Shown here: positions 1-64,000 of the stretch, piece by piece
Layout of the letters: each line of letters begins with the position of its first letter
How positions within the stretch are numbered: position 1 is the first letter of the stretch
DNA from: Alphaproteobacteria bacterium
GTDB lineage: Bacteria > Pseudomonadota > Alphaproteobacteria > UBA8366 > Aestuariispiraceae
DNA length: 64,000 bases
Reading direction: 5' to 3'
Assembly: GCA_024743195.1 (NCBI GenBank)
Contig: JANSXE010000002.1
Location: 372,001 to 436,000, forward strand
Made by a program: the position numbers and the translations under genes
Notes under the pieces: generated by a model
Told to the model about the DNA's origin: nothing
What the model saw: only the letters and a program-made list of their open reading frames with translations
The model's database searches: none

Positions 1-2
1 AG

Positions 3-269
3 CTCTGGCGCCGCCTGGGCCACCCGACGCCCCTGGTCGCGCTTGAGTGGCCGGCCGCCGACCCGGCCTTGTTGGTCGAAGACAGCGTGACCGTCGCCAT
101 CCAGGTGAACGGCAAGCTGCGCGCGACCATCGATCTGCCGCGCGACGCCGCCCGGGAAGACGCGGAGGCCGCCGCCTTGGCCCAGGAAAACGTTCAACGC
201 GCGCTCGACGGCAAGGATCCGCGCAAGGTGATCGTGGTCCCGAACCGCATCGTGAATGTGGTGATCTAG
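3..269 (+). CDS. leuS: leucyl-tRNA synthetase, C-terminal end (partial)
   Basis: The reading frame is open from the window edge, so only about the last 88 residues are present. They carry the C-terminal LeuS signature: a VTVAIQVNGKLR segment followed by a helix rich in Ala and Glu and the ending KVIVVPNRIVNVVI. LeuS charges tRNA-Leu with leucine in the cytoplasm; this tail domain contacts the tRNA. The gene sits 19 bases upstream of lptE and in the same direction as lptE and holA, the usual order leuS-lptE-holA in Proteobacteria, so the three probably share a transcript. Confidence 0.92.
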   Translation, partial: LWRRLGHPTPLVALEWPAADPALLVEDSVTVAIQVNGKLRATIDLPRDAAREDAEAAALAQENVQRALDGKDPRKVIVVPNRIVNVVI

Positions 270-288
270 AGCAGGGGACGCGAGGCCG

Positions 289-873
289 ATGACCGCAGTC
301 AAGTCGCCGAGACCCGCAAAACGCTTGGACCGCGGCCCGACGAGCCCGGCCCGGCGTCGGCTTGTGCTGCTGGGCGCGGCGGCAAGTCTGGCCGCGCTTT
401 CGGCGTGCGGCTTCCAGCCGGCCTACACGCCGCAGCGCACGGCGGCCGGCGGCGTGATGACGCCGATGGCGGACCTGCAGGCGATCGAGGTGGTTCCGAT
501 CGCCGAGCGGCGGGGTCAGATCCTGCACAATCTCCTGCTCGACCGGCTCAATCCGCGAGGGCGGCCCCAACAACCGCTTTACCGCCTGACCACAGGCGTC
601 GCCGTTTCGGTGCAGGGGCTCGGGGTGCTGGCGGACGCGACCTCCAGCCGGTCACGGGTCGTCGTCACGGCGACTTCTACGCTGAGCGGCGCCGGCGATC
701 CCCAGGTCTTCGAGGCGCGCGCCGTCAGCAGCTTCAATACGACGGAATCCGACTACGCCACTCTGGTGGCCGAAGACGAGGCGATCGAGCGGGCGCTGCG
801 CACGATCGCGGATCAGTTGATGCTGGAAATCGCCGCCTTCTTCCGCAAGGCGCGCGCGCGGCAGACGGGGTGA
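289..873 (+). CDS. lptE: LPS-assembly lipoprotein LptE
   Basis: The 194-residue protein begins with a basic stretch ending RRR, a hydrophobic segment at about residues 25-37 and a lipobox LSAC with the lipid-modified Cys at residue 40. This marks an outer-membrane lipoprotein. LptE plugs the LptD barrel that places lipopolysaccharide in the outer leaflet. The body is poorly conserved in this family, so the name rests on the CGFQPAY-type mature N-terminus, the size and the position between leuS and holA. The N-terminal extension of about 20 residues before the signal peptide is longer than usual and a later start is possible, though no better candidate Met precedes the hydrophobic core. Confidence 0.88.
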   Translation: MTAVKSPRPAKRLDRGPTSPARRRLVLLGAAASLAALSACGFQPAYTPQRTAAGGVMTPMADLQAIEVVPIAERRGQILHNLLLDRLNPRGRPQQPLYRLTTGVAVSVQGLGVLADATSSRSRVVVTATSTLSGAGDPQVFEARAVSSFNTTESDYATLVAEDEAIERALRTIADQLMLEIAAFFRKARARQTG

Positions 874-889
874 CCGGAGGTCCGGGTCG

Positions 890-1933
890 ATGAAACTGGC
901 GCCGCGCCAGATCGAGGGTTTCTTGAAGGCCCCGCCGCCTGAGTTGCGCGCGGCCCTGATCTTCGGCGAGGACGCCGGACTGGTGCGCGAACGAGCCGAC
1001 GCCTTGGCGCGCACCGTGGTTCCGACGCTGGACGATCCGTTCCTCGTGTCCGATCTGTCCGCCGATCAGCTTCAGGAGACGCCGGCGCGCCTCGCGGAGG
1101 AGGCGGCGGCGCTCGCGATGACAGGCGGCCGGCGCGTCGTCCTGGTTCGGGACGCCAGCGATAAGCTGTTGAAATGTTTTGAGGAATTTCTATCGGGCCC
1201 GGTAGGAGACGCGCTCATCGTCGCCTGGGGCGGCGAGCTTCCGGCGCGCTCGAAGCTGCGTAAGCTGTTCGAAGGCGCCGACCAGCGCGCGGCGGCGCTG
1301 CCGTGCTATCTCGATGACGAAGGGGCGCTTGCCGGGCTGATCGAGACGCGGATGCGCGCGGACCGGATCACGCTCGAGGGCGACGCGCAGCGCTATCTGG
1401 TCGACCATCTCGGGGCGGATCGCGCCTTGAGCCGGGCGGAGATCGACAAGCTCGCACTCTATGCCGGCCCGGGCGGTCGGCTGACCCTGGAGGACGTCAC
1501 CGCGGCGATCGGCGACAGCGCGGCGACGGCGCTGGACGATGTGATCCACGCCGCGTGCGACGGCGAGGCGGCGGCGCTCGACCGCGCGGTGGAGGAAGGC
1601 TTCGCGGTCGGCTTGCATCCGGTGCCCATGCTGCGCCAGACCACCGCGCATGTGGTGCGTCTGCGCCTGCTTCGCGGCGAAGTCGACAGTGGGCGGGACG
1701 CCCTCGGCGCGGTGAAGGCCGCGCGCCCGCCGATCTTCTGGAAGCACCAGGACCGGGTGGCGCGGCAGGTTCGGAGCTTCGACGCCGGGGCGCTGGCCGA
1801 CGCGTTGGCGTTGCTGCTCGACGCGGAAGCCCAGTGCAAGACGAGCGGCGCGCCCGATCGGCTGACCGCGAGCCGGGCGCTGCACCAGATCGCAGCCTTG
1901 GCCCGGCGCGGACGCGCAGCCGCGCGGCGCTGA
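890..1933 (+). CDS. holA: DNA polymerase III subunit delta
   Basis: The 347-residue product matches the delta subunit of the clamp loader, which opens the beta sliding clamp during replication. It has the typical start (MKLAPRQIEGFLK), the LIFGEDAGLVRERA segment near residue 25 that stands where a P-loop would be in a related AAA+ protein, and a C-terminal collar domain with the helical ending ASRALHQIAALARRG. It follows lptE by 16 bases in the usual leuS-lptE-holA arrangement. The stop is only 14 bases from the stop of convergent parB, leaving no room for a separate terminator. Confidence 0.93.
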   Translation: MKLAPRQIEGFLKAPPPELRAALIFGEDAGLVRERADALARTVVPTLDDPFLVSDLSADQLQETPARLAEEAAALAMTGGRRVVLVRDASDKLLKCFEEFLSGPVGDALIVAWGGELPARSKLRKLFEGADQRAAALPCYLDDEGALAGLIETRMRADRITLEGDAQRYLVDHLGADRALSRAEIDKLALYAGPGGRLTLEDVTAAIGDSAATALDDVIHAACDGEAAALDRAVEEGFAVGLHPVPMLRQTTAHVVRLRLLRGEVDSGRDALGAVKAARPPIFWKHQDRVARQVRSFDAGALADALALLLDAEAQCKTSGAPDRLTASRALHQIAALARRGRAAARR

Positions 1934-1947
1934 GGCGCCGTCGGCGC

Positions 1948-2943
1948 TTACATTTCCGTGTCGGCCGAGGCCGGTGCGACACGCGCGCTCAGGCGGTCGG
2001 CGACCTCGTCGAGCTGGTCGAGATCGCTGAAATGCACGGTGATCCGCCCGGCCTCGCCGGCGTCGCCCTTGATGTCGATTTCCACCTTCAGGCCAAGGGT
2101 GTCGCCGAGGCGCTGTTCGAGCGCGCGGGTGTCCGGATCCTTGTCCCCGATGGCCCGTTTCAGCTTCTTCAGCCCGCTCTGCGGCTTGGCGTCCTGGACC
2201 AGCTTCTCGGTCTGGCGAACGTTGAGGCCCTTCTTGACGACCTGGTGGGCCAGGGCTACCGGATCGGCCGCGCCGAGCAGCGCGCGGGCGTGTCCGGCGG
2301 ACAGCAGGCCGTCGTCCAGCATGCTCTTCACCTCTTCGGGCAATCCTAGCAGGCGGAGCATGTTGGCGATGTGGCTGCGGCTCTTGCCGATCGCCTTGGC
2401 GAGCGCCTCCTGGCTATGCCCGAACTCGTCCATCAGGCGCTGATAGCCTTCCGCCTCTTCAAGCGCGGTGAGGTCTTCGCGATGGATGTTCTCGATCAGC
2501 GCGATCTCGAGCGCGTCGGCGTCGCTCAGCTCCTTGATCAGGACCGGCGCTTCGTGGAGCTGCGCGCGTTGGGCGGCGCGCCAGCGGCGCTCTCCGGCGA
2601 CGATCTGATAGCCGTTGGCCTGCGCGGGGTCGCGCCGCACGAGGAGCGGCTGCAGCACGCCCTGGCTCTTGATCGAGTCCACAAGCCCGTCGATCGCGGC
2701 GTCGTCGAAGCGCTTGCGCGGCTGGTTCGGGTTCGGGCGGATCAGCTCGATGGGGACGAGTTTCGAGGCGCGCGGGCCCGCGGCCAACGCGTCGTCGCCG
2801 ACGACCGCCGCGGCCTCGTCCGCGTCGAAGCCGGTGCGGTCCGTCTGATCCTCTCCATAGCCGCCGCCGGCGTCGCCGAACAGGGCGTCGAGGCCCCGGC
2901 CGAGGCCGCGCTTCTTTGTTTTTTCCGTCTTCTCCGCCGCCAT
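1948..2943 (-). CDS. parB: chromosome partitioning protein ParB
   Basis: The 331-residue protein begins with Lys/Glu residues and the ParB N-terminal box [13 protein letters not shown] (about residues 12-24), which contacts ParA. It then shows the ParB/Srx domain ([28 protein letters not shown], the CTP-binding GERR motif) and a helix-turn-helix ([21 protein letters not shown]). It binds parS, loads as a CTP-dependent clamp and drives origin segregation with ParA. The start is set by a one-base TGATG overlap with the parA stop; the longer open frame upstream only shadows parA. Three parS sites lie 1.4-3.5 kb away. Confidence 0.96.
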
Positions 2944-3767
2944 CACGCCGGGACCCTCCCTTCGCGCTTGAGCACTTCGCCCGCCAGGTGGATGTACGCC
3001 TGGGAGCCGCGGCAGGCCATATCGTAAAGCAGCACGGGCTTGCCGAAACTCGGCGCCTCGGACACGCGGACATTGCGCGGGATCATGGTGCGATAGACCT
3101 TCTCCCCGAAATGCGCCCGCACGTCCGCCGCCACCTGGTCGGACAGATTGTTGCGCTTGTCGTACATCGTCAGCACGACGCCCTGGATGTCGAGCCGCGG
3201 GTTGAAGGCGCGCTTCACCCGCTCGATGGTTCGCACCAGATGGCTCAGCCCCTCCAGCGCATAGAATTCGCACTGCAGCGGCACCAGCACCGCGTCGGCC
3301 GCCACCAACGCGTTCAGGGTCGTCAGGCCCAAGGCGGGCGGGCAGTCGATCAGGACGTAGTCGAACCGGCCGGTCAGGCCGCCGAGCGCGTCCTTCAACC
3401 GGAACTCGCGCCGATCCATGTCGACCAGTTCGATTTCCGCGCCGGCCAGATCCACCGCGCTCGCGACCAGGGAGAGATTGGGGATCGCCGTCGGGATCGC
3501 CGCGTCGCCCGCCTTGGCGCGCCCGACGAAGAGATCGTAGGACGTCACGCTGCGCGCGCTGCGGTCGATCCCGAGGCCCGTGGAGGCGTTGCCCTGGGAA
3601 TCGATGTCGATGATCAGCACGCGCTTGTCGCAGGCCGCAAGCGCGGTGGCCAGGTTGATGGCAGTGGTGGTCTTGCCGACGCCGCCCTTCTGATTGGCGA
3701 CGGCGATGATGCGCGGGGCGCCGTCAGCCTTCGGCCGGGTCATCGAGGCGGGGATCTGAGCGAACAT
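2943..3767 (-). CDS. parA: chromosome partitioning ATPase ParA
   Basis: This 274-residue ParA/Soj-type ATPase has a deviant Walker A motif, QKGGVGKTTTAINLA, about residues 26-40. It also has DIDSQGNASTGLG (Walker A') and LIDCPPALGLTTLNAL (Walker B). It forms a nucleoid-bound gradient that moves ParB-parS complexes. The ATG at 3767 has GAGGA about nine bases upstream; a second in-frame ATG at 3743 has no such sequence. Either start overlaps the end of rsmG, so translation is coupled to it. The order mnmG-rsmG-parA-parB is conserved near many bacterial origins. Confidence 0.96.
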   Translation of the reverse strand: MFAQIPASMTRPKADGAPRIIAVANQKGGVGKTTTAINLATALAACDKRVLIIDIDSQGNASTGLGIDRSARSVTSYDLFVGRAKAGDAAIPTAIPNLSLVASAVDLAGAEIELVDMDRREFRLKDALGGLTGRFDYVLIDCPPALGLTTLNALVAADAVLVPLQCEFYALEGLSHLVRTIERVKRAFNPRLDIQGVVLTMYDKRNNLSDQVAADVRAHFGEKVYRTMIPRNVRVSEAPSFGKPVLLYDMACRGSQAYIHLAGEVLKREGRVPA

Positions 3768-4458
3768 GGGCGCCGTCCTCTTCAGAGGTCCCCGGGACCG
3801 ACTCCCGGGGCGCGAAATCGTCGATCAGCAGGATCGCGCCCTCGGAGTCAGTGCAGGATGGCGCGATTCGGTATTCTATATACCATGCCGATTTCGCTTC
3901 GGTCAATTCGTCTTTAAGCCTTCTTCCTTTCAAGAAGACGCAAGGTGTGCCCGCGCCGCATAGGCGCTGCACATGGTTCAAGAGAAGATCGACCGGGGCG
4001 AGGGCGCGCGCCGTCACGACGTCCGCCGCGATCGGGGGAAGCGCTTCGATGCGCTGTGCGGCGACCTGCACCTTATCGGAAAGCGTCATGACGCGCGCGG
4101 CCTCGCGCAAGAAGGCCGCCTTGCGCTGATCCGCCTCGACCAGATGAACCGTGTCCAAGGGCGGCGTCCGATCGCGACCCAGCGCCGCCAGCACCAGCCC
4201 GGGAAAGCCTCCGCCGCTGCCCAGATCGACCACGCGAGAGGCCGATTCCGGCAGGAGAGGGAGGAGCTGGGCCGAATCCAGCATGTGCCGGCGCCACAGA
4301 TCGGGCAGGGTCTTGGGGCCGACAAGATTGATGCGCCGCTGCCAACGGCGCAACAGCGCCGCGTAGGCGGTCAGGCGGGTCGTTGTTTCACGTGAAACGC
4401 CTGTGTATTGACGGAAGCCTTCGGCGTCCCTGACGGCGTCCGCCCCATCACGCCGCAT
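3724..4458 (-). CDS. rsmG: 16S rRNA (guanine-N7) methyltransferase RsmG
   Basis: The 244-residue class I SAM methyltransferase has motif I at [16 protein letters not shown] (residues 76-91). It methylates G527 of 16S rRNA; loss confers low-level streptomycin resistance in other bacteria. Its first codons overlap the end of mnmG by 11 bases, and its last 44 bases overlap parA, so it is part of the mnmG-rsmG-parAB operon. Codons 21-25, encoding VSRET, are also a near-perfect parS site, so this stretch serves both protein coding and chromosome segregation. Confidence 0.95.
4384..4399. promoter_or_regulatory. parS centromere site 1 (inside rsmG)
   Basis: The sequence TGTTTCACGTGAAACG matches the parS consensus TGTTTCACGTGAAACA at 15 of 16 bases; only the last base differs. 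It lies in the rsmG coding sequence and specifies VSRET. ParB from the adjacent gene should nucleate here. Confidence 0.85.
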
Positions 4459-6337
4459 CCGCGGACCCCGAGGTTTCAGCGTTAACGCGCCGTTTCGCGT
4501 AGCGCAGAAGCGCCACCACCGCCGCCGGCGTCACGCCCGGCAGGCGGGCCGCGGCGCCCAGCGTCCGGGGTCGCGCCCGCTCCAACCGTTGCCGCATTTC
4601 CGCCGACAGGCCGCCGATTGCGCCATAGTCCAGATCGGCCGCCAACGCCAAGGCCTCATCTCGGCGATAGGCGCGGATGTCCGCATCCTGCCGCGCCAAG
4701 TACCCTTTGTAGAGCGCGTCGATTTCGATCTGCCGCGCGATCCCGGCGGGAATCTCCGCGAGCTCGGGCCAGATCGGCGTCAGCCGCGCCATGTCGATCT
4801 CCGGGTAGGCGAGGAGATCCGGCACGCTGCGAACCACCCCATCCTGATTGACCGGCAAGCCGTGTCCAAGCAAGACCGTGGGGCTCGCGGACAGGGATTG
4901 GACCTGGCGCCGCGCGGCCGCCAGCGCCGCTTTCTTTTCCGCCCAAGCGGCTCGACGGACCGGGCCGACGCAGCCGGCTTCGATCCCCCGATCGGTCAGA
5001 CGCTGGTCCGCATTGTCGGCCCGCAGGCGCAAGCGATACTCGGCGCGCGAGGTGAACATCCGATAGGGCTCATCCGCGCCGCGGGTCGTCAGATCGTCGA
5101 TCAGAACCCCGATATAGGCCTCCGCGCGATCGAGCAGGAACGGCTCTGCCCCGCCCGCCGCGCACGCAGCATTCACGCCGGCCATCAGGCCCTGGGCCGC
5201 CGCCTCCTCATACCCGGTCGTGCCATTGATCTGGCCGGCGAGATACAGGCCGGGCAGGCGGCGCGTCTCAAGCGTCGGATGCAGCTCGCGCGGATCGACG
5301 TGGTCGTACTCGATCGCATAGCCCGGCTGGAGCATCACCGCGCGTTCGAGACCCGGGATGGTGCGAAGCATGTCGAGCTGCACGTCCGCCGGAAGGGAGT
5401 TCGAAATCCCGTTCGGATAGACCGTCGGATCGTCCAGACCCTCCGGCTCCAAGAAAATCTGATGGCGCGGCTTGTCCGCGAACTTCACGACCTTGTCTTC
5501 GATCGACGGGCAATAGCGAGGTCCGACGCCCTCAATCCGGCCGCCATACATCGCGGACCGGCCCAGATTGTCGCGGATCACCGCGTGGGTCTCCGGCGTC
5601 GTATAGGTGATCGCGCAGTCGATCTGCGGGGTCTCGATCCGGGCGGTGAGCGCGGAGAAGGGTTCCGGGGCCGCATCGGCGGGTTGGCGCTCCAACCCGT
5701 CATAGGCGATCGTTCGGCCGTCGAGACGCGGCGGCGTGCCGGTCTTGAGCCGACCGAGCGTGAAGCCGGCCCGGTCCAGCGTTTCGGACAGGCCGAGGCT
5801 GGGGGCGTCGCCGACGCGGCCCGCCGGGATCCGCTCCGCCCCACGGTGGATCACGCCGCGGAGAAAGGTCCCGGTGGTGAGTACGACGGCGCCGGCCCGG
5901 AGAGCTTCGCCCCCGCCGGTCACGACGCCGACGCACCGGCCGGCGGCGTCGAGGCTCAGATCCTCGACCGCCGCCTCAAGGATCGAGAGACCCGGCTGAT
6001 CCGCGAGAAGCTCCTGAATGGCCGTCCGATAGAGCGCGCGGTCGGCCTGGGTTCGCGGCCCCTGAACGGCCGGGCCCTTGCTGCGGTTCAGCAGCCTGAA
6101 TTGGATGCCGGCCCGGTCCGCCGCGCGCGCCATGACGCCGTCCAGCGCGTCGATCTCGCGCACCAGGTGACCTTTGCCCAACCCGCCGATCGCCGGGTTG
6201 CAGGACATGACGCCGATGCTGACCCGCTTATGGGTGACCAGCAGGGTGGCCGCGCCGCACCGCGCCGCGGCGGCCGCCGCCTCGCAGCCCGCGTGGCCGC
6301 CGCCGACAACGATCACGTCCCATCCAGTTCGGGCCAT
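4448..6337 (-). CDS. mnmG: tRNA uridine-5-carboxymethylaminomethyl modification enzyme MnmG (GidA)
   Basis: The 629-residue FAD protein has an N-terminal dinucleotide-binding motif [12 protein letters not shown], the conserved [23 protein letters not shown] segment, and the C-terminal helical domain that binds MnmE. With MnmE it forms the cmnm5 group on the wobble uridine of certain tRNAs. The ATG at 6337 was chosen because GGAGG sits six bases upstream and the FAD motif follows at once; an upstream in-frame ATG adds 17 unrelated residues. Two parS sites lie in the leader. The stop overlaps the rsmG start. Confidence 0.96.
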
Positions 6338-6418
6338 CGGGTTCCTCCAAGCAGGCGGGAGAATAGGGGCGGCTTGCGCGGGAATCAATCGTCGCGGCGG
6401 TCGGGCTGTCAGCCCCGC

Positions 6419-6434
6419 TGTTTCACGTGAAACA
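6419..6434. promoter_or_regulatory. parS centromere site 2
   Basis: A perfect 16/16 match to TGTTTCACGTGAAACA in the 157-base gap between mnmE and mnmG. It is 31 bases from a second perfect copy, so the gap acts as a double ParB loading site. Confidence 0.95.
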
Positions 6435-6465
6435 GCGGCGTAGCGTCTCGTCGCCCGACCTCCAA

Positions 6466-6481
6466 TGTTTCACGTGAAACA
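6466..6481. promoter_or_regulatory. parS centromere site 3
   Basis: Another perfect TGTTTCACGTGAAACA copy, 14 bases past the mnmE stop codon. With sites 1 and 2 it forms a parS cluster spanning about 2.1 kb. Confidence 0.95.
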
Positions 6482-6494
6482 GCCGGCGCGTCCC

Positions 6495-7826
6495 CTACTT
6501 CCCGATACAGAAGTCCCTAAAGATCACGTCCAACAAATCCTCGACATCCACCTCCCCGGTGATCCGCCCGAGCGCCCGCAGCGCAAGACGGACGTCCTCA
6601 GCCTGCAGGTCCGGACTGGGGGCGGCCTTGGCGCGCCGCAACGCCGAAACGCACGCCGCAACCGCCTCGCGATGACGCGCCCGGGTCAAACCCGCCGTCT
6701 CGCTCAAACCCACGCGGCCCTCGACCGCCTCAGTCATCGCCCGAACCAACGCATCGACCCCGGCGCCGGTCGTCGCAGACACCCACAAGCCCGCGCACCG
6801 CGCCGCGCCCTCCGCGCCGAGATCGCTCTTGGTGACCACCGCCACCACGCGGTCCGCCCCGAACTCCCGACGGGCCGCGGCCAGCCTGTCCGACGCCGCC
6901 GGGTCGTCCGCAGCCGCCACCGCGATCACGACATCCGACCCGGCAGCCGTCCGCCGCGCCCGCCGGACGCCCTCCGCCTCGATCTCGTCGGCGCTCTCCC
7001 GAAGCCCGGCCGTATCGGCCAGCACCAGGGGGTACCCGTCCAGATCCATCGCGACCTCGATCACATCGCGGGTCGTCCCGGCGCGGGCGTTGACGATCGC
7101 CGCCTCGCGCCCCGCCAACCGGTTCAAGAGCGAGGACTTGCCAGCATTCGGCGGCCCGACGATCGCGGCCCGCAGACCCTCGCGAAGCCGCTCCCCGCGT
7201 CGCCCAACCTCAATCTCTTGCGAAAACTCGTCGATCAACCCCTGCATCTCGATTTCATTACGGACCCGAACCTCATCGGGCAGATCCTCGTCCGGGAAAT
7301 CGATCCAGGCCTCCATATGGGCCGCAAGCCGCACCAGCCGCTCCGCCCACGCCGCGCAGCGCACGCTGAGCGCGCCCTCCGCCTGCCGAACGGCCTGCCG
7401 GCGCTGCGCCTCGGTCTCCGCCTCGATCAGGTCCGCGACGCCTTCCGCCTGACTGAGATCGATCCGCCCATTGAGATAAGCGCGGCGCGTGAACTCTCCC
7501 GGCTCCGCCAGCCGGCAACCCGGAACCTGCGACAGCGCGCGCAGCATCGCCGCGCGCACGGCCCCGCCGCCATGGATCTGGAACTCCGCCACATCCTCGC
7601 CCGTATAGCTGCCGGGCGCCGGGAACCAAATCAGCAAGCCGTCGTCCAACAGCTCCCCGCTCTCCGGGTCGACGAAGCGCCGCCGCAGGGCGCGACGCGG
7701 CGCCGGCGTCTCCGCCATCCCGCTCAAGGCGCGCGCGGCCGCCCCCGCCGCCGCGCCAGACACCCGAATGATCGCGACGCCCGCCTTGCCGACGCCGCTG
7801 GCCGGTGCGTAAATCGTTTCCGCCAT
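6495..7826 (-). CDS. mnmE: tRNA modification GTPase MnmE (TrmE)
   Basis: The 443-residue protein has the N-terminal tetrahydrofolate-binding domain (MAETIYAPASGVGKAGVAII), a helical domain, and an inserted GTPase domain near residue 220 with GPPNAGKSS (G1), DTAGLRE (G3) and TKSD (G4). It ends in the catalytic C-terminal motif CIGK, so the protein is complete. It partners MnmG in wobble uridine modification. The ATG at 7826 was preferred over an upstream in-frame ATG, whose 25 extra residues are unlike the family. The stop is 14 bases before a parS site. Confidence 0.95.
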   Translation of the reverse strand: MAETIYAPASGVGKAGVAIIRVSGAAAGAAARALSGMAETPAPRRALRRRFVDPESGELLDDGLLIWFPAPGSYTGEDVAEFQIHGGGAVRAAMLRALSQVPGCRLAEPGEFTRRAYLNGRIDLSQAEGVADLIEAETEAQRRQAVRQAEGALSVRCAAWAERLVRLAAHMEAWIDFPDEDLPDEVRVRNEIEMQGLIDEFSQEIEVGRRGERLREGLRAAIVGPPNAGKSSLLNRLAGREAAIVNARAGTTRDVIEVAMDLDGYPLVLADTAGLRESADEIEAEGVRRARRTAAGSDVVIAVAAADDPAASDRLAAARREFGADRVVAVVTKSDLGAEGAARCAGLWVSATTGAGVDALVRAMTEAVEGRVGLSETAGLTRARHREAVAACVSALRRAKAAPSPDLQAEDVRLALRALGRITGEVDVEDLLDVIFRDFCIGK

Positions 7827-7869
7827 CGCTCTGAAATCCGCAGAAGACCGGATCGGCGCCGCGCGGCGC

Positions 7870-8148
7870 CTATTTCTTCGAAGATCCGCCGCGCCGTTCA
7901 TCCGAGGTCCCGCTGGGGGCGGCGCTCATCATCTGGTCCCAGAACATCTTCTGCAGCCCTTCCAGGCCCTGCAGGCTCGCGGGGAGCCAGGTGTTGAACA
8001 GCGTCTCCGGGTCCATCGCCTTCATACTGGCCTCCATCCGCTCCTGGATTTGAGCCATCAAGGCGTCCTGCATCGGGACCACGTCCGGCAGACCGAGAAA
8101 GCGGCGCGCCTCCTCCGGGGTGCAGTCGATGTCGATGGTGATCTTCAT
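7870..8148 (-). CDS. DUF6489 family small protein
   Basis: A 92-residue protein beginning MKITIDIDCTPEEARRFLGL and rich in Met and Gln in the middle. I recognise this N-terminus from an alphaproteobacterial family of unknown function (DUF6489) that often sits near mnmE. It has no signal peptide or membrane segment. The start at 8148 follows GAGGG at about six bases; the longer open frame upstream is Pro/Arg-rich and not family-like. It ends 43 bases before mnmE, so it is probably the first gene of the mnmE-mnmG-rsmG-parAB operon. The proposed name comes from memory of the family; the function is unknown. Confidence 0.78.
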   Translation of the reverse strand: MKITIDIDCTPEEARRFLGLPDVVPMQDALMAQIQERMEASMKAMDPETLFNTWLPASLQGLEGLQKMFWDQMMSAAPSGTSDERRGGSSKK

Positions 8149-8311
8149 GAGGCCGCCCTCCGGGTCCGTAGGCCGCGGCGCCCGACGCCCGGCGCCCGGC
8201 GCCATCGCGCTCCTCGGCCGTTATCCTACGCCCTTCCGATCCTGTCCAGGACTCCCCACATCGCCAGGAGCCGCCGTACGGCCCCACCCAGACCCCGAGC
8301 GAGGTCCCCCG

Positions 8312-10396
8312 ATGCCTGACGCCGACCCTGCGCCCGAGAACCGGCTCTCGGACGAGACCAGCCCCTATCTGCTGCAGCACAAGGACAATCCGGTCCACTG
8401 GCGCCCCTGGAGCCCCGCCGCGCTGGCCGAGGCTCAGGCGGCGGACAAGCCGATCCTCCTCTCCGTCGGGTACGCCGCCTGCCACTGGTGCCATGTCATG
8501 ACGCATGAGAGCTTCGAGAATCCGGAGATTGCGGCCCTGATGAACGCCGACTTCGTCAACATCAAGGTCGACCGGGAGGAACGCCCGGACATCGACGCGA
8601 TCTATCAGCAAGCCCTCGCCATGCTGGGCGGGCATGGCGGATGGCCGCTCACCATGTTCCTGACGCCCGAGGGCGAGCCCTTCTGGGGCGGCACGTACTT
8701 CCCGGCCCGCGCCCTCTACGGCCGGCCCGGCTTCCCCGATGTGCTGGCCGCCGTCGCCAAGACCTATCGCGCGGCGCCGGATCGGGTGCGCCACAACACC
8801 CAGGCGCTGGCCGAGGGCTACGCCAAACTCTCCGCGCCGCGCGGCGGATCGGCGGACGCGGTCGATCCGGCGCTCGCAGACGCCTGCGCGGTGAAGACGC
8901 TCGACGCCGTCGATTGGACCCATGGCGGCCTCGGCGGCGCGCCGAAGTTTCCGCAACCGTCCATCCTGACGCATCTATGGGCGGCGCACCGGCGCGGCGC
9001 CGACCCGCGATGCGGCGACGCCGTGCTGCTGACGTTGCGCCGCATGGCCGAAGGCGGGATCTTCGATCATCTGGGCGGCGGTTTCGCGCGCTACGCGACC
9101 GACGCCGAATGGCTCGTCCCGCATTTCGAAAAGATGCTCTACGACAACGCCCAACTCCTGCCGCTGCTGGCGATCGCCCACGCCGCCACGGGCGAGGCGT
9201 TGTTCCGCCGCCGGGCGGAGGAGACGGCCCACTGGATGATCTCCGACATGCAGACGGACGAGGGCGGTTTCGCCAGCGCCCGCGACGCCGACAGCGAAGG
9301 GGAGGAGGGCGCCTATTACGTCTGGACCGAAGCGGAGATCGACCGGCTGCTGCCGCCGGAGACGGCGGCGCTCTTCAAGGCGGTCTACGACGTGAAACCG
9401 TCAGGCAACTGGGAGGGCAAGACGATCCTCAACCGTCTGGCCTTGAACCGACCGCTGTCCGACGCCGAGGAAGACCGGCTCGCCGCCGCCCGCGGCGTGT
9501 TGCTCGCCGCGCGCGCGGATCGTGAAGCGCCGCTGAAGGACGACAAGGTGCTGGCCGACTGGAACGGCCTCGCCGTGCGCGGCCTGGTGCGCGCGGGCCG
9601 CCTGCTCGACAGGGCGGACTGGATCGACGCGGCGGCGCGCGCTTTCGCCTTTGTCGCCGAGCGCATGGTCGATGCGGCGCGCGGCCCCGATCGGTTGCTC
9701 CACAGCTATCGCGCGGGCCGGGCGCGGCATGACGGGACGCTCGACGACTATGTGCAGATGGCGCTCGCCGCGCTGGCGTTGTTCGAAGTCCGCGAGGAGC
9801 CCGACGATCTCGCCCGGGCCGAGGCCTGGGCGGAAACGATCCACCGACGCTTCCAAGACGCTCGGCCCGCGGGGGAGGGGGGCGGCGCCTATTTCTTCAC
9901 CGCGGACGACGCCGACGGGCTGATCACCCGCACCAAGACCGCCGCCGACAACGCGACGCCGGCCGGCAACGGCGAGGCGGTGCAGCTCTTCGCCGCGTTG
10001 CACGCGCTGACGGGCGATTCCCGATGGGCGGAGCGCGCCGATGCGATCGTCGCCCGTTTCGCCGGGGAGCTGGCGCACAATTTCCTGCCCTTCTCCAGCC
10101 TGATCGAGGGCGCGGTTCAGCGCGCCGATGGACTGCAGATCGTCCTCGTCGGCGCGGCGGACGATCCGCGAACCCAGGCCCTGCGCGCCGCCGTCGACGC
10201 CGCCCCATTGGCGCATCGGGTGCTGCGGCGGATCGACCCCGGCGCCGCGTTGCCCGCGGCGCATCCGGCCGCCGGCAAGGGATTGCTCGAAACCCCGGAC
10301 GGCCCGGCGCCGGCCGCCTATCTCTGCCGCGGCCCGGTTTGCGCGGCGCCGACGGGCGATCCGGCCGATCTTTCCCGCCGGCTCGCCGGGCTGTAA
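8312..10396 (+). CDS. thioredoxin-domain YyaL/SSP411 family protein
   Basis: The 694-residue protein starts with a DsbH/DUF255 thioredoxin-like domain containing CHWCH at residues 57-61 (AACHWCHVMTHESFENPEIA). The rest is an alpha/alpha barrel like that of sugar epimerases. The family includes B. subtilis YyaL and mammalian spermatogenesis-associated protein 20; its biochemical role is not settled. No signal peptide is seen, so it should be cytoplasmic. The start at 8312 (MPDADPAPENRLSDETSPYL) matches the family N-terminus NRLxxETSPYLLQH. It is divergent from the DUF6489-mnmE operon with a 163-base shared upstream region. Confidence 0.9.
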   Translation: MPDADPAPENRLSDETSPYLLQHKDNPVHWRPWSPAALAEAQAADKPILLSVGYAACHWCHVMTHESFENPEIAALMNADFVNIKVDREERPDIDAIYQQALAMLGGHGGWPLTMFLTPEGEPFWGGTYFPARALYGRPGFPDVLAAVAKTYRAAPDRVRHNTQALAEGYAKLSAPRGGSADAVDPALADACAVKTLDAVDWTHGGLGGAPKFPQPSILTHLWAAHRRGADPRCGDAVLLTLRRMAEGGIFDHLGGGFARYATDAEWLVPHFEKMLYDNAQLLPLLAIAHAATGEALFRRRAEETAHWMISDMQTDEGGFASARDADSEGEEGAYYVWTEAEIDRLLPPETAALFKAVYDVKPSGNWEGKTILNRLALNRPLSDAEEDRLAAARGVLLAARADREAPLKDDKVLADWNGLAVRGLVRAGRLLDRADWIDAAARAFAFVAERMVDAARGPDRLLHSYRAGRARHDGTLDDYVQMALAALALFEVREEPDDLARAEAWAETIHRRFQDARPAGEGGGAYFFTADDADGLITRTKTAADNATPAGNGEAVQLFAALHALTGDSRWAERADAIVARFAGELAHNFLPFSSLIEGAVQRADGLQIVLVGAADDPRTQALRAAVDAAPLAHRVLRRIDPGAALPAAHPAAGKGLLETPDGPAPAAYLCRGPVCAAPTGDPADLSRRLAGL

Positions 10397-10447
10397 GCTG
10401 CCGCCGACCACGTCCCCGACCCTCCAGACAGAAGTGAGACGCGCACG

Positions 10448-11419
10448 ATGGCGATGGCGATCCGCATTCACGAGCATGGCGGCCCCGACAAGATGGTCTG
10501 GGAGGAGGTCGCCGTCGGCGACCCCGGCCCGGGCGAGGTGAAGCTTCGGCAGACGGTCTGCGGCCTGAACTATATCGACGTCTATCACCGCACCGGCCTC
10601 TATCCGATGGAACTGCCCGGCGCGATCGGCATGGAAGCCGCCGCCGTCGTCGAGGCGGTGGGCGAGGGGGTCGACGCCTTCGCCCCCGGCGATCGGGTCG
10701 CCTACGCCGCCCCGCCCGTGGGCGCCTACGCCACCGAACGCATCATGCCCGGCCACCGGCTGGTCAAGCTGCCGGATTCGATACCGGACGAGACCGCCGG
10801 CGCCATGATGCTGCAGGGCATGACTGTCGAGTATCTGATCCGCCGCACCTTCCCGGTGAAAGCGGGCCAGACGGTGCTGTTCCACGCCGCCGCCGGCGGG
10901 GTCGGGCTGATCGCCTGCCAATGGCTGAAACAGATCGGCGCCACGGTGATCGGCACCGTCGGCTCGGAAGAAAAGGCGGACCTGGCGAAGGCCCACGGCT
11001 GCGATCACACGATCCTCTACAAGAGCGAGGATGTGGCCAAGCGCGTGCACGAGCTGACCGACGGCAAGGGCGTGCCCGTCGTCTATGACGCGGTCGGCAA
11101 GGACACGCTCGAGGCCTCGCTCGACAGCCTGGCGCCGCGGGGCATGTTCGTCAGCTTCGGCAACGCCTCCGGCCCGATCGAGACCTTCAATCTCGGCCTC
11201 CTGGCTCAGAAGGGCTCGCTCTATCTGACGCGGCCGACGCTGATGACCTACACCGCCGCGCGCGCAGATCTGGTCGAGAGCGCCGCCGCCCTGTTCGATG
11301 CGGTGGAGAAGGGCCTGAAAATCGAGATCAACCAGCGCTACGCCCTCAAGGACGCCGCCCAGGCCCACCGCGACCTGGAGGCGCGCAAGACCACCGGCTC
11401 GACGATCCTGCTTCCCTGA
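10448..11419 (+). CDS. NADPH:quinone oxidoreductase, zinc-independent MDR family
   Basis: The 323-residue medium-chain dehydrogenase/reductase lacks the zinc-binding residues of alcohol dehydrogenases and has the NADPH Rossmann motif AAAGGVG at residues 147-153. The conserved CGLNYIDVYHRTGLYPMELPGAIGMEAAAVV segment is typical of E. coli Qor-like quinone reductases. It reduces quinones or small electrophiles with NADPH in the cytosol. It lies 51 bases after the YyaL-type gene and may be cotranscribed. A strong hairpin follows the stop codon. Confidence 0.9.
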   Translation: MAMAIRIHEHGGPDKMVWEEVAVGDPGPGEVKLRQTVCGLNYIDVYHRTGLYPMELPGAIGMEAAAVVEAVGEGVDAFAPGDRVAYAAPPVGAYATERIMPGHRLVKLPDSIPDETAGAMMLQGMTVEYLIRRTFPVKAGQTVLFHAAAGGVGLIACQWLKQIGATVIGTVGSEEKADLAKAHGCDHTILYKSEDVAKRVHELTDGKGVPVVYDAVGKDTLEASLDSLAPRGMFVSFGNASGPIETFNLGLLAQKGSLYLTRPTLMTYTAARADLVESAAALFDAVEKGLKIEINQRYALKDAAQAHRDLEARKTTGSTILLP

Positions 11420-11427
11420 AGACGAAC

Positions 11428-11468
11428 CCAGATATGGGGGTCGGCGCTCTGTCGCCCCCATCATCTGG
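11428..11468. terminator. hairpin downstream of the quinone reductase
   Basis: A 13-pair stem with one bulge: CCAGAT-A-TGGGGG pairs with CCCCCA-T-ATCTGG around a 14-base loop, starting nine bases after the stop codon. No T-tract follows, so it is either an intrinsic terminator of the GC-rich type or a 3' end stabiliser after Rho-dependent termination. Confidence 0.55.
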
Positions 11469-11930
11469 CGCAATTCACCTACGTTTGCAGGCCAAGTCGG
11501 CGATCACGCCGCCCGATCGCAGCGTTTTCCGCAGAGGCCGCGGGAACTAGGCGTCACGCCTACCATACCCGCCGCCAATCGCATCGGACTCCGCGTTTCG
11601 AGCCCTGCTCTTGGCGCTCGGCGCCATGGCCGCGTCCTGCAGGGCGCCCAAGATGCTGCATCCCAAAGGCCGCAGCCGGGGGGCACGGAACGGTTGGGGC
11701 CATCTTCTGCGCTTTCAGACGGCCCCCACGACGGCGCCCCAGGCACCGTCCCGAATTGCGAAACGGCTCCTCGGCGACCGACTGCGCGCCCACCGCAAAC
11801 CGCGGAGCGCAGCGGATAGCGACCCGCTTCAGGGGGAGAACCCTCGTCTTTCGAGCCGCAGCCCGCAGCGGATTCTCGGCTTTTGGGTCTTGCGCTTTCC
11901 GCTTGCCTGGAAGCGCGCCGGCTGGCTCCG
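11469..11930. other. non-coding stretch between convergent quinone reductase and rho genes
   Basis: About 460 bases between two convergent stop codons. No frame here has a family-like product, and codon-position bias is lacking. I see no tRNA, second hairpin or repeat. It may be the 3' untranslated tail of rho. Confidence 0.5.
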
Positions 11931-13205
11931 CTACTGGTTCATGCTGTCGAAGAAGTCGTTGTTGCTCTTGGTGTGCTTGAGCTTCTCGAGCAGGAACTCC
12001 ATAGCGTCCGCGACGCCCATGGGCATCAGGATGCGGCGCAGCACCCACATCTTCGAGAGCGTGGCCTTGTCGACCAGCAGCTCCTCCTTGCGGGTGCCCG
12101 ATTTGGTGATGTCGATCGCCGGGAAGGTGCGCTTGTCGGAGAGTTTGCGGTCGAGAATGATCTCGGAGTTGCCGGTGCCCTTGAACTCCTCGAAGATCAC
12201 CTCGTCCATGCGGCTGCCGGTGTCGATCAGCGCGGTCGAGATGATGGTGAGCGAGCCGCCCTCCTCGATGTTGCGCGCGGCGCCGAAGAAGCGCTTCGGG
12301 CGCTGCAGCGCGTTGGCGTCGACGCCGCCGGTCAGCACCTTGCCCGAGCTCGGCACCACCGTGTTGTAGGCGCGCGCCAGACGGGTGATCGAATCCAACA
12401 GGATCACCACGTCCTTCTTGTGCTCGGTCAGCCGCTTGGCCTTTTCGATCACCATTTCGGCGACCTGCACGTGGCGCTGGGCCGGCTCGTCGAAGGTGGA
12501 GGAGACCACCTCGCCGTTGACCGAGCGCTGCATGTCGGTCACTTCCTCCGGCCGCTCGTCGATCAGCAGAACGATCAGATAGCATTCCGGATGGTTCTTG
12601 CTGATGGCGTGGGCGACATTCTGCATCAGCATGGTCTTGCCGGTGCGCGGCGGGGCCACGATCAGCGCCCGCTGGCCCTTGCCGAGCGGGGAGATCAGGT
12701 CGATCACCCGCGTCGACATGTCGCGCTTCGGCCCACCCTTCTTCTCCAAGGGCTCCTCGAGCTCCAGGTCGATCTTCTCGTCCGGATAGAGCGGCGTCAG
12801 ATTGTCGAAATTGACCCGGTGGCGCACCTGCTCCGGTTCGTCGAAGTTGACCTTGTTGACCTTGAGCAGCGCGAAATAGCGCTCGCCGTCCTTGGGCGCG
12901 CGGATCTGGCCCTCGACCGTGTCGCCGGTGCGCAAGGCGAAGCGCCGCACCTGGCTGGGCGAGACGTAGATGTCGTCCGGCCCGGCGAGATAGTTCGCTT
13001 CCGGCGAGCGCAGGAAGCCGAAGCCGTCCTGGAGCACCTCCAGCACGCCTTCGCCGTAGATCGGCACGTCGTTGGCGGCGAGCTGCTTCAGGCAGGCGAA
13101 CATCAGCTCCTGCTTGCGCAGCGCGCTGGCGTTCTCGATCTCCAGCTCCTCAGCGTAGGTGAGGAGGTCCTGCGGCGACTTCTTCTTGAGGTCTTTCAGA
13201 TGCAT
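11931..13205 (-). CDS. rho: transcription termination factor Rho
   Basis: The 424-residue hexameric RNA helicase is complete. It has the N-terminal helical domain ([15 protein letters not shown]), an RNA-binding cold-shock-like domain ([13 protein letters not shown], residues 61-73), Walker A PRTGKT at 186-191, the [17 protein letters not shown] segment and the Q-loop region [18 protein letters not shown]. Rho releases transcripts lacking intrinsic terminators. The start has GGGAG-like sequence only weakly placed, but the N-terminus is family-typical. It follows hemJ on the same strand after a 250-base leader, long enough to host the autoregulation seen for rho elsewhere. Confidence 0.97.
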
Positions 13206-13456
13206 GGGCTTCTTGCGTGAACTGTGTTGGGAGGGCCGCGCCGGGTGCGGCGTCGGCTGGGATTATGTCTTGGGGATCGGCCGTCCCGCCGCTTCGACGC
13301 GGCTTGCGGGACCTGACGCTACCGGACGCGTGCGACCAATTCGTGGGGATGAAGCCAGAAGGCGGCGCAAGCCGCCGGGACACACATAGGCGCGCCGCGC
13401 GCTCAAGTCAATCGACCCTTTCGTGACATGGTGCAGATCGGGCGGGAAAATCCGCC

Positions 13457-13882
13457 TCAGAAGGGCTCCACGATCGCCAGGATCACGGCGGCCAGCATGA
13501 GGACCGTCGGAACCTCGTTGGCGATGCGGTAGAAGCGCTCGGTCCGACGGTTGCGGTCGGCCTCGAAATCCTTGCGCCATCTGGCCATCGCCATGTGGGC
13601 CGCGGTCATCAGGACGACGGCGAGCAGCTTGGCGTGGAACCAGGGCAGGGCCCAGCCCTCGATCAGCACCATCAGCCAGAGCCCGAAGATCCAACTCGCG
13701 ATCATCGCCGGGTTCATGATGGCGCGTAGCAGGCGCCGCTCCATCACCTTGAAGAGCTCGGACTGAGCCGATCCGACGTCGACCTGGCAGTGATAGACGA
13801 AAAGCCGCGGCAGGTAGAGCAAGCCCGCCATCCAGGCGATGATCGAGAGGACGTGCAGCGCCTTGACCCACTCGTAGCTCAC
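13457..13882 (-). CDS. hemJ: protoporphyrinogen oxidase HemJ
   Basis: The 141-residue integral membrane protein has four predicted transmembrane helices and the family start MSYEWVKALHVLSIIAWMAG with a conserved His at residue 10 and the ARWRKDFEADRN loop. HemJ oxidises protoporphyrinogen IX to protoporphyrin IX, the step just before ferrochelatase. The gene lies 42 bases after hemH and in the same direction as hemE and hemH. This groups three haem-pathway steps: uroporphyrinogen decarboxylation, protoporphyrinogen oxidation and iron insertion. Confidence 0.92.
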   Translation of the reverse strand: MSYEWVKALHVLSIIAWMAGLLYLPRLFVYHCQVDVGSAQSELFKVMERRLLRAIMNPAMIASWIFGLWLMVLIEGWALPWFHAKLLAVVLMTAAHMAMARWRKDFEADRNRRTERFYRIANEVPTVLMLAAVILAIVEPF

Positions 13883-13924
13883 GAATCCCAGTCCCCCGAC
13901 ACCTTCCGCCCCCGGCGCGGCCGG

Positions 13925-15028
13925 CTAGAGCCAGCCGCCCAATTCCCGTTCCACCAGGCGTTCGAGCAGGGTCAGCCCCGCCTCCCCGTCGTTCAGACAG
14001 GGAATGTAGCGGAAATGCTGGCCGCCATGCTCCTCGAACGTCTCGCGCAGGCCGATGTCGATCTCCTCCAGCGTCTCGACGCAGTCGGAGGCGAAGCCGG
14101 GCGACAGCATGGCGAGGCGCTTCACCCCGCGCTTGGCGACATCCTCCACCGTGACGTCGGCGTAGGGCTTCAGCCATTCCTTCGGGCCGAAGCGCGATTG
14201 GAAGACCGTCATGAAGCGATCCTCCGGCCAGCCGAGCGCCTCCTGAAGCATCCGTCCCGTCTTCTGGCAGAAGCAGTGATAGGGATCGCCCTTGGTGAGG
14301 TTCTCCTCCGGCAGGCCGTGGAAGGAGCAGAGGATCATTTCCGGCGCGCCCTCGGCCTTCTCCGCCTCCTCCAGCCCTGCGCGAACGCTCGCCGCCAACG
14401 CGTCGATATAGGCCGGATCGTCGTGATAGGGCGGCAAGGTGCGCACCGCCGGCTGCCAGCGCATGGTCTTCAGGTGGTCGAAGGCCTTGTCGTAGGCCGT
14501 CGCCGTCGTCGCGGCCGAATATTGCGGGTAGAGCGCGGCGAGCAGGATGCGCCGGCAGCCCTGGGCCGCCAGTTCGTCGATCCCCGCCGCGATCGCCGGC
14601 CGGCCGTAGCGCATGCCCCAGGCGACCCGAAGATGGGGGTGACGGGCCGACAACCGCTCGCCCAACGCCTCGGCCTGGAGCCGGGTGTAGTAGCGCAGCG
14701 GGCTCTCATCCGTCTCCTTGCGCCAGATCTTGGCGTAGGCTTCGCCGGAGCGCTGCGGGCGCGTCGTCAGAATCAACCCGTTCAGGATCGGCTGCCAGAT
14801 GATCGGCGGCGCCTCGATCACGCGGCGATCGGACAGGAATTCCTTCAGATAACGGCGCATCGGCCAGTAATCCGATCCGTCCGGGGTCCCGAGATTGATC
14901 AGCAGGACGCCGACCCGATCGGTCGTCACCTCCGGGTGCCCGGCCGGCCTGTTCGTCGCTTGAGTGCTCGCCCGGGGGGCAGACCGCATGGCCGTTTCCG
15001 TCAAGTCCTGGGGATCCAATCCGTGCAT
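13925..15028 (-). CDS. hemH: ferrochelatase
   Basis: The 367-residue enzyme inserts Fe2+ into protoporphyrin IX. It shows VLLINLGTPD near residue 41 and the metal-site SFHGLPEE with His237, and the C-terminal LSPGFASDCVETLEEID. A Cys-x-Cys pair (252, 254) and two later Cys residues are present; some bacterial ferrochelatases carry a [2Fe-2S] cluster, but I cannot assign ligands here. About 35 N-terminal residues precede the conserved core. The ATG at 15028 is supported by GGGAG six bases upstream. It lies 24 bases after hemE. Confidence 0.95.
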   Translation of the reverse strand: MHGLDPQDLTETAMRSAPRASTQATNRPAGHPEVTTDRVGVLLINLGTPDGSDYWPMRRYLKEFLSDRRVIEAPPIIWQPILNGLILTTRPQRSGEAYAKIWRKETDESPLRYYTRLQAEALGERLSARHPHLRVAWGMRYGRPAIAAGIDELAAQGCRRILLAALYPQYSAATTATAYDKAFDHLKTMRWQPAVRTLPPYHDDPAYIDALAASVRAGLEEAEKAEGAPEMILCSFHGLPEENLTKGDPYHCFCQKTGRMLQEALGWPEDRFMTVFQSRFGPKEWLKPYADVTVEDVAKRGVKRLAMLSPGFASDCVETLEEIDIGLRETFEEHGGQHFRYIPCLNDGEAGLTLLERLVERELGGWL

Positions 15029-15052
15029 GAGCGCTCCCGTGCGACGCGCCCG

Positions 15053-16129
15053 TCAGAGCGCGCGCACCCGCTCGACCAGCCGGGTCACGTGCTCGGGCGG
15101 CGTCTCCTTCATGATGCCGTGTCCGAGATTGAATACGAAGGGACCGCCGGAAAGGTTCTCCATAATCGCATCGATCGCCGCATCCAGCGCCGCGCCTCCG
15201 GTCAGCAGGGCCACCGGATCGAGATTTCCCTGCACCGGGAGCTTCGGCTGGACCGTGTGACGAATCAGCGGCAGGGGGGCCATCTGATCCAGGCTGACGG
15301 CGTCCACGCCGGCGCCCTCGATGAAGCCATAAAGATTCATCCCGGCCGCCCGCGGAAAGCCGATGATCGGGATCGTCGGGTGATGCGCGCGCAGCCGCTC
15401 CGCGATCGCCCGGTTGGGCGCGGTCACCCAGCGCTCGAACGAGCCGGCGTCCAGGGCGCCGGCCCAACTGTCGAAGAGCTGGATCGCCTCCGCCCCGGCG
15501 GCGATCTGGGCGCTCAGATAGGAGACCGTCGCCTCCACGATCAGATCGATCAGCCGCCCGAAACTCTCCGGCCGGGCCAAGGCCCAATGCTTCGCCTTCA
15601 CGAAATCGCGCGAGCTTCCGCCCTCGATCATGTAGGTGGCGACCGTCCAGGGCGCGCCGGCGAAGCCGATCAGCGCGGTCTCCTTCGGCAACGCGGCGGA
15701 GAGCTTGGAGACGGTCTCGCAGACCGCCGCCAACGCCTCGCCCGCCTTCGTGGGGTCGGCGAGGGACGCCAGATCCGCATCGCAGGCGAGGGCGTCGAGC
15801 TTCGGCCCTTCGCCCTCCACGAAACGCACCCCCTGGCCCAGCGCCCAAGGCACGACCAGAATGTCCGAGAACAGGATCGCCGCATCGAAGCCGTAGCGTC
15901 GGATCGGCTGCAGCGTCACCTCGCAGGCCTTGTCGGGCGTGAAGCACAGATCGAGGAAGCCGTCGCAGCTCGCGCGCACCTCCCGGTACTCCGGCAGGTA
16001 GCGGCCCGCCTGGCGCATCAGCCAGATCGGCGGGACCTTCTGCAGCCCCCCTCTCAAGGCGTGCAGGAACTTCTTGGCGCCGGGCGCGGGTTCGGCCGGC
16101 GGGTTCGGAGACGGCGCGATGGTCGACAC
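15053..16129 (-). CDS. hemE: uroporphyrinogen decarboxylase
   Basis: The 358-residue product shows the HemE signature PPIWLMRQAGRYLPEYRE and the DAAILFSDILVVPWALG segment. It decarboxylates the four acetate side chains of uroporphyrinogen III to give coproporphyrinogen III. I chose the GTG at 16129 because GGGGGAG lies about 11 bases upstream and the resulting N-terminus has normal length. An ATG at 16198 would add 23 residues but has no ribosome site and overlaps the AT-rich segment. In several alphaproteobacteria hemE borders the replication origin. Confidence 0.93.
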   Translation of the reverse strand: MSTIAPSPNPPAEPAPGAKKFLHALRGGLQKVPPIWLMRQAGRYLPEYREVRASCDGFLDLCFTPDKACEVTLQPIRRYGFDAAILFSDILVVPWALGQGVRFVEGEGPKLDALACDADLASLADPTKAGEALAAVCETVSKLSAALPKETALIGFAGAPWTVATYMIEGGSSRDFVKAKHWALARPESFGRLIDLIVEATVSYLSAQIAAGAEAIQLFDSWAGALDAGSFERWVTAPNRAIAERLRAHHPTIPIIGFPRAAGMNLYGFIEGAGVDAVSLDQMAPLPLIRHTVQPKLPVQGNLDPVALLTGGAALDAAIDAIMENLSGGPFVFNLGHGIMKETPPEHVTRLVERVRAL

Positions 16130-16611
16130 GATTGACGTTGCTCCCCCAGACGGTTTGGGACCCGATCGGTCCGGCAGGCTTCGCCCGCTACATACCATTC
16201 TTATAAAGGAAATAAAAAGATGGCGGTGGTGGTTGTAGCGAGGAAAACGGGGATTCTTTTTGATCAACCGCTTTGTCGACAGCCGGGGGACAAGAGCGCG
16301 TCGCCTGTTGAGAAGTCCTGTCAGACCCAAGCATCGGCCCGCAACGCATCGCGATCCTAAAGATGGGGAAAGCGGGCGCCGAGGGCGGTGCGCACGCGGT
16401 TTTCCCCATCTCTCCGACCGGGGGAGAAAACAGCGGAGGCCTGGGGGTCGACTGCGCCTCTACGGGCGCCGAACGCCGCATCGGCGGCGCCAAGGCGTTT
16501 TTCAAGCGCCTGTCCCTGTGATATCCCCCGACGCCTGTGGATGCGGCGCGCGGCGTCGAGGGACGCGCCGGCCCGCCGCTGATTGCATCCGGGGACTCGG
16601 GGGATCGTCTG
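16130..16611. other. divergent hemE/ppsR gap; candidate origin of replication
   Basis: A 482-base non-coding gap between divergent genes. It holds an AT-rich island at 16198-16221 in otherwise GC-rich DNA, an 11-base perfect inverted repeat at 16361-16411, two GANTC (CcrM-type) sites at 16252 and 16594, and two weak 7/9 DnaA-box matches, at about 16400 and 16532. In Caulobacter and Rickettsia the origin adjoins hemE, and the parS cluster is about 10-12 kb away here. No strong DnaA box array is visible, so this call rests mainly on synteny. It also must hold the promoters of hemE and ppsR. Confidence 0.35.
16361..16411. repeat. perfect 11-base inverted repeat in the hemE/ppsR gap
   Basis: AGATGGGGAAA at 16361-16371 and its exact reverse complement at 16401-16411 flank a 29-base spacer. 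The arms could form a hairpin or a two-part protein site. Confidence 0.7.
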
Positions 16612-17505
16612 GTGAGCGTTCAGGGAGAAGACAGCGGCGACGAGCGCGGCTCCGCGATCAGCCGCCGCAACGGCGCCGGCGAGCAGGTGCATCTTCATCT
16701 CGTGTCGGACTCGACCGGCGAGACGGTGCTCGGCCTGGCGCGCGCCTGCATCGTCCAGTTCGAGGGGATCGAGGTCGAAGAGCATCTCTGGACCCTGGTC
16801 CGCTCGCCGGCGCAACTAGACCGGGTCCATGAGGGAATCGCAAAGAGCCCCGGCCTCGTGATGTACACGCTGGTGAACGACGAGACGCGGGAGAAGCTCA
16901 CCCAGTTCTGTCGTGAGTTGCGGGTGCCGTGCCTTTCGGTGCTCGATCCCTTCATCAACGCCTTCGAAACCTATCTGGGTCGCGCCAGCCGCGATCAACC
17001 GGGCCGCCAGCATGAGCTCGACACCGAGTATTTCGCGCGCATCGAGGCGATGCAGTACGCGCTCGCCCACGACGACGGTCAGGGCCTGTGGAACCTGCCC
17101 AACGCGGATGTCGTCGTCCTCGGCGTCTCGCGCACCTCGAAGACGCCGACCTGCATCTATTTGGCGAACCGCGGAATCCGTGCGGCGAATGTGCCCTTCG
17201 TCCCGGGCGCCGGTCTGCCGAAGGAGGTGCTGGCGTTGGGCAGTTCGCGCTACGATCCTCTCGTCGTCGGCTTGACGAAGGATCCGCAGCAGTTGGTTCA
17301 GATCCGCAAGAACCGCATGCGCATGCTGTCCGAGACCGAGGAGACGGACTATGTGGACATCGACACCGTGCGCCAGGAGGTCACCGCCTGCAGACGCATC
17401 TGCTCGGAGCGCCGTTGGCCGGTGATCGACGTCTCCCGCCGCTCGATCGAGGAGACGGCGGCGACCATCCTGAAGTACTACGAACGCCATGTCGCGGAGG
17501 CCTGA
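16612..17505 (+). CDS. pyruvate, phosphate dikinase / PEP synthase regulatory protein (DUF299)
   Basis: The 297-residue protein is a bifunctional serine/threonine kinase and phosphorylase that uses ADP to inactivate, and phosphate to reactivate, pyruvate phosphate dikinase or PEP synthase. It shows the start HLHLVSDSTGETVL at about residues 27-40 and the nucleotide P-loop GVSRTSKTP at 171-179. The GTG at 16612 was chosen because GGGGG lies about seven bases upstream; an ATG at 16537 would add 25 residues with no family similarity. It is the first gene of the ppsR-maf-aroE-coaE-dnaQ run. Confidence 0.92.
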   Translation: MSVQGEDSGDERGSAISRRNGAGEQVHLHLVSDSTGETVLGLARACIVQFEGIEVEEHLWTLVRSPAQLDRVHEGIAKSPGLVMYTLVNDETREKLTQFCRELRVPCLSVLDPFINAFETYLGRASRDQPGRQHELDTEYFARIEAMQYALAHDDGQGLWNLPNADVVVLGVSRTSKTPTCIYLANRGIRAANVPFVPGAGLPKEVLALGSSRYDPLVVGLTKDPQQLVQIRKNRMRMLSETEETDYVDIDTVRQEVTACRRICSERRWPVIDVSRRSIEETAATILKYYERHVAEA

Positions 17506-17538
17506 TCCGGCCGCCCGTCTTTCATCGGAAGACCGTCC

Positions 17539-18156
17539 ATGCCCTCGACCTTCGGTTTGACCGCGGACTTGGTCCTTGCGTCCGCCAGCCCGACCCGCGC
17601 CGCGCTCTTGGAGAATGCGGGCCTGCCGGTGCGCTGCGATCCAGCCCATGTGGATGAGGCTGCAGTCAAGGAATCGCTGCAGGCGGAGGGCGCAAACGCT
17701 CGAGAGGTCGCCGAAACGCTGGCGGAGCTGAAGGCGCTGAAGGTCAGCCGCCGCCATGCGGGCGCCTTGGTGATCGGGGCCGATCAGACGCTCGAGCTGA
17801 ACGGAATCTGGTTCGACAAGCCGGTCGATCGCGACCATGCGCGGGCCCATCTGACGGCCTTTTCGGGGAAGACGCATCGGTTGAACTCCGCGGTCGCCGT
17901 GGTGCGCGACGGCGAGGTCCTGTGGCATGCGAACGACGCGGCCGAGCTCTCCGTTCGTCCGCTCGACGCGGCCTTCATCGACCGCTATCTGGACGCCGTC
18001 GGAGACGATGCGCTCGGCTCCGTCGGGGCCTACCGCCTGGAAGGGATCGGCGCGCAGCTCTTCACCGCCGTGCGCGGCGACTATTTCACGGTCCTCGGCC
18101 TGCCGCTGCTGCCGCTCCTGGAGTTCCTGCGCCAGCACGGGGCGTTGGCGCGATGA
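17539..18156 (+). CDS. Maf family nucleoside triphosphate pyrophosphatase
   Basis: The 205-residue protein has the Maf signature LVLASASPTRAALLENAG at residues 11-28 and GADQTLELNG near residue 79. Maf enzymes hydrolyse modified or canonical NTPs to monophosphates, cleaning the nucleotide pool or limiting division. It lies 33 bases after the ppsR-type gene and its stop overlaps the aroE start by four bases (ATGA), showing translational coupling. Which Maf substrate class it prefers cannot be read from the sequence by eye. Confidence 0.92.
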   Translation: MPSTFGLTADLVLASASPTRAALLENAGLPVRCDPAHVDEAAVKESLQAEGANAREVAETLAELKALKVSRRHAGALVIGADQTLELNGIWFDKPVDRDHARAHLTAFSGKTHRLNSAVAVVRDGEVLWHANDAAELSVRPLDAAFIDRYLDAVGDDALGSVGAYRLEGIGAQLFTAVRGDYFTVLGLPLLPLLEFLRQHGALAR

Positions 18157-19037
18157 CCGCGGCTGCGGTCCCGCAGGCCGGCGTGGTCGGCTACCCGATT
18201 GCGCAGTCCCTGTCGCCGGCGCTGCATCGTCATTGGCTGGCGCGGTACGGGCTGCCCGGCCGCTACGACGCCGTCGCGGTCCCGCCGGAGCGTTTCGACG
18301 CCGAGATGACCCGCCTGCTGCGGCGCGACGGCTGGCGCGGCCTCAACGTCACCGTCCCGCACAAGCAGGCCGCCTATCGTTTCGTCGACCGGCGCGACGC
18401 CGACGCCGAACGGCTCGGGGCCGTCAACACGGTGGTGGTGCTGCCCGACGGGGCGATCGAGGGCCGGAACACCGACCTTTACGGCTTCCGGCGGAACTTG
18501 GAGACGGCCCCGGGGTGGGCGCAGGTCGGCCGCGGCCCCGCGGTGGTGTTGGGCGCCGGCGGCGCCGCGCGCGCCGTGATCGCGGCGTTGGCCGATCTGC
18601 GCTTCGCCGAGATTCGGCTGCTGAACCGCACGCTTGCGACGGCGGAGGCGCTGGCCGAGGCATTGGGGCCGCGGCTCGCCGCGCCGATCCGGCCCGTGCC
18701 GATGACAGCCGACGCGGCCGCGCGCGCGCTCGTGGGCGCGGATCTGCTGGCGAACACGACAAGCCTCGGCATGACCGGGCAACCGCCGCTCGACCTGGCG
18801 CTCGACGCCCTGCCGCAGAGCGCTCTCGTGACCGACATCGTCTACAAGCCGCTGATCACCGACCTGCTGGCGCGCGCGGCGGCGCGCGGCAACCCGACCG
18901 TCGACGGACTCGGCATGCTGCTACACCAGGCGGCGCCGGGCTTCCGGGCCTGGTTCGACCCGCCGCAGGCCCCGGCGGTGGACGCCGAGCTGCGCGCCGC
19001 CGTTCTGGCGGCGATGGGCGGGGATGCGGGCGCATGA
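18153..19037 (+). CDS. aroE: shikimate dehydrogenase
   Basis: The 294-residue enzyme reduces 3-dehydroshikimate to shikimate with NADPH in aromatic amino acid synthesis. It shows GYPIAQSLSPALHRHWL (substrate site) at about residues 13-29, NVTVPHK with the catalytic Lys, NTDLYGF, and the Rossmann loop GAGGAARA. Start and stop both overlap their neighbours by four bases (ATGA with maf and with coaE), so the operon is tight. Confidence 0.95.
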   Translation: MTAAAVPQAGVVGYPIAQSLSPALHRHWLARYGLPGRYDAVAVPPERFDAEMTRLLRRDGWRGLNVTVPHKQAAYRFVDRRDADAERLGAVNTVVVLPDGAIEGRNTDLYGFRRNLETAPGWAQVGRGPAVVLGAGGAARAVIAALADLRFAEIRLLNRTLATAEALAEALGPRLAAPIRPVPMTADAAARALVGADLLANTTSLGMTGQPPLDLALDALPQSALVTDIVYKPLITDLLARAAARGNPTVDGLGMLLHQAAPGFRAWFDPPQAPAVDAELRAAVLAAMGGDAGA

Positions 19038-19687
19038 TCATCCTTGGGCTCACCGGCTCGATCGGCATGGGCAAGAGCACGGCGGCGGCGATGCTGCGCC
19101 GGCTCGGCTGCCGGGTCGACGACGCCGATCGCGCGGTGCATCGCCTGATGGGTCCGAACGGGCGCGCCTTGCCGGCGATCGAGGCCGCCTTCCCCGGCGT
19201 GGTCGGCCTCGGCGGCGTGGATCGTCAGGCGCTGGGGGCGCGCGTTTTCGGCGATCCCGCGGCGCTCAAGCGGCTTGAGGCGATCCTGCATCCGATGGTC
19301 ACGCAGGCGCGCGACCGCTTTCTGAAGCGTTGCGCCCGCGATCGCGTTCGATACGCCGTGCTCGACGTGCCGTTGCTGTTCGAAACCGGACTGGATCGGC
19401 GCTGCGATCTGACGATTCTGGTGACCGCCCCGCCTGTCGTGCAGGCGCATCGGGTGTTGCGGCGGCCGGGGATGACGGCCGCCAAGCTCGCCGACATTCG
19501 GGCCCGTCAGATGCCGGAGGCCGAGAAGCGCCGGCGTGCGGACATCGTGATCCAGACCGGCCGCGGGCGCGGTCCGGTCTTGCAGGCCTTGCGGCGCGCC
19601 CTCAAACTTGCGCGCACGAAAGGCGGCCGCCATTGGCCGCCGCGGCCCGTCCCGCGCTTCGCCGCCCGGCCCGGCCCGCGGCGCTGA
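19034..19687 (+). CDS. coaE: dephospho-CoA kinase
   Basis: The 217-residue P-loop kinase phosphorylates the 3' hydroxyl of dephospho-CoA, the last step of coenzyme A synthesis. It has [12 protein letters not shown] at residues 5-16, [10 protein letters not shown] (substrate Asp), HPMV and VPLLFETGL. The C-terminus has a basic, Pro/Arg-rich extension beyond the kinase core. It overlaps aroE by four bases and precedes dnaQ by 44 bases. Confidence 0.94.
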
Positions 19688-19731
19688 AAGCGGGGCCGGC
19701 GGCGGGCCCGGATAAGACGTCGGAGGAGGCC

Positions 19732-20424
19732 ATGCGGGAAATCGTGCTCGACACCGAAACGACGGGCTTCGATCCGGCGTCCGGCGACCGGATCGTCGAA
19801 ATCGGCTGCGTGGAGCTGCACAATCGCGTGCCGACCGGCGAGACCTATTGGGTCTACATCAACCCGGAGCGCGACATGCCGACCGCAGCCTTCGAGGTGC
19901 ATGGGCTGTCGGAAGCGTTCCTGGCGGACAAGCCGACCTTCCACGACATCGTGGACGACTTCCTGCGCTTCGTCGCCGACGCGCCGCTGGTGATCCACAA
20001 TGCGGCCTTCGACATGAAGTTCCTGAACGCGGAGCTGGAGGCCAGCGGGCGCGCCCCGCTGCCGATGAGTCAATCCGTCGACACCGTCGCCATCGCGCGC
20101 AGTCGCTTTCCCGGCGCGCCGGCCAGCCTGGACGCGCTGTGCAAGCGCTTCGGGATCGACAACGCGCGGCGCACCAAGCACGGCGCGCTGTTGGATTCGG
20201 AACTGCTCGCCGAGGTCTATCTCGAACTGATGGGCGGCCGGCAGGCCGGCCTGGCGTTGGCCGCGGACGGGCCGGCGGCCGCCTCCGGCTCGTCGGGGGC
20301 GGGCTCAGCGTCCTCGACCGACCGCCCGTTCCGCCCGGCGCGCCCGCACGGGCCGAGCGCCGCGGAGGAGGCCGCCCACGCCGCGTTCCTGACGAAAATC
20401 GCCGATCCGATCTGGGAGCGGTGA
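19732..20424 (+). CDS. dnaQ: DNA polymerase III epsilon subunit
   Basis: The 230-residue 3'-5' proofreading exonuclease has Exo I (DTETTGF, Asp7 and Glu9), Exo II (HNAAFD) and Exo III with the catalytic His in the [14 protein letters not shown] segment, a DEDDh nuclease. The low-complexity Ala/Ser/Gly linker near residues 180-200 leads to a short tail that in this family binds the polymerase alpha subunit. GGAGGAGG lies four bases before the ATG, a strong ribosome site. It ends the ppsR-maf-aroE-coaE-dnaQ run and converges on secB. Confidence 0.96.
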
Positions 20425-20447
20425 GCGCCGGCGCCGGCGCGGGTCGC

Positions 20448-21056
20448 TCAGTCGCCCGCCGGGACGGTCGAGGTCGCGGGCGGCCGACCCGTCCCGTCGG
20501 CGGTCTGCGCTGCGACCGCGTCGGCGGTCCCGGCGTCGAGCTCGCCCTGCTGCTTCTTCCAGCGGTAGATGCCGACGAAGTCGACGGGCGGCATCAGCAG
20601 GATGTTGTGGCCCGCATCGCGGCTCATCTCGCTCAGCACCGCACGGACATAGGGGAACAGAAGCCGCGGGATTTCGACCATGAGCAGCGGCTCGATCGCC
20701 TCTTTCTCCACCGCGCCGATCTCGACCGCGCAGCCATAGGCGAGTTCGATCAGGAAGGCCGTGCGTTCGCTCGGCGCATCCGGTTCGATCCGGCCCTTCA
20801 CGTCGGCCTGAACCACGACCTCCACCAGCCGGTTGCCCAGCGGGCGCGTGGTCACGTCGATCTGCACCTGCGGGCGGACCTGGCGGATCATCGGATCGGT
20901 GAAGATCTCCGGCGCCTGCGGATTCTCAACCGAGAGGTCCTTGATGTACTGCGCATGGATTCGGTACGGCGGCTCGGGCTTGCGGGCGGCCGCATCCGTC
21001 TGCTCGGGGCCGCCGGCCGCCGGCTTGGGCTCGGTCTTCGGGGCGTCGTCGCTCAT
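20448..21056 (-). CDS. secB: protein-export chaperone SecB
   Basis: The 202-residue protein contains the SecB core (IHAQYIKDLSVENPQAPEIF, PLMVEIPRLLFPYVRAVLS, LMPPVDFVGIYRW). SecB holds precursor proteins unfolded and hands them to SecA. It is longer than the usual 150-170 residues owing to a Pro/Glu/Lys-rich N-terminal leader of about 30 residues and an Ala/Thr/Gly-rich tail. The start at 21056 was chosen because the upstream frame is not SecB-like. It is convergent with dnaQ, as is common in alphaproteobacteria. Confidence 0.95.
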   Translation of the reverse strand: MSDDAPKTEPKPAAGGPEQTDAAARKPEPPYRIHAQYIKDLSVENPQAPEIFTDPMIRQVRPQVQIDVTTRPLGNRLVEVVVQADVKGRIEPDAPSERTAFLIELAYGCAVEIGAVEKEAIEPLLMVEIPRLLFPYVRAVLSEMSRDAGHNILLMPPVDFVGIYRWKKQQGELDAGTADAVAAQTADGTGRPPATSTVPAGD

Positions 21057-21117
21057 GCCGCAGGCTCGCTTGTGGTTGACGGGCGGGGTCGGCGTCGCAA
21101 CGCCGCGCGGGTCGGTA

Positions 21118-21735
21118 TCATGCGGGCGGCGGGGTGGCAATCGGCTTGGAAGACGGCCCGGCCGGGTCGGCCGGGTGCAGGATTTCCGCGCCCGTCGGGT
21201 GCGGCGCCAGCGGGTCGAAGCGCAGCACCGCGGCGTTCGGCACGCGATGGCCGGTCAGCCCGCGGATGAAGCCCCAATGGCTGACCACCAGGACGTCCGG
21301 CCAATCGGGCAGGGCGGCGGCGCGCCGCCGGAACCCCTCCGCCCGGCGCGCGACCATCGCCTCGTCCTCGCGCTCCGGCCACCAGGTTTCCTCCAGATGG
21401 TCGAAGGCGATCCCGGGCCAGCGCTCGACGAGCGCGCTGCGCGGGGCGCCGATGTCGCAGCTGAAGAAGGCGTGCTCGCCGATCTGAACCTCCACCTCGA
21501 CCGGCAGCGCGAGATGGTCGGCCAGGATCTCCGCCGTTTCCAGCGCCCGGGTGTAGGGCGAGGTGATCAGGCGCCGCAACGGCGTCTCCGCGCGATGCGC
21601 GGCCAGGAAGGCGGCCGCCGCCTGCGCCTGCCGGCGCCCCGCTTCGGTCAGGCGCGGATCGCGGATGCCGGGATCCTCGCGTGTGCGCGCGAAATGGACG
21701 TTGAACTCGCTCTCCCCATGGCGCACCAGGATCAT
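21118..21735 (-). CDS. histidine phosphatase family protein
   Basis: The 205-residue protein starts MILVRHGESEFN, the RHG phosphohistidine motif with catalytic His6. It has TSPYTRALETAEIL and a later VVSHWGFIRGL with the second catalytic His. The family includes phosphoglycerate mutases, SixA and many phosphatases; the substrate cannot be told from sequence. The start overlaps the end of the fxsA-like gene by four bases (ATGA), so the two are coupled. The Pro/Thr tail after about residue 190 is not part of the fold. Confidence 0.87.
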   Translation of the reverse strand: MILVRHGESEFNVHFARTREDPGIRDPRLTEAGRRQAQAAAAFLAAHRAETPLRRLITSPYTRALETAEILADHLALPVEVEVQIGEHAFFSCDIGAPRSALVERWPGIAFDHLEETWWPEREDEAMVARRAEGFRRRAAALPDWPDVLVVSHWGFIRGLTGHRVPNAAVLRFDPLAPHPTGAEILHPADPAGPSSKPIATPPPA

Positions 21736-22328
21736 CGACGCGTCTCCTCCGGCGGGTCCTCAGGCTCGTCCCGCGGCGGGTGCAGCCGATCGCTCTCCCG
21801 GGGCTCGGCGGCGCCCTCCGGGTCCACTTCCTGGAACTCTCCGTCGATGATCGGGCGGCCGTCGGGGCCCCGCCTTGGCCCCCCTCGCGAATCCCGTCGC
21901 GGATCCCGTCGCGGATCCCCGGGACCCTGCGGCCCGGGTCCGCCGGCCGGGCCGCCCTGCATGGTGAAGCGCGGACTGCGTTGGGCGGTTCGGATCAGCG
22001 CCGCGCCGATCGAGCGCCTGAGCGGCGGGATCAGCAGCGCGAAACCCAGCGCGTCGGTCAGAAAGCCCGGCGTCAGCAGCAGCGCCCCCGCGATCAGCAG
22101 GCAGACGCCCGTCACGACCTCTTCGACCGGAAACCGATCCTCCGCCAGCGCCGCCTGCGCGCGCGACAGGGCGGCCAGCCCCTGCGCGCGCACGAGGGTC
22201 GCGCCGACCAGCGCCGTCACCAGAATGGTCGCCAGCGTCGGCCACAGGCCGATCAGACCGCCGATTTCGATGAACAACGCGATCTCGGCGATCGGGACCG
22301 CGATGAAGAGGATCAGAAGGACGGGCAT
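21732..22328 (-). CDS. fxsA: FxsA family membrane protein
   Basis: The 198-residue protein has the FxsA-type start MPVLLILFIAVPIAEIALFI, hydrophobic segments at about residues 3-48, and TGVCLLIAGALLLTPGFLTD near residue 72. FxsA is a cytoplasmic-membrane protein; in E. coli its overproduction blocks exclusion of phage T7 by the F plasmid. The tail after residue 125 is rich in Arg, Asp, Pro and Gly, with a short repeat of RRDPRRDS type, probably cytoplasmic and disordered. It is head-to-head with the tim44-like gene. Confidence 0.88.
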   Translation of the reverse strand: MPVLLILFIAVPIAEIALFIEIGGLIGLWPTLATILVTALVGATLVRAQGLAALSRAQAALAEDRFPVEEVVTGVCLLIAGALLLTPGFLTDALGFALLIPPLRRSIGAALIRTAQRSPRFTMQGGPAGGPGPQGPGDPRRDPRRDSRGGPRRGPDGRPIIDGEFQEVDPEGAAEPRESDRLHPPRDEPEDPPEETRR

Positions 22329-22534
22329 CTTGCTCTTTGCGGGGCGACGGCCTATCTGTTGGCCGAGGGCGGCGTACGGGACGTTCGCTCGAACCTAGGC
22401 AGTCCGGCCGCGTGCGGCAAGGCGCCGGCGACGACGGTGGACGCGGTCGAGGCGATAAACGGGACCCACGGCGGGTCGCCAACCCCAGAGCGCGGCGGTT
22501 TCTCGCCTTACCCAAGCGAACGCAGGGCCTGATC

Positions 22535-23308
22535 ATGAGCGGCGGCGGCATACCTCTCGATCTCATACTCTTCGCGGCGCTCGCGCTGTTCCTGATTTTC
22601 CGGCTCGGCAGCGTGCTGGGCAAGCGCACGGGGCACCAGAAGCCGATCGATCTGTTCCGCGACCGCGGTCAGTCGGAGGACGGCGAGGAAAGCCGCGATC
22701 GAAGCGGCGAGCGCGAGGACCGCGCCGACGAGAACGTCATCCGCATGCCCGGACCGCAGGACGCGCGCGCCGAAACGTCGCCGGAGGAGTCGCCGCTCAT
22801 GCGCGGACCCGCCGGCTCCGGCCTGACCCAGATCCGCGTCGCCGATCCGGATTTCGATCCCGACGGCTTCCTGGGCGGCGCGCGCTCCGCCTTCGAGATG
22901 ATCATCACCGCCTATGCGGAGGGCGACGGCCGCACCCTGAAGCAGCTTCTCTCCCAGGACGTCTATGAGAGCTTCGCCGCGGCCATTCGCGAGCGCGAGA
23001 AGGCGGGGCACCGATTGGAGGCCACGCTCTACGGCGTCGACGCCGCCGACATCGTCGACGCCGGCATGCTGGGCGACCGGGCCAGCGTGACGGTCAAGTT
23101 CGTCAGCCAGCAGATCAACGTCGTCTATGACGGCGAGAATCGGATCATCGAAGGCGACCCGAACGAGCCGACAACGGTGACGGACATCTGGACCTTCCAG
23201 CGCGACGTCAGCTCGCGCGACCCCAACTGGGAGCTGGTCGAGACCCGCAGCCCGGACGACGAGGAGTCCGAAGGCGGGGAGCGCAACGGCTCCGGCGGCA
23301 AAGGCTGA
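22535..23308 (+). CDS. Tim44-like domain protein (TimA)
   Basis: The 257-residue protein has one N-terminal transmembrane segment at about residues 4-20 (IPLDLILFAALALFLIF), a charged linker, and a C-terminal Tim44/MBA1 domain (FLGGARSAFEMIITAYAEGD to WTFQRDVSSRDPNWELVET). This is the bacterial relative of mitochondrial Tim44, typical of alphaproteobacteria, anchored at the inner membrane. The start is the ATG at 22535 just before the membrane segment. It is followed by mltA in the usual order. Confidence 0.92.
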   Translation: MSGGGIPLDLILFAALALFLIFRLGSVLGKRTGHQKPIDLFRDRGQSEDGEESRDRSGEREDRADENVIRMPGPQDARAETSPEESPLMRGPAGSGLTQIRVADPDFDPDGFLGGARSAFEMIITAYAEGDGRTLKQLLSQDVYESFAAAIREREKAGHRLEATLYGVDAADIVDAGMLGDRASVTVKFVSQQINVVYDGENRIIEGDPNEPTTVTDIWTFQRDVSSRDPNWELVETRSPDDEESEGGERNGSGGKG

Positions 23309-23373
23309 CGCGCCGTGCATCCCCGGTCGGCGTTTGCGATGCGCCCCCGGACGACTGGCGGACGCCGGCGACC

Positions 23374-24630
23374 ATGACCCCGCGCCCCGCCCGCCCCCGC
23401 CTGCTCTGGCTGATCGCGCCGCTGGCGCTGCTGGCGGCCTGCGGCGAACCGTCCGACCGCCGAGCCGAAGAGGCGCCGGCGGAGGCCGAACCGAGCGCGC
23501 AGGAAGCGCTGCAGCTCACGCCGGTCGGCTTCGACGCCCTGCCGGGTTGGACCTCGGACGATTTCGAGGGCGCGCTGCAGGCGCTGCGCCGGAGTTGCGG
23601 GCGGCTGAAGGCCCAGCCGGCGGATCGGGCGCTGAGCGGCGACGCCCTCTCTCTCACCGCAGGCGATTTCGGCCCGGCGTGCGGGGCCCTGCCGGATGAA
23701 GCCGCCGCCGCGGACCCGGCGACGGTGCGCGCCTACTTCGAAGCCCATTTCCATCCCTTCGCCGCGCGCGACGCCGCCGATGACGACGATGTCGGGCTGA
23801 TCACCGGTTACTTCGAGGCCGAGCTGACCGGCGCGCGCGAACCCGGCGACGGGTTCGAGACGCCGATCTATGCGGCGCCGGGCGATCTGATCACCGCCGA
23901 TCTCGGTCGGTTCGACCAGGACCTGGCCGGAACGCGGCTGGTGGGCCGGGTCGAGGACGGCGCCTTCGTGCCCTATCCCGACCGCCGCTCGATCGAGGCC
24001 GGGATGTTGGCGAACCGCGATCTCGAGCTTTTGTGGATCGACGACCCGGTCGACGTGTTCCTGCTGCAGGTGCAGGGCTCGGGCCGTGTCGTGCTGCCGG
24101 ACGGCGAGGTGGTGCGCGTCGGCTTCGCCGCCCACAACGGCCGGCCCTATCGCTCGATCGGCCGGGTCTTGATCGAGCGCGGAGAGCTTGCGCCCCATGC
24201 GGCCAGTTGGGACGGCATCCGCGGCTGGATCGACCGCAACCCTGCGCGCGCCGCCGAGCTGTTCGCCGAAAACCCCCGCTTCGTCTTCTTTCGCCTGCTC
24301 GAAACCGACGCCGACGGGCCGATCGGGGCCCAGGGCGTGCCGCTCACCCCCGGCCGCTCGCTGGCGGTGGACCGACGGTTCATCCCGCTCGGCCTGCCGA
24401 TCTGGCTCGACAGCAGCATGCCGGGCGAAGACGGCGCCCCCCTCCGCCGGCTGATGGTGGCCCAGGATGTCGGCGGGGCCATCAAGGGGCCGGTGCGCGG
24501 CGATTTCTTCTGGGGCTATGGGGACGAGGCGCTCGCCCAGGCCGGCCGAATGAAGAGCCCGGGACGGTTCTTCCTGCTCGCCCCGAAGCCGGCCGCGGAG
24601 CGGATCGCCGCCGCCGCTCCCGGCTCCTGA
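23374..24630 (+). CDS. mltA: membrane-bound lytic murein transglycosylase A
   Basis: The 418-residue outer-membrane lipoprotein has a lipobox LAAC with Cys23. The MltA domain includes DDVGLITGYFEAEL, and the 3D (three-Asp) domain includes RRLMVAQDVGGAIKG with the catalytic Asp region. It cleaves peptidoglycan glycan strands to 1,6-anhydromuropeptides. It follows the tim44-like gene by 65 bases. In related genomes smr and an XRE regulator usually follow mltA directly; here they are about 5.5 kb further on. Confidence 0.93.
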   Translation: MTPRPARPRLLWLIAPLALLAACGEPSDRRAEEAPAEAEPSAQEALQLTPVGFDALPGWTSDDFEGALQALRRSCGRLKAQPADRALSGDALSLTAGDFGPACGALPDEAAAADPATVRAYFEAHFHPFAARDAADDDDVGLITGYFEAELTGAREPGDGFETPIYAAPGDLITADLGRFDQDLAGTRLVGRVEDGAFVPYPDRRSIEAGMLANRDLELLWIDDPVDVFLLQVQGSGRVVLPDGEVVRVGFAAHNGRPYRSIGRVLIERGELAPHAASWDGIRGWIDRNPARAAELFAENPRFVFFRLLETDADGPIGAQGVPLTPGRSLAVDRRFIPLGLPIWLDSSMPGEDGAPLRRLMVAQDVGGAIKGPVRGDFFWGYGDEALAQAGRMKSPGRFFLLAPKPAAERIAAAAPGS

Positions 24631-25042
24631 CCCACGAGCTTCTGCGCGATCGCCCCGGGCGTCGACCTATGCGAGCGCCCCTGCGCGAAAGAATCTTGAG
24701 GAGGTGAATCCGATTCGGTTGGAAATCGGTTCGGTTTCTTGTTCTAATGATTCCGGTCGTCTCTTGGACGCTCTGACTGTCAGCCTCAATGGACAGAACG
24801 GGCGGCGGGGGATCGGCGGGCGATGTTGGCGGCGCAGGTGCGATGCGCGCGACGGTCGCCGGCCGACGGATCGAGAAGGGGAACCTCGCGGGCTCGGCGG
24901 TCGATGGACGCCCGCAGCGCAGATCGACCGCTCAGTCTCCGAACAAATCCCCATGTATCCGGACCGGGAGGTCATTGCTGAAGCGCCGCGGCCCGGCATC
25001 GCCGCAAAATCAAAATCGTCGGGCTGCGTATGGGGGGTGACG
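24631..25042. other. 412-base gap upstream of the cobalamin/haem sensor gene
   Basis: The gap lies between mltA and the sensor gene. It is open in frame with the sensor gene from 24704, but that extension is Arg-rich, has no domain resemblance and has its Shine-Dalgarno-like bases directly on the GTG. The only notable site is a TGT-N12-ACA palindrome at 24778-24795. The gap probably holds the sensor promoter. Confidence 0.5.
24778..24795. promoter_or_regulatory. CrtJ/PpsR-type palindrome TGTC-N10-GACA
   Basis: The 18-base site fits the CrtJ/PpsR consensus TGT-N12-ACA, with the inner bases also paired (TGTC and GACA). It lies 248 bases upstream of the sensor gene start. A chance hit is possible; the evidence is the motif and its location next to AppA/AerR-like genes. 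Confidence 0.35.
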
Positions 25043-25918
25043 ATGTCGTCGATGAACCCCGACGATCCGCACGGGGCCCTAGGCGGCCACGAGGCGGAGG
25101 GGACGTCCGGCCGGTCCACGCTCGAGTCGCTCGATATCGGGTGGCTGACGGACACGATCGAGAAGCGCGTGATCCCGGAGCTCGCCCGGGCCTGCGAGCG
25201 CTATTTCCCGGCGCCCGGCGAGACCGGCCCGGCGCCGCCGCCGGCGCCCCTGCCGGCCGAAGCGTTCGATTCCGTGCTCAGCGCGGTCCTGAACTACGAC
25301 AGCGCGCAGGCGATCCGCATCGTCGATACGCTGTTGGAGGATCGCGTCCCGCTGCAGATTCTCTATCTCAAACTGTTCGCGCCCGCCGCGCATCGGATCG
25401 GCGAGATGTGGGAATCGGACCGCCTCGATTTCCTTCAGGTCACGCAGGCGCTCGCGGCGATCCAGCTCGTTCTGCACCACCTGGGCGAGGCGCCGACCTC
25501 CGAACCGCTCCAGTACGATTCGACCCGGCGCATCCTGATCGCGCGGGCGCCGGGCGAGCAGCACGTCTTCGGCGTTCTGACGGTCAGCGAGTTCTTCCGC
25601 CTCGGCGGCTGGGAGGTCGAGGGCGGCGTGGGCCAGGAAGCGGACGGCGCCCTGCTCGATCTCGTCGGATCGCGCTGGTTCGCCCTGGTTGGGCTGTCCG
25701 CGGCGACGGACGGGCGCATCGGCCCGCTCACCGAGGTGATCCCGCGCATTCGGGCCGCCTCCAAGAACCGGCGCCTGGGAATCATGGTCGGCGGCCCTGT
25801 TTTCCTCGAGAACCCGGGGCTCTTCGAGGCGGTCGGGGCCGACGCGATGGCCGGCGACGCGGATCAGGCGGTCAGCCGCGCGGAGGATCTCCTCGCCGCC
25901 GCCTTCAAGCAGGGGTGA
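25043..25918 (+). CDS. cobalamin/haem-binding (SCHIC/AerR-type) sensor protein
   Basis: The 291-residue protein has a disordered N-terminus, a helical cap (LNYDSAQAIRIVDTLLEDRV, WESDRLDFLQVTQAL, about residues 83-150), and a Rossmann-like B12-binding domain beginning RILIARAPGEQHVFGVL. His174 sits in G-E-Q-H-x-x-G, the place of the axial-ligand His in DxHxxG domains. This layout resembles AerR/PpaA and the C-terminal SCHIC domain of AppA, which bind cobalamin or haem and antagonise CrtJ/PpsR. The ATG at 25043 has GGGGGG just upstream. The gene next door encodes a BLUF protein. The ligand is inferred, not shown. Confidence 0.78.
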   Translation: MSSMNPDDPHGALGGHEAEGTSGRSTLESLDIGWLTDTIEKRVIPELARACERYFPAPGETGPAPPPAPLPAEAFDSVLSAVLNYDSAQAIRIVDTLLEDRVPLQILYLKLFAPAAHRIGEMWESDRLDFLQVTQALAAIQLVLHHLGEAPTSEPLQYDSTRRILIARAPGEQHVFGVLTVSEFFRLGGWEVEGGVGQEADGALLDLVGSRWFALVGLSAATDGRIGPLTEVIPRIRAASKNRRLGIMVGGPVFLENPGLFEAVGADAMAGDADQAVSRAEDLLAAAFKQG

Positions 25919-25993
25919 GCCCGACTCGCCCCGCGCGCGCCCCGCGCGCGCCCCTGCGCGCGCCAGGGTCCGTCTGCGATTGGACGCGGCCTC

Positions 25994-26021
25994 TTGGCCG
26001 GGGGAATATCTCCGCTATATG
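25994..26021 (+). promoter_or_regulatory. possible promoter of the BLUF gene
   Basis: TTGGCC (25994-25999) and TATATG (26016-26021) are separated by 16 bases, a plausible sigma-70 type pair, about 100 bases before the BLUF start. This is pattern recognition only. Confidence 0.28.
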
Positions 26022-26121
26022 GATCGCTTGTGGAGAACGGGACCGCCAGGCCCCCGCCCTGCTTGAAGGCGGCGGCGCGTCGGCTCGGGTCTCGTAGGAT
26101 TTGTCTGATGAGGGGTGCTGC

Positions 26122-26583
26122 ATGGCGATGCGGCGATTGATCTATTTCTCCAATGCGGCCGAAGGGGTCGGGCCGCGCGACATCGAAGACATCCTGGCGG
26201 TCAGCAGGCGGCGCAACGCCGAGGCCGGCGTGACGGGGCTCCTGCTCTTCATGCACGGGGTCTTCGCGCAGGTGCTCGAAGGCGAAGCGCAGCGGGTGGA
26301 ATCGGTCTACCGGCGGATCGAAGCGGACGGCCGGCATGTCGAGCCGGAGATCCTGTCCGACCGAACGGTCGCGCAGCGCAGCTTCACGGATTGGTCGATG
26401 GCTTATCTGGAGACGACGGCGGACGATCTGGCGCGGGCCGCCGGGTTCGACCGCCTGTTCGAGGAACCGGAGTTCCTGCCCGTGCTCGAGGACCATCCGG
26501 AGAAGCTGGAGGACGGCATCGCACTGGCCCTGCAGCGCTATGCGGAGCGGCTCGAGCGCGAGGGCGCGCCGGCTAGCGGCTGA
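26122..26583 (+). CDS. BLUF-domain blue-light sensor
   Basis: The 153-residue protein is a complete single BLUF (blue-light using FAD) domain with a short helical C-terminal cap. The four residues of the flavin photocycle are present by alignment to AppA: Tyr8 (LIYFS), Asn32 (RRRNAEAGVTG), Gln50 (GVFAQVLEG) and Trp91 with Met93 (FTDWSMAYL). No output domain is fused, so it should act through a partner protein. The ATG at 26122 has AGGGG six bases upstream. It lies 203 bases after the cobalamin/haem sensor on the same strand. Its last 11 bases overlap the convergent cytochrome gene. Confidence 0.95.
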   Translation: MAMRRLIYFSNAAEGVGPRDIEDILAVSRRRNAEAGVTGLLLFMHGVFAQVLEGEAQRVESVYRRIEADGRHVEPEILSDRTVAQRSFTDWSMAYLETTADDLARAAGFDRLFEEPEFLPVLEDHPEKLEDGIALALQRYAERLEREGAPASG

Positions 26584-26944
26584 GCGTCTCGAGATAGGCG
26601 AGGAAAGCGTCGATCTCGCCGGGCTCCAGCCGCGTCTCGGGCATCTGGGGATGGCCGGTGACGATTCCCTCCGCCAAGGCTTCGGCCAGGTTGGCGAGCG
26701 GCCACAGATCCTGAAGCGTGCGGAAGGGCGGCGCGACCGCGACCGGACTCTCACCCGTCCGGCCGATCGCGTGACACTCGGCGCAGCGCGCCGCCGCCAG
26801 GGCTTCGCCCGCCATGGGGTCGGGCGGATCGCCGCCGGCCTGCGCAGCCGGCGCGAAATGCAGCGCGACTGCGACCACAGCGCCCGCGGTCCAGGCGTCC
26901 GCACGCCGAGACATCGCGGCCCTCCGCGCCCGGTTTCGCCGCAT
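26573..26944 (-). CDS. small c-type cytochrome, periplasmic
   Basis: The 123-residue protein has a signal peptide (basic start, hydrophobic core about residues 19-33, cleavage after APAAQA) and one haem site CAECH at residues 54-58. The distal ligand is probably Met101 (HPQMPE). It is a class I cytochrome c of the small soluble kind. The ATG at 26944 has AAGGAGG six bases upstream. Its 3' end overlaps the BLUF gene by 11 bases, and it is divergent from lutA. The electron-transfer partner is unknown; the lutABC genes next to it suggest but do not prove a link to lactate oxidation. Confidence 0.88.
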   Translation of the reverse strand: MRRNRARRAAMSRRADAWTAGAVVAVALHFAPAAQAGGDPPDPMAGEALAAARCAECHAIGRTGESPVAVAPPFRTLQDLWPLANLAEALAEGIVTGHPQMPETRLEPGEIDAFLAYLETLSR

Positions 26945-27114
26945 CGCCGTCCTCCTTCCCGTGTCGCTTCGAAGCCCGCGACCCTTTCGCATAGCGCGAT
27001 TCCGGGGCCGTCGCCAAGGCCGGCGGCGGTTGCCTTGCGGGGCGCGGCGGCCCATTGTTACGACGCGCGCAAGGGGCCGCGCGCCGCCTCTCGATCGAAG
27101 GACCCGTGAGCGAC

Positions 27115-27978
27115 ATGACAGACCCGTCCTCCAGCTTTTCCCACGCTGACGGCGCGCCCGACACATCCGATGCGGCGCCGACCGTCGGACTGTTCGTGAC
27201 CTGCCTGGTGGATCTGTTCCGGCCGCGCATCGGGTTCGCGGCGGTGAAGCTCCTGGAGGCTGCGGGGTGCCGGGTCGTGGCGCCGCGCGCGCAGACCTGC
27301 TGCGGCCAGCCGGCCTACAATTCCGGCGACAACGGCCACAGCCGCCGGATCGCCGCCCAGGTGATCGACGCCTTTGAGGGGGTCGACTATCTCGTCGCCC
27401 CCTCCGGCTCCTGCGCGGGCATGATCCGGGCCCATTATCCGGAGCTGTTCGAGGACGACCCGGCGATGCATCTGCGCGCGAGCGCGCTCGCCAGCCGCAG
27501 CTACGAGCTGGTCAGCTTCCTGACCGACGTGCGCGACATGCCGCTCGCCGCGATTGAGGCGCGTTTCGACGGCGCCGTCACCTATCACGACAGCTGCTCC
27601 GGCCTGCGCGAGTTGGAGATCAAGCAGCAGCCGCGCCGGCTGCTCTCGGCGGTGGAGGGCGTGCGGCTTTCCGAACTGCCTTCGGCGGAGATCTGCTGTG
27701 GGTTCGGCGGCGCCTTCTGCGTGAAGTATCCCGACGTCTCCAACAAGATGGTCGAGGAGAAGGCGGCCGACATCGTCGCGACCGGCGCGGACGCGCTTCT
27801 GGCGGGCGACCTCGGCTGTCTCATGAACATGGCGGGCAAGTTGAAGCGCCAAGGCGCGCCGACGCGGGTCTATCACGTCGCCGAAGTGCTGGCCGGCATG
27901 GCGGACGGCCCCGGAATTGGCGAGGCGGACATCGGCGAGGCGGAAGAAGACGCGGCGCCGGCGCCGGCCGACACCTGA
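27115..27978 (+). CDS. lutA: lactate utilisation protein LutA (CCG-domain oxidoreductase subunit)
   Basis: The 287-residue protein has two cysteine-rich CCG motifs, CCGQPAYNSGD and CCGFGGAFCVKYPDVS, the pattern that binds an iron-sulfur cluster or disulfide centre in LutA and HdrB-like proteins. Together with LutB and LutC it oxidises L-lactate to pyruvate. The start is uncertain: ATG 27115 or GTG 27106, which adds three residues; GAAGGA precedes both. Stop to lutB start is 29 bases. Acidic residues fill the last 25 positions. Confidence 0.9.
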   Translation: MTDPSSSFSHADGAPDTSDAAPTVGLFVTCLVDLFRPRIGFAAVKLLEAAGCRVVAPRAQTCCGQPAYNSGDNGHSRRIAAQVIDAFEGVDYLVAPSGSCAGMIRAHYPELFEDDPAMHLRASALASRSYELVSFLTDVRDMPLAAIEARFDGAVTYHDSCSGLRELEIKQQPRRLLSAVEGVRLSELPSAEICCGFGGAFCVKYPDVSNKMVEEKAADIVATGADALLAGDLGCLMNMAGKLKRQGAPTRVYHVAEVLAGMADGPGIGEADIGEAEEDAAPAPADT

Positions 27979-28007
27979 TTCTCGGTCCCCCAACGAAACG
28001 GACGGCG

Positions 28008-29429
28008 ATGCAAACCACGACGCCCCAGTTCAAGGAGAACGCCCGCACCGCGCTGGCGAACCCGCAGCTTCAGCAGGCGCTGACCAAGATGAAGGTCGGC
28101 TTCGTCGAACGCCGGGCGCAGGCGCGCGCCGCGCTGCCCGAGTTCGACGCGCTGCGCGATCAGGCGCGCGACATCAAGAACCACACGCTGGAGCATCTGG
28201 ACCTCTATCTGGAGCGCTTCGAGGAGAAGGTGACCGCGGCCGGCGGCCACGTCCATTGGGCGCGCAACGCCGAGGAGGCGCGCCGTCAGGTGATCGAGAT
28301 CTGCCGCGGCGTCGAGGCCAAGTCGGTCACCAAGGGCAAGAGCATGATCTCGGAGGAGATCGCGCTCAACGGCGCGCTGGAGGAGGCCGGCTTCGAGGTC
28401 GTCGAGACCGATCTCGGCGAATACATCATCCAGCTTCGCAAGGAGCATCCGAGCCATATCATCGCGCCGGCCATCCACGTGCTGAAGGAGCAGGTGGCCG
28501 AGGATTTCCGCGCCCATCACATCCAGTTCGACAAGGCCCGGCCGCTCACCGAGCCGCGCCAGCTCATCGCCGAGGCGCGCCAGGTGCTGCGCCAGAAGTA
28601 CCTCGACAGCGACGTCGGGATCACCGGCGCCAACTTCCTGATCGCCGAGACCGGAACCAGCGTGATCGTCACCAACGAGGGCAATGGCGACCTGACCCAG
28701 ACGCTGCCCAAGGTTCACGTGGTCATCGCCTCGCTGGAGAAGGTCGTGCCGACGCTGGACGACGCCTCGGCGATCCTGCGGGTGCTGGCGCGCTCCGCCA
28801 CGGGTCAGGAGTTCAGCGCCTACACCACCTTCTCCACCGGCCCGCGCCGGCCCGACGACCCGGACGGGCCGGAGCAGTACCATGTCATCCTGCTCGACAA
28901 CGGCCGCAGCGGCATGTTGGGGACGGAGTATCAGGACATGCTGCGCTGCATCCGCTGCGGCGCCTGCATGAACCACTGTCCGGTCTACGGCGCCGTCGGC
29001 GGCCACGCCTATGGCTGGGTCTATCCGGGCCCGATGGGCGCGGTGCTGACGCCAAGCTTCATCGGCGTCGACCAGGGTGGGCACCTGCCCAACGCGTCGA
29101 CCTTCTGCGGGCGCTGCGCGGAGGTCTGCCCGATGCGCATCCCGCTGCCGAAGATGATGCGCCACTATCGCGCCAAGGAATATGAGGAGGGGCTGGCCCC
29201 GCCGGCGATGCGCTTCGGGCTCGACCTGTGGGGCTTCGTCGCGACCAAACCGCGGCTCTATCGCCTGGCGACGCGGATCGCCATGGGCCTGTTGGGAAGG
29301 CTGGGGCGCAAGCGCGGGCGCTTCGCGCGCCTGCCGCTGGCCGAGGGCTGGACGCGCCATCGCGATTTCCCGGCGCCCGAGGGCTCGACCTTCCAGGACC
29401 AGTGGGACGCGATGGGGGGCGCGCGATGA
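28008..29429 (+). CDS. lutB: lactate utilisation iron-sulfur protein LutB
   Basis: The 473-residue protein has the LUD domain in its first 280 residues (VTKGKSMISEEI, TGANFLIAETGTSVIVTNEG). It then has two 4Fe-4S motifs: CIRCGACMNHCPVYGAVGG at about residue 314 and CGRCAEVCPMRIPLP at about 366. It is the electron-transfer subunit of the LutABC L-lactate oxidase. It is full length for the family and coupled to lutC by a four-base ATGA overlap. Confidence 0.94.
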   Translation: MQTTTPQFKENARTALANPQLQQALTKMKVGFVERRAQARAALPEFDALRDQARDIKNHTLEHLDLYLERFEEKVTAAGGHVHWARNAEEARRQVIEICRGVEAKSVTKGKSMISEEIALNGALEEAGFEVVETDLGEYIIQLRKEHPSHIIAPAIHVLKEQVAEDFRAHHIQFDKARPLTEPRQLIAEARQVLRQKYLDSDVGITGANFLIAETGTSVIVTNEGNGDLTQTLPKVHVVIASLEKVVPTLDDASAILRVLARSATGQEFSAYTTFSTGPRRPDDPDGPEQYHVILLDNGRSGMLGTEYQDMLRCIRCGACMNHCPVYGAVGGHAYGWVYPGPMGAVLTPSFIGVDQGGHLPNASTFCGRCAEVCPMRIPLPKMMRHYRAKEYEEGLAPPAMRFGLDLWGFVATKPRLYRLATRIAMGLLGRLGRKRGRFARLPLAEGWTRHRDFPAPEGSTFQDQWDAMGGAR

Positions 29430-30118
29430 GCGCCGCGCGCGATCAGATTCTGGGCCATATCCGTCGCTCGCTGGGACGCGGCGAGGGGGCGGAGGCCGCG
29501 GCCGCGCGCGAAGCGGTCGACGCCCGCCTGACGGAGCGCCCGCGCGGCCTGATCCCCGAACGCGCCCGGACGCCGGATCCGGACGCCCTGGTCGCGCTGT
29601 TCCAGGAGAAGGCGGCGCGCGTCGATTGCACGACCCAGGTGATCGCCTCGCTGGACGAGCTGCCGGACGCGGTCGCCGACTATCTGGCGCGCGAGAACCT
29701 GCCGGCCGAGCTGCGCATGGGCGCGCATCCGGACCTCACGGCCGCGCCCTGGGACAGCCGCCCGACGCTGAGCGTCTCCACGGGTCCGACCGACGGCTCC
29801 CACGCGGTCTCCGTCGCCGCGGCCTTCGCCGGCGCGGCGGAGACGGCGACGCTGGCCCTGCTGTCCGGACCGGACGCGCCGACGACGCTCAATTTCCTGC
29901 CCGAAAGCGAGATCGTGCTGTTGCGCAAGAGCCGGCTGGTCGGCCCCTATGAGGACGTCTGGCGCTTGTTGCGGGCGCGCAACGAGGAAGCCGGCGGCCT
30001 GCCCCGGACGGTCAATCTGATTACCGGCCCGTCCCGCACCGGGGACATCGAGCAGACGATCGAACTGGGCGCCCACGGGCCCCTTCGGCTGCACGTCGTC
30101 ATCCTGGACGACGTCTGA
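29426..30118 (+). CDS. lutC: lactate utilisation protein LutC (LUD domain)
   Basis: The 230-residue protein is a LUD-domain protein with the start MSAARDQILGHIRRSLGRG and the glycine-rich ending LITGPSRTGDIEQTIELGAHGP, typical of LutC/YkgG. It is the third subunit of the lactate oxidation system. The four-base overlap with lutB fixes the start. It ends the lutABC operon and is followed after 33 bases by smr. Confidence 0.93.
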   Translation: MSAARDQILGHIRRSLGRGEGAEAAAAREAVDARLTERPRGLIPERARTPDPDALVALFQEKAARVDCTTQVIASLDELPDAVADYLARENLPAELRMGAHPDLTAAPWDSRPTLSVSTGPTDGSHAVSVAAAFAGAAETATLALLSGPDAPTTLNFLPESEIVLLRKSRLVGPYEDVWRLLRARNEEAGGLPRTVNLITGPSRTGDIEQTIELGAHGPLRLHVVILDDV

Positions 30119-30151
30119 GCCGCCGTCGGACCCCGCTCGAGAGGCCCGGCC

Positions 30152-30760
30152 ATGGCGCGCGGCGGACCCCCCAAGAAGCAGGCGCCGCCGAAGAACCGCG
30201 CCGACCAGGACCGCGACCTCTGGGCCGCCGTCACCCGCAACGTGCGCCCGCTGGAGGACCGGCCGCGCGAGGCGCGGGGCCTGCGCCATGGGGAGTCGGA
30301 ACCCGCCGAAAGGACGTCGGAGGGCGACGCCGCGCGCCTCTCGCGGCGCCTGGCCCACGCCGCGGCGCAGGCCTCCGCCCCGCCCCCGCCCCCGCGGGAG
30401 CCGCCGCCGGCGCTGGCGCCCGGCTCGGCCCCCGGTCTCGACCGCCGCACGGCCGAGCGGCTGCGCCGCGGCAAGCTCGCCATCGACGGCCGGGTCGATC
30501 TGCATGGGATGAGCCGCGACGCCGCCCACCGCACGGTGATCGACCATCTCTCCAGCGCCCATCTGCTCGGCAAGCGCTGCGTCCTGGTGGTGACGGGCAA
30601 GGGGCGCGGCATCCTGAAGGAGAGCGTGCCGCATTGGCTGAACCTGCCGCCGCTGCGCGAGAAGATCCTGGCGATCGAGACGGCCCGGCCGGAGCATGGC
30701 GGCGAGGGCGCGCTCTACGTGCTGCTGAAGCGCCGCCGCGACCGGGACGGCGGCCCATGA
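30152..30760 (+). CDS. Smr-domain protein
   Basis: The 202-residue protein has an N-terminal low-complexity Pro/Arg region (about 100 residues) and a C-terminal Smr (small MutS-related) domain: VDLHGMSRDAAHRTVIDHL and VVTGKGRGILKESV, with the DLHG motif. Smr domains are nicking endonucleases or nucleic-acid binders. In related genomes smr follows mltA and precedes an XRE gene, as here apart from the island between. Its stop overlaps the XRE start (ATGA). Confidence 0.92.
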   Translation: MARGGPPKKQAPPKNRADQDRDLWAAVTRNVRPLEDRPREARGLRHGESEPAERTSEGDAARLSRRLAHAAAQASAPPPPPREPPPALAPGSAPGLDRRTAERLRRGKLAIDGRVDLHGMSRDAAHRTVIDHLSSAHLLGKRCVLVVTGKGRGILKESVPHWLNLPPLREKILAIETARPEHGGEGALYVLLKRRRDRDGGP

Positions 30761-31107
30761 CCCCGTTCGGCCGCAAGCTGCGCGCGATGCGCCGCGCGCG
30801 CGGCGCGACCTTGAGCCAGATGGCCGAGGCGCTCGGCGTCTCCGCCGCCTATCTCTCGGCGCTGGAGCACGGCCGCCGGCCGCGCCCGACGCCGGCGCGG
30901 CTCGACCAGATCTGCGCCTATTTCGGCGTCATCTGGGACGAGGCGGAGGCGCTGAAGGACCTCGCCCGCCTCTCCAACCCCCGCGTCGCGATCGACACCG
31001 CGGGCTTGAGCCCCGAGGCGACGGAACTCGCCAACCGCCTCGCCCAGCGCATCCGGCATCTGAGCCGGGAGGAGATCCGCGCGCTGCTGCGGCAGTTGGA
31101 GGGATAG
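30757..31107 (+). CDS. XRE-family transcriptional regulator
   Basis: The 116-residue protein has a helix-turn-helix at residues 6-40 (RKLRAMRRARGATLSQMAEALGVSAAYLSALEHG form), followed by an all-helical segment of unknown role. It resembles the small XRE protein commonly coupled to smr in alphaproteobacteria. The gene overlaps smr by four bases. No target site is evident by eye. Confidence 0.88.
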   Translation: MTPFGRKLRAMRRARGATLSQMAEALGVSAAYLSALEHGRRPRPTPARLDQICAYFGVIWDEAEALKDLARLSNPRVAIDTAGLSPEATELANRLAQRIRHLSREEIRALLRQLEG

Positions 31108-31359
31108 CCTCTGTCCCGCCGGGAGAGAGGGGGTGGGGGGCTGCGCCCCGACTTCTCCTGCCGCGACGTCGTTCCGGACGACCGTCAGGTCGATCCGGAA
31201 CCCAGGAGCCGCTTCGCACCGTCCGGCGCGCGCCGCTCTGGACCCCGGCTCGCCGCTGTCGGGCCGGCCGGGGTGACGGCGACGGTGAATCGGTCAATGT
31301 GGAACGGCAGTCGCTTCCCGTCCCAGTCGCCCGCGTCAAAACGCCGGCCGCCTTAACCC

Positions 31360-32670
31360 CTAAAGAATGAACTTCGAGAGGTCCGCGTCGGCGGCCAGCG
31401 CGCCGACCTGTTCCTGCACGTAGGCGGCGTCGATCTCGACCGTTTCGCCGGCGCGGTCGGAGGCGGTGAACGCGATCTCCTCCAACAGCTTCTCGATCAC
31501 CGTGTGCAGGCGCCGCGCGCCGATATTCTCCACCGACTGGTTGATCGCCGCGGCGAGGCGCGCGATCTCGTCGATCGCCTCCTCGCTGAAGGAGAGGGTG
31601 AGATCCTCCGTGCCCATCAGCGCGACCGATTGCTTGATCAGCGAATTCTCCGTCTCGCGCAGGATGCGGCCGAAATCCGCTTCGCTCAGCGCCTCCAGAT
31701 TGACCCGGATCGGAAGCCGGCCCTGCAGCTCGGGCAGCATGTCGGCGGGCTTCGCCAGGTGGAAGGCGCCGGATGCGATGAACAGGATGTGGTCGGTCTT
31801 CACCGCCCCGTGCTTGGTGGAGACGGTGGTGCCCTCGATCAGCGGCAGCAGGTCGCGCTGCACGCCCTCGCGGCTGACGTCGCCGCCGCCGGCGCGCTCG
31901 TGCCGGATGGTGATCTTGTCGATCTCGTCGATGAAGGCGATGCCGTTCTGCTCGACATTCTCGATCGCCTCCAGCTTTACGGCCTCCTGGTCGACCAGCT
32001 TGTCCGCCTCTTCGGCCAGCAGCACGTCGTAGCTGTCCTTGACGCTCAGCGTACGCTTCCGGGTCTTGCCGCCGAACGCCTTGCCGAACATCTCGCCCAG
32101 ATTGAGCATGCCCATCTGGGCGCCGGGCATGCCGGGGATCTCCATCGTCGGCAGGCCGCCGCCATGGTCTTGCACCTCGATCTCGATCTGCTTGTCGTCC
32201 AGCTCCCCCTCGCGCAGCTTCTTGCGGAAGGACTGGCGGGTCGCCTCGCCCGCCTGGCCGCCGACCAGCGCGTCGATCACGCGCTCCTCCGCCGCCACCT
32301 CCGCCTGCGGCTTGAGCGCCTTGCGCTGCTTGTCGGAGGCCATTTGGATCGCGACCTCGACCAGGTCGCGCACGATCTGCTCCACATCGCGGCCGACATA
32401 GCCGACCTCGGTGAACTTGGTCGCCTCGACCTTGATGAAGGGCGCTTCGGCCAGCTTGGCGAGCCGGCGCGCGATCTCCGTCTTGCCGCAGCCGGTCGGG
32501 CCGATCATCAGGATGTTCTTGGGCAGCACCTCTTCGCGCAGCGCCTCGTCGAGCTGCTGGCGCCGCCAGCGGTTGCGCAACGCGATCGCCACCGCGCGCT
32601 TGGCGTCGCGCTGGCCGATGATGAAGCGGTCGAGTTCGGAGACGATCTCGCGCGGGCTGAAAGCGGTCAT
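31360..32670 (-). CDS. hslU: ATP-dependent protease ATPase subunit HslU
   Basis: The 436-residue AAA+ unfoldase has the start [32 protein letters not shown], Walker [12 protein letters not shown] (about residues 57-67) and the pore-loop [16 protein letters not shown]. It feeds proteins into HslV. It follows hslV by 61 bases in one operon. It is full length and ends with the conserved [13 protein letters not shown], which docks on HslV. Confidence 0.96.
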
Positions 32671-32731
32671 GCGGGGGCCCCGGCTTGTTTCGGACTCGCA
32701 AAGAAGGAAGCGGCGCGGCGCGCGGCGCGCG

Positions 32732-33289
32732 TCACAGGCTCTCGATTGCGATCTCGCGGTTGGTGTAGATGCAGATGTCGGCGGCGATCTCCATCGCGCG
32801 CCGGGCGACCGCCTCGGCGTCCAGATCCTCGCGGTCGGCGAGCGCGCGCGCGGCCGCCAGCGCGTAGGACCCGCCGGAGCCGATGCCGATCAGCCCGTCC
32901 TCCGGCTCGATCACGTCGCCGGTGCCGGAAAGGATCAGCGAGACCTCCGCGTCCGCGACCGCCATCATCGCCTCCAGCCGGCGCAGATAGCGGTCGGTGC
33001 GCCAATCCTTGGCCAGTTCGACGCAGGCGCGGGTGAGCTGGGTCGGATACTGCTCCAGCTTCGCCTCCAGCCGCTCGAACAGCGTGAAGGCGTCCGCCGT
33101 CGCGCCGGCGAAGCCGCCGATCACGCGGCCGTCGGCCAGCCGGCGCACCTTGCGCGCATTGGATTTGAAGACCGTGTGGCCGAGCGTCACCTGCCCGTCG
33201 CCGGCGACCACAACCCGGCCTCCCTTGCGGACCGCCAGGATCGTCGTGCCGTGCATCTCCGCGGGGCCGTTCATCGCTTTGTCCGTCAT
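32732..33289 (-). CDS. hslV: ATP-dependent protease proteolytic subunit HslV
   Basis: The 185-residue proteasome-like protease has the mature start [23 protein letters not shown], with Thr15 as the N-terminal nucleophile after removal of a 14-residue leader. It forms a dodecamer capped by HslU. The promoter-like pair at 33296-33324 would start RNA at or beside the first ATG, so the message may be leaderless; no Shine-Dalgarno precedes any of the three nearby in-frame ATGs. It is divergent from the protease gene. Confidence 0.95.
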
Positions 33290-33295
33290 GCCGCC

Positions 33296-33324
33296 GATAT
33301 GGGCGAGCCGACGGCGCGGGTCAA
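33296..33324 (-). promoter_or_regulatory. possible promoter of hslVU
   Basis: On the minus strand TTGACC (33324-33319) and CATATC (33301-33296) are 17 bases apart. CCCATATC also resembles the sigma-32 -10 box, which would fit a heat-shock protease. The start of RNA would fall within a few bases of the hslV ATG. Confidence 0.35.
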
Positions 33325-33430
33325 TGCGAAACCCGACGCCTTGCCATGCGGCGCGCGTTCCGGTGGCGTCATGCGCGAGACCCCTTTAAGATGCATTCGC
33401 GTCGTAACGCATTCTTTCTTGGAGACCCGC

Positions 33431-34846
33431 ATGCGCCTTCACCCAATTCGGACGTTCGCGCCGTTGACCGCTGCGGCGCTCTTGCTCACCGCCTGCAACA
33501 CGACCGCGCCGATGGAGATCAACCGTCCCGACCCTGAAACGGTGGAGGCTGTCGTTGACCAGGAGCAAGCGGACGGCCTGACACAAGCGGCCCTGTTCGG
33601 CGAAAGCGAGTTCAAGCCGCTCGCCTTCACGGCGGCGATAAGCGGCGTCCGCCACGGAACAGTCGTTATGCATTTCCCTGCGAATGGGGTCGACGGCCTT
33701 GGCGGGACCCTGTGCAACTATCGCCATCAAGGCGAGTCCGTTTGGGAATGGCGCGCGACCGGAAAGCTGATCGGCAATTGGGACGGAGAAGTCGGCAAGA
33801 TGGTGCACAGCGCATTGACCCAGCGCGGTTTCGACATGGCCGGCGACCCGGATGCGATGTTCGAAGTGAGGGATGATCGCGCCCGCGCGGAGTATCTTCT
33901 TGGTGCGCGGCTCACGAAGATGGTCGGAAACGGCTGTGAGGAGCACCATTGGTGGGATGGGCGCCCCATGGGAAAGTACTCTGCAGAAGTTCAGATCGAG
34001 GTCGAATGGATCGTCTACGACCCGCTTCGCAAGGAGCCGGTTGAGGTTTTCACCTCAGAGGGATACGGCGTTCAGAAACGACCGAAGCAAACGGGCGTCG
34101 CCGACGCCTTCTTCGACGCCTGGGGGGGCGCCACAGAGAAGCTCGCGGTCAACCCGAACTTTGTGAAGCTGATGCTGGCCGACCAAGGCGGAACCTTCCG
34201 CTCGCAACCGCTTGACGACGAGCCGATACTTGTCGAGGCCTTGGAGCTTCGGGACCTGCCGATCCGCGAGTACATGCAGAAAATCCTCGATTCGACGGTG
34301 ACCATCCGGTCCGGCACGGGCATCGGCTCCGGTTTTCTGATCTCCCGCGACGGTTACATTCTCACCAATCAACATGTCACCGGTGACGCAGAGGTGGTCG
34401 CGGTCGTCTTCCGCAACGGGATCGAGGCTCGCGGCGAGGTCTTGCGGCGTCATACGCAGCGCGACGTGGCGCTTATCCGAGTTCCGCTGACGGGCGGCGA
34501 CCCCATTCCTCTCCAACTTTCCGAGCCGGAGATTACCGAGGACGTCTACGCCGTTGGGAATCCGTTAACGGAAGAACTTCGGTCCACCGTGACGCGCGGC
34601 GTCGTCAGCGCCAAGCGCCGATCGGAGAGAACCGGTCTGCGCCTGATCCAAGCGGACGTTGACATTCAGAGCGGGAACAGCGGCGGCCCGCTGCTGGACG
34701 CGCGCGGCAACGTTGCGGCGATTTCGGTTTCGGGGGTTAGCGCCGGCGCGGGCTCGATCGGCCTGAACTTCTTCATTCCGATTGCGAGCGCGCTTGAGTT
34801 CCTCAATATTCAAACCGTCGAGCGCCGGAACGCCGCCACCTTCTAA
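33431..34846 (+). CDS. lipoprotein with a trypsin-like (S1C) protease domain
   Basis: The 471-residue protein has a lipobox LLTAC with Cys22, so it is membrane-anchored. Residues about 30-285 form a domain I do not recognise, with Trp-rich segments (EEHHWWDG, ESVWEWR). Residues about 290-460 are a trypsin-like protease with the triad His315 (TNQHVTG), Asp345 (RDVALIRV) and Ser417 (GNSGGPLL). There is no PDZ domain, unlike DegP. GGAG lies six bases before the ATG. Codon use is less GC-biased than the neighbours, and the gene interrupts the usual hslV-hisB neighbourhood, which suggests transfer. Confidence 0.85.
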   Translation: MRLHPIRTFAPLTAAALLLTACNTTAPMEINRPDPETVEAVVDQEQADGLTQAALFGESEFKPLAFTAAISGVRHGTVVMHFPANGVDGLGGTLCNYRHQGESVWEWRATGKLIGNWDGEVGKMVHSALTQRGFDMAGDPDAMFEVRDDRARAEYLLGARLTKMVGNGCEEHHWWDGRPMGKYSAEVQIEVEWIVYDPLRKEPVEVFTSEGYGVQKRPKQTGVADAFFDAWGGATEKLAVNPNFVKLMLADQGGTFRSQPLDDEPILVEALELRDLPIREYMQKILDSTVTIRSGTGIGSGFLISRDGYILTNQHVTGDAEVVAVVFRNGIEARGEVLRRHTQRDVALIRVPLTGGDPIPLQLSEPEITEDVYAVGNPLTEELRSTVTRGVVSAKRRSERTGLRLIQADVDIQSGNSGGPLLDARGNVAAISVSGVSAGAGSIGLNFFIPIASALEFLNIQTVERRNAATF

Positions 34847-34933
34847 CGTCGCCGCCCGCCCCGCTGGCCAAGCGTCCGCCCGCCTGCTAGAACCCGCGCT
34901 TCGGGATAGCCTGAGAGCGGAAAGGGCGGGGCC

Positions 34934-35566
34934 ATGCGCCAAGCCAGCGTCGATCGCAACACCAAGGAGACGCGGATTGCCGCGTCGGTCGATCTCGACG
35001 GAACCGGTCGCTACGACGTGGCGACGGGGATCGGCTTCCTCGACCATATGCTGGAGCAGCTCTCCCGCCACGGGCTGATCGACCTGACGCTGCGCGCGGA
35101 GGGCGACCTGCATATCGACTTCCACCACACGGTCGAGGATTCGGGCTATGTGGTGGGCGAGGCGATCTCCAAGGCGCTCGGCGATCGAAAGGGAATCGAG
35201 CGCTATGGCGACGCGCTGATCCCGATGGACGAGACCTTGAGCCGCGTCGCCGTCGACCTGTCCGGCCGGCCCTATCTGGTCTGGAAGGTGGCCTTCACCC
35301 GCGACAAGCTGGGCGACTTCGACACCGAGCTGTTCAAGGAATGGTTCCAGGCCTTCGCGCAAGCCGTGGGCGCCAACGTGCATGTCGAAAATCTCTACGG
35401 CGAGAACAACCACCACATCATCGAGAGCTGCTTCAAGGGCCTGGCCCGCGCGCTGAAGGCGGCGGTCGCCATCGATCCGCGCAAGGCGGGCCAGGTGCCC
35501 TCGACCAAGGGCGCGCTCGGCGGCGTGGCGGGCATGGGCGAGGCCGCGCCGGCGGACAAGAGCTGA
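34934..35566 (+). CDS. hisB: imidazoleglycerol-phosphate dehydratase
   Basis: The 210-residue enzyme dehydrates imidazoleglycerol phosphate in histidine synthesis. It has the manganese-binding signature [30 protein letters not shown] and HHIIESCFK. It is the single-domain form without the fused HisB phosphatase of enterobacteria. It starts the run hisB-hisH-hisA-hisF-hisE. The Gly/Ala tail beyond residue 195 is extra. Confidence 0.96.
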
Positions 35567-35589
35567 GCGCTGAGGGCGGATCGGACCCG

Positions 35590-36225
35590 ATGAGCACCCT
35601 GATCGTCGATTACGGCTCGGGCAATCTGCGCTCGGCGGCCAAGGCGTTCGAGCGCATGGCGCCGCCGGGCGAGACGATCCGCGTCGCGGGCGATGCGGAG
35701 GCGATCCGCGCCGCCGACCGGATCGTGCTGCCGGGCGTCGGCGCCTTCGGCGACTGCCGCCAGGGGCTGGAGGCCGTGCCCGGCGCGATTGAGGCGCTGG
35801 AGGAGGCGGTGATCGGGAAGGGCCGCCCCTTCCTCGGCATCTGCGTCGGCATGCAACTGATGGCGGACGAAGGGCGCGAGCACGGGACCCATCCGGGCCT
35901 CGGCTGGATTCCGGGCGTGGTGGAGGCGATCCGGCCCGCCGACCCGGGCCTGAAGGTGCCGCATATGGGTTGGAACCTGCTGGCGGAGGTGGCGGAGCAT
36001 CCGGTCTTCGCCGGCCTCGGCGACGGACGGCACTACGCCTATTTCGTCCACAGCTATCATCTGACGCCGGCCGACCCGACGCAGCGCCTGGCCAGCGTCG
36101 ACTACGGCCAGCGGCTGACGGCGGCGGTCGGGCGCGACAATATGGTCGGCGTGCAGTTCCATCCGGAGAAGAGCCAGGCCGCCGGCCTGCATCTGATCGC
36201 CAATTTCCTCTCCTGGCGGCCCTGA
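35590..36225 (+). CDS. hisH: imidazole glycerol phosphate synthase, glutaminase subunit
   Basis: The 211-residue class I glutamine amidotransferase has the nucleophile Cys near residue 85 in [11 protein letters not shown] and the His/Glu pair in VQFHPEKS. It releases ammonia from glutamine and channels it to HisF. The ATG at 35590 gives the normal N-terminus [14 protein letters not shown]. It lies 24 bases after hisB. Confidence 0.95.
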
Positions 36226-36261
36226 GCCGCCGGACCCGAGACGCGAGCGAGCGCGAAGCCC

Positions 36262-37005
36262 ATGATCCTCTATCCCGCGATCGACCTGAAGGACGGCGAG
36301 TGCGTGCGCCTGCTGCGCGGCGAGATGGCGGCGGCCACCGTCTTCAACGACGACCCGGGCGCCCAGGCGCGGCTCTTCGCCGACGCCGGCGCGGAATGGC
36401 TGCATGTGGTCGACCTCAACGGCGCCTTCGAGGGCCGGCCGGTCAACGCCTCGGCGGTGGAGGCGATCCTGACCGCGGTCGGCGAGCGGCTGCCGGTGCA
36501 GCTCGGCGGGGGAATCCGCAGCCTCGAGGGCGCGCGCGCCTGGATCGAGCGCGGCGTCTCGCGCATCGTGCTCGGCACCGTCGCGGTCAAGGACCCGGAG
36601 GTCGTGCGCGCCTGCTGCCGGGCCTTCCCGGGCCAGGTGGCGGTCGGGATCGACGCCCGCGGCGGCCGCGTCGCGGTCGAGGGCTGGGCCGAGGCGACGG
36701 AGATCGAGGCGCTCGACCTCGCGCGCCGCTTCGAGGACGCCGGCGTCGCCGCGATCGTCTACACCGACATCGACCGGGACGGCGCGCTCGAAGGCGTCAA
36801 TGTCGCGGCCACCCGGGCGCTGGCGGAGGCGGTCTCGATCCCCGTCATCGCGTCGGGCGGGGTGAAGGACCTCGCCGACGTCGAAGCGCTGATCGCCGCC
36901 GGCTCGATCGCCGGCGCGATCTCCGGTCGCGCGCTCTATGACGGGCGGCTCGATCTGGCCGAGGCCGTTGCGCTGACGAAACGGCTTCGGGCGGGGGCGG
37001 CGTGA
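36262..37005 (+). CDS. hisA: phosphoribosyl-formimino-AICAR-phosphate isomerase
   Basis: The 247-residue TIM barrel has the N-terminal half-barrel motif [12 protein letters not shown] with the catalytic Asp8 and the later [14 protein letters not shown] with the second Asp. It isomerises ProFAR to PRFAR. It lies 37 bases after hisH and its stop overlaps hisF by one base (TGATG). Confidence 0.96.
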
Positions 37006-37811
37006 TGCTGACGGTGCGGGTCATCCCCTGTCTCGACGTGAAGGACGGCCGCGTCGTCAAAGGCGTCAATTTCGTCGGTCTGCGCGACGCCGGCGATCCG
37101 GTCGAGCAGGCCAAGCTCTACGACGCCGCCGGCGCCGACGAGCTCTGCTTCCTCGACATCACGGCGAGCCACGAGAACCGGGAGACGATCTACGACGTCG
37201 TCGCCCGCACGGCCGAAGCCGCCTTCATGCCGGTCACCGTCGGCGGCGGGGTGCGCACGGTGGACGACATTCGCAAGCTGCTGCTGGCCGGCGCTGACAA
37301 GGTCTCGATCAACACGGCCGCCGTGAAGCGCCCGGATTTCGTCCGGGAAGCCGCGGAGCGCTTCGGCAGCCAGTGCATCGTCGTCGCCATCGACGCCAAA
37401 CAGACCGGCCCCGGGCGCTGGGAGATCTTTACCCATGGCGGCCGGGAGCGCACGGGGTTGGATGCGGTCGCCTGGGCAAAGCGCATGGTCGAGTTGGGCG
37501 CGGGCGAGCTGCTGCTGACCTCGATGGACCGGGACGGCACCAAGGCCGGCTTCGACACCGATCTGACCCGGGCGGTCTCGGACGCGGTGACGGTCCCGGT
37601 GATCGCCTCGGGCGGGGTCGGGACGCTGGAGCATATGGTGGCCGGCGTTCGCGACGGCCATGCGTCGGCGGTGCTCGCCGCCTCGATCTTCCATTTCGGG
37701 GAGTATTCGATCGCCGAGGCCAAGGCGGCGCTGGCCGAGGCCGGCCTGCCCGTGCGCCCCGTCGACGGCGGCACCGAGGCGATTGCGGACGAGAAGGGGG
37801 CGCCGCGATGA
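37005..37811 (+). CDS. hisF: imidazole glycerol phosphate synthase, cyclase subunit
   Basis: The 268-residue TIM barrel has [15 protein letters not shown] with Asp11 and [19 protein letters not shown]. It forms imidazole glycerol phosphate and AICAR with HisH-supplied ammonia. The ATG at 37005 gives the usual [12 protein letters not shown] start and overlaps the hisA stop; a GTG three bases upstream is an alternative. Confidence 0.96.
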
Positions 37812-38140
37812 CCGACCGGACCCACGCGCTCGACCGGCTGCTGGCCGCGGTGGCCGCCCGCGCGGGCGCCGATCCGAGCGAGAGCTACACGGCGAAGCTG
37901 ATGGCCCGCGGCCGGCCCAAGATCGCTCAGAAACTGGGGGAAGAGGCGGTCGAGACCGTGATCGCGGCCCTCGTCCAGGACCGTGACGCCCTGGTCGCGG
38001 AGAGCGCGGATCTACTCTACCATCTGGCCGTGCTCTGGGCCGAGGCGGGGGTCGACCCGGACGATGTCTGGACCGAGCTCGACCGGCGCGCCGGAACCTC
38101 CGGACTGGCCGAAAAGGCCGCGAGAGACGCCGACGGCTGA
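37808..38140 (+). CDS. hisE: phosphoribosyl-ATP pyrophosphatase
   Basis: The 110-residue all-helical MazG-like pyrophosphatase has [38 protein letters not shown] with the metal-binding Glu/Asp residues. It removes pyrophosphate from phosphoribosyl-ATP, the second step of histidine synthesis. It overlaps hisF by four bases (ATGA). It is a separate protein, not fused to HisI. Confidence 0.95.
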
Positions 38141-38189
38141 CCAGAAGGGTTGCAGGCGGACGACAGAGACAAGGGGAAGGCGGAAAGCC

Positions 38190-38561
38190 ATGGCGGACTA
38201 CGACGATCAGAATATCTTCGCCAAGATCCTGCGCGGCGAGATCCCGAACGACACCGTCTATGAGGACGAGCACGTTCTCGCCTTCAACGACATCAATCCG
38301 CAGGCGCCGCGCCATGTGCTGGTGATCCCCAAGGGCGCCTATGTTTCGCTCGACGATTTCTCCCAATCGGCGAGCGACGCCGAACTGGCCGGCTTCATGC
38401 GCGCGCTGGGCCATGTCGCGCGGGCGCTGGGCCTGGCCGGGAGCGGCTATCGCATCCTGGCCAATCATGGCCGCGACGCGAACCAGGAGGTGCCGCACTT
38501 CCACGTCCACATCGCGGGCGGCGGCCAACTGGGGCCCATGTTCAGCCGCCCGCGCGGCTGA
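38190..38561 (+). CDS. HIT-family (HinT-like) purine nucleotide hydrolase
   Basis: The 123-residue protein ends in the histidine triad HFHVHIAGG and begins with the HinT-type NIFAKILRGEIPNDTVYEDEHVLAFNDINPQAPRH. HinT hydrolyses adenosine phosphoramidates. It follows hisE by 49 bases in the same direction, a common alphaproteobacterial arrangement. AAGG lies upstream of the ATG at 38190. Confidence 0.94.
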   Translation: MADYDDQNIFAKILRGEIPNDTVYEDEHVLAFNDINPQAPRHVLVIPKGAYVSLDDFSQSASDAELAGFMRALGHVARALGLAGSGYRILANHGRDANQEVPHFHVHIAGGGQLGPMFSRPRG

Positions 38562-38685
38562 CCCGGCCCGCGAAAAATCCGAGACAGACCCGGCCCCCGC
38601 TCTGCTAAGGTGCCGGATGACGGGGCGCGTGCGACGGCCGAGGGGGCTGCAGGCGATCCTGTCTTTTGGGGGAACGCCGGGTGCG

Positions 38686-39159
38686 ATGAGCGCCGCCGAG
38701 GAAACGCTTGCGAGCCTGTACGAGGAGGCCGCCGCCGCGCGTGAGGCCGGCGAGCCTGCGCGGGCGGTGGAGAGCCTGCGCCGCGCCGTCGCGCTGCAGC
38801 CGCGCGCGGCGGTGAGTCAGGTAATGCTGGCCCTCGCCCTGATCGAGGCCGGCGCGCTGGAAGAGGCCGCGGAGGCGGCCGAGGCCGCCTGCCGCCTCGC
38901 CCCGGACGCCGGCGCGGCGCACATCGCCCGCGGTCGGGCGCGGCGCCTGATGGGCGACGCCTCCGGCGCGCTGGAGGATCTCGACGCGGCGCTCGCCCTG
39001 AAGCCGATCGACGCCGACGGCCATTATGAGCGCGCGCAAGCGCTCGCCGCCCTCGACCGCCGGGCGGAGGCGGTCGAGGCGCTCAAGGCCGGGCTGGTCT
39101 GCGCGCCGCGTCATGCGGCGTTGAAGGCGCTGGCGCGGCGGCTGTCGGCGGACGCCTAG
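38686..39159 (+). CDS. TPR-repeat protein
   Basis: The 157-residue protein is an array of about four tetratricopeptide repeats (AEAAREAGEPARAVESLRRAVALQP, then EAGALEEAAEAAEAACRLAPDAG and later units). No signal peptide is present. TPR proteins act as protein-protein scaffolds; no specific role can be given. The ATG at 38686 was chosen for the repeat start; an ATG at 38617 would add 23 Arg-rich residues. The stop codon TAG is the first three bases of the inverted-repeat element, which may have cut or replaced the original end. Confidence 0.82.
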   Translation: MSAAEETLASLYEEAAAAREAGEPARAVESLRRAVALQPRAAVSQVMLALALIEAGALEEAAEAAEAACRLAPDAGAAHIARGRARRLMGDASGALEDLDAALALKPIDADGHYERAQALAALDRRAEAVEALKAGLVCAPRHAALKALARRLSADA

Positions 39160-39432
39160 AGCCTGATGATATCATCCGGACCCACCTGAGATCGGTTTTC
39201 CGGGTTTCCGGCTAGGAGAGGCCGCGCAGGCGATGTGGTTCATCGTCAAGCGGCCTCCCCAGGGCGCTTGGGCGGTCCGGGGGTCCGGAAAACCGACCGA
39301 AGGCGCCGCTTTCGGCTCCCTGGTCGTCGTCGCGTCGCGCTTGCGATGTCCCGCATCGCCGCGCGCGCCGCTCCTAGCCAGGAAACCGAAAGCGGCGTCT
39401 CAGGGGGGTCCGTATGATATCATCAAGCTCTA
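39157..39432. mobile_element. MITE-like element with long imperfect inverted repeats
   Basis: Both ends read TAGAGC inward on opposite strands. Of the first 35 bases of each arm, 32 match, and the similarity continues with gaps to about 110 bases per arm, leaving a loop of about 50 bases. Each end carries TA, like the target duplication of Tc1/mariner or IS630 elements. The arm design, with the ATGATATCAT palindrome and a CGGTTTTCCGG-like segment, recalls the intergenic palindromic repeats common in alphaproteobacteria. It has no transposase; a short open frame inside it has no domain. It lies between two convergent genes and could also act as a terminator. Confidence 0.72.
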
Positions 39433-39455
39433 GAGGGTCCGAACACCGCGTCGTT

Positions 39456-39956
39456 TCACCCTAGTGGATGCAGCGCGTCGCCGTTGGCGCCGCCGGCCTC
39501 GAGTCGGGCCAGCACGCGCTTGCGGGCGAGGCCGGCGTCGCGGTCCTCGACCCCCAGCATGCCGGCGACGCGGCGCACCAGATTGGCCTCATGGTCGTGC
39601 AGGTCGCCGTCGGCGTAGGCCACGTCCCACAGCATCTCGATCAACTGCACCCGTTCGTCATAGTCGAAATGGGCGTTGACGATGCGCAGGAAGGAGTGGA
39701 TGTCGACGGCGGCGTCCTGTCGGTCCTCGCCTTGGCCGACGATCTGGTCGACTTCCTCGCGCCCGATGCCGAAATGCCGTTCGATCAGGACGGCGATGCG
39801 TTGGCGCTCGCGCGGGTCCAACTCGCCGTCCATCATCGCCGCCTCGATCAGCATGGCGGCGGCGGCGACGTGCAGCTCCGCCTCGTCGTGCCGCCCGTCG
39901 GGCTTGGAGCCCGCGCCCCCCTTGTCCACGAAAAATTGCTTGATGCGATTGAGCAT
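39456..39956 (-). CDS. TerB-family protein
   Basis: The 166-residue protein starts MLNRIKQFFVDKGG and continues with a helical TerB-like domain: AAAAMLIEAAMMDGELDPRERQRIAVLIERHFG and IEMLWDVAYADGDLHDHEANLVRRVAGMLGV, with the acidic metal-binding DGxLDxxE and DGDLHDHE motifs. TerB domains occur in tellurite-resistance clusters and in unrelated proteins; here no other ter gene is present, so the role is open. It is convergent with the TPR gene across the inverted-repeat element. Confidence 0.85.
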   Translation of the reverse strand: MLNRIKQFFVDKGGAGSKPDGRHDEAELHVAAAAMLIEAAMMDGELDPRERQRIAVLIERHFGIGREEVDQIVGQGEDRQDAAVDIHSFLRIVNAHFDYDERVQLIEMLWDVAYADGDLHDHEANLVRRVAGMLGVEDRDAGLARKRVLARLEAGGANGDALHPLG

Positions 39957-40011
39957 CCGTCTCCCTAACCAGCTCGGTGATGCAGTTGCTGAGATAAAGT
40001 CCCTTTTGACA

Positions 40012-40419
40012 CTATGGGCCGCCAGGCTCCGGTTTCAACCGGTCGAGGCGGCGCCGGTCGCGCTTGGTCGGCCGGCCGGCGCCCGGTTCGCGCCGCGCGG
40101 CGGCCGCCGGCGCCGCCGGGTCTTCGCCCGGCCTTGCCCGGGGTTGCGGCGGGTCGAGGTCGCGATAGAGCGCCTGCGCCTCGCCGGCCGGCCCGCGCCG
40201 GGCGGAGAGCGCCAAGACTTCTATCACCCGCACATGCGGCCCCTGCGGAAAGGTCAGCACGTCGCCGACGCGCAGCGCCTGACCCGGCTTCGCCACCGGC
40301 TGGCGGTTCAGGCGCATGCGCCCGCCGCCCGCGACGTCCGAGGCCAGCGTGCGGGTCTTGAAGAAGCGCGCATGCCACAGCCACTTGTCGAGCCGCATCG
40401 ACGCGCCCGGCTCGCTCAC
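40012..40419 (-). CDS. S4-domain RNA-binding protein (Hsp15/HslR-like)
   Basis: The 135-residue protein has an S4 domain at residues 8-65 (MRLDKWLWHARFFKTRTLA, LNRQPVAKPGQALRVGDVL) and a basic, Pro/Arg-rich tail. Hsp15 binds free 50S subunits carrying stalled nascent chains. Its first four bases overlap the end of the helicase gene (ATGA), so both RNA-acting proteins are coexpressed. Confidence 0.9.
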   Translation of the reverse strand: MSEPGASMRLDKWLWHARFFKTRTLASDVAGGGRMRLNRQPVAKPGQALRVGDVLTFPQGPHVRVIEVLALSARRGPAGEAQALYRDLDPPQPRARPGEDPAAPAAAARREPGAGRPTKRDRRRLDRLKPEPGGP

Positions 40420-43292
40420 CCGCGCCCTCCGGAGAAATCTGCCGCGCCGGCGTCCTCCGGGCTCTCCGGATCGTCCGCGGCCGCGTCCGGCGTCCGCTTG
40501 CGCGGCGGCGCCGACGGTTGGGCCGGCGCTTGCGGGCGGACGAGTTGCTTCAACACCGCGAAGGGCGAGTTCGGGTCCGGCGCCCGCCTCCCGTCTTGGC
40601 GTCCCCCGTCTTGGCGTCCCCCGTCTTGGCGTCCGCCTTCCGCCCGTCCCGGCGCCCCGCCGCGGGCCGGCGGCCGCTTCGGCCCGGACGTCTTGGCCTT
40701 GGGTTTGCCGCGGCTGCCGCGCTTACGGTCGCGCGAGTCGCGAGGGGTCCCGTCCGGTTTCTTTTCGTCGCCCGCGTGCGGCCCGCCGCCCGCGCCCGCG
40801 CGGCGCAGGCGGTTTGGCGGGTCGAACAGCGGACCCTCCGGCGCGGCCTCTCCCTCCGCGGATGGTCGTCGGCGGAAGCCGAAGGCGCGCAGCACGCCGT
40901 CGGCCTGCGCCGCCGCCTCGCTCCCGGCCGAATCGAGGCCGATCGCCGCGATCAGCGCGGCGTCGCGCGCGACCGGCGCCTTGCGCGCACGCTGGCGCAA
41001 CTCCGCCGACACCCGCTCCAGCCGGTCGAGGCGCAGCAGAAGCGGACCCCGCCGCTCGTACCCCAAGGCGCCGGCCGCGTCTTCGGGCAGCGCGTCCGCC
41101 GCCAGGACGGGGGACGGGGCGGTCGGCGTCTCAGGCGCCGCCCCGCCGGTCCAGGCGGCCCAGAGGATCGCCTTGGCGCGCATCGCCTTGGGCGCCAGCG
41201 CGCCGTTCAGGAAGATCCACTCGGTCCCGAAACGAACGCCGGCTGCGGTCAGCGCCTTGCGGCCCGCCGGCGACAACGCCTTGACCTGGGCGCGCGCCTC
41301 GCGCTCGGGGACCGCGCCCATCGTCTCGCGCAGCCGGTAGAGCAGCCCGCGCGCCGGCGCGTCGTCGGCGGTGAGCGCCGTCTCCGTCGCCGCATCGTCC
41401 GCGGCGATCAGCGCCCCCAGCCGCCGGGCCAGGAACCGGTCGAGGAAGCCCTGCAGGCGCGCCTGCACCCGCTCCTCCAGCGTCCGGTCGTTCAGATCGT
41501 TGGGCAGCAGCCGGACGCGGGGGCGCAGCCGCTCGGCCCCCTTGGCGACCCGGGCGATCGGGCGGCCGATCCAGGTGATGCGGCCGTCCGCCTCCATCCC
41601 GAAGGCGCTGTCGTCGGCGCCGACCAGCCGGGCGACGCGCGGGCCCGCATCCTCGCGCAGCGCGCGGTGCGCGGCGGCCGCGAGCGCCTTGGCCTCGCGC
41701 AGGTCGGCGGCCTCGTGCGGGTGGAAGCTCAAGCCCTCGATGCGGCCGACCACATGGCCTTCGACCACCACGTCGCCCTTGGCCGTGACCGCCGAGAGCA
41801 TTTCGCCGCCGGCCTCGCGCCCGCGGCTCAAGACGGCGGCGCGGCGGTCGACGAAACGGTCGGTCAGCCGGTCGTGCAGCGCGTCGGAGAGCGCGTCCTC
41901 GATCTGCCGGGCGCGGCCCTGCCAATGGGCGCTGTCCGCCATCCAGTCGGCCCGGTGGGCGACGAAGGTCCAGGTGCGCACATGCGCCAGCCGCGCCGTC
42001 AGCGTGTCGATGTCGCCTTCGGTGCGGTCGAGCCGTTCGATCTGCGCGCGCACCCAGTCCTCGGGCAGGCGGCCGTCGCGGTCCACCAGATGGGTGAAGA
42101 TCTGGCCGAGGAGCTGAGCGTGATGCTCCGGCATCACCTTGCGGAAATCGGGGATCTGGCAGACCTCCCAGAGGAGCTGCACCCGGTCGCGGCTTCCGGC
42201 CCGAGCGGCGACCGCTTCGTCCCGCGTCAGGGCGGCGAGCGCGAGCTGGTCGTCGGCGTCGCGCGCGCGCACCAACTCCGGCCGGGACGGCGGCCGGTTC
42301 AACGCCTGCATCAGCCGCCCGGGGCTGGCGAAGTCGAGCGACCGGTTGCGCCAGCACAGCTTGCCGATCGGCGGATAGTCGTGCTCGACGATGCGCCGGA
42401 TCGCTTCCTCATCCGGCGGGCGCACGGCGTCGGCGACGCCGAAGGTTCCGTCGTTCATGTGCCGACCGGCGCGCCCGGCGATCTGGCCCATCTCCGGCGC
42501 GCTCAGCGGCCGGCGGCGCATTCCGTCGAACTTGGCCAGCCCGGCGAAGGTCACATGGTCGACGTCCATGTTGAGGCCCATGCCGATCGCGTCGGTGGCG
42601 ATCAGGTAATCGACCTCGCCCGCCTGATACATCTGCACCTGGGCGTTGCGCGTGCGCGGGCTGAGCGCGCCCAGCACCACCGCCGCGCCGCCGCGCTGCC
42701 GGCGCACCATCTCCGCCAGCCGATAGACCTGATCGACCGAGAAGGCCACGACGGCGCTGCGCCGCGGCAGGCGGGAGAGTTTCGACGTCCCGGCCCAGGA
42801 GAGCGTCGAGAGCCGCGGGCGCGTCTCGATCCGCGCTTCGGGGACGAGCGCGCGGATCGCGCCCTGCATCGACTCCGCGCCGAGGAACATGGTCTCCTCG
42901 CGCCCGCGGGCGTGCAGCAGCCGGTCGGTGAAGACGTGGCCGCGCTCCGGATCGGCGCAGAGCTGGATTTCGTCCACCGCCAGGAACTCGACCGGCTGGC
43001 CGAGCGGCATCGCCTCGACCGTGCAGATCCACCAGCGCGGCCGCGGCGGGACGATCTTCTCCTCGCCGGTGATCAGCGCGACATGGGCGCGGCCCTCCAG
43101 CTCCACTAGGCGGTCGTAATTCTCCCGCGCGAGCAGGCGCAGCGGAAAGCCGATCATGCCCGTGGCGTGGGCGCGCATCCGCTCCATCGCCAGATAGGTC
43201 TTGCCGGTGTTGGTGGGGCCGAGCACGGCGCGGACGTCACCCGAAACGGGGGCGCGCGCGGTCTCCAACGAGGCGTCGCTTGGCGGCGTCAT
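40416..43292 (-). CDS. Suv3-type superfamily 2 RNA helicase
   Basis: The 958-residue protein has Walker A GPTNTGKTYLAMERM near residue 25, Walker B DEIQLCADPERGHVF, and the helicase C-terminal motif GQIAGRAGRH. This SF2 type is related to mitochondrial Suv3 and is widespread in alphaproteobacteria. The domains after about residue 330 are less conserved. The last 150 residues are low complexity (Gly/Arg/Pro/Lys) and include three tandem copies of a QDGGR-type unit at 40591-40635. It probably unwinds RNA in turnover. No exonuclease gene is adjacent. Confidence 0.9.
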   Translation of the reverse strand: MTPPSDASLETARAPVSGDVRAVLGPTNTGKTYLAMERMRAHATGMIGFPLRLLARENYDRLVELEGRAHVALITGEEKIVPPRPRWWICTVEAMPLGQPVEFLAVDEIQLCADPERGHVFTDRLLHARGREETMFLGAESMQGAIRALVPEARIETRPRLSTLSWAGTSKLSRLPRRSAVVAFSVDQVYRLAEMVRRQRGGAAVVLGALSPRTRNAQVQMYQAGEVDYLIATDAIGMGLNMDVDHVTFAGLAKFDGMRRRPLSAPEMGQIAGRAGRHMNDGTFGVADAVRPPDEEAIRRIVEHDYPPIGKLCWRNRSLDFASPGRLMQALNRPPSRPELVRARDADDQLALAALTRDEAVAARAGSRDRVQLLWEVCQIPDFRKVMPEHHAQLLGQIFTHLVDRDGRLPEDWVRAQIERLDRTEGDIDTLTARLAHVRTWTFVAHRADWMADSAHWQGRARQIEDALSDALHDRLTDRFVDRRAAVLSRGREAGGEMLSAVTAKGDVVVEGHVVGRIEGLSFHPHEAADLREAKALAAAAHRALREDAGPRVARLVGADDSAFGMEADGRITWIGRPIARVAKGAERLRPRVRLLPNDLNDRTLEERVQARLQGFLDRFLARRLGALIAADDAATETALTADDAPARGLLYRLRETMGAVPEREARAQVKALSPAGRKALTAAGVRFGTEWIFLNGALAPKAMRAKAILWAAWTGGAAPETPTAPSPVLAADALPEDAAGALGYERRGPLLLRLDRLERVSAELRQRARKAPVARDAALIAAIGLDSAGSEAAAQADGVLRAFGFRRRPSAEGEAAPEGPLFDPPNRLRRAGAGGGPHAGDEKKPDGTPRDSRDRKRGSRGKPKAKTSGPKRPPARGGAPGRAEGGRQDGGRQDGGRQDGRRAPDPNSPFAVLKQLVRPQAPAQPSAPPRKRTPDAAADDPESPEDAGAADFSGGRG
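40591..40635 (-). repeat. three tandem 15-base units in the helicase tail
   Basis: The unit CCGTCTTGGCGTCCC (as read on the + strand) occurs three times in a row with at most one base change. It keeps the reading frame and encodes a repeated GGRQD pentapeptide. Confidence 0.85.
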
Positions 43293-43411
43293 GACCGGGC
43301 GACTGTCGCGCGTCGGGCGGACGAGGGCAAGGGGGGAAGCCCGCCCGGCGATGGACGCCGCCGCGGCGCGGCGCTATGCAGGGGGTCCCTCCAAATCGCC
43401 GGGCGCCTTCT

Positions 43412-44800
43412 ATGAGCCGAGACTGGACGGACGATCTGCCCCTGCCCCGCTCGCTGCTGCGTCAGTCGGGGCGCATGCGCAAGCTGTTGCGCGAGCGGCT
43501 ATGGCTGCAGGTGCTGGTCGGCATGGCGCTGGGGATCGGGGTCGGGACGGCGCTCGACCCGGACGCGGGGCTGGTCGCGGCGGAGACCTCGCGCCGCGTG
43601 ATCGCCTGGCTGGCGCTGCCGGGCCAGCTTTTCCTGGCCGCCGTGACCTTCGTCGTGGTGCCGCTGGTGCTGGCCTCCGTCGCGCGCGGGATCGCGGCCG
43701 GCGAACGCGACGAGAGCCTGGGCCGCATCGGGGCGGAGACGATCGGCTTCTTCCTGATCACCACCGTCATCGCCTGCGGGATCGGCTTCGCCGTCGGCTG
43801 GGCGATCGCGCCGGGAACCCTGATCGAGGGCGGCCAATTGATGGGCGCCGCCGGGCCCGACGCCGTGCGCCTCGCCGCGGAGGCGGAACAGGCGGCCCGC
43901 GCCGCGGCCGAGACCGCGCCGCCGATCACCGAGCGCATCCTGATGCTGCTGCCCAGCAACCCGCACCGGGCGCTGGCGGAAGGCGACATGCTGCAGGTGG
44001 TGATCGTCGCGGCGATCCTGGGCCTCGCGCTGCTGCGGGTGGAGCGCAAGACGGCGGCGCCCTTGCTCGACCTCTTGGCGGCGCTGCAGGCGGTGACGAT
44101 GGTCGTGGTCCAGGTCGTGATGCGCTTCGCCCCCGTCGCGGTCTTCGGCCTGATGGCGCGGCTGGCCGCGGATCTGGGGCTACAGGCGGTGTTGGGGCTC
44201 GCCGCCTATGTCGGGACCGTGCTGTTGGGGCTGGGGCTGCTCTCGGCCGTCTATCTGGCGCTCGCCTGGAAGCTCGGCGGCTGTTCGCCCCGGCGCTTCG
44301 TGAAGACGGCGCGCGAGGCGCTGCTGCTCGCCTTCTCCACCAGCTCGTCCGCCGCCGTCATGCCGGTGACGCTGAAGACCGCGGAGCAGGGATTTCGCGT
44401 GCGCGAGGGGATTTCGCGCTTCGTCGTGCCCCTGGGCGCGACCGTCAATATGGGCGGCACGGCGCTCTATCAGGCGGTCGCGGTCCTGTTCATCGCCCAG
44501 ATCTTCGGCGTCGATCTCGGCCCGGCCGAGCTCGCCGTGATCCTGGTCATGGCCGTCGGCGCGGCGATCGGCAGTCCGGGCGCGCCCGGCGTCGGCATCG
44601 TCGTGCTGGCCAGCATCCTGGAAAGCGTCGGAATCCCCGCCGCGGGCGTGGCGCTGGTGATCGGCGTGGACCGCATCCTCGACATGGCGCGCACGGTGGC
44701 CAATGTCGGCGGCGACCTGACCGCGGCCCTGGTGATCGACGCGCGCACCCGGCCCGCGCCGGCGGCGCCCGTGTTCGATCCGAACGCGCCGCCGCGCTGA
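43412..44800 (+). CDS. dicarboxylate/amino acid:cation symporter (DAACS family)
   Basis: The 462-residue membrane protein has about eight transmembrane helices and the family motifs AFSTSSSAAVMP (serine-rich hairpin), GATVNMGGTALYQ and AIGSPGAPGVG. It resembles GltP/DctA-type importers of glutamate or C4-dicarboxylates; the substrate cannot be fixed. The ATG at 43412 precedes a charged N-terminus and the first helix at about residue 32. It is divergent from the helicase and followed by a convergent DUF302 gene. Confidence 0.9.
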   Translation: MSRDWTDDLPLPRSLLRQSGRMRKLLRERLWLQVLVGMALGIGVGTALDPDAGLVAAETSRRVIAWLALPGQLFLAAVTFVVVPLVLASVARGIAAGERDESLGRIGAETIGFFLITTVIACGIGFAVGWAIAPGTLIEGGQLMGAAGPDAVRLAAEAEQAARAAAETAPPITERILMLLPSNPHRALAEGDMLQVVIVAAILGLALLRVERKTAAPLLDLLAALQAVTMVVVQVVMRFAPVAVFGLMARLAADLGLQAVLGLAAYVGTVLLGLGLLSAVYLALAWKLGGCSPRRFVKTAREALLLAFSTSSSAAVMPVTLKTAEQGFRVREGISRFVVPLGATVNMGGTALYQAVAVLFIAQIFGVDLGPAELAVILVMAVGAAIGSPGAPGVGIVVLASILESVGIPAAGVALVIGVDRILDMARTVANVGGDLTAALVIDARTRPAPAAPVFDPNAPPR

Positions 44801-44806
44801 GCGGTC

Positions 44807-45334
44807 CTACTCCGCCGCCGTCGCGCGCCCGGCGATGCGCGCGAAGATCGCGTCCAGCTCCTGCGCCATCGCCGCCAGGTCCGCCGCGCCGGGCGCCGCC
44901 CCCGGCCCTTGGGCGTAGGGCGCGAAGACGGCGGACGGAGTGCGGTAGGTCAGGCTGGCCTTGCCGGTCTGCGGATCCTCGGTCAGGTAGAAGCGGATCG
45001 GCGCCTCGATCCCGGCGGGGATCGAGGCCTCCAGCATGCGCTTCGCGAATTCGGGCCCGTAGACCCCGGCGACCATGTTGCCGGGGATCTCCTCGCCGAA
45101 GCGGTTGCGCACGCCGACGGTCGCGCTGGCGCGGGTGACGACGAAGACGCGCGGCTCGGCCTCCACGGCCTCGTTGAAGGCCGCGACCAGGGCCGGGTAG
45201 CTCTTGGCGCTCTCCAGGACGCGCATTCCGTCATAGGGGTAGGGGTCCGCGGCCGACGCCGCGCCGGCGCTCGCCAGCGCGGCGAGCAGGGCGAGCGCTG
45301 CGAGCGGGCGGCGGATGGCGGCGCGGATCGTCAT
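44807..45334 (-). CDS. periplasmic DUF302 protein
   Basis: The 175-residue protein has a signal peptide (about residues 1-28, ASAGAASAADPY cleavage region) and a DUF302 core including KSYPALVAAFNEAVEAEP and NMVAGVYGPEFAKRMLEASI. The function of DUF302 is unknown. It is convergent with the symporter, with a gap of six bases. The start at 45334 gives a normal signal peptide; an upstream frame adds Arg-rich residues. Confidence 0.82.
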   Translation of the reverse strand: MTIRAAIRRPLAALALLAALASAGAASAADPYPYDGMRVLESAKSYPALVAAFNEAVEAEPRVFVVTRASATVGVRNRFGEEIPGNMVAGVYGPEFAKRMLEASIPAGIEAPIRFYLTEDPQTGKASLTYRTPSAVFAPYAQGPGAAPGAADLAAMAQELDAIFARIAGRATAAE

Positions 45335-45678
45335 GGGTCGTCCTCCGGATAGGTCTTCGGGGTTCGTCTTCGGGGTTCGTCGTCGGGGTCGCGGGCTCAC
45401 GCTATCCGGGCGGGCGGGTCGTCGTGAAATGACGATCCCGTTATCGCCGTGCGAGCGCGGCCCGCCTCCCCACCCACGGGCCGAGCCCGTTGGGCGGCCC
45501 CGCTTGCAATTGACTTCCCGCGCTGAGGGCCGCAGGCTTCCCGACGCTGCGCGCTGCGCGCCGCCGCACGACGGCGGCGGGCCCGCGGACCCCCCCCACT
45601 GGGTCAGGCGGGGTCAGGCGGGGTCAGGCGGGGCCAGGCGGGGTCAAGCAGGGGCAGGCAGGGGCAGGCTGGATCACC
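45335..45678. other. gap upstream of hprK with two kinds of short tandem repeat
   Basis: A 344-base gap between the divergent DUF302 and hprK genes. It holds two and a half copies of a 13-base unit TCTTCGGGGTTCG at 45354-45392 and the ten-base array at 45601-45670. No gene or clear promoter is seen; the hprK operon promoter should lie here. Confidence 0.6.
45601..45670 (+). repeat. seven tandem 10-base repeats before hprK
   Basis: The unit GGGTCAGGCG is repeated exactly three times and then in four diverging copies, ending nine bases before the hprK ATG. The array lies where a ribosome site and leader would be, so it may affect translation of hprK. Confidence 0.85.
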
Positions 45679-46257
45679 ATGAGGCGTGAGGGAGCGGGGC
45701 GTGAGCGTGACGCCGAGCCGGCCGCGCCGCCGACCCGGCACGGGACGGCGATCGCGCGGGCGGGGCCGGCGGGCGTTGCGTCGGGCGTGGCGGCGGCGGG
45801 CGTCCTGCTGCGCGGTCCGGCGGGCGTCGGAAAATCCGATCTGGCCTTCCGAATGATCGACGCGGGGCGCGCGCGCCTGGTGGCGGACGATCGGGTGGTC
45901 GTGACGCCGGGACCGGGTCCCGACGCCCCGGCGACGCTGAGCGCGCCGGCCGCGCTGGCCGGGCGGATCGAGCTGCGCGGCCTGGGGGTGGTGCGGCTGG
46001 AGGCGCATGAGGTCGCGCCGGCCGCGCGCCTGCTGCTGATCGTCGATCTCGTCCCCCGCGACACGGTTCCCCGGCTGCCGGCGCCGGACCCGGTCGAGCT
46101 CTGCGGCGTCGCCGCGCCGCGGCTCAGGCTTTGCGCCTTCGACGCCTCGACCCCGGCGAAGATCCTGCGCGCGCTGCGGCTGATCGAGACGGGGGCCGGC
46201 GGCGTGGAAGACGGAATCGGTCCCGCCCGCCCGCCGCTTTCCCGATGCGCCTCATGA
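45679..46257 (+). CDS. hprK: HPr kinase/phosphorylase, short alphaproteobacterial form
   Basis: The 192-residue protein has only the C-terminal catalytic domain: Walker A GPAGVGKSDLA near residue 46 and the HprK signature ELRGLGVVRLE. It phosphorylates HPr on a serine and reverses it. The N-terminal domain of Gram-positive HprK is missing, as is usual in this class. A Pro/Arg-rich leader of about 20 residues precedes the domain. It overlaps rapZ by four bases. Confidence 0.9.
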   Translation: MRREGAGRERDAEPAAPPTRHGTAIARAGPAGVASGVAAAGVLLRGPAGVGKSDLAFRMIDAGRARLVADDRVVVTPGPGPDAPATLSAPAALAGRIELRGLGVVRLEAHEVAPAARLLLIVDLVPRDTVPRLPAPDPVELCGVAAPRLRLCAFDASTPAKILRALRLIETGAGGVEDGIGPARPPLSRCAS

Positions 46258-47210
46258 GCGCGGCGCGGCCCGATCTTCTGCTGGTGACCGGCCTGTCCGG
46301 GGCCGGACGCTCGACGGCGCTGAACGCGCTGGAGGATCTCGGCTTCGAGGCGGTGGACAACCTGCCGCTGGGCTTGCTGGAGCGGTTGCTGCCCCCGTCC
46401 GCCGTCGTGTCGCACGGGGCGCCGGAGCACGCGCCGCTGGCGGTTGGCGTGGACGTGCGCACGCGCGACTTCGACGCCGCGGCGCTGAAGAGCGCGGTCG
46501 CGCGCCTGACGGCGGCGGACGGCGTCGCGGTCCGCATCCTCTATCTTGAGTGCGACGACGAAGTGCTGATCCGCCGCTTCGCCGAGACGCGCCGGCGCCA
46601 TCCGCTCGCCGCGGACCGCCCGGCGGCCGACGGCATAAGGCTTGAGCGCCGCGCGCTCGCCCCCTTGCGCGACCTGGCGGATCTGGTGCTGGACACCACC
46701 GACCTGACGGTCTGGGACCTCAAGCGCCGCCTTCAGGCCCTGTTCGGCGCGGCGGCGGAGGGGTCGGGCGCCGGGCCGGTTCTGACGGTGATGTCCTTCG
46801 CCTTTCGGCGCGGTCTGCCGCGCGAGGCGGACATGGTGCTAGACGTGCGGTTCCTGGACAATCCGCACTACGATCCCGCGCTCCAGGCGCTGACCGGCCT
46901 GGACGCCCCGGTCGCCGCGCATATCGCCGCCGATCCGGACTTCGAGGGCTTTCTCGAGGACGTAATGCGCTTGCTCGCGCGCACCCTGCCGCGCTACGAG
47001 CGGGAGGGGAAAAGCTACCTCACTATGGCGGTCGGCTGCACCGGCGGGTGGCACCGCAGCGTCTACACCGCCGAGCGCCTCGCCGAACGGCTGGAGGCGG
47101 CCGGCCGGCGCGTGAATCGCTTCCATCGGGATCTGGAGCGGTCTGCGGCGGCCGGCGTCGAGCCCTCGAACGAAGCAGCCGCGGTCGAACGGAAGGAGCG
47201 GGCGTCATGA
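46254..47210 (+). CDS. rapZ: RNase adapter / nucleotide-binding protein RapZ
   Basis: The 318-residue protein has an N-terminal P-loop GLSGAGRSTALNALEDLGFEAVDNLP and a C-terminal half with VGCTGGWHRSVYTAERLAERL. In enterobacteria RapZ controls GlmS by directing RNase E to GlmZ. The Walker A lysine position is Arg (GAGRST) rather than Lys. The start at 46254 overlaps hprK (ATGA); an in-frame ATG nine bases upstream is the alternative. It overlaps the EIIA gene by four bases. Confidence 0.92.
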   Translation: MSAARPDLLLVTGLSGAGRSTALNALEDLGFEAVDNLPLGLLERLLPPSAVVSHGAPEHAPLAVGVDVRTRDFDAAALKSAVARLTAADGVAVRILYLECDDEVLIRRFAETRRRHPLAADRPAADGIRLERRALAPLRDLADLVLDTTDLTVWDLKRRLQALFGAAAEGSGAGPVLTVMSFAFRRGLPREADMVLDVRFLDNPHYDPALQALTGLDAPVAAHIAADPDFEGFLEDVMRLLARTLPRYEREGKSYLTMAVGCTGGWHRSVYTAERLAERLEAAGRRVNRFHRDLERSAAAGVEPSNEAAAVERKERAS

Positions 47211-47605
47211 TCGGATTGGTTCTGGTGACCCACGGGCGCCTGGCGGCGGAGTTCGTGGCCGCGCTCGAACATGTGGTGGGCGAGCAGAAGCAGATCGACG
47301 CCGTCTGCATCGGCCCGGACGACGATATGGAACAGCGCCGGGCCGAGATCCTGGAGAAGGTCGGCCAGGTGGACAGCGGCGACGGCGTGGTGCTCCTGAC
47401 CGACATGTTCGGCGGCACGCCCTCCAACCTCGCCATCTCCATCACGGAGAAGGCGAAGGTCGAGGTGATCGCCGGCCTCAATCTGCCGATGCTGGTCAAG
47501 CTCGCCTCGGTGCGCGGCCAGGAGCCGCTGGAGCGCGCGGTCGCCGCGGCCCAGGAGGCGGGCGTCAAATACATCAACGTGGCGAGCAAGCTGCTGGCGC
47601 GCTGA
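47207..47605 (+). CDS. PTS EIIA-Man family component
   Basis: The 132-residue protein has the EIIA-Man start MIGLVLVTHGRLAAEFV with the phosphorylatable His9, then TDMFGGTPSNLAI. No EIIB, EIIC or EIID gene is in the window, so it probably serves regulation rather than sugar uptake. Start and rapZ stop overlap (ATGA). In rhizobia the equivalent gene lies in the hprK-ptsH cluster. Confidence 0.93.
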   Translation: MIGLVLVTHGRLAAEFVAALEHVVGEQKQIDAVCIGPDDDMEQRRAEILEKVGQVDSGDGVVLLTDMFGGTPSNLAISITEKAKVEVIAGLNLPMLVKLASVRGQEPLERAVAAAQEAGVKYINVASKLLAR

Positions 47606-47645
47606 GGCGCGCCGTCAGCCTGCACGCTTGGCTCCGACCGGTCCG

Positions 47646-47915
47646 ATGCCGACGCGCACCGTCACCATCTGCAACCGGCGCGGCCTGCATGCGCGCGCCG
47701 CCGCGAAGTTCGTCAAGACGACCGAGACGTTCGAGGCGGAGGTCTCCGTCTCGAAGGACGGGACAACCGTCGGCGGCCTCTCCATCATGGGGCTGATGAT
47801 GCTGGCCGCCGGAACCGGCAGCGCGATCGAGATCGCCGCCGAGGGGCCCGATGCGGACGCCGCGCTCGACGCCTTGCAGGCCTTGATCGAAGCGGGCTTT
47901 CACGAGAAGGACTGA
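47646..47915 (+). CDS. ptsH: phosphocarrier protein HPr
   Basis: The 89-residue protein has His15 in NRRGLHARAAAKF and Ser46 in GLSIMGLMMLAA, the sites for EI- and HprK-dependent phosphorylation. The presence of both fits the nearby hprK and ptsI. The ATG at 47646 gives standard numbering; a TTG 18 bases upstream is unlikely. It lies 40 bases after the EIIA gene. Confidence 0.95.
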   Translation: MPTRTVTICNRRGLHARAAAKFVKTTETFEAEVSVSKDGTTVGGLSIMGLMMLAAGTGSAIEIAAEGPDADAALDALQALIEAGFHEKD

Positions 47916-47958
47916 GCCGCGCCGAAGCGCGAACCGACCGGAAAGGACCCACGCGAGC

Positions 47959-49749
47959 ATGGCCGAGCCCGAGGAGCAGGTGCTGGACGGCGTCGGCGTC
48001 GCCCCCGGGATCGCCGAGGGGCCGCTGACGGCGATCGACCTGGGCGGGCTGCAGGCGCCGGACCGGCGCATCGCGGCCGGCGACGCGGCGGCCGAGACGG
48101 CCCGGCTCGACGCGGCGGTCGAGCGTACGATCCGTCAGCTCAAGGCGCTTCGGGCGCGCCGCGCGCGCCTGCCGGACGCCGCGGCGGAGGAAATCGGCTA
48201 CATCCTGGACGCCCATCTGCAGATGCTGTCCGGCTCGCGGCTTCTGCGCGGCGCCAGGGCGCGAATCGAGGACGCACGGCGCAGCGCCGACTACGCGCTG
48301 GCCCAGGAAGTCGAGGCCGCCGCGCGCGGCTTCGAGGCGTTGAACGACCCCTATCTCGCCGCCCGGGCGGAGGATGTGCGCGAGGTCGGCCGGCGCGTGC
48401 TGCGCATGCTGCAGGACGCCGCGCCCAACCCGTTCGAATCCCTGCCGGACGGCGCGCTGGCGGCGGCGGAGAGCTTCAGCCCCGCCGACGTGGCGCAGAT
48501 GAATCCGGCCCGCATCCGCGGCTTCGCCGCCGAACTCGGCGGCGCCCAGGGGCACACCGCGATCCTGGCCCGCTCGCTCGGCCTGCCGGCGGTGCTGGGC
48601 GTCGCCGGCCTGATGCAGGCCGCCGCCGCCGCCGAAGCGGCTGCGCACGCCGCCGGGGGCGGTCCGGTTCCGGCCCTGATCGATGGGTTCGAGGGCAAGA
48701 TCGTCCTCAATCCTCGCGAGGCGACGCGCCGGCGCTATCGCGACCGCCGCGCCGGGCACGAGCGCGAGCGGCGCAAGCTGGAGCGGTTGCGCGATCGCCC
48801 GGCGGAGACCCGCGACGGCGTGCGACTCGCGCTCGAAGCCAATCTCGACCTGCCGGCGGAGGCCGCGACGGCGCTGACCCATGGCGCGGAGGCGGTCGGC
48901 CTGTTGCGCACCGAGTTCCTGTTCATGAATGTCGACCGGCCGCCGGACGAGGAGGCGCAGACCGCGATTCTGACCGAGGTGGTGCGCGCCATGCAAGGTC
49001 GGTCCGTCACCATCCGCACGATGGATGTCGGCGGCGAGAAACTGGCCCATGCGCTGGGCCCGGAGCTTGCCGGCGCGGCCAATCCGGCGTTGGGGCTTCG
49101 CGCGATCCGGCTGTCGCTGAAGCGACCGAAGCTCTTGCAGACGCAACTCGCCGCGATCCTGCGCGCCGGCGCGGAGGGGCCGGTGCGCATCCTGTTGCCG
49201 ATGATCACGACGCCGGGCGAGGTGCGCCGCGTGCGCGAACATCTGACCCGCGTGCGCCGGCGCCTGCAGCGCAAAGGCGTGCGCCAGGCGCCGGAGCCGC
49301 CGCCGGTCGGCGTGATGATCGAGGCGCCGGGGGCCGCGCTCGCCGCCGACGCGCTGGCCCAGGTCAGCGACTTCTTCGCCATCGGCACCAACGATCTGAC
49401 CATGTACACGCTGGCCGTGGACCGCGCCGACGACCAGGTGGCGCATCTCTACAACCCGCTGCACCCGGCGGTCCTGCGGCTGATGGAGTTTTCGATCCAG
49501 GCGGCGCTGCGGGCCCGGCTGCCGGTGAGCGTGTGCGGCGAGATCGCCGGCGATCCGCGCTTCACCGCGCTCCTGATCGGGCTCGGCGTGCGCGAATTGT
49601 CGATGAGCGCCGGCGCCATTCCGCAGATTAAGCAGCGCGTCCGCACGCTCGACGCCGCCGCCTGCGCCCAGCGCGCCCGCGCCGTGGTCGACAGCCTCGA
49701 CGCCGGCCGAATCGCCAGCCTGCTGGACGATCTGAACGGGTTGGGATGA
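47959..49749 (+). CDS. ptsI: PTS enzyme I
   Basis: The 596-residue protein takes phosphate from PEP and passes it to HPr. The active His199 lies in GGAQGHTAILARS, where the more common sequence is GGxTSHxAI. The PEP-binding barrel has LLRTEFLFMN, MDVGGEKLAH, FAIGTNDLTMYTLAVDR and the catalytic Cys526 in SVCGEIAGDP. There is no N-terminal GAF domain, so it is not the PtsP (Ntr) form. It follows ptsH by 43 bases. Confidence 0.94.
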   Translation: MAEPEEQVLDGVGVAPGIAEGPLTAIDLGGLQAPDRRIAAGDAAAETARLDAAVERTIRQLKALRARRARLPDAAAEEIGYILDAHLQMLSGSRLLRGARARIEDARRSADYALAQEVEAAARGFEALNDPYLAARAEDVREVGRRVLRMLQDAAPNPFESLPDGALAAAESFSPADVAQMNPARIRGFAAELGGAQGHTAILARSLGLPAVLGVAGLMQAAAAAEAAAHAAGGGPVPALIDGFEGKIVLNPREATRRRYRDRRAGHERERRKLERLRDRPAETRDGVRLALEANLDLPAEAATALTHGAEAVGLLRTEFLFMNVDRPPDEEAQTAILTEVVRAMQGRSVTIRTMDVGGEKLAHALGPELAGAANPALGLRAIRLSLKRPKLLQTQLAAILRAGAEGPVRILLPMITTPGEVRRVREHLTRVRRRLQRKGVRQAPEPPPVGVMIEAPGAALAADALAQVSDFFAIGTNDLTMYTLAVDRADDQVAHLYNPLHPAVLRLMEFSIQAALRARLPVSVCGEIAGDPRFTALLIGLGVRELSMSAGAIPQIKQRVRTLDAAACAQRARAVVDSLDAGRIASLLDDLNGLG

Positions 49750-49784
49750 CGCGCGGCCGGTCGGGGCTGGCGTCGGCGCCCGCT

Positions 49785-50933
49785 CTAGACGTTCGACGGC
49801 GGCGGCGGCGCGCCGACGAGGCGGGCGCGGTCGAGCGGGCGCAGCTCGTTGGCCGCGATGATCTGGCGCACCAGATCGACATAGGCCTCGCCCTTCTCGG
49901 AATAGGCTTCCAGGCCGCCGGCCAGGGTCAGGCCGTTCAGCCCGGCGCCCTGGGCGCGCAGGTCGGCGCGCATCATGCGCAGCTTGCGATAGGCCCGGTG
50001 CGTGTTGAGGTTCTTGATGTAGGCCGCCACCGCCTCCAACGGGGTCTCGAAGGCCCGGATCTTATGCGTCTTTCCCTCCTGGCGCTGCTTCGGGACGATG
50101 CCTTTGGCGTCGTCGCCCCAGACCCACTGGCCGAACAGCGCGTTGCCCTCCCGCGCGAAGCGCGAGGTGCCCCAGCCGCTTTCGATCGCGGCCTGCGCCA
50201 GCGCCAGCGACGGCGGCACCACATCGACCCGAAGCAACAGCGTCTCGACGTCGCCCGCTTCGACCCGATAGGTCTCGTACATCTCGTCGAGCCACGCGCG
50301 CTGCTTCGCGGCCAGCGGCGCGCCGCGTTCCTGGGCGTCCGCGAGCTCCAGAATCCGGGTGCGCTGTTCGGTCAGCCGCTCGTTGACCATCAAGACCAGC
50401 GGCAGAACCATTTGCAGGAAGACCTGCTTCTTCCTGTCAACTTCCTGCACCTCCCTGAGGTCCTTCGGCACGGCTTCGGGCACGAGGCGCGGCACCTCGG
50501 CCTGCTGGGCGCGCACGGTGTGCAGCGAATAGCCGTAGCGCTCGAACCGGCTTTCGAGCTGATCGACCGTGCTGCTGGGGATGCGCGACAGCTTCGGCGC
50601 CGCCGCTGCGGCGGCGGCCGGCTGGGCCGCGGGCTCGGGGGCCGGGCGCTCGAGCTGGGGAATGTCGCGCAGCGAGGCGGTGATCGACGCGGGCTCGCCG
50701 CTCGGCTGCGCCGCCCAGAGAATCGCCGTCGCCGCGCCAACGCCCAACATCGCCGCGGCCAGCCACTTCTCGCGCACGACGGAAAAGACGCCGCCCTCGG
50801 GCCGGTCGTCCCTGGACTCGGCGGAGTCGGCGGTGGAGTCGGCGCTGGAGTCGGCGCTGGAGTCGGCGGCGCTCCGGGCCCCGCGCGGCTCGTCGCGCCT
50901 CGCTTCGCTGTCGCTCTCGGTCATCCGTCTCAT
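49785..50933 (-). CDS. Bax-like glucosaminidase-domain protein
   Basis: The 382-residue protein has an N-terminal region with an SSAD repeat, one transmembrane helix (WLAAAMLGVGAATAILWAAQ), an Ala/Pro-rich linker and a C-terminal glucosaminidase domain with AQAAIESGWGTSRFAREGNALFGQW, including the catalytic Glu. This fits an inner-membrane-anchored peptidoglycan hydrolase like E. coli Bax. The start could be ATG 50933 or 50924. It is convergent with ptsI. Confidence 0.85.
   Translation of the reverse strand: MRRMTESDSEARRDEPRGARSAADSSADSSADSTADSAESRDDRPEGGVFSVVREKWLAAAMLGVGAATAILWAAQPSGEPASITASLRDIPQLERPAPEPAAQPAAAAAAAPKLSRIPSSTVDQLESRFERYGYSLHTVRAQQAEVPRLVPEAVPKDLREVQEVDRKKQVFLQMVLPLVLMVNERLTEQRTRILELADAQERGAPLAAKQRAWLDEMYETYRVEAGDVETLLLRVDVVPPSLALAQAAIESGWGTSRFAREGNALFGQWVWGDDAKGIVPKQRQEGKTHKIRAFETPLEAVAAYIKNLNTHRAYRKLRMMRADLRAQGAGLNGLTLAGGLEAYSEKGEAYVDLVRQIIAANELRPLDRARLVGAPPPPSNV
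50818..50870 (-). repeat. tandem 12-base repeats in the Bax-like gene
   Basis: A GAGTCGGCG-type unit occurs four times with small changes and encodes the SSADSSADSTADSAES stretch before the membrane helix. Confidence 0.75.
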
Positions 50934-51368
50934 CGTTCGCCAGCCGGCGCGTCCCAGAAGTCGGCGCGCCCGGCGCAGAACGCCCTTGCTCCCATGCACC
51001 CTTGGTCAGGGGACTGCGGCCGGATCGCCGCGGTCTCCCCGGGCCGGCGGTTTCCCGCCGCAATCCTTGGGGGCGTTCGGGTCCCCGCCGCCTCCCGAAC
51101 CGGGGCGACAGGCGCGCCGCACGCGCCAGCCAACGGCGCCGCACGGACCCGAACCCCCGGACCGCTTCGGCCCCGGGCGCTCCTCGCCAGGGATTTCACA
51201 ACGGGCTCCCGTTCTGGGAGACGGCCGGAGCCTTTCGCCGAGGCGACGTCTGATGCGACGCGTCCCGGAGCTTCGGTCCGTCGGCGGCCCCTCTTCCGCC
51301 GAAGGCGCCAGCAACTCTTTATCGACCACCTGTTCGCCGACGCGCGGGCGCCGGCGACCCGGGACGGT
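50934..51368. other. 435-base gap between Bax-like and Nfu genes
   Basis: No frame here resembles a protein, and no tRNA or hairpin longer than six pairs is seen. It is GC-rich and probably holds the promoter of the Bax-like gene and the 3' end of the nfu message. Confidence 0.45.
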
Positions 51369-51950
51369 TCAGCCCGCGGCGCGGACTTCCGTGACCTCGG
51401 GAATATAGTGCCGCAGCATGTTCTCGATGCCCATCTTCAGGGTCGCGGTCGAACTGGGACAGCCGGCGCAGGCGCCGCGCATGCTCAGATAAACCACGCC
51501 CTGCTCGAAACCGTGGAAGATGATGTCGCCGCCGTCCTGCGCCACCGCCGGGCGCACCCGGGTCTCGAGCAGCTCCTTGATCTGCCCGACGATCTCCGCG
51601 TCCTCCTCGGCGTAGCGGGCCGGCTCCTCGCCGCCGGCGCTCGCACCCTCGGCCGCGCCGCCGGTCATGACGTCCCGGCCGGCCGTGAAATGCTGCATGA
51701 TCGCGCCCAGCACGGAGGGCTTGAGGACGTACCATTCCGTGTCGTCCGACTTGCTGACCGAGATGAAGTCCGCGCCCAGGAAGACCCCGGTGACGCCGTC
51801 GACGTCGAACAGGGCCTCGGCCAGCGGCGAGCGGTCCTTGGCCTCCTCCGCGCCGGCGAAATCCGCGGTTCCGCCGTCGCCCAAGACGGCGCGGCCCGGC
51901 AGAAACTTGAGGGTCGCCGGATTCGGCGTTTGCTCGGTCTGAATGAACAT
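51369..51950 (-). CDS. NifU/Nfu-type iron-sulfur scaffold protein
   Basis: The 193-residue protein has an N-terminal Nfu domain (MFIQTEQTPNPATLKFLPGR) and a C-terminal NifU domain with the CxxC cluster motif in SMRGACAGCPSSTATLK. Such proteins carry Fe-S clusters to target enzymes. The spacer at about residues 95-110 is Gly/Ala-rich. It lies downstream of the universal stress gene on the same strand, 200 bases apart. Confidence 0.95.
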   Translation of the reverse strand: MFIQTEQTPNPATLKFLPGRAVLGDGGTADFAGAEEAKDRSPLAEALFDVDGVTGVFLGADFISVSKSDDTEWYVLKPSVLGAIMQHFTAGRDVMTGGAAEGASAGGEEPARYAEEDAEIVGQIKELLETRVRPAVAQDGGDIIFHGFEQGVVYLSMRGACAGCPSSTATLKMGIENMLRHYIPEVTEVRAAG

Positions 51951-52150
51951 CGCGTTTGATCCCGTTCCCGTCTCGTCTATCCCGGCCGTCTGTGCGGATC
52001 TTGCGTCCGCCTCTCGTCCGCTCTCGCGCCTCGCGTCATGGGGCGCCCTCTTAACTCTGGGCCGTTACATGGGCCAGAAGCGTCCTGCGATCAAGTCCGG
52101 ACCGTTCGGCCGCGTCCCCTTATCGCGGCGCCGCCGGCGCGTCCGCGGCC

Positions 52151-52684
52151 TCAGGCGATCTGCTCCACCTCCTCCAGGCTGAGGCTTCCCGGCACGATGG
52201 TGAGCGGCGTGTTCATGCGGGTGCGCGCCTTGCTGAGCAGATAGCTCACGATCGGCCCCGGCCCTTCGCCGGCCGGGCTGGCGCCCAGCACGACGATCGA
52301 GATGCTCTCATCCTCGTCCAGCAGGTTCAGCAGCTCCTCCGCCCGGTCGCCCTCGCGCACATAGAGGATCGGCACCGCGCCCGACAGCTTGTTGGCGTGG
52401 GCGGACAGGTCCTGCAGACGGGCCTCGGCCTGCTCTCGGCGCTCCTGCTGCATCAGTTCGCCGACGCCCAGCCAGTGCTGGAACTCGGCCGGCTCCTGCA
52501 CATAGAGCAGCGCCACCACCCCGCCGGTCTTCTTCGCGCGAAGGCAGGCGAAATGCAGCGCGACCCGCATTTCCTCGCTCTCGTCGACGACCACGAGGAA
52601 GGTGCGGGCCGGCCGGGCGGCCGCAGGGCCCTCGTCGGCGTCGCTCGGCGCCTCCGCGGCGCCCGACTCGTCGTCCAGCGTCAT
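52151..52684 (-). CDS. universal stress protein family
   Basis: The 177-residue protein has a UspA-like fold: FLVVVDESEEMRVALHFACLRAKKTGGVVALLYV and the ATP-binding-like VLGASPAGEGPGPIVSYLLSKA. An acidic leader of about 28 residues precedes the domain. Its function is unknown; in alphaproteobacteria it often sits beside nfu, as here. Confidence 0.88.
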   Translation of the reverse strand: MTLDDESGAAEAPSDADEGPAAARPARTFLVVVDESEEMRVALHFACLRAKKTGGVVALLYVQEPAEFQHWLGVGELMQQERREQAEARLQDLSAHANKLSGAVPILYVREGDRAEELLNLLDEDESISIVVLGASPAGEGPGPIVSYLLSKARTRMNTPLTIVPGSLSLEEVEQIA

Positions 52685-52826
52685 GCTCCCACGTCCCTCT
52701 CCCGTCGCAGGCGGTGGCGCCCGCGCACTTGGCCGGAAAGTGTAGCAAGCGCGATGCGTCGTGCAATCTCCGCGATCCGGGGCCGCGGAATCCGCCGGCT
52801 TGTGCGCTGCAACAGCGCCGCGCCGC

Positions 52827-54191
52827 TCAGCCGTGTTCCGCCAGAACGCGCCCGGCGAGGTAGAGAGATCCGCAGATCAGGAGGCGCGCCGGCGCCGACT
52901 CGCGGGACGCCAGATCGGCGACCGCCGCGTCGAGCGAGGCGGCGGCCTGCGCCGCCGGGAAGCCGGCCCCGCGCGCGGTCTCGGCCAGCGCCTCGGCGCT
53001 CAGGCTGTTGGCTTCGCCCGGGATCGCGAGGGCGGTGAGCGACGCCGCGTGCGGCGCCAGCGGGGCCAGGAAATCCGCGGCCGCCTTGCTGTTGAGCATG
53101 CCGCAGATCAGGTGCAGCGGCCGGCCGTCGGCGGCCGCCCAGGCGACCGCCTGCGCCGCCAGCGCCTCCCCGGCGGAGGGGTTGTGCCCGCCGTCGAGCC
53201 GCACCTCCCATCCCGGCAGCGCGGCGACCGCGGGCCCTTGGGTCAGGCGCTGCAGGCGCGCCGGCCAATCGGCCGCCGCGACGCCGCGGCGGATCGCCTC
53301 CGCATCGATCGGGACGCCCTGATCGGCCAGCGTCAGCGCAAGCGCGACGGCCGTCCCCGCATTGTCGATCTGGTGCCGCCCGGCAAGGCCCGGCGGGGGC
53401 AGGGCGCCCGACCAGCGGGCCGAGGCGAAGCGGAAGCCGGGCCGACCCGCCTCCGCCTCACCCGCCGCCAGCGGCTCGACCGACCATTCAAGGCCCCACC
53501 GTGCCAGCGGCGCGTCGACCCGCGCCGCGGTCTCTTCGATCACCGCCAGCGCCTCGGGGCGCTGCGGACCGACGATGCTGGGGACGCCTGCCTTCTGGAT
53601 CGCCGCCTTCTCGCCGGCGATGCGCGCAAGGCCCGGGCCCAGGAAGTGTTCATGGTCGAGGCTGACGGGCGTGATCGCGGTCGCCGCCGGCGCGTCGACC
53701 ACATTGGTCGAATCGAGCCGTCCGCCCATCCCGACCTCCAGGATCAGCAGATCCGCCGGGGTTTCGCTGAAGGCCTTGAAGGCGGCGCAGGTGGTGATCT
53801 CGAAGAAGGTGATCGGCCGGTTCTCGTTGACCTGTTCGCACTGCTCGAGCAGGGCGGTCAGCGCCTCCTCCTCGATGATGCGGCCCGCGAGCCGGATGCG
53901 CTCGGCGAAACGGACGAGGTGGGGCGAGCTGTAGACATGGACGCGCAAGCCCGCGGCTTCCGCCATCGCCCGCAGGAAGGCCGAGGTCGAGCCCTTGCCG
54001 TTGGTGCCCGCGACATGGACCACCGGCGGCAGCCGGTCCTGCGGCCGGCCGAGGCGCTCCAGCAGATCGACCGTGCGGTCGAGGGACAGGTCGATCAGCT
54101 TCGGATGCAGCCCCATCAGGCGCTCGAGCACCCGGTCGCTCTCTCGGTCGGGAAGGCGGTCGGGAGGACGGTCCGGCAGGCGATCGGTCAT
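52827..54191 (-). CDS. folC: bifunctional folylpolyglutamate / dihydrofolate synthase
   Basis: The 454-residue protein is a Mur-ligase fold enzyme with P-loop HVAGTNGKGSTSAFL near residue 60, LEVGMGGRLDSTNVVD and the C-terminal domain with RLDGGHNPSAGEAL. It adds glutamate to dihydropteroate and to folates. The N-terminus has a short repeat, RLPDRPPDRLPDR, outside the fold. It follows accD by 100 bases in the conserved order trpA-accD-folC. Confidence 0.94.
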   Translation of the reverse strand: MTDRLPDRPPDRLPDRESDRVLERLMGLHPKLIDLSLDRTVDLLERLGRPQDRLPPVVHVAGTNGKGSTSAFLRAMAEAAGLRVHVYSSPHLVRFAERIRLAGRIIEEEALTALLEQCEQVNENRPITFFEITTCAAFKAFSETPADLLILEVGMGGRLDSTNVVDAPAATAITPVSLDHEHFLGPGLARIAGEKAAIQKAGVPSIVGPQRPEALAVIEETAARVDAPLARWGLEWSVEPLAAGEAEAGRPGFRFASARWSGALPPPGLAGRHQIDNAGTAVALALTLADQGVPIDAEAIRRGVAAADWPARLQRLTQGPAVAALPGWEVRLDGGHNPSAGEALAAQAVAWAAADGRPLHLICGMLNSKAAADFLAPLAPHAASLTALAIPGEANSLSAEALAETARGAGFPAAQAAASLDAAVADLASRESAPARLLICGSLYLAGRVLAEHG

Positions 54192-54291
54192 GGGTGGTCG
54201 CTGGCTGTCGCGTCGTCGACGCGGTCTTGCGCGATATCGCGAAGAAGGCGGGCGGATTGGGCGTGAAGGACGGCTCGGCCGGGCCGTCGGG

Positions 54292-55281
54292 TCATTCCTT
54301 GGCCGCGCTCCCCGTGCCTGCGTCCCCTTTGGCGGCGCCGTCGCCCTGTGCGGCCGGGACGTCCGCGGCGGGCGGGATGTCGAGCTCGGCCGCCTCGCCC
54401 GGTTTGGCGGCGATGCGCGGCGCTTCCGGGGCCTTGGGATGCATCAGCAGGTCGATCAGCCCGATCAGCCGGGCGCGCAGTTCGGAGCGCGGGACCACCA
54501 GATCCACCATGCCATGGTCCAGAAGATACTCCGCCGTCTGGAACCCCGGGGGCAGGGTTTCGCGCACCGTCTGTTCGATCACCCGGCGGCCGGCGAAGCC
54601 GATCATCGCGCCCGGCTCGGAGATGTGCAGGTCGCCCAGCATGGCGAAGCTGGCCGAAACGCCGCCCGTCGTCGGGTCGGTCAGCAGCACGATGAAGGGC
54701 AGGCCGGCCTCCTTCACCTCGTCGACCGCGACCGTGGTGCGCGGCATCTGCATCAGCGACAGGATGCCTTCCTGCATGCGCGCGCCGCCGGAGGCGGGTA
54801 TCGCGATCAGCGGGGCCTTCTGCATCACGGCGAGGCGGGCGGCGGCGATCAGGCCCTCGCCCACGCCCATGCCCATGGAGCCGCCCATGAACTTGAAGTC
54901 GAAGGCGGCGATCACCGTGCGCTGGCCGCCCATCCGGCCGTGCGCCACGACGATCGCGTCCTGGCGGCCGGTCTTGGACTGCGCGTCCTTCAGCCGGTCG
55001 CCATAGCGCTTCTGGTCGCGGAACTTGAGCGGGTCGAGCTTGACCTTCGGCAGCTCGATGGTCTCGTAGGCGCCCTCGTCGAACAGCAGCGCGAGGCGCT
55101 TGTCGACCGGCAGATGCATGTGATGGCCGCAATGCTGGCAGACGTGATGGTTCTGATCCAGGTCGCGGTGGAACATCATCTGCCCGCAGCTCGGGCACTT
55201 GGTCCAGAGATTGTCCGGAACGTCCGGGTTGCCGACCAGCGCCTTGATGCGCGGGCGGACGAAATTGGCGATCCAGTTCAT
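54292..55281 (-). CDS. accD: acetyl-CoA carboxylase, carboxyltransferase beta subunit
   Basis: The 329-residue subunit has an N-terminal zinc ribbon with Cys29, Cys32, Cys48 and Cys51 and the carboxyltransferase core (FDFKFMGGSMGMGVGEGL, IPASGGARMQEGILSLMQMP). With AccA it transfers carboxyl from biotin to acetyl-CoA, the first step of fatty acid synthesis. The start at 55281 (MNWIANFVRPRI) is family-typical. The last 35 residues are Ala/Gly/Glu-rich. Confidence 0.96.
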   Translation of the reverse strand: MNWIANFVRPRIKALVGNPDVPDNLWTKCPSCGQMMFHRDLDQNHHVCQHCGHHMHLPVDKRLALLFDEGAYETIELPKVKLDPLKFRDQKRYGDRLKDAQSKTGRQDAIVVAHGRMGGQRTVIAAFDFKFMGGSMGMGVGEGLIAAARLAVMQKAPLIAIPASGGARMQEGILSLMQMPRTTVAVDEVKEAGLPFIVLLTDPTTGGVSASFAMLGDLHISEPGAMIGFAGRRVIEQTVRETLPPGFQTAEYLLDHGMVDLVVPRSELRARLIGLIDLLMHPKAPEAPRIAAKPGEAAELDIPPAADVPAAQGDGAAKGDAGTGSAAKE

Positions 55282-55298
55282 CTGTCTCTCCGGCCTCC

Positions 55299-56158
55299 CT
55301 ACCGGCTCCGGCGGGCGCCCGCGGCGAGCTCGGCGACGTAGTCGAGCACCCGCCGCGCCAGATCCGGCCGCGGCGCGCCCGTCTCGTCGAGCGCTTCGGC
55401 GATCTTCGAGACGATCGCCGAGCCGACCACCGCGGCGTCCGCGCTTTCGCAGATCGCGGCGACCTGATCGGCGGTCTTGATGCCGAAGCCGACGGCGATC
55501 GGCAGCTCGGTGTGGCGCTTCAGGCGCTCCACCGCGGCGCGCACGGGCGCGTCCTGGATTTCCTTGGTGCCGGTGATCCCCAGGATGGAGACGTAGTAGA
55601 CGAACCCCGAGCTGTTCGCGAGCACCTTGGGCAGGCGCTTGTCGTCGGTCGTCGGCGTCGCCAGCCGAATGAAGTTGAGGCCCGCGCGCATTGCCGGCAG
55701 GCACAGCTCCGCATCCTCCTCCGGCGGCAGGTCGACGATGATCAGCCCGTCGACCCCGGCCTCGCGGGCGTCGGTCAGGAAACGCTCCACCCCGTAGCTG
55801 TAGATCGGGTTGTAATAGCCCATCAGCACGATGGGCGCGTCCGCGTCGGCGTCCCGCAGCGCCCGCGCCAGCGTCAGCGTCTTCGGCAGCGTCTGCCCGG
55901 CGTTCAGCGCCCGCAGCCCCGCGGCCTGGATCGCCGGACCGTCGGCCATCGGGTCGGTGAAGGGCATGCCCAGCTCGATCAGGTCGGCGCCGGCCGCGGG
56001 CAGGCCCGTGACGATCTCCAGCGAGGTCTCATAGTCCGGATCGCCCGCGGTCAGGAAGGTCACGAGCCCGCCGCGCCCTTCGGCCTTGAGCTGCGCGAAG
56101 CGTTTGGCGATGCGCCCGGAATCCGGGGCGAGCTCGAGAGCGGCTGCGGCGTCGGCGC

Positions 56159-56162
<4 letters not shown>
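55299..56162 (-). CDS. trpA: tryptophan synthase alpha chain
   Basis: The 287-residue TIM barrel has catalytic Glu63 and Asp74 in [16 protein letters not shown]. It cleaves indole-3-glycerol phosphate and passes indole to TrpB. An N-terminal leader of 15-20 residues is longer than in E. coli. The start overlaps the trpB stop by four bases, and accD follows after 17 bases. Confidence 0.96.
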
Positions 56163-57373
<1,211 letters not shown>

Positions 57374-57595
57374 GATCGCCGGCCTCGCCCTCTGGTTCGC
57401 TGCAGTTCTAGCGGTTGCGCGATCCCCCACACCGCCGGGTTCTAGACCAGCCGCCGGGGCGCGTCCAGCGGCGAGGCGGGGTCTGCGCGCCCGCTCGACA
57501 GGCGCGCCGTCTTGCGCCTAGGCTCTCGAAACGCCTTCGCTGAGGACCCCCACCCCCTCTCCCTGACAAGAACCCGACGACAGGAGGCCCCGCCC

Positions 57596-58726
57596 ATGTC
57601 AGACGCGCCGAGCGCGCCCCGCAACCCGCAAGCCGGCCTCGCCATGCGCGGCGGCGGTTACTATTCGGAGCGCACGCGCGGCGCCAAGCTGGTGATCGAC
57701 CGGGCGCTGCCGCTGGCGCAGGCCGCGGCGCCGCCCGCGCCCGGCGCGGCCGGCCCGCTGCGCTTCGCCGACTACGGCGCGGCCGACGGCGGCACCAGCC
57801 GGGAGATGTGGTTCTCCCTGATCGAGGGGCTGCGCGCCGCCGGCGACGACCGCGAGATCGTCCTGACCTACACCGACCTGCCGTCGAACGATTTTTCCAC
57901 CCTGTTCCGCACCATGCAGGGGCTTCAGGGCGATCCGGACCTGGCCTATCAGGCCCGCTTCGACGGGGTCTATGTGCATGGCTGCGGGACCGGCTTCCAC
58001 CGGCCGCTGTTTCCGGCCGGGAGCCTCGATTTCGGCTTCTCCGCGACCGCCATGCACTATCTGTCGCAGACGCCGTGCGACATCCCGACCCATGTGCACG
58101 CCGTGGGGGCGGAGGGGGCGGCGGCCGAGGCCTTCGCCGCCCAGGCGGCGGCGGATTGGGAGCGCATCCTGCTGGCCCGGGCGCATGAGCTGAAGCCGGG
58201 CGGGCGGCTCGTCTGCGTGAATTTCGGGATCGACGGGCAGGGTCGCTGGCTCGGGAACACCGGCGGGGTCGACATGTTCGGGGCCTTCGCCGAACTGTGG
58301 GCCGCGATGCGCGCGCGGGGCGAGATCACGCAGGAAGAGTTCGCGCGGGCGACCTTCGCGCAATATTACCGCACGCAGGCCGAGTTCACGGCGCCGCTGG
58401 ACGATCCGGACTCCGCCGTCTCCCGGGCCGGGCTGCGGCTGCTCTCGGCGTCGAGCCTCTACACCCGCTGCCCCTATGAAGAGGCCTTCGCCCGCTCCGA
58501 CGGCGCGATGAGCGCGGCCGACTTCGCGGCCAGCCTGATCCCCACCATGCGCTCCTGGTCGGAGACGGTGTTCCGAAGCGCGCTCGACGCCCGCCCGCCG
58601 GAGGAGGCCGCGGCGCTGGTCGACGCCTTCTATCAGGCCTATGAGGACCGCGTCGCCGCCGACCCGGCCGGCCACGCCATGGACTACATCCACATCGTGC
58701 TGGAGATCGAGAAGGCGGCGGACTGA
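57596..58726 (+). CDS. SABATH-family carboxyl methyltransferase
   Basis: The 376-residue protein has the order of motifs known from plant SABATH enzymes: MRGGGYYSERTRGAKLVID near residue 17, the SAM motif FADYGAADGGTSREMW, then YTDLPSNDFSTLFRTMQG (plant LNDLPxNDFNTLF), SLDFGFSATAMHYLSQTP and ELKPGGRLVCVNFG. These enzymes methylate carboxyl groups of small acids such as salicylate, jasmonate or gibberellins. The substrate here is unknown. CAGGAGG lies upstream of the ATG. The gene separates trpB from trpF. Confidence 0.88.
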   Translation: MSDAPSAPRNPQAGLAMRGGGYYSERTRGAKLVIDRALPLAQAAAPPAPGAAGPLRFADYGAADGGTSREMWFSLIEGLRAAGDDREIVLTYTDLPSNDFSTLFRTMQGLQGDPDLAYQARFDGVYVHGCGTGFHRPLFPAGSLDFGFSATAMHYLSQTPCDIPTHVHAVGAEGAAAEAFAAQAAADWERILLARAHELKPGGRLVCVNFGIDGQGRWLGNTGGVDMFGAFAELWAAMRARGEITQEEFARATFAQYYRTQAEFTAPLDDPDSAVSRAGLRLLSASSLYTRCPYEEAFARSDGAMSAADFAASLIPTMRSWSETVFRSALDARPPEEAAALVDAFYQAYEDRVAADPAGHAMDYIHIVLEIEKAAD

Positions 58727-58812
58727 GCGGGAAGGCGGGAAAACGTCTTTAACGCGTAAAAATTAGATAATACACTCTCGTCGCAACGCCGCGATCGACG
58801 GGAGCCCTTGGT

Positions 58813-60039
58813 ATGACTGACGCAACGCCGACCCTGGACGCCTATCAGCGCGTTTTCGCGCTGTCCTTTCTGGCCAATGGGGTGATGTCGCAGGTCGCGC
58901 CGCGCGACGTGTTGGCGCAGAGACTGTTTCATAAGCTTTCCTACTACCTCACCGTTCCGTCCGGCGCCGAACCGCCGGACAGGAAGTACCGGGCCTTCGC
59001 CGCGCCGGACCATCGCGCCTTCGCCGCCCTCGGACAGGGCGAGGTCGTCTGGGGACCGGCGGTCAACGCAACCGGCTTGACCTGGCTGAAGGATGCGACG
59101 AACGCCGCTTTCGTGGCGCGCTTCGCCGACTTCCACAGCCCGCCGGGCGGACCGACCGGTCCGGTCTATGTCGTCGCGATCGCCGCGACCAACCCCACCT
59201 CGCTGCGCGACATCCTGATCCAGGACGGATTCGTCGACCAAGTCGTCGCCTGGGAGGGGTTCAAGCCCGCGGATGTGGTGCACGGGGACCCGCCGGTCGA
59301 TCCGCAGACCACACCCTACATCTCGCGCGCGACCGCGCAGGGCGTCTCCGACCTGCTGCTCAAGCTGAGCCCGCCCGACTGGGCGCCCGCCGGCGGCAGG
59401 AGCTTGATGGACTTCCTCGCCGGCGTGCAGGAGGAGGACGCCGCGTTGGTTTTCTGCGGCCACAGCCTGGCGGGCGCGCTCAGCCCCACGCTCGCGCTCT
59501 ACCTCGCCGAGTCCTCGGAGCGCCCGCTCGCCGGCTTCGGCGAGCGCGTCTGGACCTACCCGACGGCAGGCGCAACGCCTGGCAACCAAGCGTTCGCCGA
59601 CCGCTTCGCGATGCGCTTCGGTCCGGTCAGCTGGGACGGTGCGGTGGAGACTGCGGGCTATCGGCTCTTCAATGCGCGGTTGTGGAACCACTATGACGTC
59701 GTCCCGCACGCCTGGGCCCTGACGACGCACACGGACTGCGACGGCGAACAGTCTCCGTCCATGGCGGAGATTCTGGGCCTGTACGGGGAACTCGACCTGT
59801 TGACCCGTCTGGCCGTCTGGGCGGACGTGCACCCGGCCGAGCATCTTTCGACGGAGTCCGGCATCGACTATTGGACCCTGAATGGCGTGCGTCTCGACGA
59901 ACCGCGCCCGGCGACGCCTAAAGACTACGCTGGCTTCTGGGAAACGCTGCTCAAATGCCACATATACGACTATGGGCACGGGCTGATCCTTGCGGACGGG
60001 CTGCCGGGAGATTACCCGGACTATCAGCTTGAGGCGTGA
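58813..60039 (+). CDS. class 3 lipase-like alpha/beta hydrolase
   Basis: The 408-residue protein has the nucleophile elbow GHSLAGAL with Ser218, the following TYPTAGATPGNQAF segment and NHYDVVPHAW, which fit the class 3 lipase Asp region; a C-terminal His is probably in the YDYGHG segment. No signal peptide is seen, so it is cytoplasmic or exported by a signal-independent route. The 86-base gap before it is AT-rich for this genome (GATAAT at 58767). It is on the opposite strand to trp genes. Confidence 0.8.
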   Translation: MTDATPTLDAYQRVFALSFLANGVMSQVAPRDVLAQRLFHKLSYYLTVPSGAEPPDRKYRAFAAPDHRAFAALGQGEVVWGPAVNATGLTWLKDATNAAFVARFADFHSPPGGPTGPVYVVAIAATNPTSLRDILIQDGFVDQVVAWEGFKPADVVHGDPPVDPQTTPYISRATAQGVSDLLLKLSPPDWAPAGGRSLMDFLAGVQEEDAALVFCGHSLAGALSPTLALYLAESSERPLAGFGERVWTYPTAGATPGNQAFADRFAMRFGPVSWDGAVETAGYRLFNARLWNHYDVVPHAWALTTHTDCDGEQSPSMAEILGLYGELDLLTRLAVWADVHPAEHLSTESGIDYWTLNGVRLDEPRPATPKDYAGFWETLLKCHIYDYGHGLILADGLPGDYPDYQLEA

Positions 60040-60049
60040 GGCCCGACGC

Positions 60050-60706
60050 TCAGGCGCGCTTCGCCGCCTCCAGGAAGCGGCGGATCTTCTCCGGGTCCTT
60101 GCGGCCGGGCCCGCCGGTCTCGACGCCGGAGGAGGCGTCGACGCCCGGCGCGCCCGTGAGCTTGATCGCGCTTCCCACATTGTCCGGCGTCAGCCCGCCG
60201 GCGAGCAGCCAGGGGATGGTCGGCTGCCGGCCGCCCTTCAACAGCATCCAATCGAAGGCGACCGCATTGCCGCCGGGGCGGTCCGCGCCCTCCGGCGGCT
60301 TGGCGTCGAGCAGCAGCCGGTCCGCCGGCCCTTCATAGGCGACCGCCTTCTCCAGATCGTCGGGCGTCGCAACGCCCAGCGCCTTCATCACCGGGCGGCC
60401 GAAGCGCTCGCGGGCCTCCTGACAGCGCGCCGGGGTCTCCCGCCCGTGAAGCTGGAGAATCGACAGCGGGACGTCGGCCAGCACCCGTTCGATCAGCCCG
60501 TCCTCCGGGTCGACGAACAGACCGACGCAGGCGACCGACGGCGGGACGCGCGCCGCCAGCATCGCCGCCTCCGCGACCGTCACGTTGCGCGGGCTCTTCG
60601 CGAAGAAGACGAAGCCGACCATGTCGGCGCCATGGCGCACCGCCGCCTCGACCGAGCCGGGGTCGCTGAGCCCGCAGATCTTGGCGATGACGGTCATGGC
60701 GCTCAC
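60050..60706 (-). CDS. trpF: phosphoribosylanthranilate isomerase
   Basis: The 218-residue TIM barrel has KICGLSDPGSVEAAV with the catalytic Cys and LLAGGLTPDNV, with Asp in VDASSGVE. It isomerises phosphoribosylanthranilate in tryptophan synthesis. The GTG at 60706 overlaps the pyrF stop (GTGA) and has AGGAG eight bases upstream; the ATG at 60697 is the alternative. It is cut off from trpB by the SABATH and lipase genes. Confidence 0.95.
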   Translation of the reverse strand: MSAMTVIAKICGLSDPGSVEAAVRHGADMVGFVFFAKSPRNVTVAEAAMLAARVPPSVACVGLFVDPEDGLIERVLADVPLSILQLHGRETPARCQEARERFGRPVMKALGVATPDDLEKAVAYEGPADRLLLDAKPPEGADRPGGNAVAFDWMLLKGGRQPTIPWLLAGGLTPDNVGSAIKLTGAPGVDASSGVETGGPGRKDPEKIRRFLEAAKRA

Positions 60707-61476
60707 GCCGCCAACTCCTGGGCGATCGCGCGGGCGGCCGCTGCGGGGTCGGCGGCGGCCGCGATGGGCCGGCCGATCACCAGGAAGTCGGCGCCGGCGT
60801 CGAGCGCCTGACGCGGCGTGACCGCGCGCTTCTGATCGCCCATCGCCGACCCGGCCGGGCGGATGCCGGGGACGATCAGCTTGAAATCCGGGCCGCAGGC
60901 GGCGCGGATCGCCGCGATTTCGCGCGCGCTGCACACCACGCCGTCGAGGCCGCAATCCTGCGTCAGCCGGGCCAACCGCACCACCTGATCTTCCGCGGGC
61001 CCCTGCTGGCCGACGGCCGCCAGATCGTCGTCGTCCAGGCTGGTGAGGACCGTGACCGCGATCAGCATCGGGCGCACGACGCCGAGCGCATCGGCCTGGA
61101 AATCCGCGGCCTCGCGCGCCGCCTTCATCATCGCCGCCCCGCCCGACGCGTGCACGTTCAAGATCGTCGGCCCCAGATCCATGACCGAGCGCACCGCGCC
61201 CGCCACCGTGTTCGGGATGTCGTGGAACTTGAGGTCCAGGAACAGGCGCTGCTGCGCCGGCGGTTGGCCGCGCGGCGTCTCGGCCGGGCCCGCGCGCACG
61301 ACGCGGCGCACTCCGTCCGGCCCGTTCGCGTTGAAGAATTCGAGGCCGAGCTTGATCCCGCCCACCAGACCCGTGAGCTCGCGCGACAGCCGGGTCGCGC
61401 GCTCCGGATCGGGCGTGTCGATCCCCACCAGGATGCGATCCTGCGGGCGGTTCGGGGTCAGCGCGGTCTCGGTCAT
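60703..61476 (-). CDS. pyrF: orotidine-5'-phosphate decarboxylase
   Basis: The 257-residue TIM barrel has the catalytic FLDLKFHDIPNTVAGA and the phosphate-binding VPGIRPAG and LVIGRPI. It makes UMP from OMP. The start at 61476 gives MTETALTPNRPQDRILVGIDTPD. It is the first gene of the pyrF-trpF unit; translation of trpF is coupled by the GTGA overlap. Confidence 0.96.
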   Translation of the reverse strand: MTETALTPNRPQDRILVGIDTPDPERATRLSRELTGLVGGIKLGLEFFNANGPDGVRRVVRAGPAETPRGQPPAQQRLFLDLKFHDIPNTVAGAVRSVMDLGPTILNVHASGGAAMMKAAREAADFQADALGVVRPMLIAVTVLTSLDDDDLAAVGQQGPAEDQVVRLARLTQDCGLDGVVCSAREIAAIRAACGPDFKLIVPGIRPAGSAMGDQKRAVTPRQALDAGADFLVIGRPIAAAADPAAAARAIAQELAA

Positions 61477-61881
61477 GGGCTCTCTCGCAGGGGCCGGTTT
61501 CGGGCCGCCCCTGCTTAGCCCGCGCCGCCGTGGCCGACAAGTGGGCCGCGCCCGCGTCTGGGGACCGCGACGCCGACGCCAGTCCGCGGCGGCAGACGGG
61601 GTGAGACATGTCCATTTAATCAATAGGTAAAACGACAATTTGAAGATCAAACATAATGTTCATGCGATGAACATTACAGGATTGCGGTGCTGCCCGCTTG
61701 GCGCCGGCGGGGCGGCTCGCTATCTCAGAGGCCTTCGCGTCGTCGGCTGCGCCGCCCCGTTATTCGGCTCAGATGGCGCGCGAGGCCGTTCGCGCGGCCT
61801 GTAAAGGGTTTGACCCACGGGCGGCGAATCGCCGGCCAAGCGCTTGCGACAAAACAAAAAACCACACCGAGGGGAGTGAGG
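61477..61881. other. divergent pyrF/DUF971 gap with an AT-rich island
   Basis: A 405-base non-coding gap. Bases 61611-61680 are AT-rich compared with the rest of the window and contain a perfect palindrome at 61654-61676. Promoters for pyrF and the DUF971 gene are expected here; no clear -35/-10 pair could be fixed. Confidence 0.6.
61654..61676. promoter_or_regulatory. perfect 10-base inverted repeat, candidate operator
   Basis: TAATGTTCAT (61654-61663), a GCG spacer and the exact reverse complement (61667-61676). The core GTTC-N7-GAAC differs from the direct GTTC-N7-GTTC LexA box of alphaproteobacteria, so another dimeric regulator is more likely. Confidence 0.6.
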
Positions 61882-62286
61882 ATGAGCGACGGCGCCGAGA
61901 GTTCAAAGAGGTCGGAAGATCGCTTCTCCACCCAGCATTGGCCGACGGAGATCACGCTGAAGAAGGCGGAGAAGGCGCTGCATGTCGCGTTCGACGACGG
62001 CGCGCGCTTCGCGCTGCCGGCGGAGTATCTGCGGGTGGAGAGCCCCTCGGCCGAGGTGCAGGGCCACAGCCCGTCCCAGAAGCAGCTCGTCCCCGGCCGC
62101 CGCCATGTCGGGATCATGAGCCTGGAGCCGGTCGGCAATTACGCGGTCCGAATCACCTTCGACGACCTGCACGACACCGGCATCTATAGCTGGAAATACC
62201 TTTACCAGCTCGGGCTCGAGCATGAGGAACGCTGGGCCAAGTACCTGAAAGAGCTGGAGGAACGCGGCCTCAGCCGTGATCCGTAA
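61882..62286 (+). CDS. DUF971 domain protein
   Basis: The 134-residue protein has the DUF971 (gamma-butyrobetaine hydroxylase N-terminal-like) domain: WPTEITLKKAEKALHVAFDDG, LPAEYLRVESPSAEVQGHSP and NYAVRITFDDLHDTGIYSWKYLYQLG. Its role is unknown; in other bacteria such proteins occur near Fe-S or Mrp genes. The ATG at 61882 follows GGGGAGTGAGG. It is convergent with the UbiH-type gene, three bases apart. Confidence 0.9.
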   Translation: MSDGAESSKRSEDRFSTQHWPTEITLKKAEKALHVAFDDGARFALPAEYLRVESPSAEVQGHSPSQKQLVPGRRHVGIMSLEPVGNYAVRITFDDLHDTGIYSWKYLYQLGLEHEERWAKYLKELEERGLSRDP

Positions 62287-62289
62287 GCG

Positions 62290-63588
62290 CTAGAGCGCCT
62301 CGCCGCGCACGAGCCGGGGCAGGTCGCCGACGACGCCCATGGCGTGGCGCATCAGGAAGCGCTTCACCGGCGGGGTTCGGTTGACGGCGGCGAGGCCGAC
62401 GTCGCGCGCCAGTCGGACCGGCGCGACGTCGTTGGAGAAGAGGCGCGTCAGCCCGTCGGTCACGCCGAGCAGCATCGCAACGTCGGTGCGCCGCCAGCGG
62501 GCGTAGCGCTCCAGCACCGGCTGGGCGCCGATGTCGAGTCCCAGCCGGCGCGCGTCGACCAGAACCTCCGCCAGCGCGGCGACGTCGCGCAGCCCCAGAT
62601 TGAGGCCTTGCCCGGCGATCGGGTGCATGGCGTGGGCCGCGTCGCCGACCAGGGCGAAGCGCTGATCGATGAAGCGCTCCGCGAGCTGCAGGCTCAACGG
62701 ATAGGAGAAACGCGGGCCGACCAACTCGATCTCGCCCAGCCAGTCGCCGAACCGGCGCTTCAGTTCGACCAGGAAGTCGGCGTCGCTCATCGCCAGGAAG
62801 CCGGGCGCCAGGTCCTTGTGCTCCGACCAGACGACGTTCGAGCGGTTCTCCGTCATCGGCAGCATGGCGAACGGGCCGGTCGGCAGGAACAGCTCGACCG
62901 CGACGCCCTCGTGGCTGCGTTCGTGCCGCACGGTGCAGACGATGGAGACCTGGTCGTAGCGCCAGCCGGCGCTGCGAATCCCGGCCGCCTCCCGCTGACG
63001 CGAGAACTTGCCGTCGGCGGCGATCGCCAGATCGGCCGCGATCTCCCGGCCGTCCTCCAGGCGGGCGACGGCGCGCGCCGCGCTGCGTTCGATCGTGCTG
63101 ACCGCCGCCGGGGCGATCAGATCGAGCCGTCCGGGCCCCTGCTCGTTGCGCGCCGCGACGTCGGCGGCCAAGGCGTGCAGCCCCTGGCGGATCACCCGGT
63201 TCTCGACGATCCAGCCGAAGGGCTCGTCCCCCACCTCGGAATGGTCGTAATGCAGGAAAAGCGGCGAGACGCCGCGCAGCGGATGGCCGTCCGCCACCCG
63301 GATGTCCCAGATCGGCGAGGCGTCGTCCGCGATCCGCTCCCACAGGCCGATCCCCTCGAACAGCCGCTTGGAGCCGAGCGCGACGGCCGACGCCCGCCCG
63401 TCATAGTCCAGCGCCGCGACGGCGGCCGGCGTCTCCCGGTCCACCACCGCGACCTTGAGCCCGGCCCGCGCCAGCGCGCAGGCGAGCGTCAGCCCGACCA
63501 TGCCGCCGCCGGCGAACAGAACGTCGTAGCGGCGGGTTGTCTGGCTCCGATCCCCCGGCGGGTCGGAGGCGCGGCTCTGCACGGCCAT
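62290..63588 (-). CDS. UbiH/UbiF/Coq6-family FAD monooxygenase
   Basis: The 432-residue flavoprotein has the FAD motif GGGMVGLTLACALARAG near residue 26, the DG motif, and the second FAD motif GDAAHAMHPIAGQGLNLGLRD. This family hydroxylates the ring of ubiquinone precursors (UbiH at C6, UbiF at C5, UbiI at C1). Which carbon is used cannot be told. The start at 63588 precedes the FAD motif by 23 residues. It is full length. Confidence 0.92.
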   Translation of the reverse strand: MAVQSRASDPPGDRSQTTRRYDVLFAGGGMVGLTLACALARAGLKVAVVDRETPAAVAALDYDGRASAVALGSKRLFEGIGLWERIADDASPIWDIRVADGHPLRGVSPLFLHYDHSEVGDEPFGWIVENRVIRQGLHALAADVAARNEQGPGRLDLIAPAAVSTIERSAARAVARLEDGREIAADLAIAADGKFSRQREAAGIRSAGWRYDQVSIVCTVRHERSHEGVAVELFLPTGPFAMLPMTENRSNVVWSEHKDLAPGFLAMSDADFLVELKRRFGDWLGEIELVGPRFSYPLSLQLAERFIDQRFALVGDAAHAMHPIAGQGLNLGLRDVAALAEVLVDARRLGLDIGAQPVLERYARWRRTDVAMLLGVTDGLTRLFSNDVAPVRLARDVGLAAVNRTPPVKRFLMRHAMGVVGDLPRLVRGEAL

Positions 63589-64000
63589 ATGGCGGTCTCC
63601 CGATTCGATTCGGCGGCGTGGCGCCCGACGCGAAAGATCGGCTCTCCGCCCGCCGCTGTCCAGTCGCCCGCGGCGCGGCGCGCCGACGCATCGCACGCCG
63701 GCCTCTGCAATGATTAAAAATTCGGCATCTTCCGGACGCTGCATAAAATTTAGGCGATACGTGCTGGGGGTCGAGTCCGCCCCTTTCTCGGGAAAATCCC
63801 TAATTCATTGTTTTTATTTAAAATTATGGGTTCCCTCGAGTCTGGCACGCATCTTGATCTTGTCCGAGCGGGCGTTTGTGCAGCGCACAAGGGCACAGCG
63901 TCCGTCGACGACCGGCGGTTTGGGGAGCCGTCCGACGCGGCGGGCCGCCCGCCCGGGAAGGATCGTGCAGCCGAGCGGCCGCGTCAGCGGTCGCGGCTTA
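63589..64000. other. gap upstream of ubiH-type gene, AT-rich, promoter region to the right
   Basis: The 412 bases to the window end hold no convincing gene. Bases 63711-63830 are AT-rich (poly-T and TTTAAAATT stretches). The segment also has the sigma-54-like box and a palindrome TTGTGC-AGC-GCACAA at 63876-63890. It looks like a long divergent regulatory region for a gene beyond the window. Confidence 0.55.
63843..63858 (+). promoter_or_regulatory. sigma-54-like promoter box
   Basis: TGGCACG at 63843-63849, four bases, then TTGAT at 63854-63858. The sigma-54 consensus is TGGCACG-N4-TTGC(A/T); the only major mismatch is A for C in the -12 element. It points right, out of the window. AT-rich DNA upstream could bind IHF or an enhancer protein. 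Confidence 0.4.

Follow-up and report, generated by a model that had tools for sequence, protein, structure and literature searches.

A putative second AerR-type gene next to a gene for a BLUF-only protein in an alphaproteobacterial genome with ppsR

The locus and its insertion

The analyzed stretch of DNA, a window of 64 kb from an alphaproteobacterium of the Aestuariispiraceae, contains two neighboring genes, P0001 and P0002, which lie on the same strand, as a sequence-only reading had described. They are separated by a gap of 203 bp and followed by a gene for a small c-type cytochrome, which is convergent with the BLUF gene and overlaps it by 11 bp (Table 1). Together the three genes make up an insertion of 2.4 kb, which is flanked by mltA and lutA. 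Of 12 relatives with a lutB match in the family, seven were compared at the locus (G002, G003, G007, G008, G009, G012, and G013). In all seven mltA is followed by lutA, and none of the three genes has a match there. The space between these two genes is short in the relatives examined, except for G002 (about 0.7 kb). G007, which is the other genome of the genus within the 14-genome family, has neither a PpaA/AerR match nor a BLUF match.

Table 1. Features of the locus, with positions counted within the 64-kb window
Feature	Position	Strand	Description
PpsR/CrtJ-type palindrome TGTCAgcctcaatgGACA	24778..24795		candidate site, 247 bp upstream of the P0001 start
P0001	25043..25918	+	putative second PpaA/AerR-type protein, 291 aa; four-helix cap and B12 Rossmann domain
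Inverted repeat, left arm	25894..25914	+	perfect, 21 nt; last codons of P0001
Inverted repeat, right arm	26057..26077	-	spaced 142 nt from its partner arm; 44 nt upstream of the ATG of P0002
P0002	26122..26583	+	BLUF-only protein, 153 aa; Tyr8, Asn32, Gln50, Trp91, Met93
Small c-type cytochrome gene	26573..26911	-	Pfam Cytochrom_C, 33.1 bits

The start of P0001 given in Table 1 is the likeliest one. The frame stays open further upstream, with a GTG at 24704. This open stretch has a G+C content of 64%, versus about 70% in the surrounding 2 kb, and the PpsR-type site falls inside it. The 14-nt core of the arms of the inverted repeat does not occur elsewhere in the window, even when one mismatch is allowed, and the RNA of the intergenic region is predicted to be strongly folded (z of -2.9; 1 of 200 shuffled sequences was as stable). 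An invertible promoter and an mRNA stem have both been considered as possible functions of the repeat. Because of the length of the gap, the perfect inverted repeat, and the stable predicted structure, co-transcription of P0001 and P0002 is uncertain.

P0001 and P0002 as predicted sensor proteins

The earlier domain calls were reproduced in profile searches. P0001 exceeds the Pfam cut-offs for B12-binding_2 (PF02607, 39.7 bits versus 23) and B12-binding (PF02310, 38.6 bits versus 32.1), and P0002 that for BLUF (PF04940, 101.7 bits versus 25). AppA_4HB stayed below its cut-off with P0001 (20.1 bits versus 27) and the AppA_SCHIC profile gave no match to P0001 at E values up to 1. The residues that had been named, His174 in P0001 and Tyr8, Asn32, Gln50, and Trp91 in P0002, are all in place.

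At the sequence level, the best PDB match of P0001 is AerR (7te2, E of 2.6e-13), with AppA behind (8e-10), and the alignment to 7te2 is free of gaps over the first 102 aligned positions. In this alignment W123 and F130 of P0001 coincide with W94 and F101 of AerR, and H174 coincides with His145. None of the three residues varies in two alignments, one of 12 members taken from inside and outside photosynthesis clusters and one of 15 members, P0001 being included in both. In AerR, W94 and F101 form the cobalamin cap and His145 is the lower ligand, while AppA has Leu239 and Arg246 at the cap positions and its His is located two residues earlier than in AerR (PMC9144470). Because the ligand residues of P0001 match those of AerR, unlike those of AppA, they point to cobalamin rather than haem as the ligand, and haem as the likelier ligand was ruled out on account of these AerR-type residues. 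Of the cobalamin or haem sensor that had been proposed, the cobalamin part was thus retained, whereas the Leu/Arg pair and the shifted His of AppA, which would go along with haem, are absent. An origin as a split AppA is not supported, as both the ligand residues and the best PDB match place P0001 with AerR. An AppA-like layout with AerR-like chemistry, realized in two proteins, is the description that replaces it, as judged from these residues.

Three residues of AerR, namely Thr105, Ser109, and Gln112, have been proposed to touch CrtJ (PMC9144470). At the corresponding positions P0001 has kept Thr134 and Gln141, and Ser109 is replaced by Ala138. The long form of AerR has an upper-ligand His and helix 1; the N-terminal tail of P0001 holds His10 and His16, and in the model of P0001 a helix is found at residues 32-54, with pLDDT values under 50 for residues 1-30 and 50-63. 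The predicted structure as a whole has a pLDDT of 75 (15-row alignment). In a VIA comparison the model scores highest against photocobilins, photoreceptors with B12 and bilin (Z of 24-25), and it also matches AerR 7te2 (Z of 20.0, rmsd of 3.7 over 205 residues) and AppA chains (Z of 18.5-19.1). The similarity to photocobilins is read as reflecting the shared B12 fold only. By itself, the predicted fold does not discriminate between AerR, AppA, and photocobilins, and it is the residues that favor cobalamin.

P0001 contains, by eye, GxxW at positions 120-123 and GxxH at positions 171-174, and Val133-Thr134 sit at what we take to be the EH position of CarH in the CarH numbering. The signature of CarH-type light-sensing cobalamin domains comprises GxxW, EH, GxxH, and GxxxP (PMC11796333). 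The PpaA of the same genome is 48% identical to P0001 over 127 residues. Outside of this genome the best matches are about 40-44% identical and a close orthologue was not found, so that this exact pair has been seen in a single genome. By its sequence, P0001 is a second PpaA/AerR-type protein in its genome.

P0002 consists of the BLUF domain and about 60 C-terminal residues. The photocycle residues are accompanied by the complete Trp91/Met93 pair, and no output domain was recognized in Pfam or NCBIfam, in agreement with the earlier description of a BLUF protein without output. The top PDB sequence matches are Tll0078 and Slr1694, followed by photoactivated cyclases and AppA. The lack of an output domain is shared with the short BLUF proteins PixD, BlrB, PapB, and BlsA. 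BlrB and PapB signal through partners, and BlsA has been described to act with Fur as a partner. The genome carries two short BLUF genes, with open frames of 161 and 163 aa, and no BLUF fusion; as both frames are short, an AppA fusion elsewhere in the genome was ruled out.

Within the family, the BLUFs closest to P0002, at 48-53% identity, are encoded in G008, G009, and G011, all of which contain ppaA. No P0001-like neighbor of these BLUF genes was found in stretches of 12-16 kb each. G005 and G006 also contain ppaA, and their BLUFs are only weaker matches to P0002. Eight genomes of the family have no PpaA match; three of them (G001, G003, and G004) encode weaker BLUFs, and the other five have no BLUF.

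PpsR and the recurrence of AerR-BLUF neighbors

An AppA-like role had been tied to the presence of a PpsR/CrtJ homolog. The genome, which is represented by 31 contigs and 98% complete, does contain ppsR (TIGR02040, 484 bits versus a cut-off of 275), which rules out the objection that there is no PpsR and hence no such role. A PpaA-type gene lies directly upstream and a bchG-type gene downstream of ppsR, and the cluster also holds bchF, N, B, H, L, M- and puh-like genes (all named by eye). A location of aerR/ppaA upstream of ppsR has been described as the rule in purple bacteria (PMC10890935). P0001 does not lie directly upstream of ppsR, and the two genes are on different contigs (C29 versus C31). 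The place beside ppsR was not counted as defining the PpaA/AerR protein family, of which orphan members also exist. Because a normal PpaA already adjoins ppsR, the P0001/P0002 pair adds to the standard set and does not replace it.

The textbook form of the PpsR/CrtJ site is TGTN12ACA. Five matches are present in the 64-kb window versus 1.72 expected, and 3 of 100 shuffled sequences reached five. The stricter pattern TGTCAN9GACA, which was picked after viewing sites in related clusters, has a single match in the 64 kb, namely the site before P0001, with 0.07 expected. Shuffling of the 412-bp gap upstream of P0001 generated a loose site in 46 of 5000 sequences and the strict form in 2 of 5000. 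The bchG gene of the genome is preceded by two TGTN12ACA sites. The site before P0001 suggests that the P0001/P0002 module may be under the control of PpsR, which would amount to feedback. No exact TGTN12ACA was found near the AerR gene of two further pairs described below, in Methylobacterium bullatum and in G054, and therefore such a site is not common to every pair.

The recurrence of AerR-BLUF neighbors was analyzed in two samples. The first consisted of 385 genomes drawn evenly from the class, in which at most six candidates per genome were scored. In twelve genomes, including that of the window, an AerR-like gene (E below 1e-20) occurs together with a BLUF gene in a separate frame, and among these 12 the two genes are neighbors in the window's genome and in G054. 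The second sample comprised 249 genomes of the sphingomonad-like family of G054. An AerR-like match was obtained in 45 of them, and 36 of the 45 have a BLUF match as well. The 1.5-kb flanks of 30 AerR loci of this family were scanned for BLUF, and separate-frame neighbors occur in at least two genomes, G054 and G576. The genes of G054 lie on the same strand, about 0.8 kb apart, with a small opposite-strand frame predicted between them, and those of G576 are divergent. In at least eight of the 45 genomes both domains are found in one frame, as in AppA (G186, G364, G449, G477, G527, G588, G592, and G638). Random placement would yield about 0.13 neighbor pairs in 44 genomes with both genes (both samples, window genome left out), and two were seen, with a P of 0.008 that is rough, given the relatedness of the genomes and a 2-kb limit that was fixed only afterwards. 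The pairing of the two neighbors, which had been put forward from this one locus, thus gains from a recurrence elsewhere above chance.

A protein search retrieved 13 plasmid records with an AerR-like match. The record of M. bullatum has the gene order BLUF-AerR-BLUF on one strand, and it was the only one with a BLUF among the five of the 13 that were scanned; in the BLUF search of plasmids, 60 of the 218 matching records were listed. A tblastn search of plasmids with the first M. bullatum BLUF (E limit of 1e-12) gave, apart from the query itself, a single match, from Cupriavidus at 40%. Within the M. bullatum plasmid record a ppsR match was not found. The first BLUF of M. bullatum is 70% identical to that of G054, and the second is 52% identical to that of G576. 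Two supported lineages were recovered in a tree of 20 BLUF rows, BLUF-A with M. bullatum and G054 (98/100) and BLUF-B with M. bullatum and G576 (100/99), and P0002 grouped with the relatives from its own family (83/83). Judged from gene order and this tree, three BLUF lineages are partnered with AerR-type genes. Further neighbor pairs were found neither in 30 of the loci from 82 genomes of the order of G387 (1.5-kb flanks), nor in 9 loci from 17 genomes of the family of G189, nor in 19 named loci.

The AerR genes outside of photosynthesis clusters include an orphan clade, and 3 of its 13 rows have a BLUF neighbor. The ten rows without such a neighbor are five sphingomonad-like ones (G423, G443, G510, G626, and G665; 3.8 to 20 kb), four of the Beijerinckiaceae or Rhizobiales type, and one from a Polymorphobacter plasmid. 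No BLUF neighbor was found in G732 and on two Methylobacterium plasmids either. Most of the orphan AerR genes seen lack a BLUF neighbor. For an AerR tree, 89 rows were used first, and 66 remained after 23 long, distant, or redundant rows had been dropped. In the 66-row tree P0001 is located outside of the orphan clade, next to a ppaA of a photosynthesis cluster (80/77), on a long branch (1.9). AU tests rejected neither a grouping of P0001 with the orphan clade (p of 0.43) nor one with the PpaA of its own genome (p of 0.25). Therefore, an independent double coupling cannot be claimed for AerR, and it is only the BLUF partners that clearly belong to different lineages.

Proposed role and alternatives

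Taken as a whole, the locus may encode a co-regulator of the photosynthesis repressor PpsR that is made from two genes and responds to light, with the BLUF protein tuning the AerR-type protein in trans. We assign a probability of about 0.5 to this reading. By analogy to AerR and AppA, P0001 would bind cobalamin through His174 and PpsR through the four-helix cap. The residues of P0002 suggest an FAD photoreceptor, which would bind to P0001, either alone or in complex with PpsR, and blue light would then alter the grip of P0001 on PpsR. P0002 would thereby do in trans what the BLUF domain of AppA does in cis, and PpsR might control the module in turn through the site upstream of P0001, in a feedback. 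The sequence does not tell whether repression would be relieved or strengthened by the pair. It has been reported that an insertion in ppaA of Porphyrobacter raised pigment (PMC10674011) and that AerR has activating and repressing forms (PMC10890935). Therefore, the sign of the effect of P0001 is not predictable, and the pigment rise makes the term antirepressor unsafe for every PpaA/AerR member.

In AppA, BLUF and a SCHIC-type sensor are fused in a protein that binds PpsR. Like AppA of Rhodobacter (Cereibacter) sphaeroides, the present locus combines a BLUF domain with a B12 fold, composed of a four-helix cap and a Rossmann domain, and does so in a genome that encodes PpsR. However, AppA is one polypeptide and here two proteins are encoded in separate frames, and AppA is described to have a Cys-rich C-terminal tail, whereas P0001 has one Cys, in its N-terminal part. 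Furthermore, the SCHIC domain of AppA is of the haem type, with the shifted His and the Leu/Arg cap, in contrast to the AerR-type residues of P0001 (PMC9144470). With AerR of R. capsulatus and PpaA, P0001 shares the lower-ligand His and the W/F cap, and it may share the N-terminal helix, which is predicted in the model. The usual gene is located upstream of ppsR (PMC10890935), whereas the gene for P0001 comes in addition to it, at another place and beside a BLUF gene.

An AerR-BLUF gene pair, including a short BLUF beside an AerR-type gene, was not found described in the accessible text of the open-access literature, and the same literature yielded no paper on BLUF together with cobalamin-binding in Methylobacterium. 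For Congregibacter litoralis KT71, Spring et al. (2009, PMC2654016) speculated that a single-domain BLUF near ppsR could influence PpsR by some mechanism not yet known, and members of the NOR5/OM60 clade have been described to carry a BLUF gene upstream of the photosynthesis cluster (PMC3176799). In the aerobic phototrophs C. litoralis and Roseobacter denitrificans, for which no AppA was recognized, pigment synthesis is repressed by blue light, and the route from a single-domain BLUF to pigment repression was left open (Spring et al., 2009, PMC2654016). The terms PpaA, AerR, and SCHIC do not occur in the available text of PMC2654016, whereas here an AerR-type gene adjoins the BLUF gene. In Dinoroseobacter shibae, the LOV protein LdaP and a B12-dependent PpaA both act on PpsR as separate proteins (PMC10890935). 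This resembles the arrangement proposed here, in which a flavin photoreceptor and a B12-binding protein of the PpaA type would likewise reach PpsR as two proteins; however, LdaP is a LOV protein, and the available text of PMC10890935 does not describe it as a partner of PpaA.

The most serious alternative is that the neighbors act apart, P0001 as an extra B12-dependent co-regulator of PpsR and P0002 with another partner, in a manner similar to PixD, BlrB, or BlsA. The best PDB matches of P0002, Tll0078 and Slr1694, are indeed short BLUF proteins, its relatives in the family stand alone in the stretches of 12-16 kb, 203 bp lie between the two genes, and a BLUF neighbor is absent for most orphan AerR genes seen. 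However, P0001 and P0002 share one insertion, and AerR-BLUF neighbors recur with three BLUF lineages, including two BLUFs that flank one AerR, so that we regard separate action as rather unlikely.

Still less probable seems to be a cooperation of P0001 and P0002 on a target outside of photosynthesis, with P0001 as a diverged paralog that has taken on a new job, as orphan AerRs may have done. The PpsR-type site upstream of P0001 and the retention of two proposed CrtJ-contact residues, Thr134 and Gln141, argue for PpsR, but the branch of P0001 is long (1.9), the gene is located away from the photosynthesis cluster, a cytochrome c gene lies inside the same insertion, and the PpaA/AerR-like HP1 of R. 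rubrum has been reported to act beyond photosynthesis (PMC10734443). A recently acquired or decaying cassette without selected function, for which the occurrence of the pair in a single genome and its absence at the locus from G007 of the same genus and six other relatives could be quoted, is very improbable in view of two intact frames, retained ligand and photocycle residues, and a GC-by-codon-position signal of real genes in both frames.

The two-gene co-regulator of PpsR remains the reading that we prefer for this locus. A wider generalization is tentative, and we hold it as a possibility rather than an expectation: AerR-type B12 photoreceptors may have joined up with BLUF flavin photoreceptors several times, at least three BLUF lineages being involved, and the separate proteins may function as a single co-regulator of PpsR with two chromophores, an "AppA in pieces" in which B12 is retained. 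If true, AerR and BLUF would have become associated time and again, with the gene fusion of AppA as one of the outcomes, and it would be explained how single-domain BLUF proteins reach PpsR in phototrophs without AppA. The neighboring AerR-type protein represents a concrete and testable partner for a single-domain BLUF. A natural two-piece version, with B12 in the place of haem, would show how AppA-like integration can be built without fusion, and it would be a ready two-component part for the light control of genes.

Surroundings of the P0001-P0002 gene pair

The gap between the genes for P0001, the second PpaA/AerR-type protein of the window, and P0002, the BLUF-only protein, is flanked by a perfect inverted repeat, the left arm of which comprises the final codons of P0001. 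Two possible readings of this repeat are a stem in the mRNA and a segment that can invert. The 14-nt core of its arm has no further occurrence within the window, and among the 199 loci compared it is present in only three, each of these a copy of the window's P0001-P0002 place. A small c-type cytochrome gene, convergent with the BLUF gene, lies in the same insertion as the P0001-P0002 pair.

Features discussed in this section
Feature	Location	Strand	Remark
Inverted repeat, 21-nt arms	25894-25914 and 26057-26077		Arms 142 nt apart
Small c-type cytochrome gene	26573-26911	-	
TGTTTCACGTGAAACA, two copies	6414-6486		
Second BLUF-only gene of the window's genome	L014 8888-9334 (G000:C15)	-	
Predicted 409-aa protein (open frame 447)	L054 4972-6201 (genome G172)		N-terminal BLUF match, then AerR-like match
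AerR-type gene with a BLUF gene on either side	L154 4938-7042 (Methylobacterium bullatum NZ_LR743510.1)		

AerR-type and BLUF genes at other loci

In the tree, a clade of AerR-type genes with support of 100/99 (L052, L060-L065, L107, L111, L114, L115, L154, and L156) lies outside photosynthesis clusters, as far as the flanking DNA covered, and some members are located on plasmid records. The two BLUF genes that flank the M. bullatum member belong to two different lineages, and all three genes are unannotated in the record copy examined. The L054 protein is possibly a further BLUF-B12 fusion; its AerR-like match is weak (E 2.5e-5). The second BLUF-only gene of the window's genome adjoins an acyl-CoA ligase-like gene (named by eye).

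Chromosomal position of the window

The two copies of TGTTTCACGTGAAACA, which we take to be the parS (ParB-binding) sequence, suggest that the window is close to the chromosome origin.
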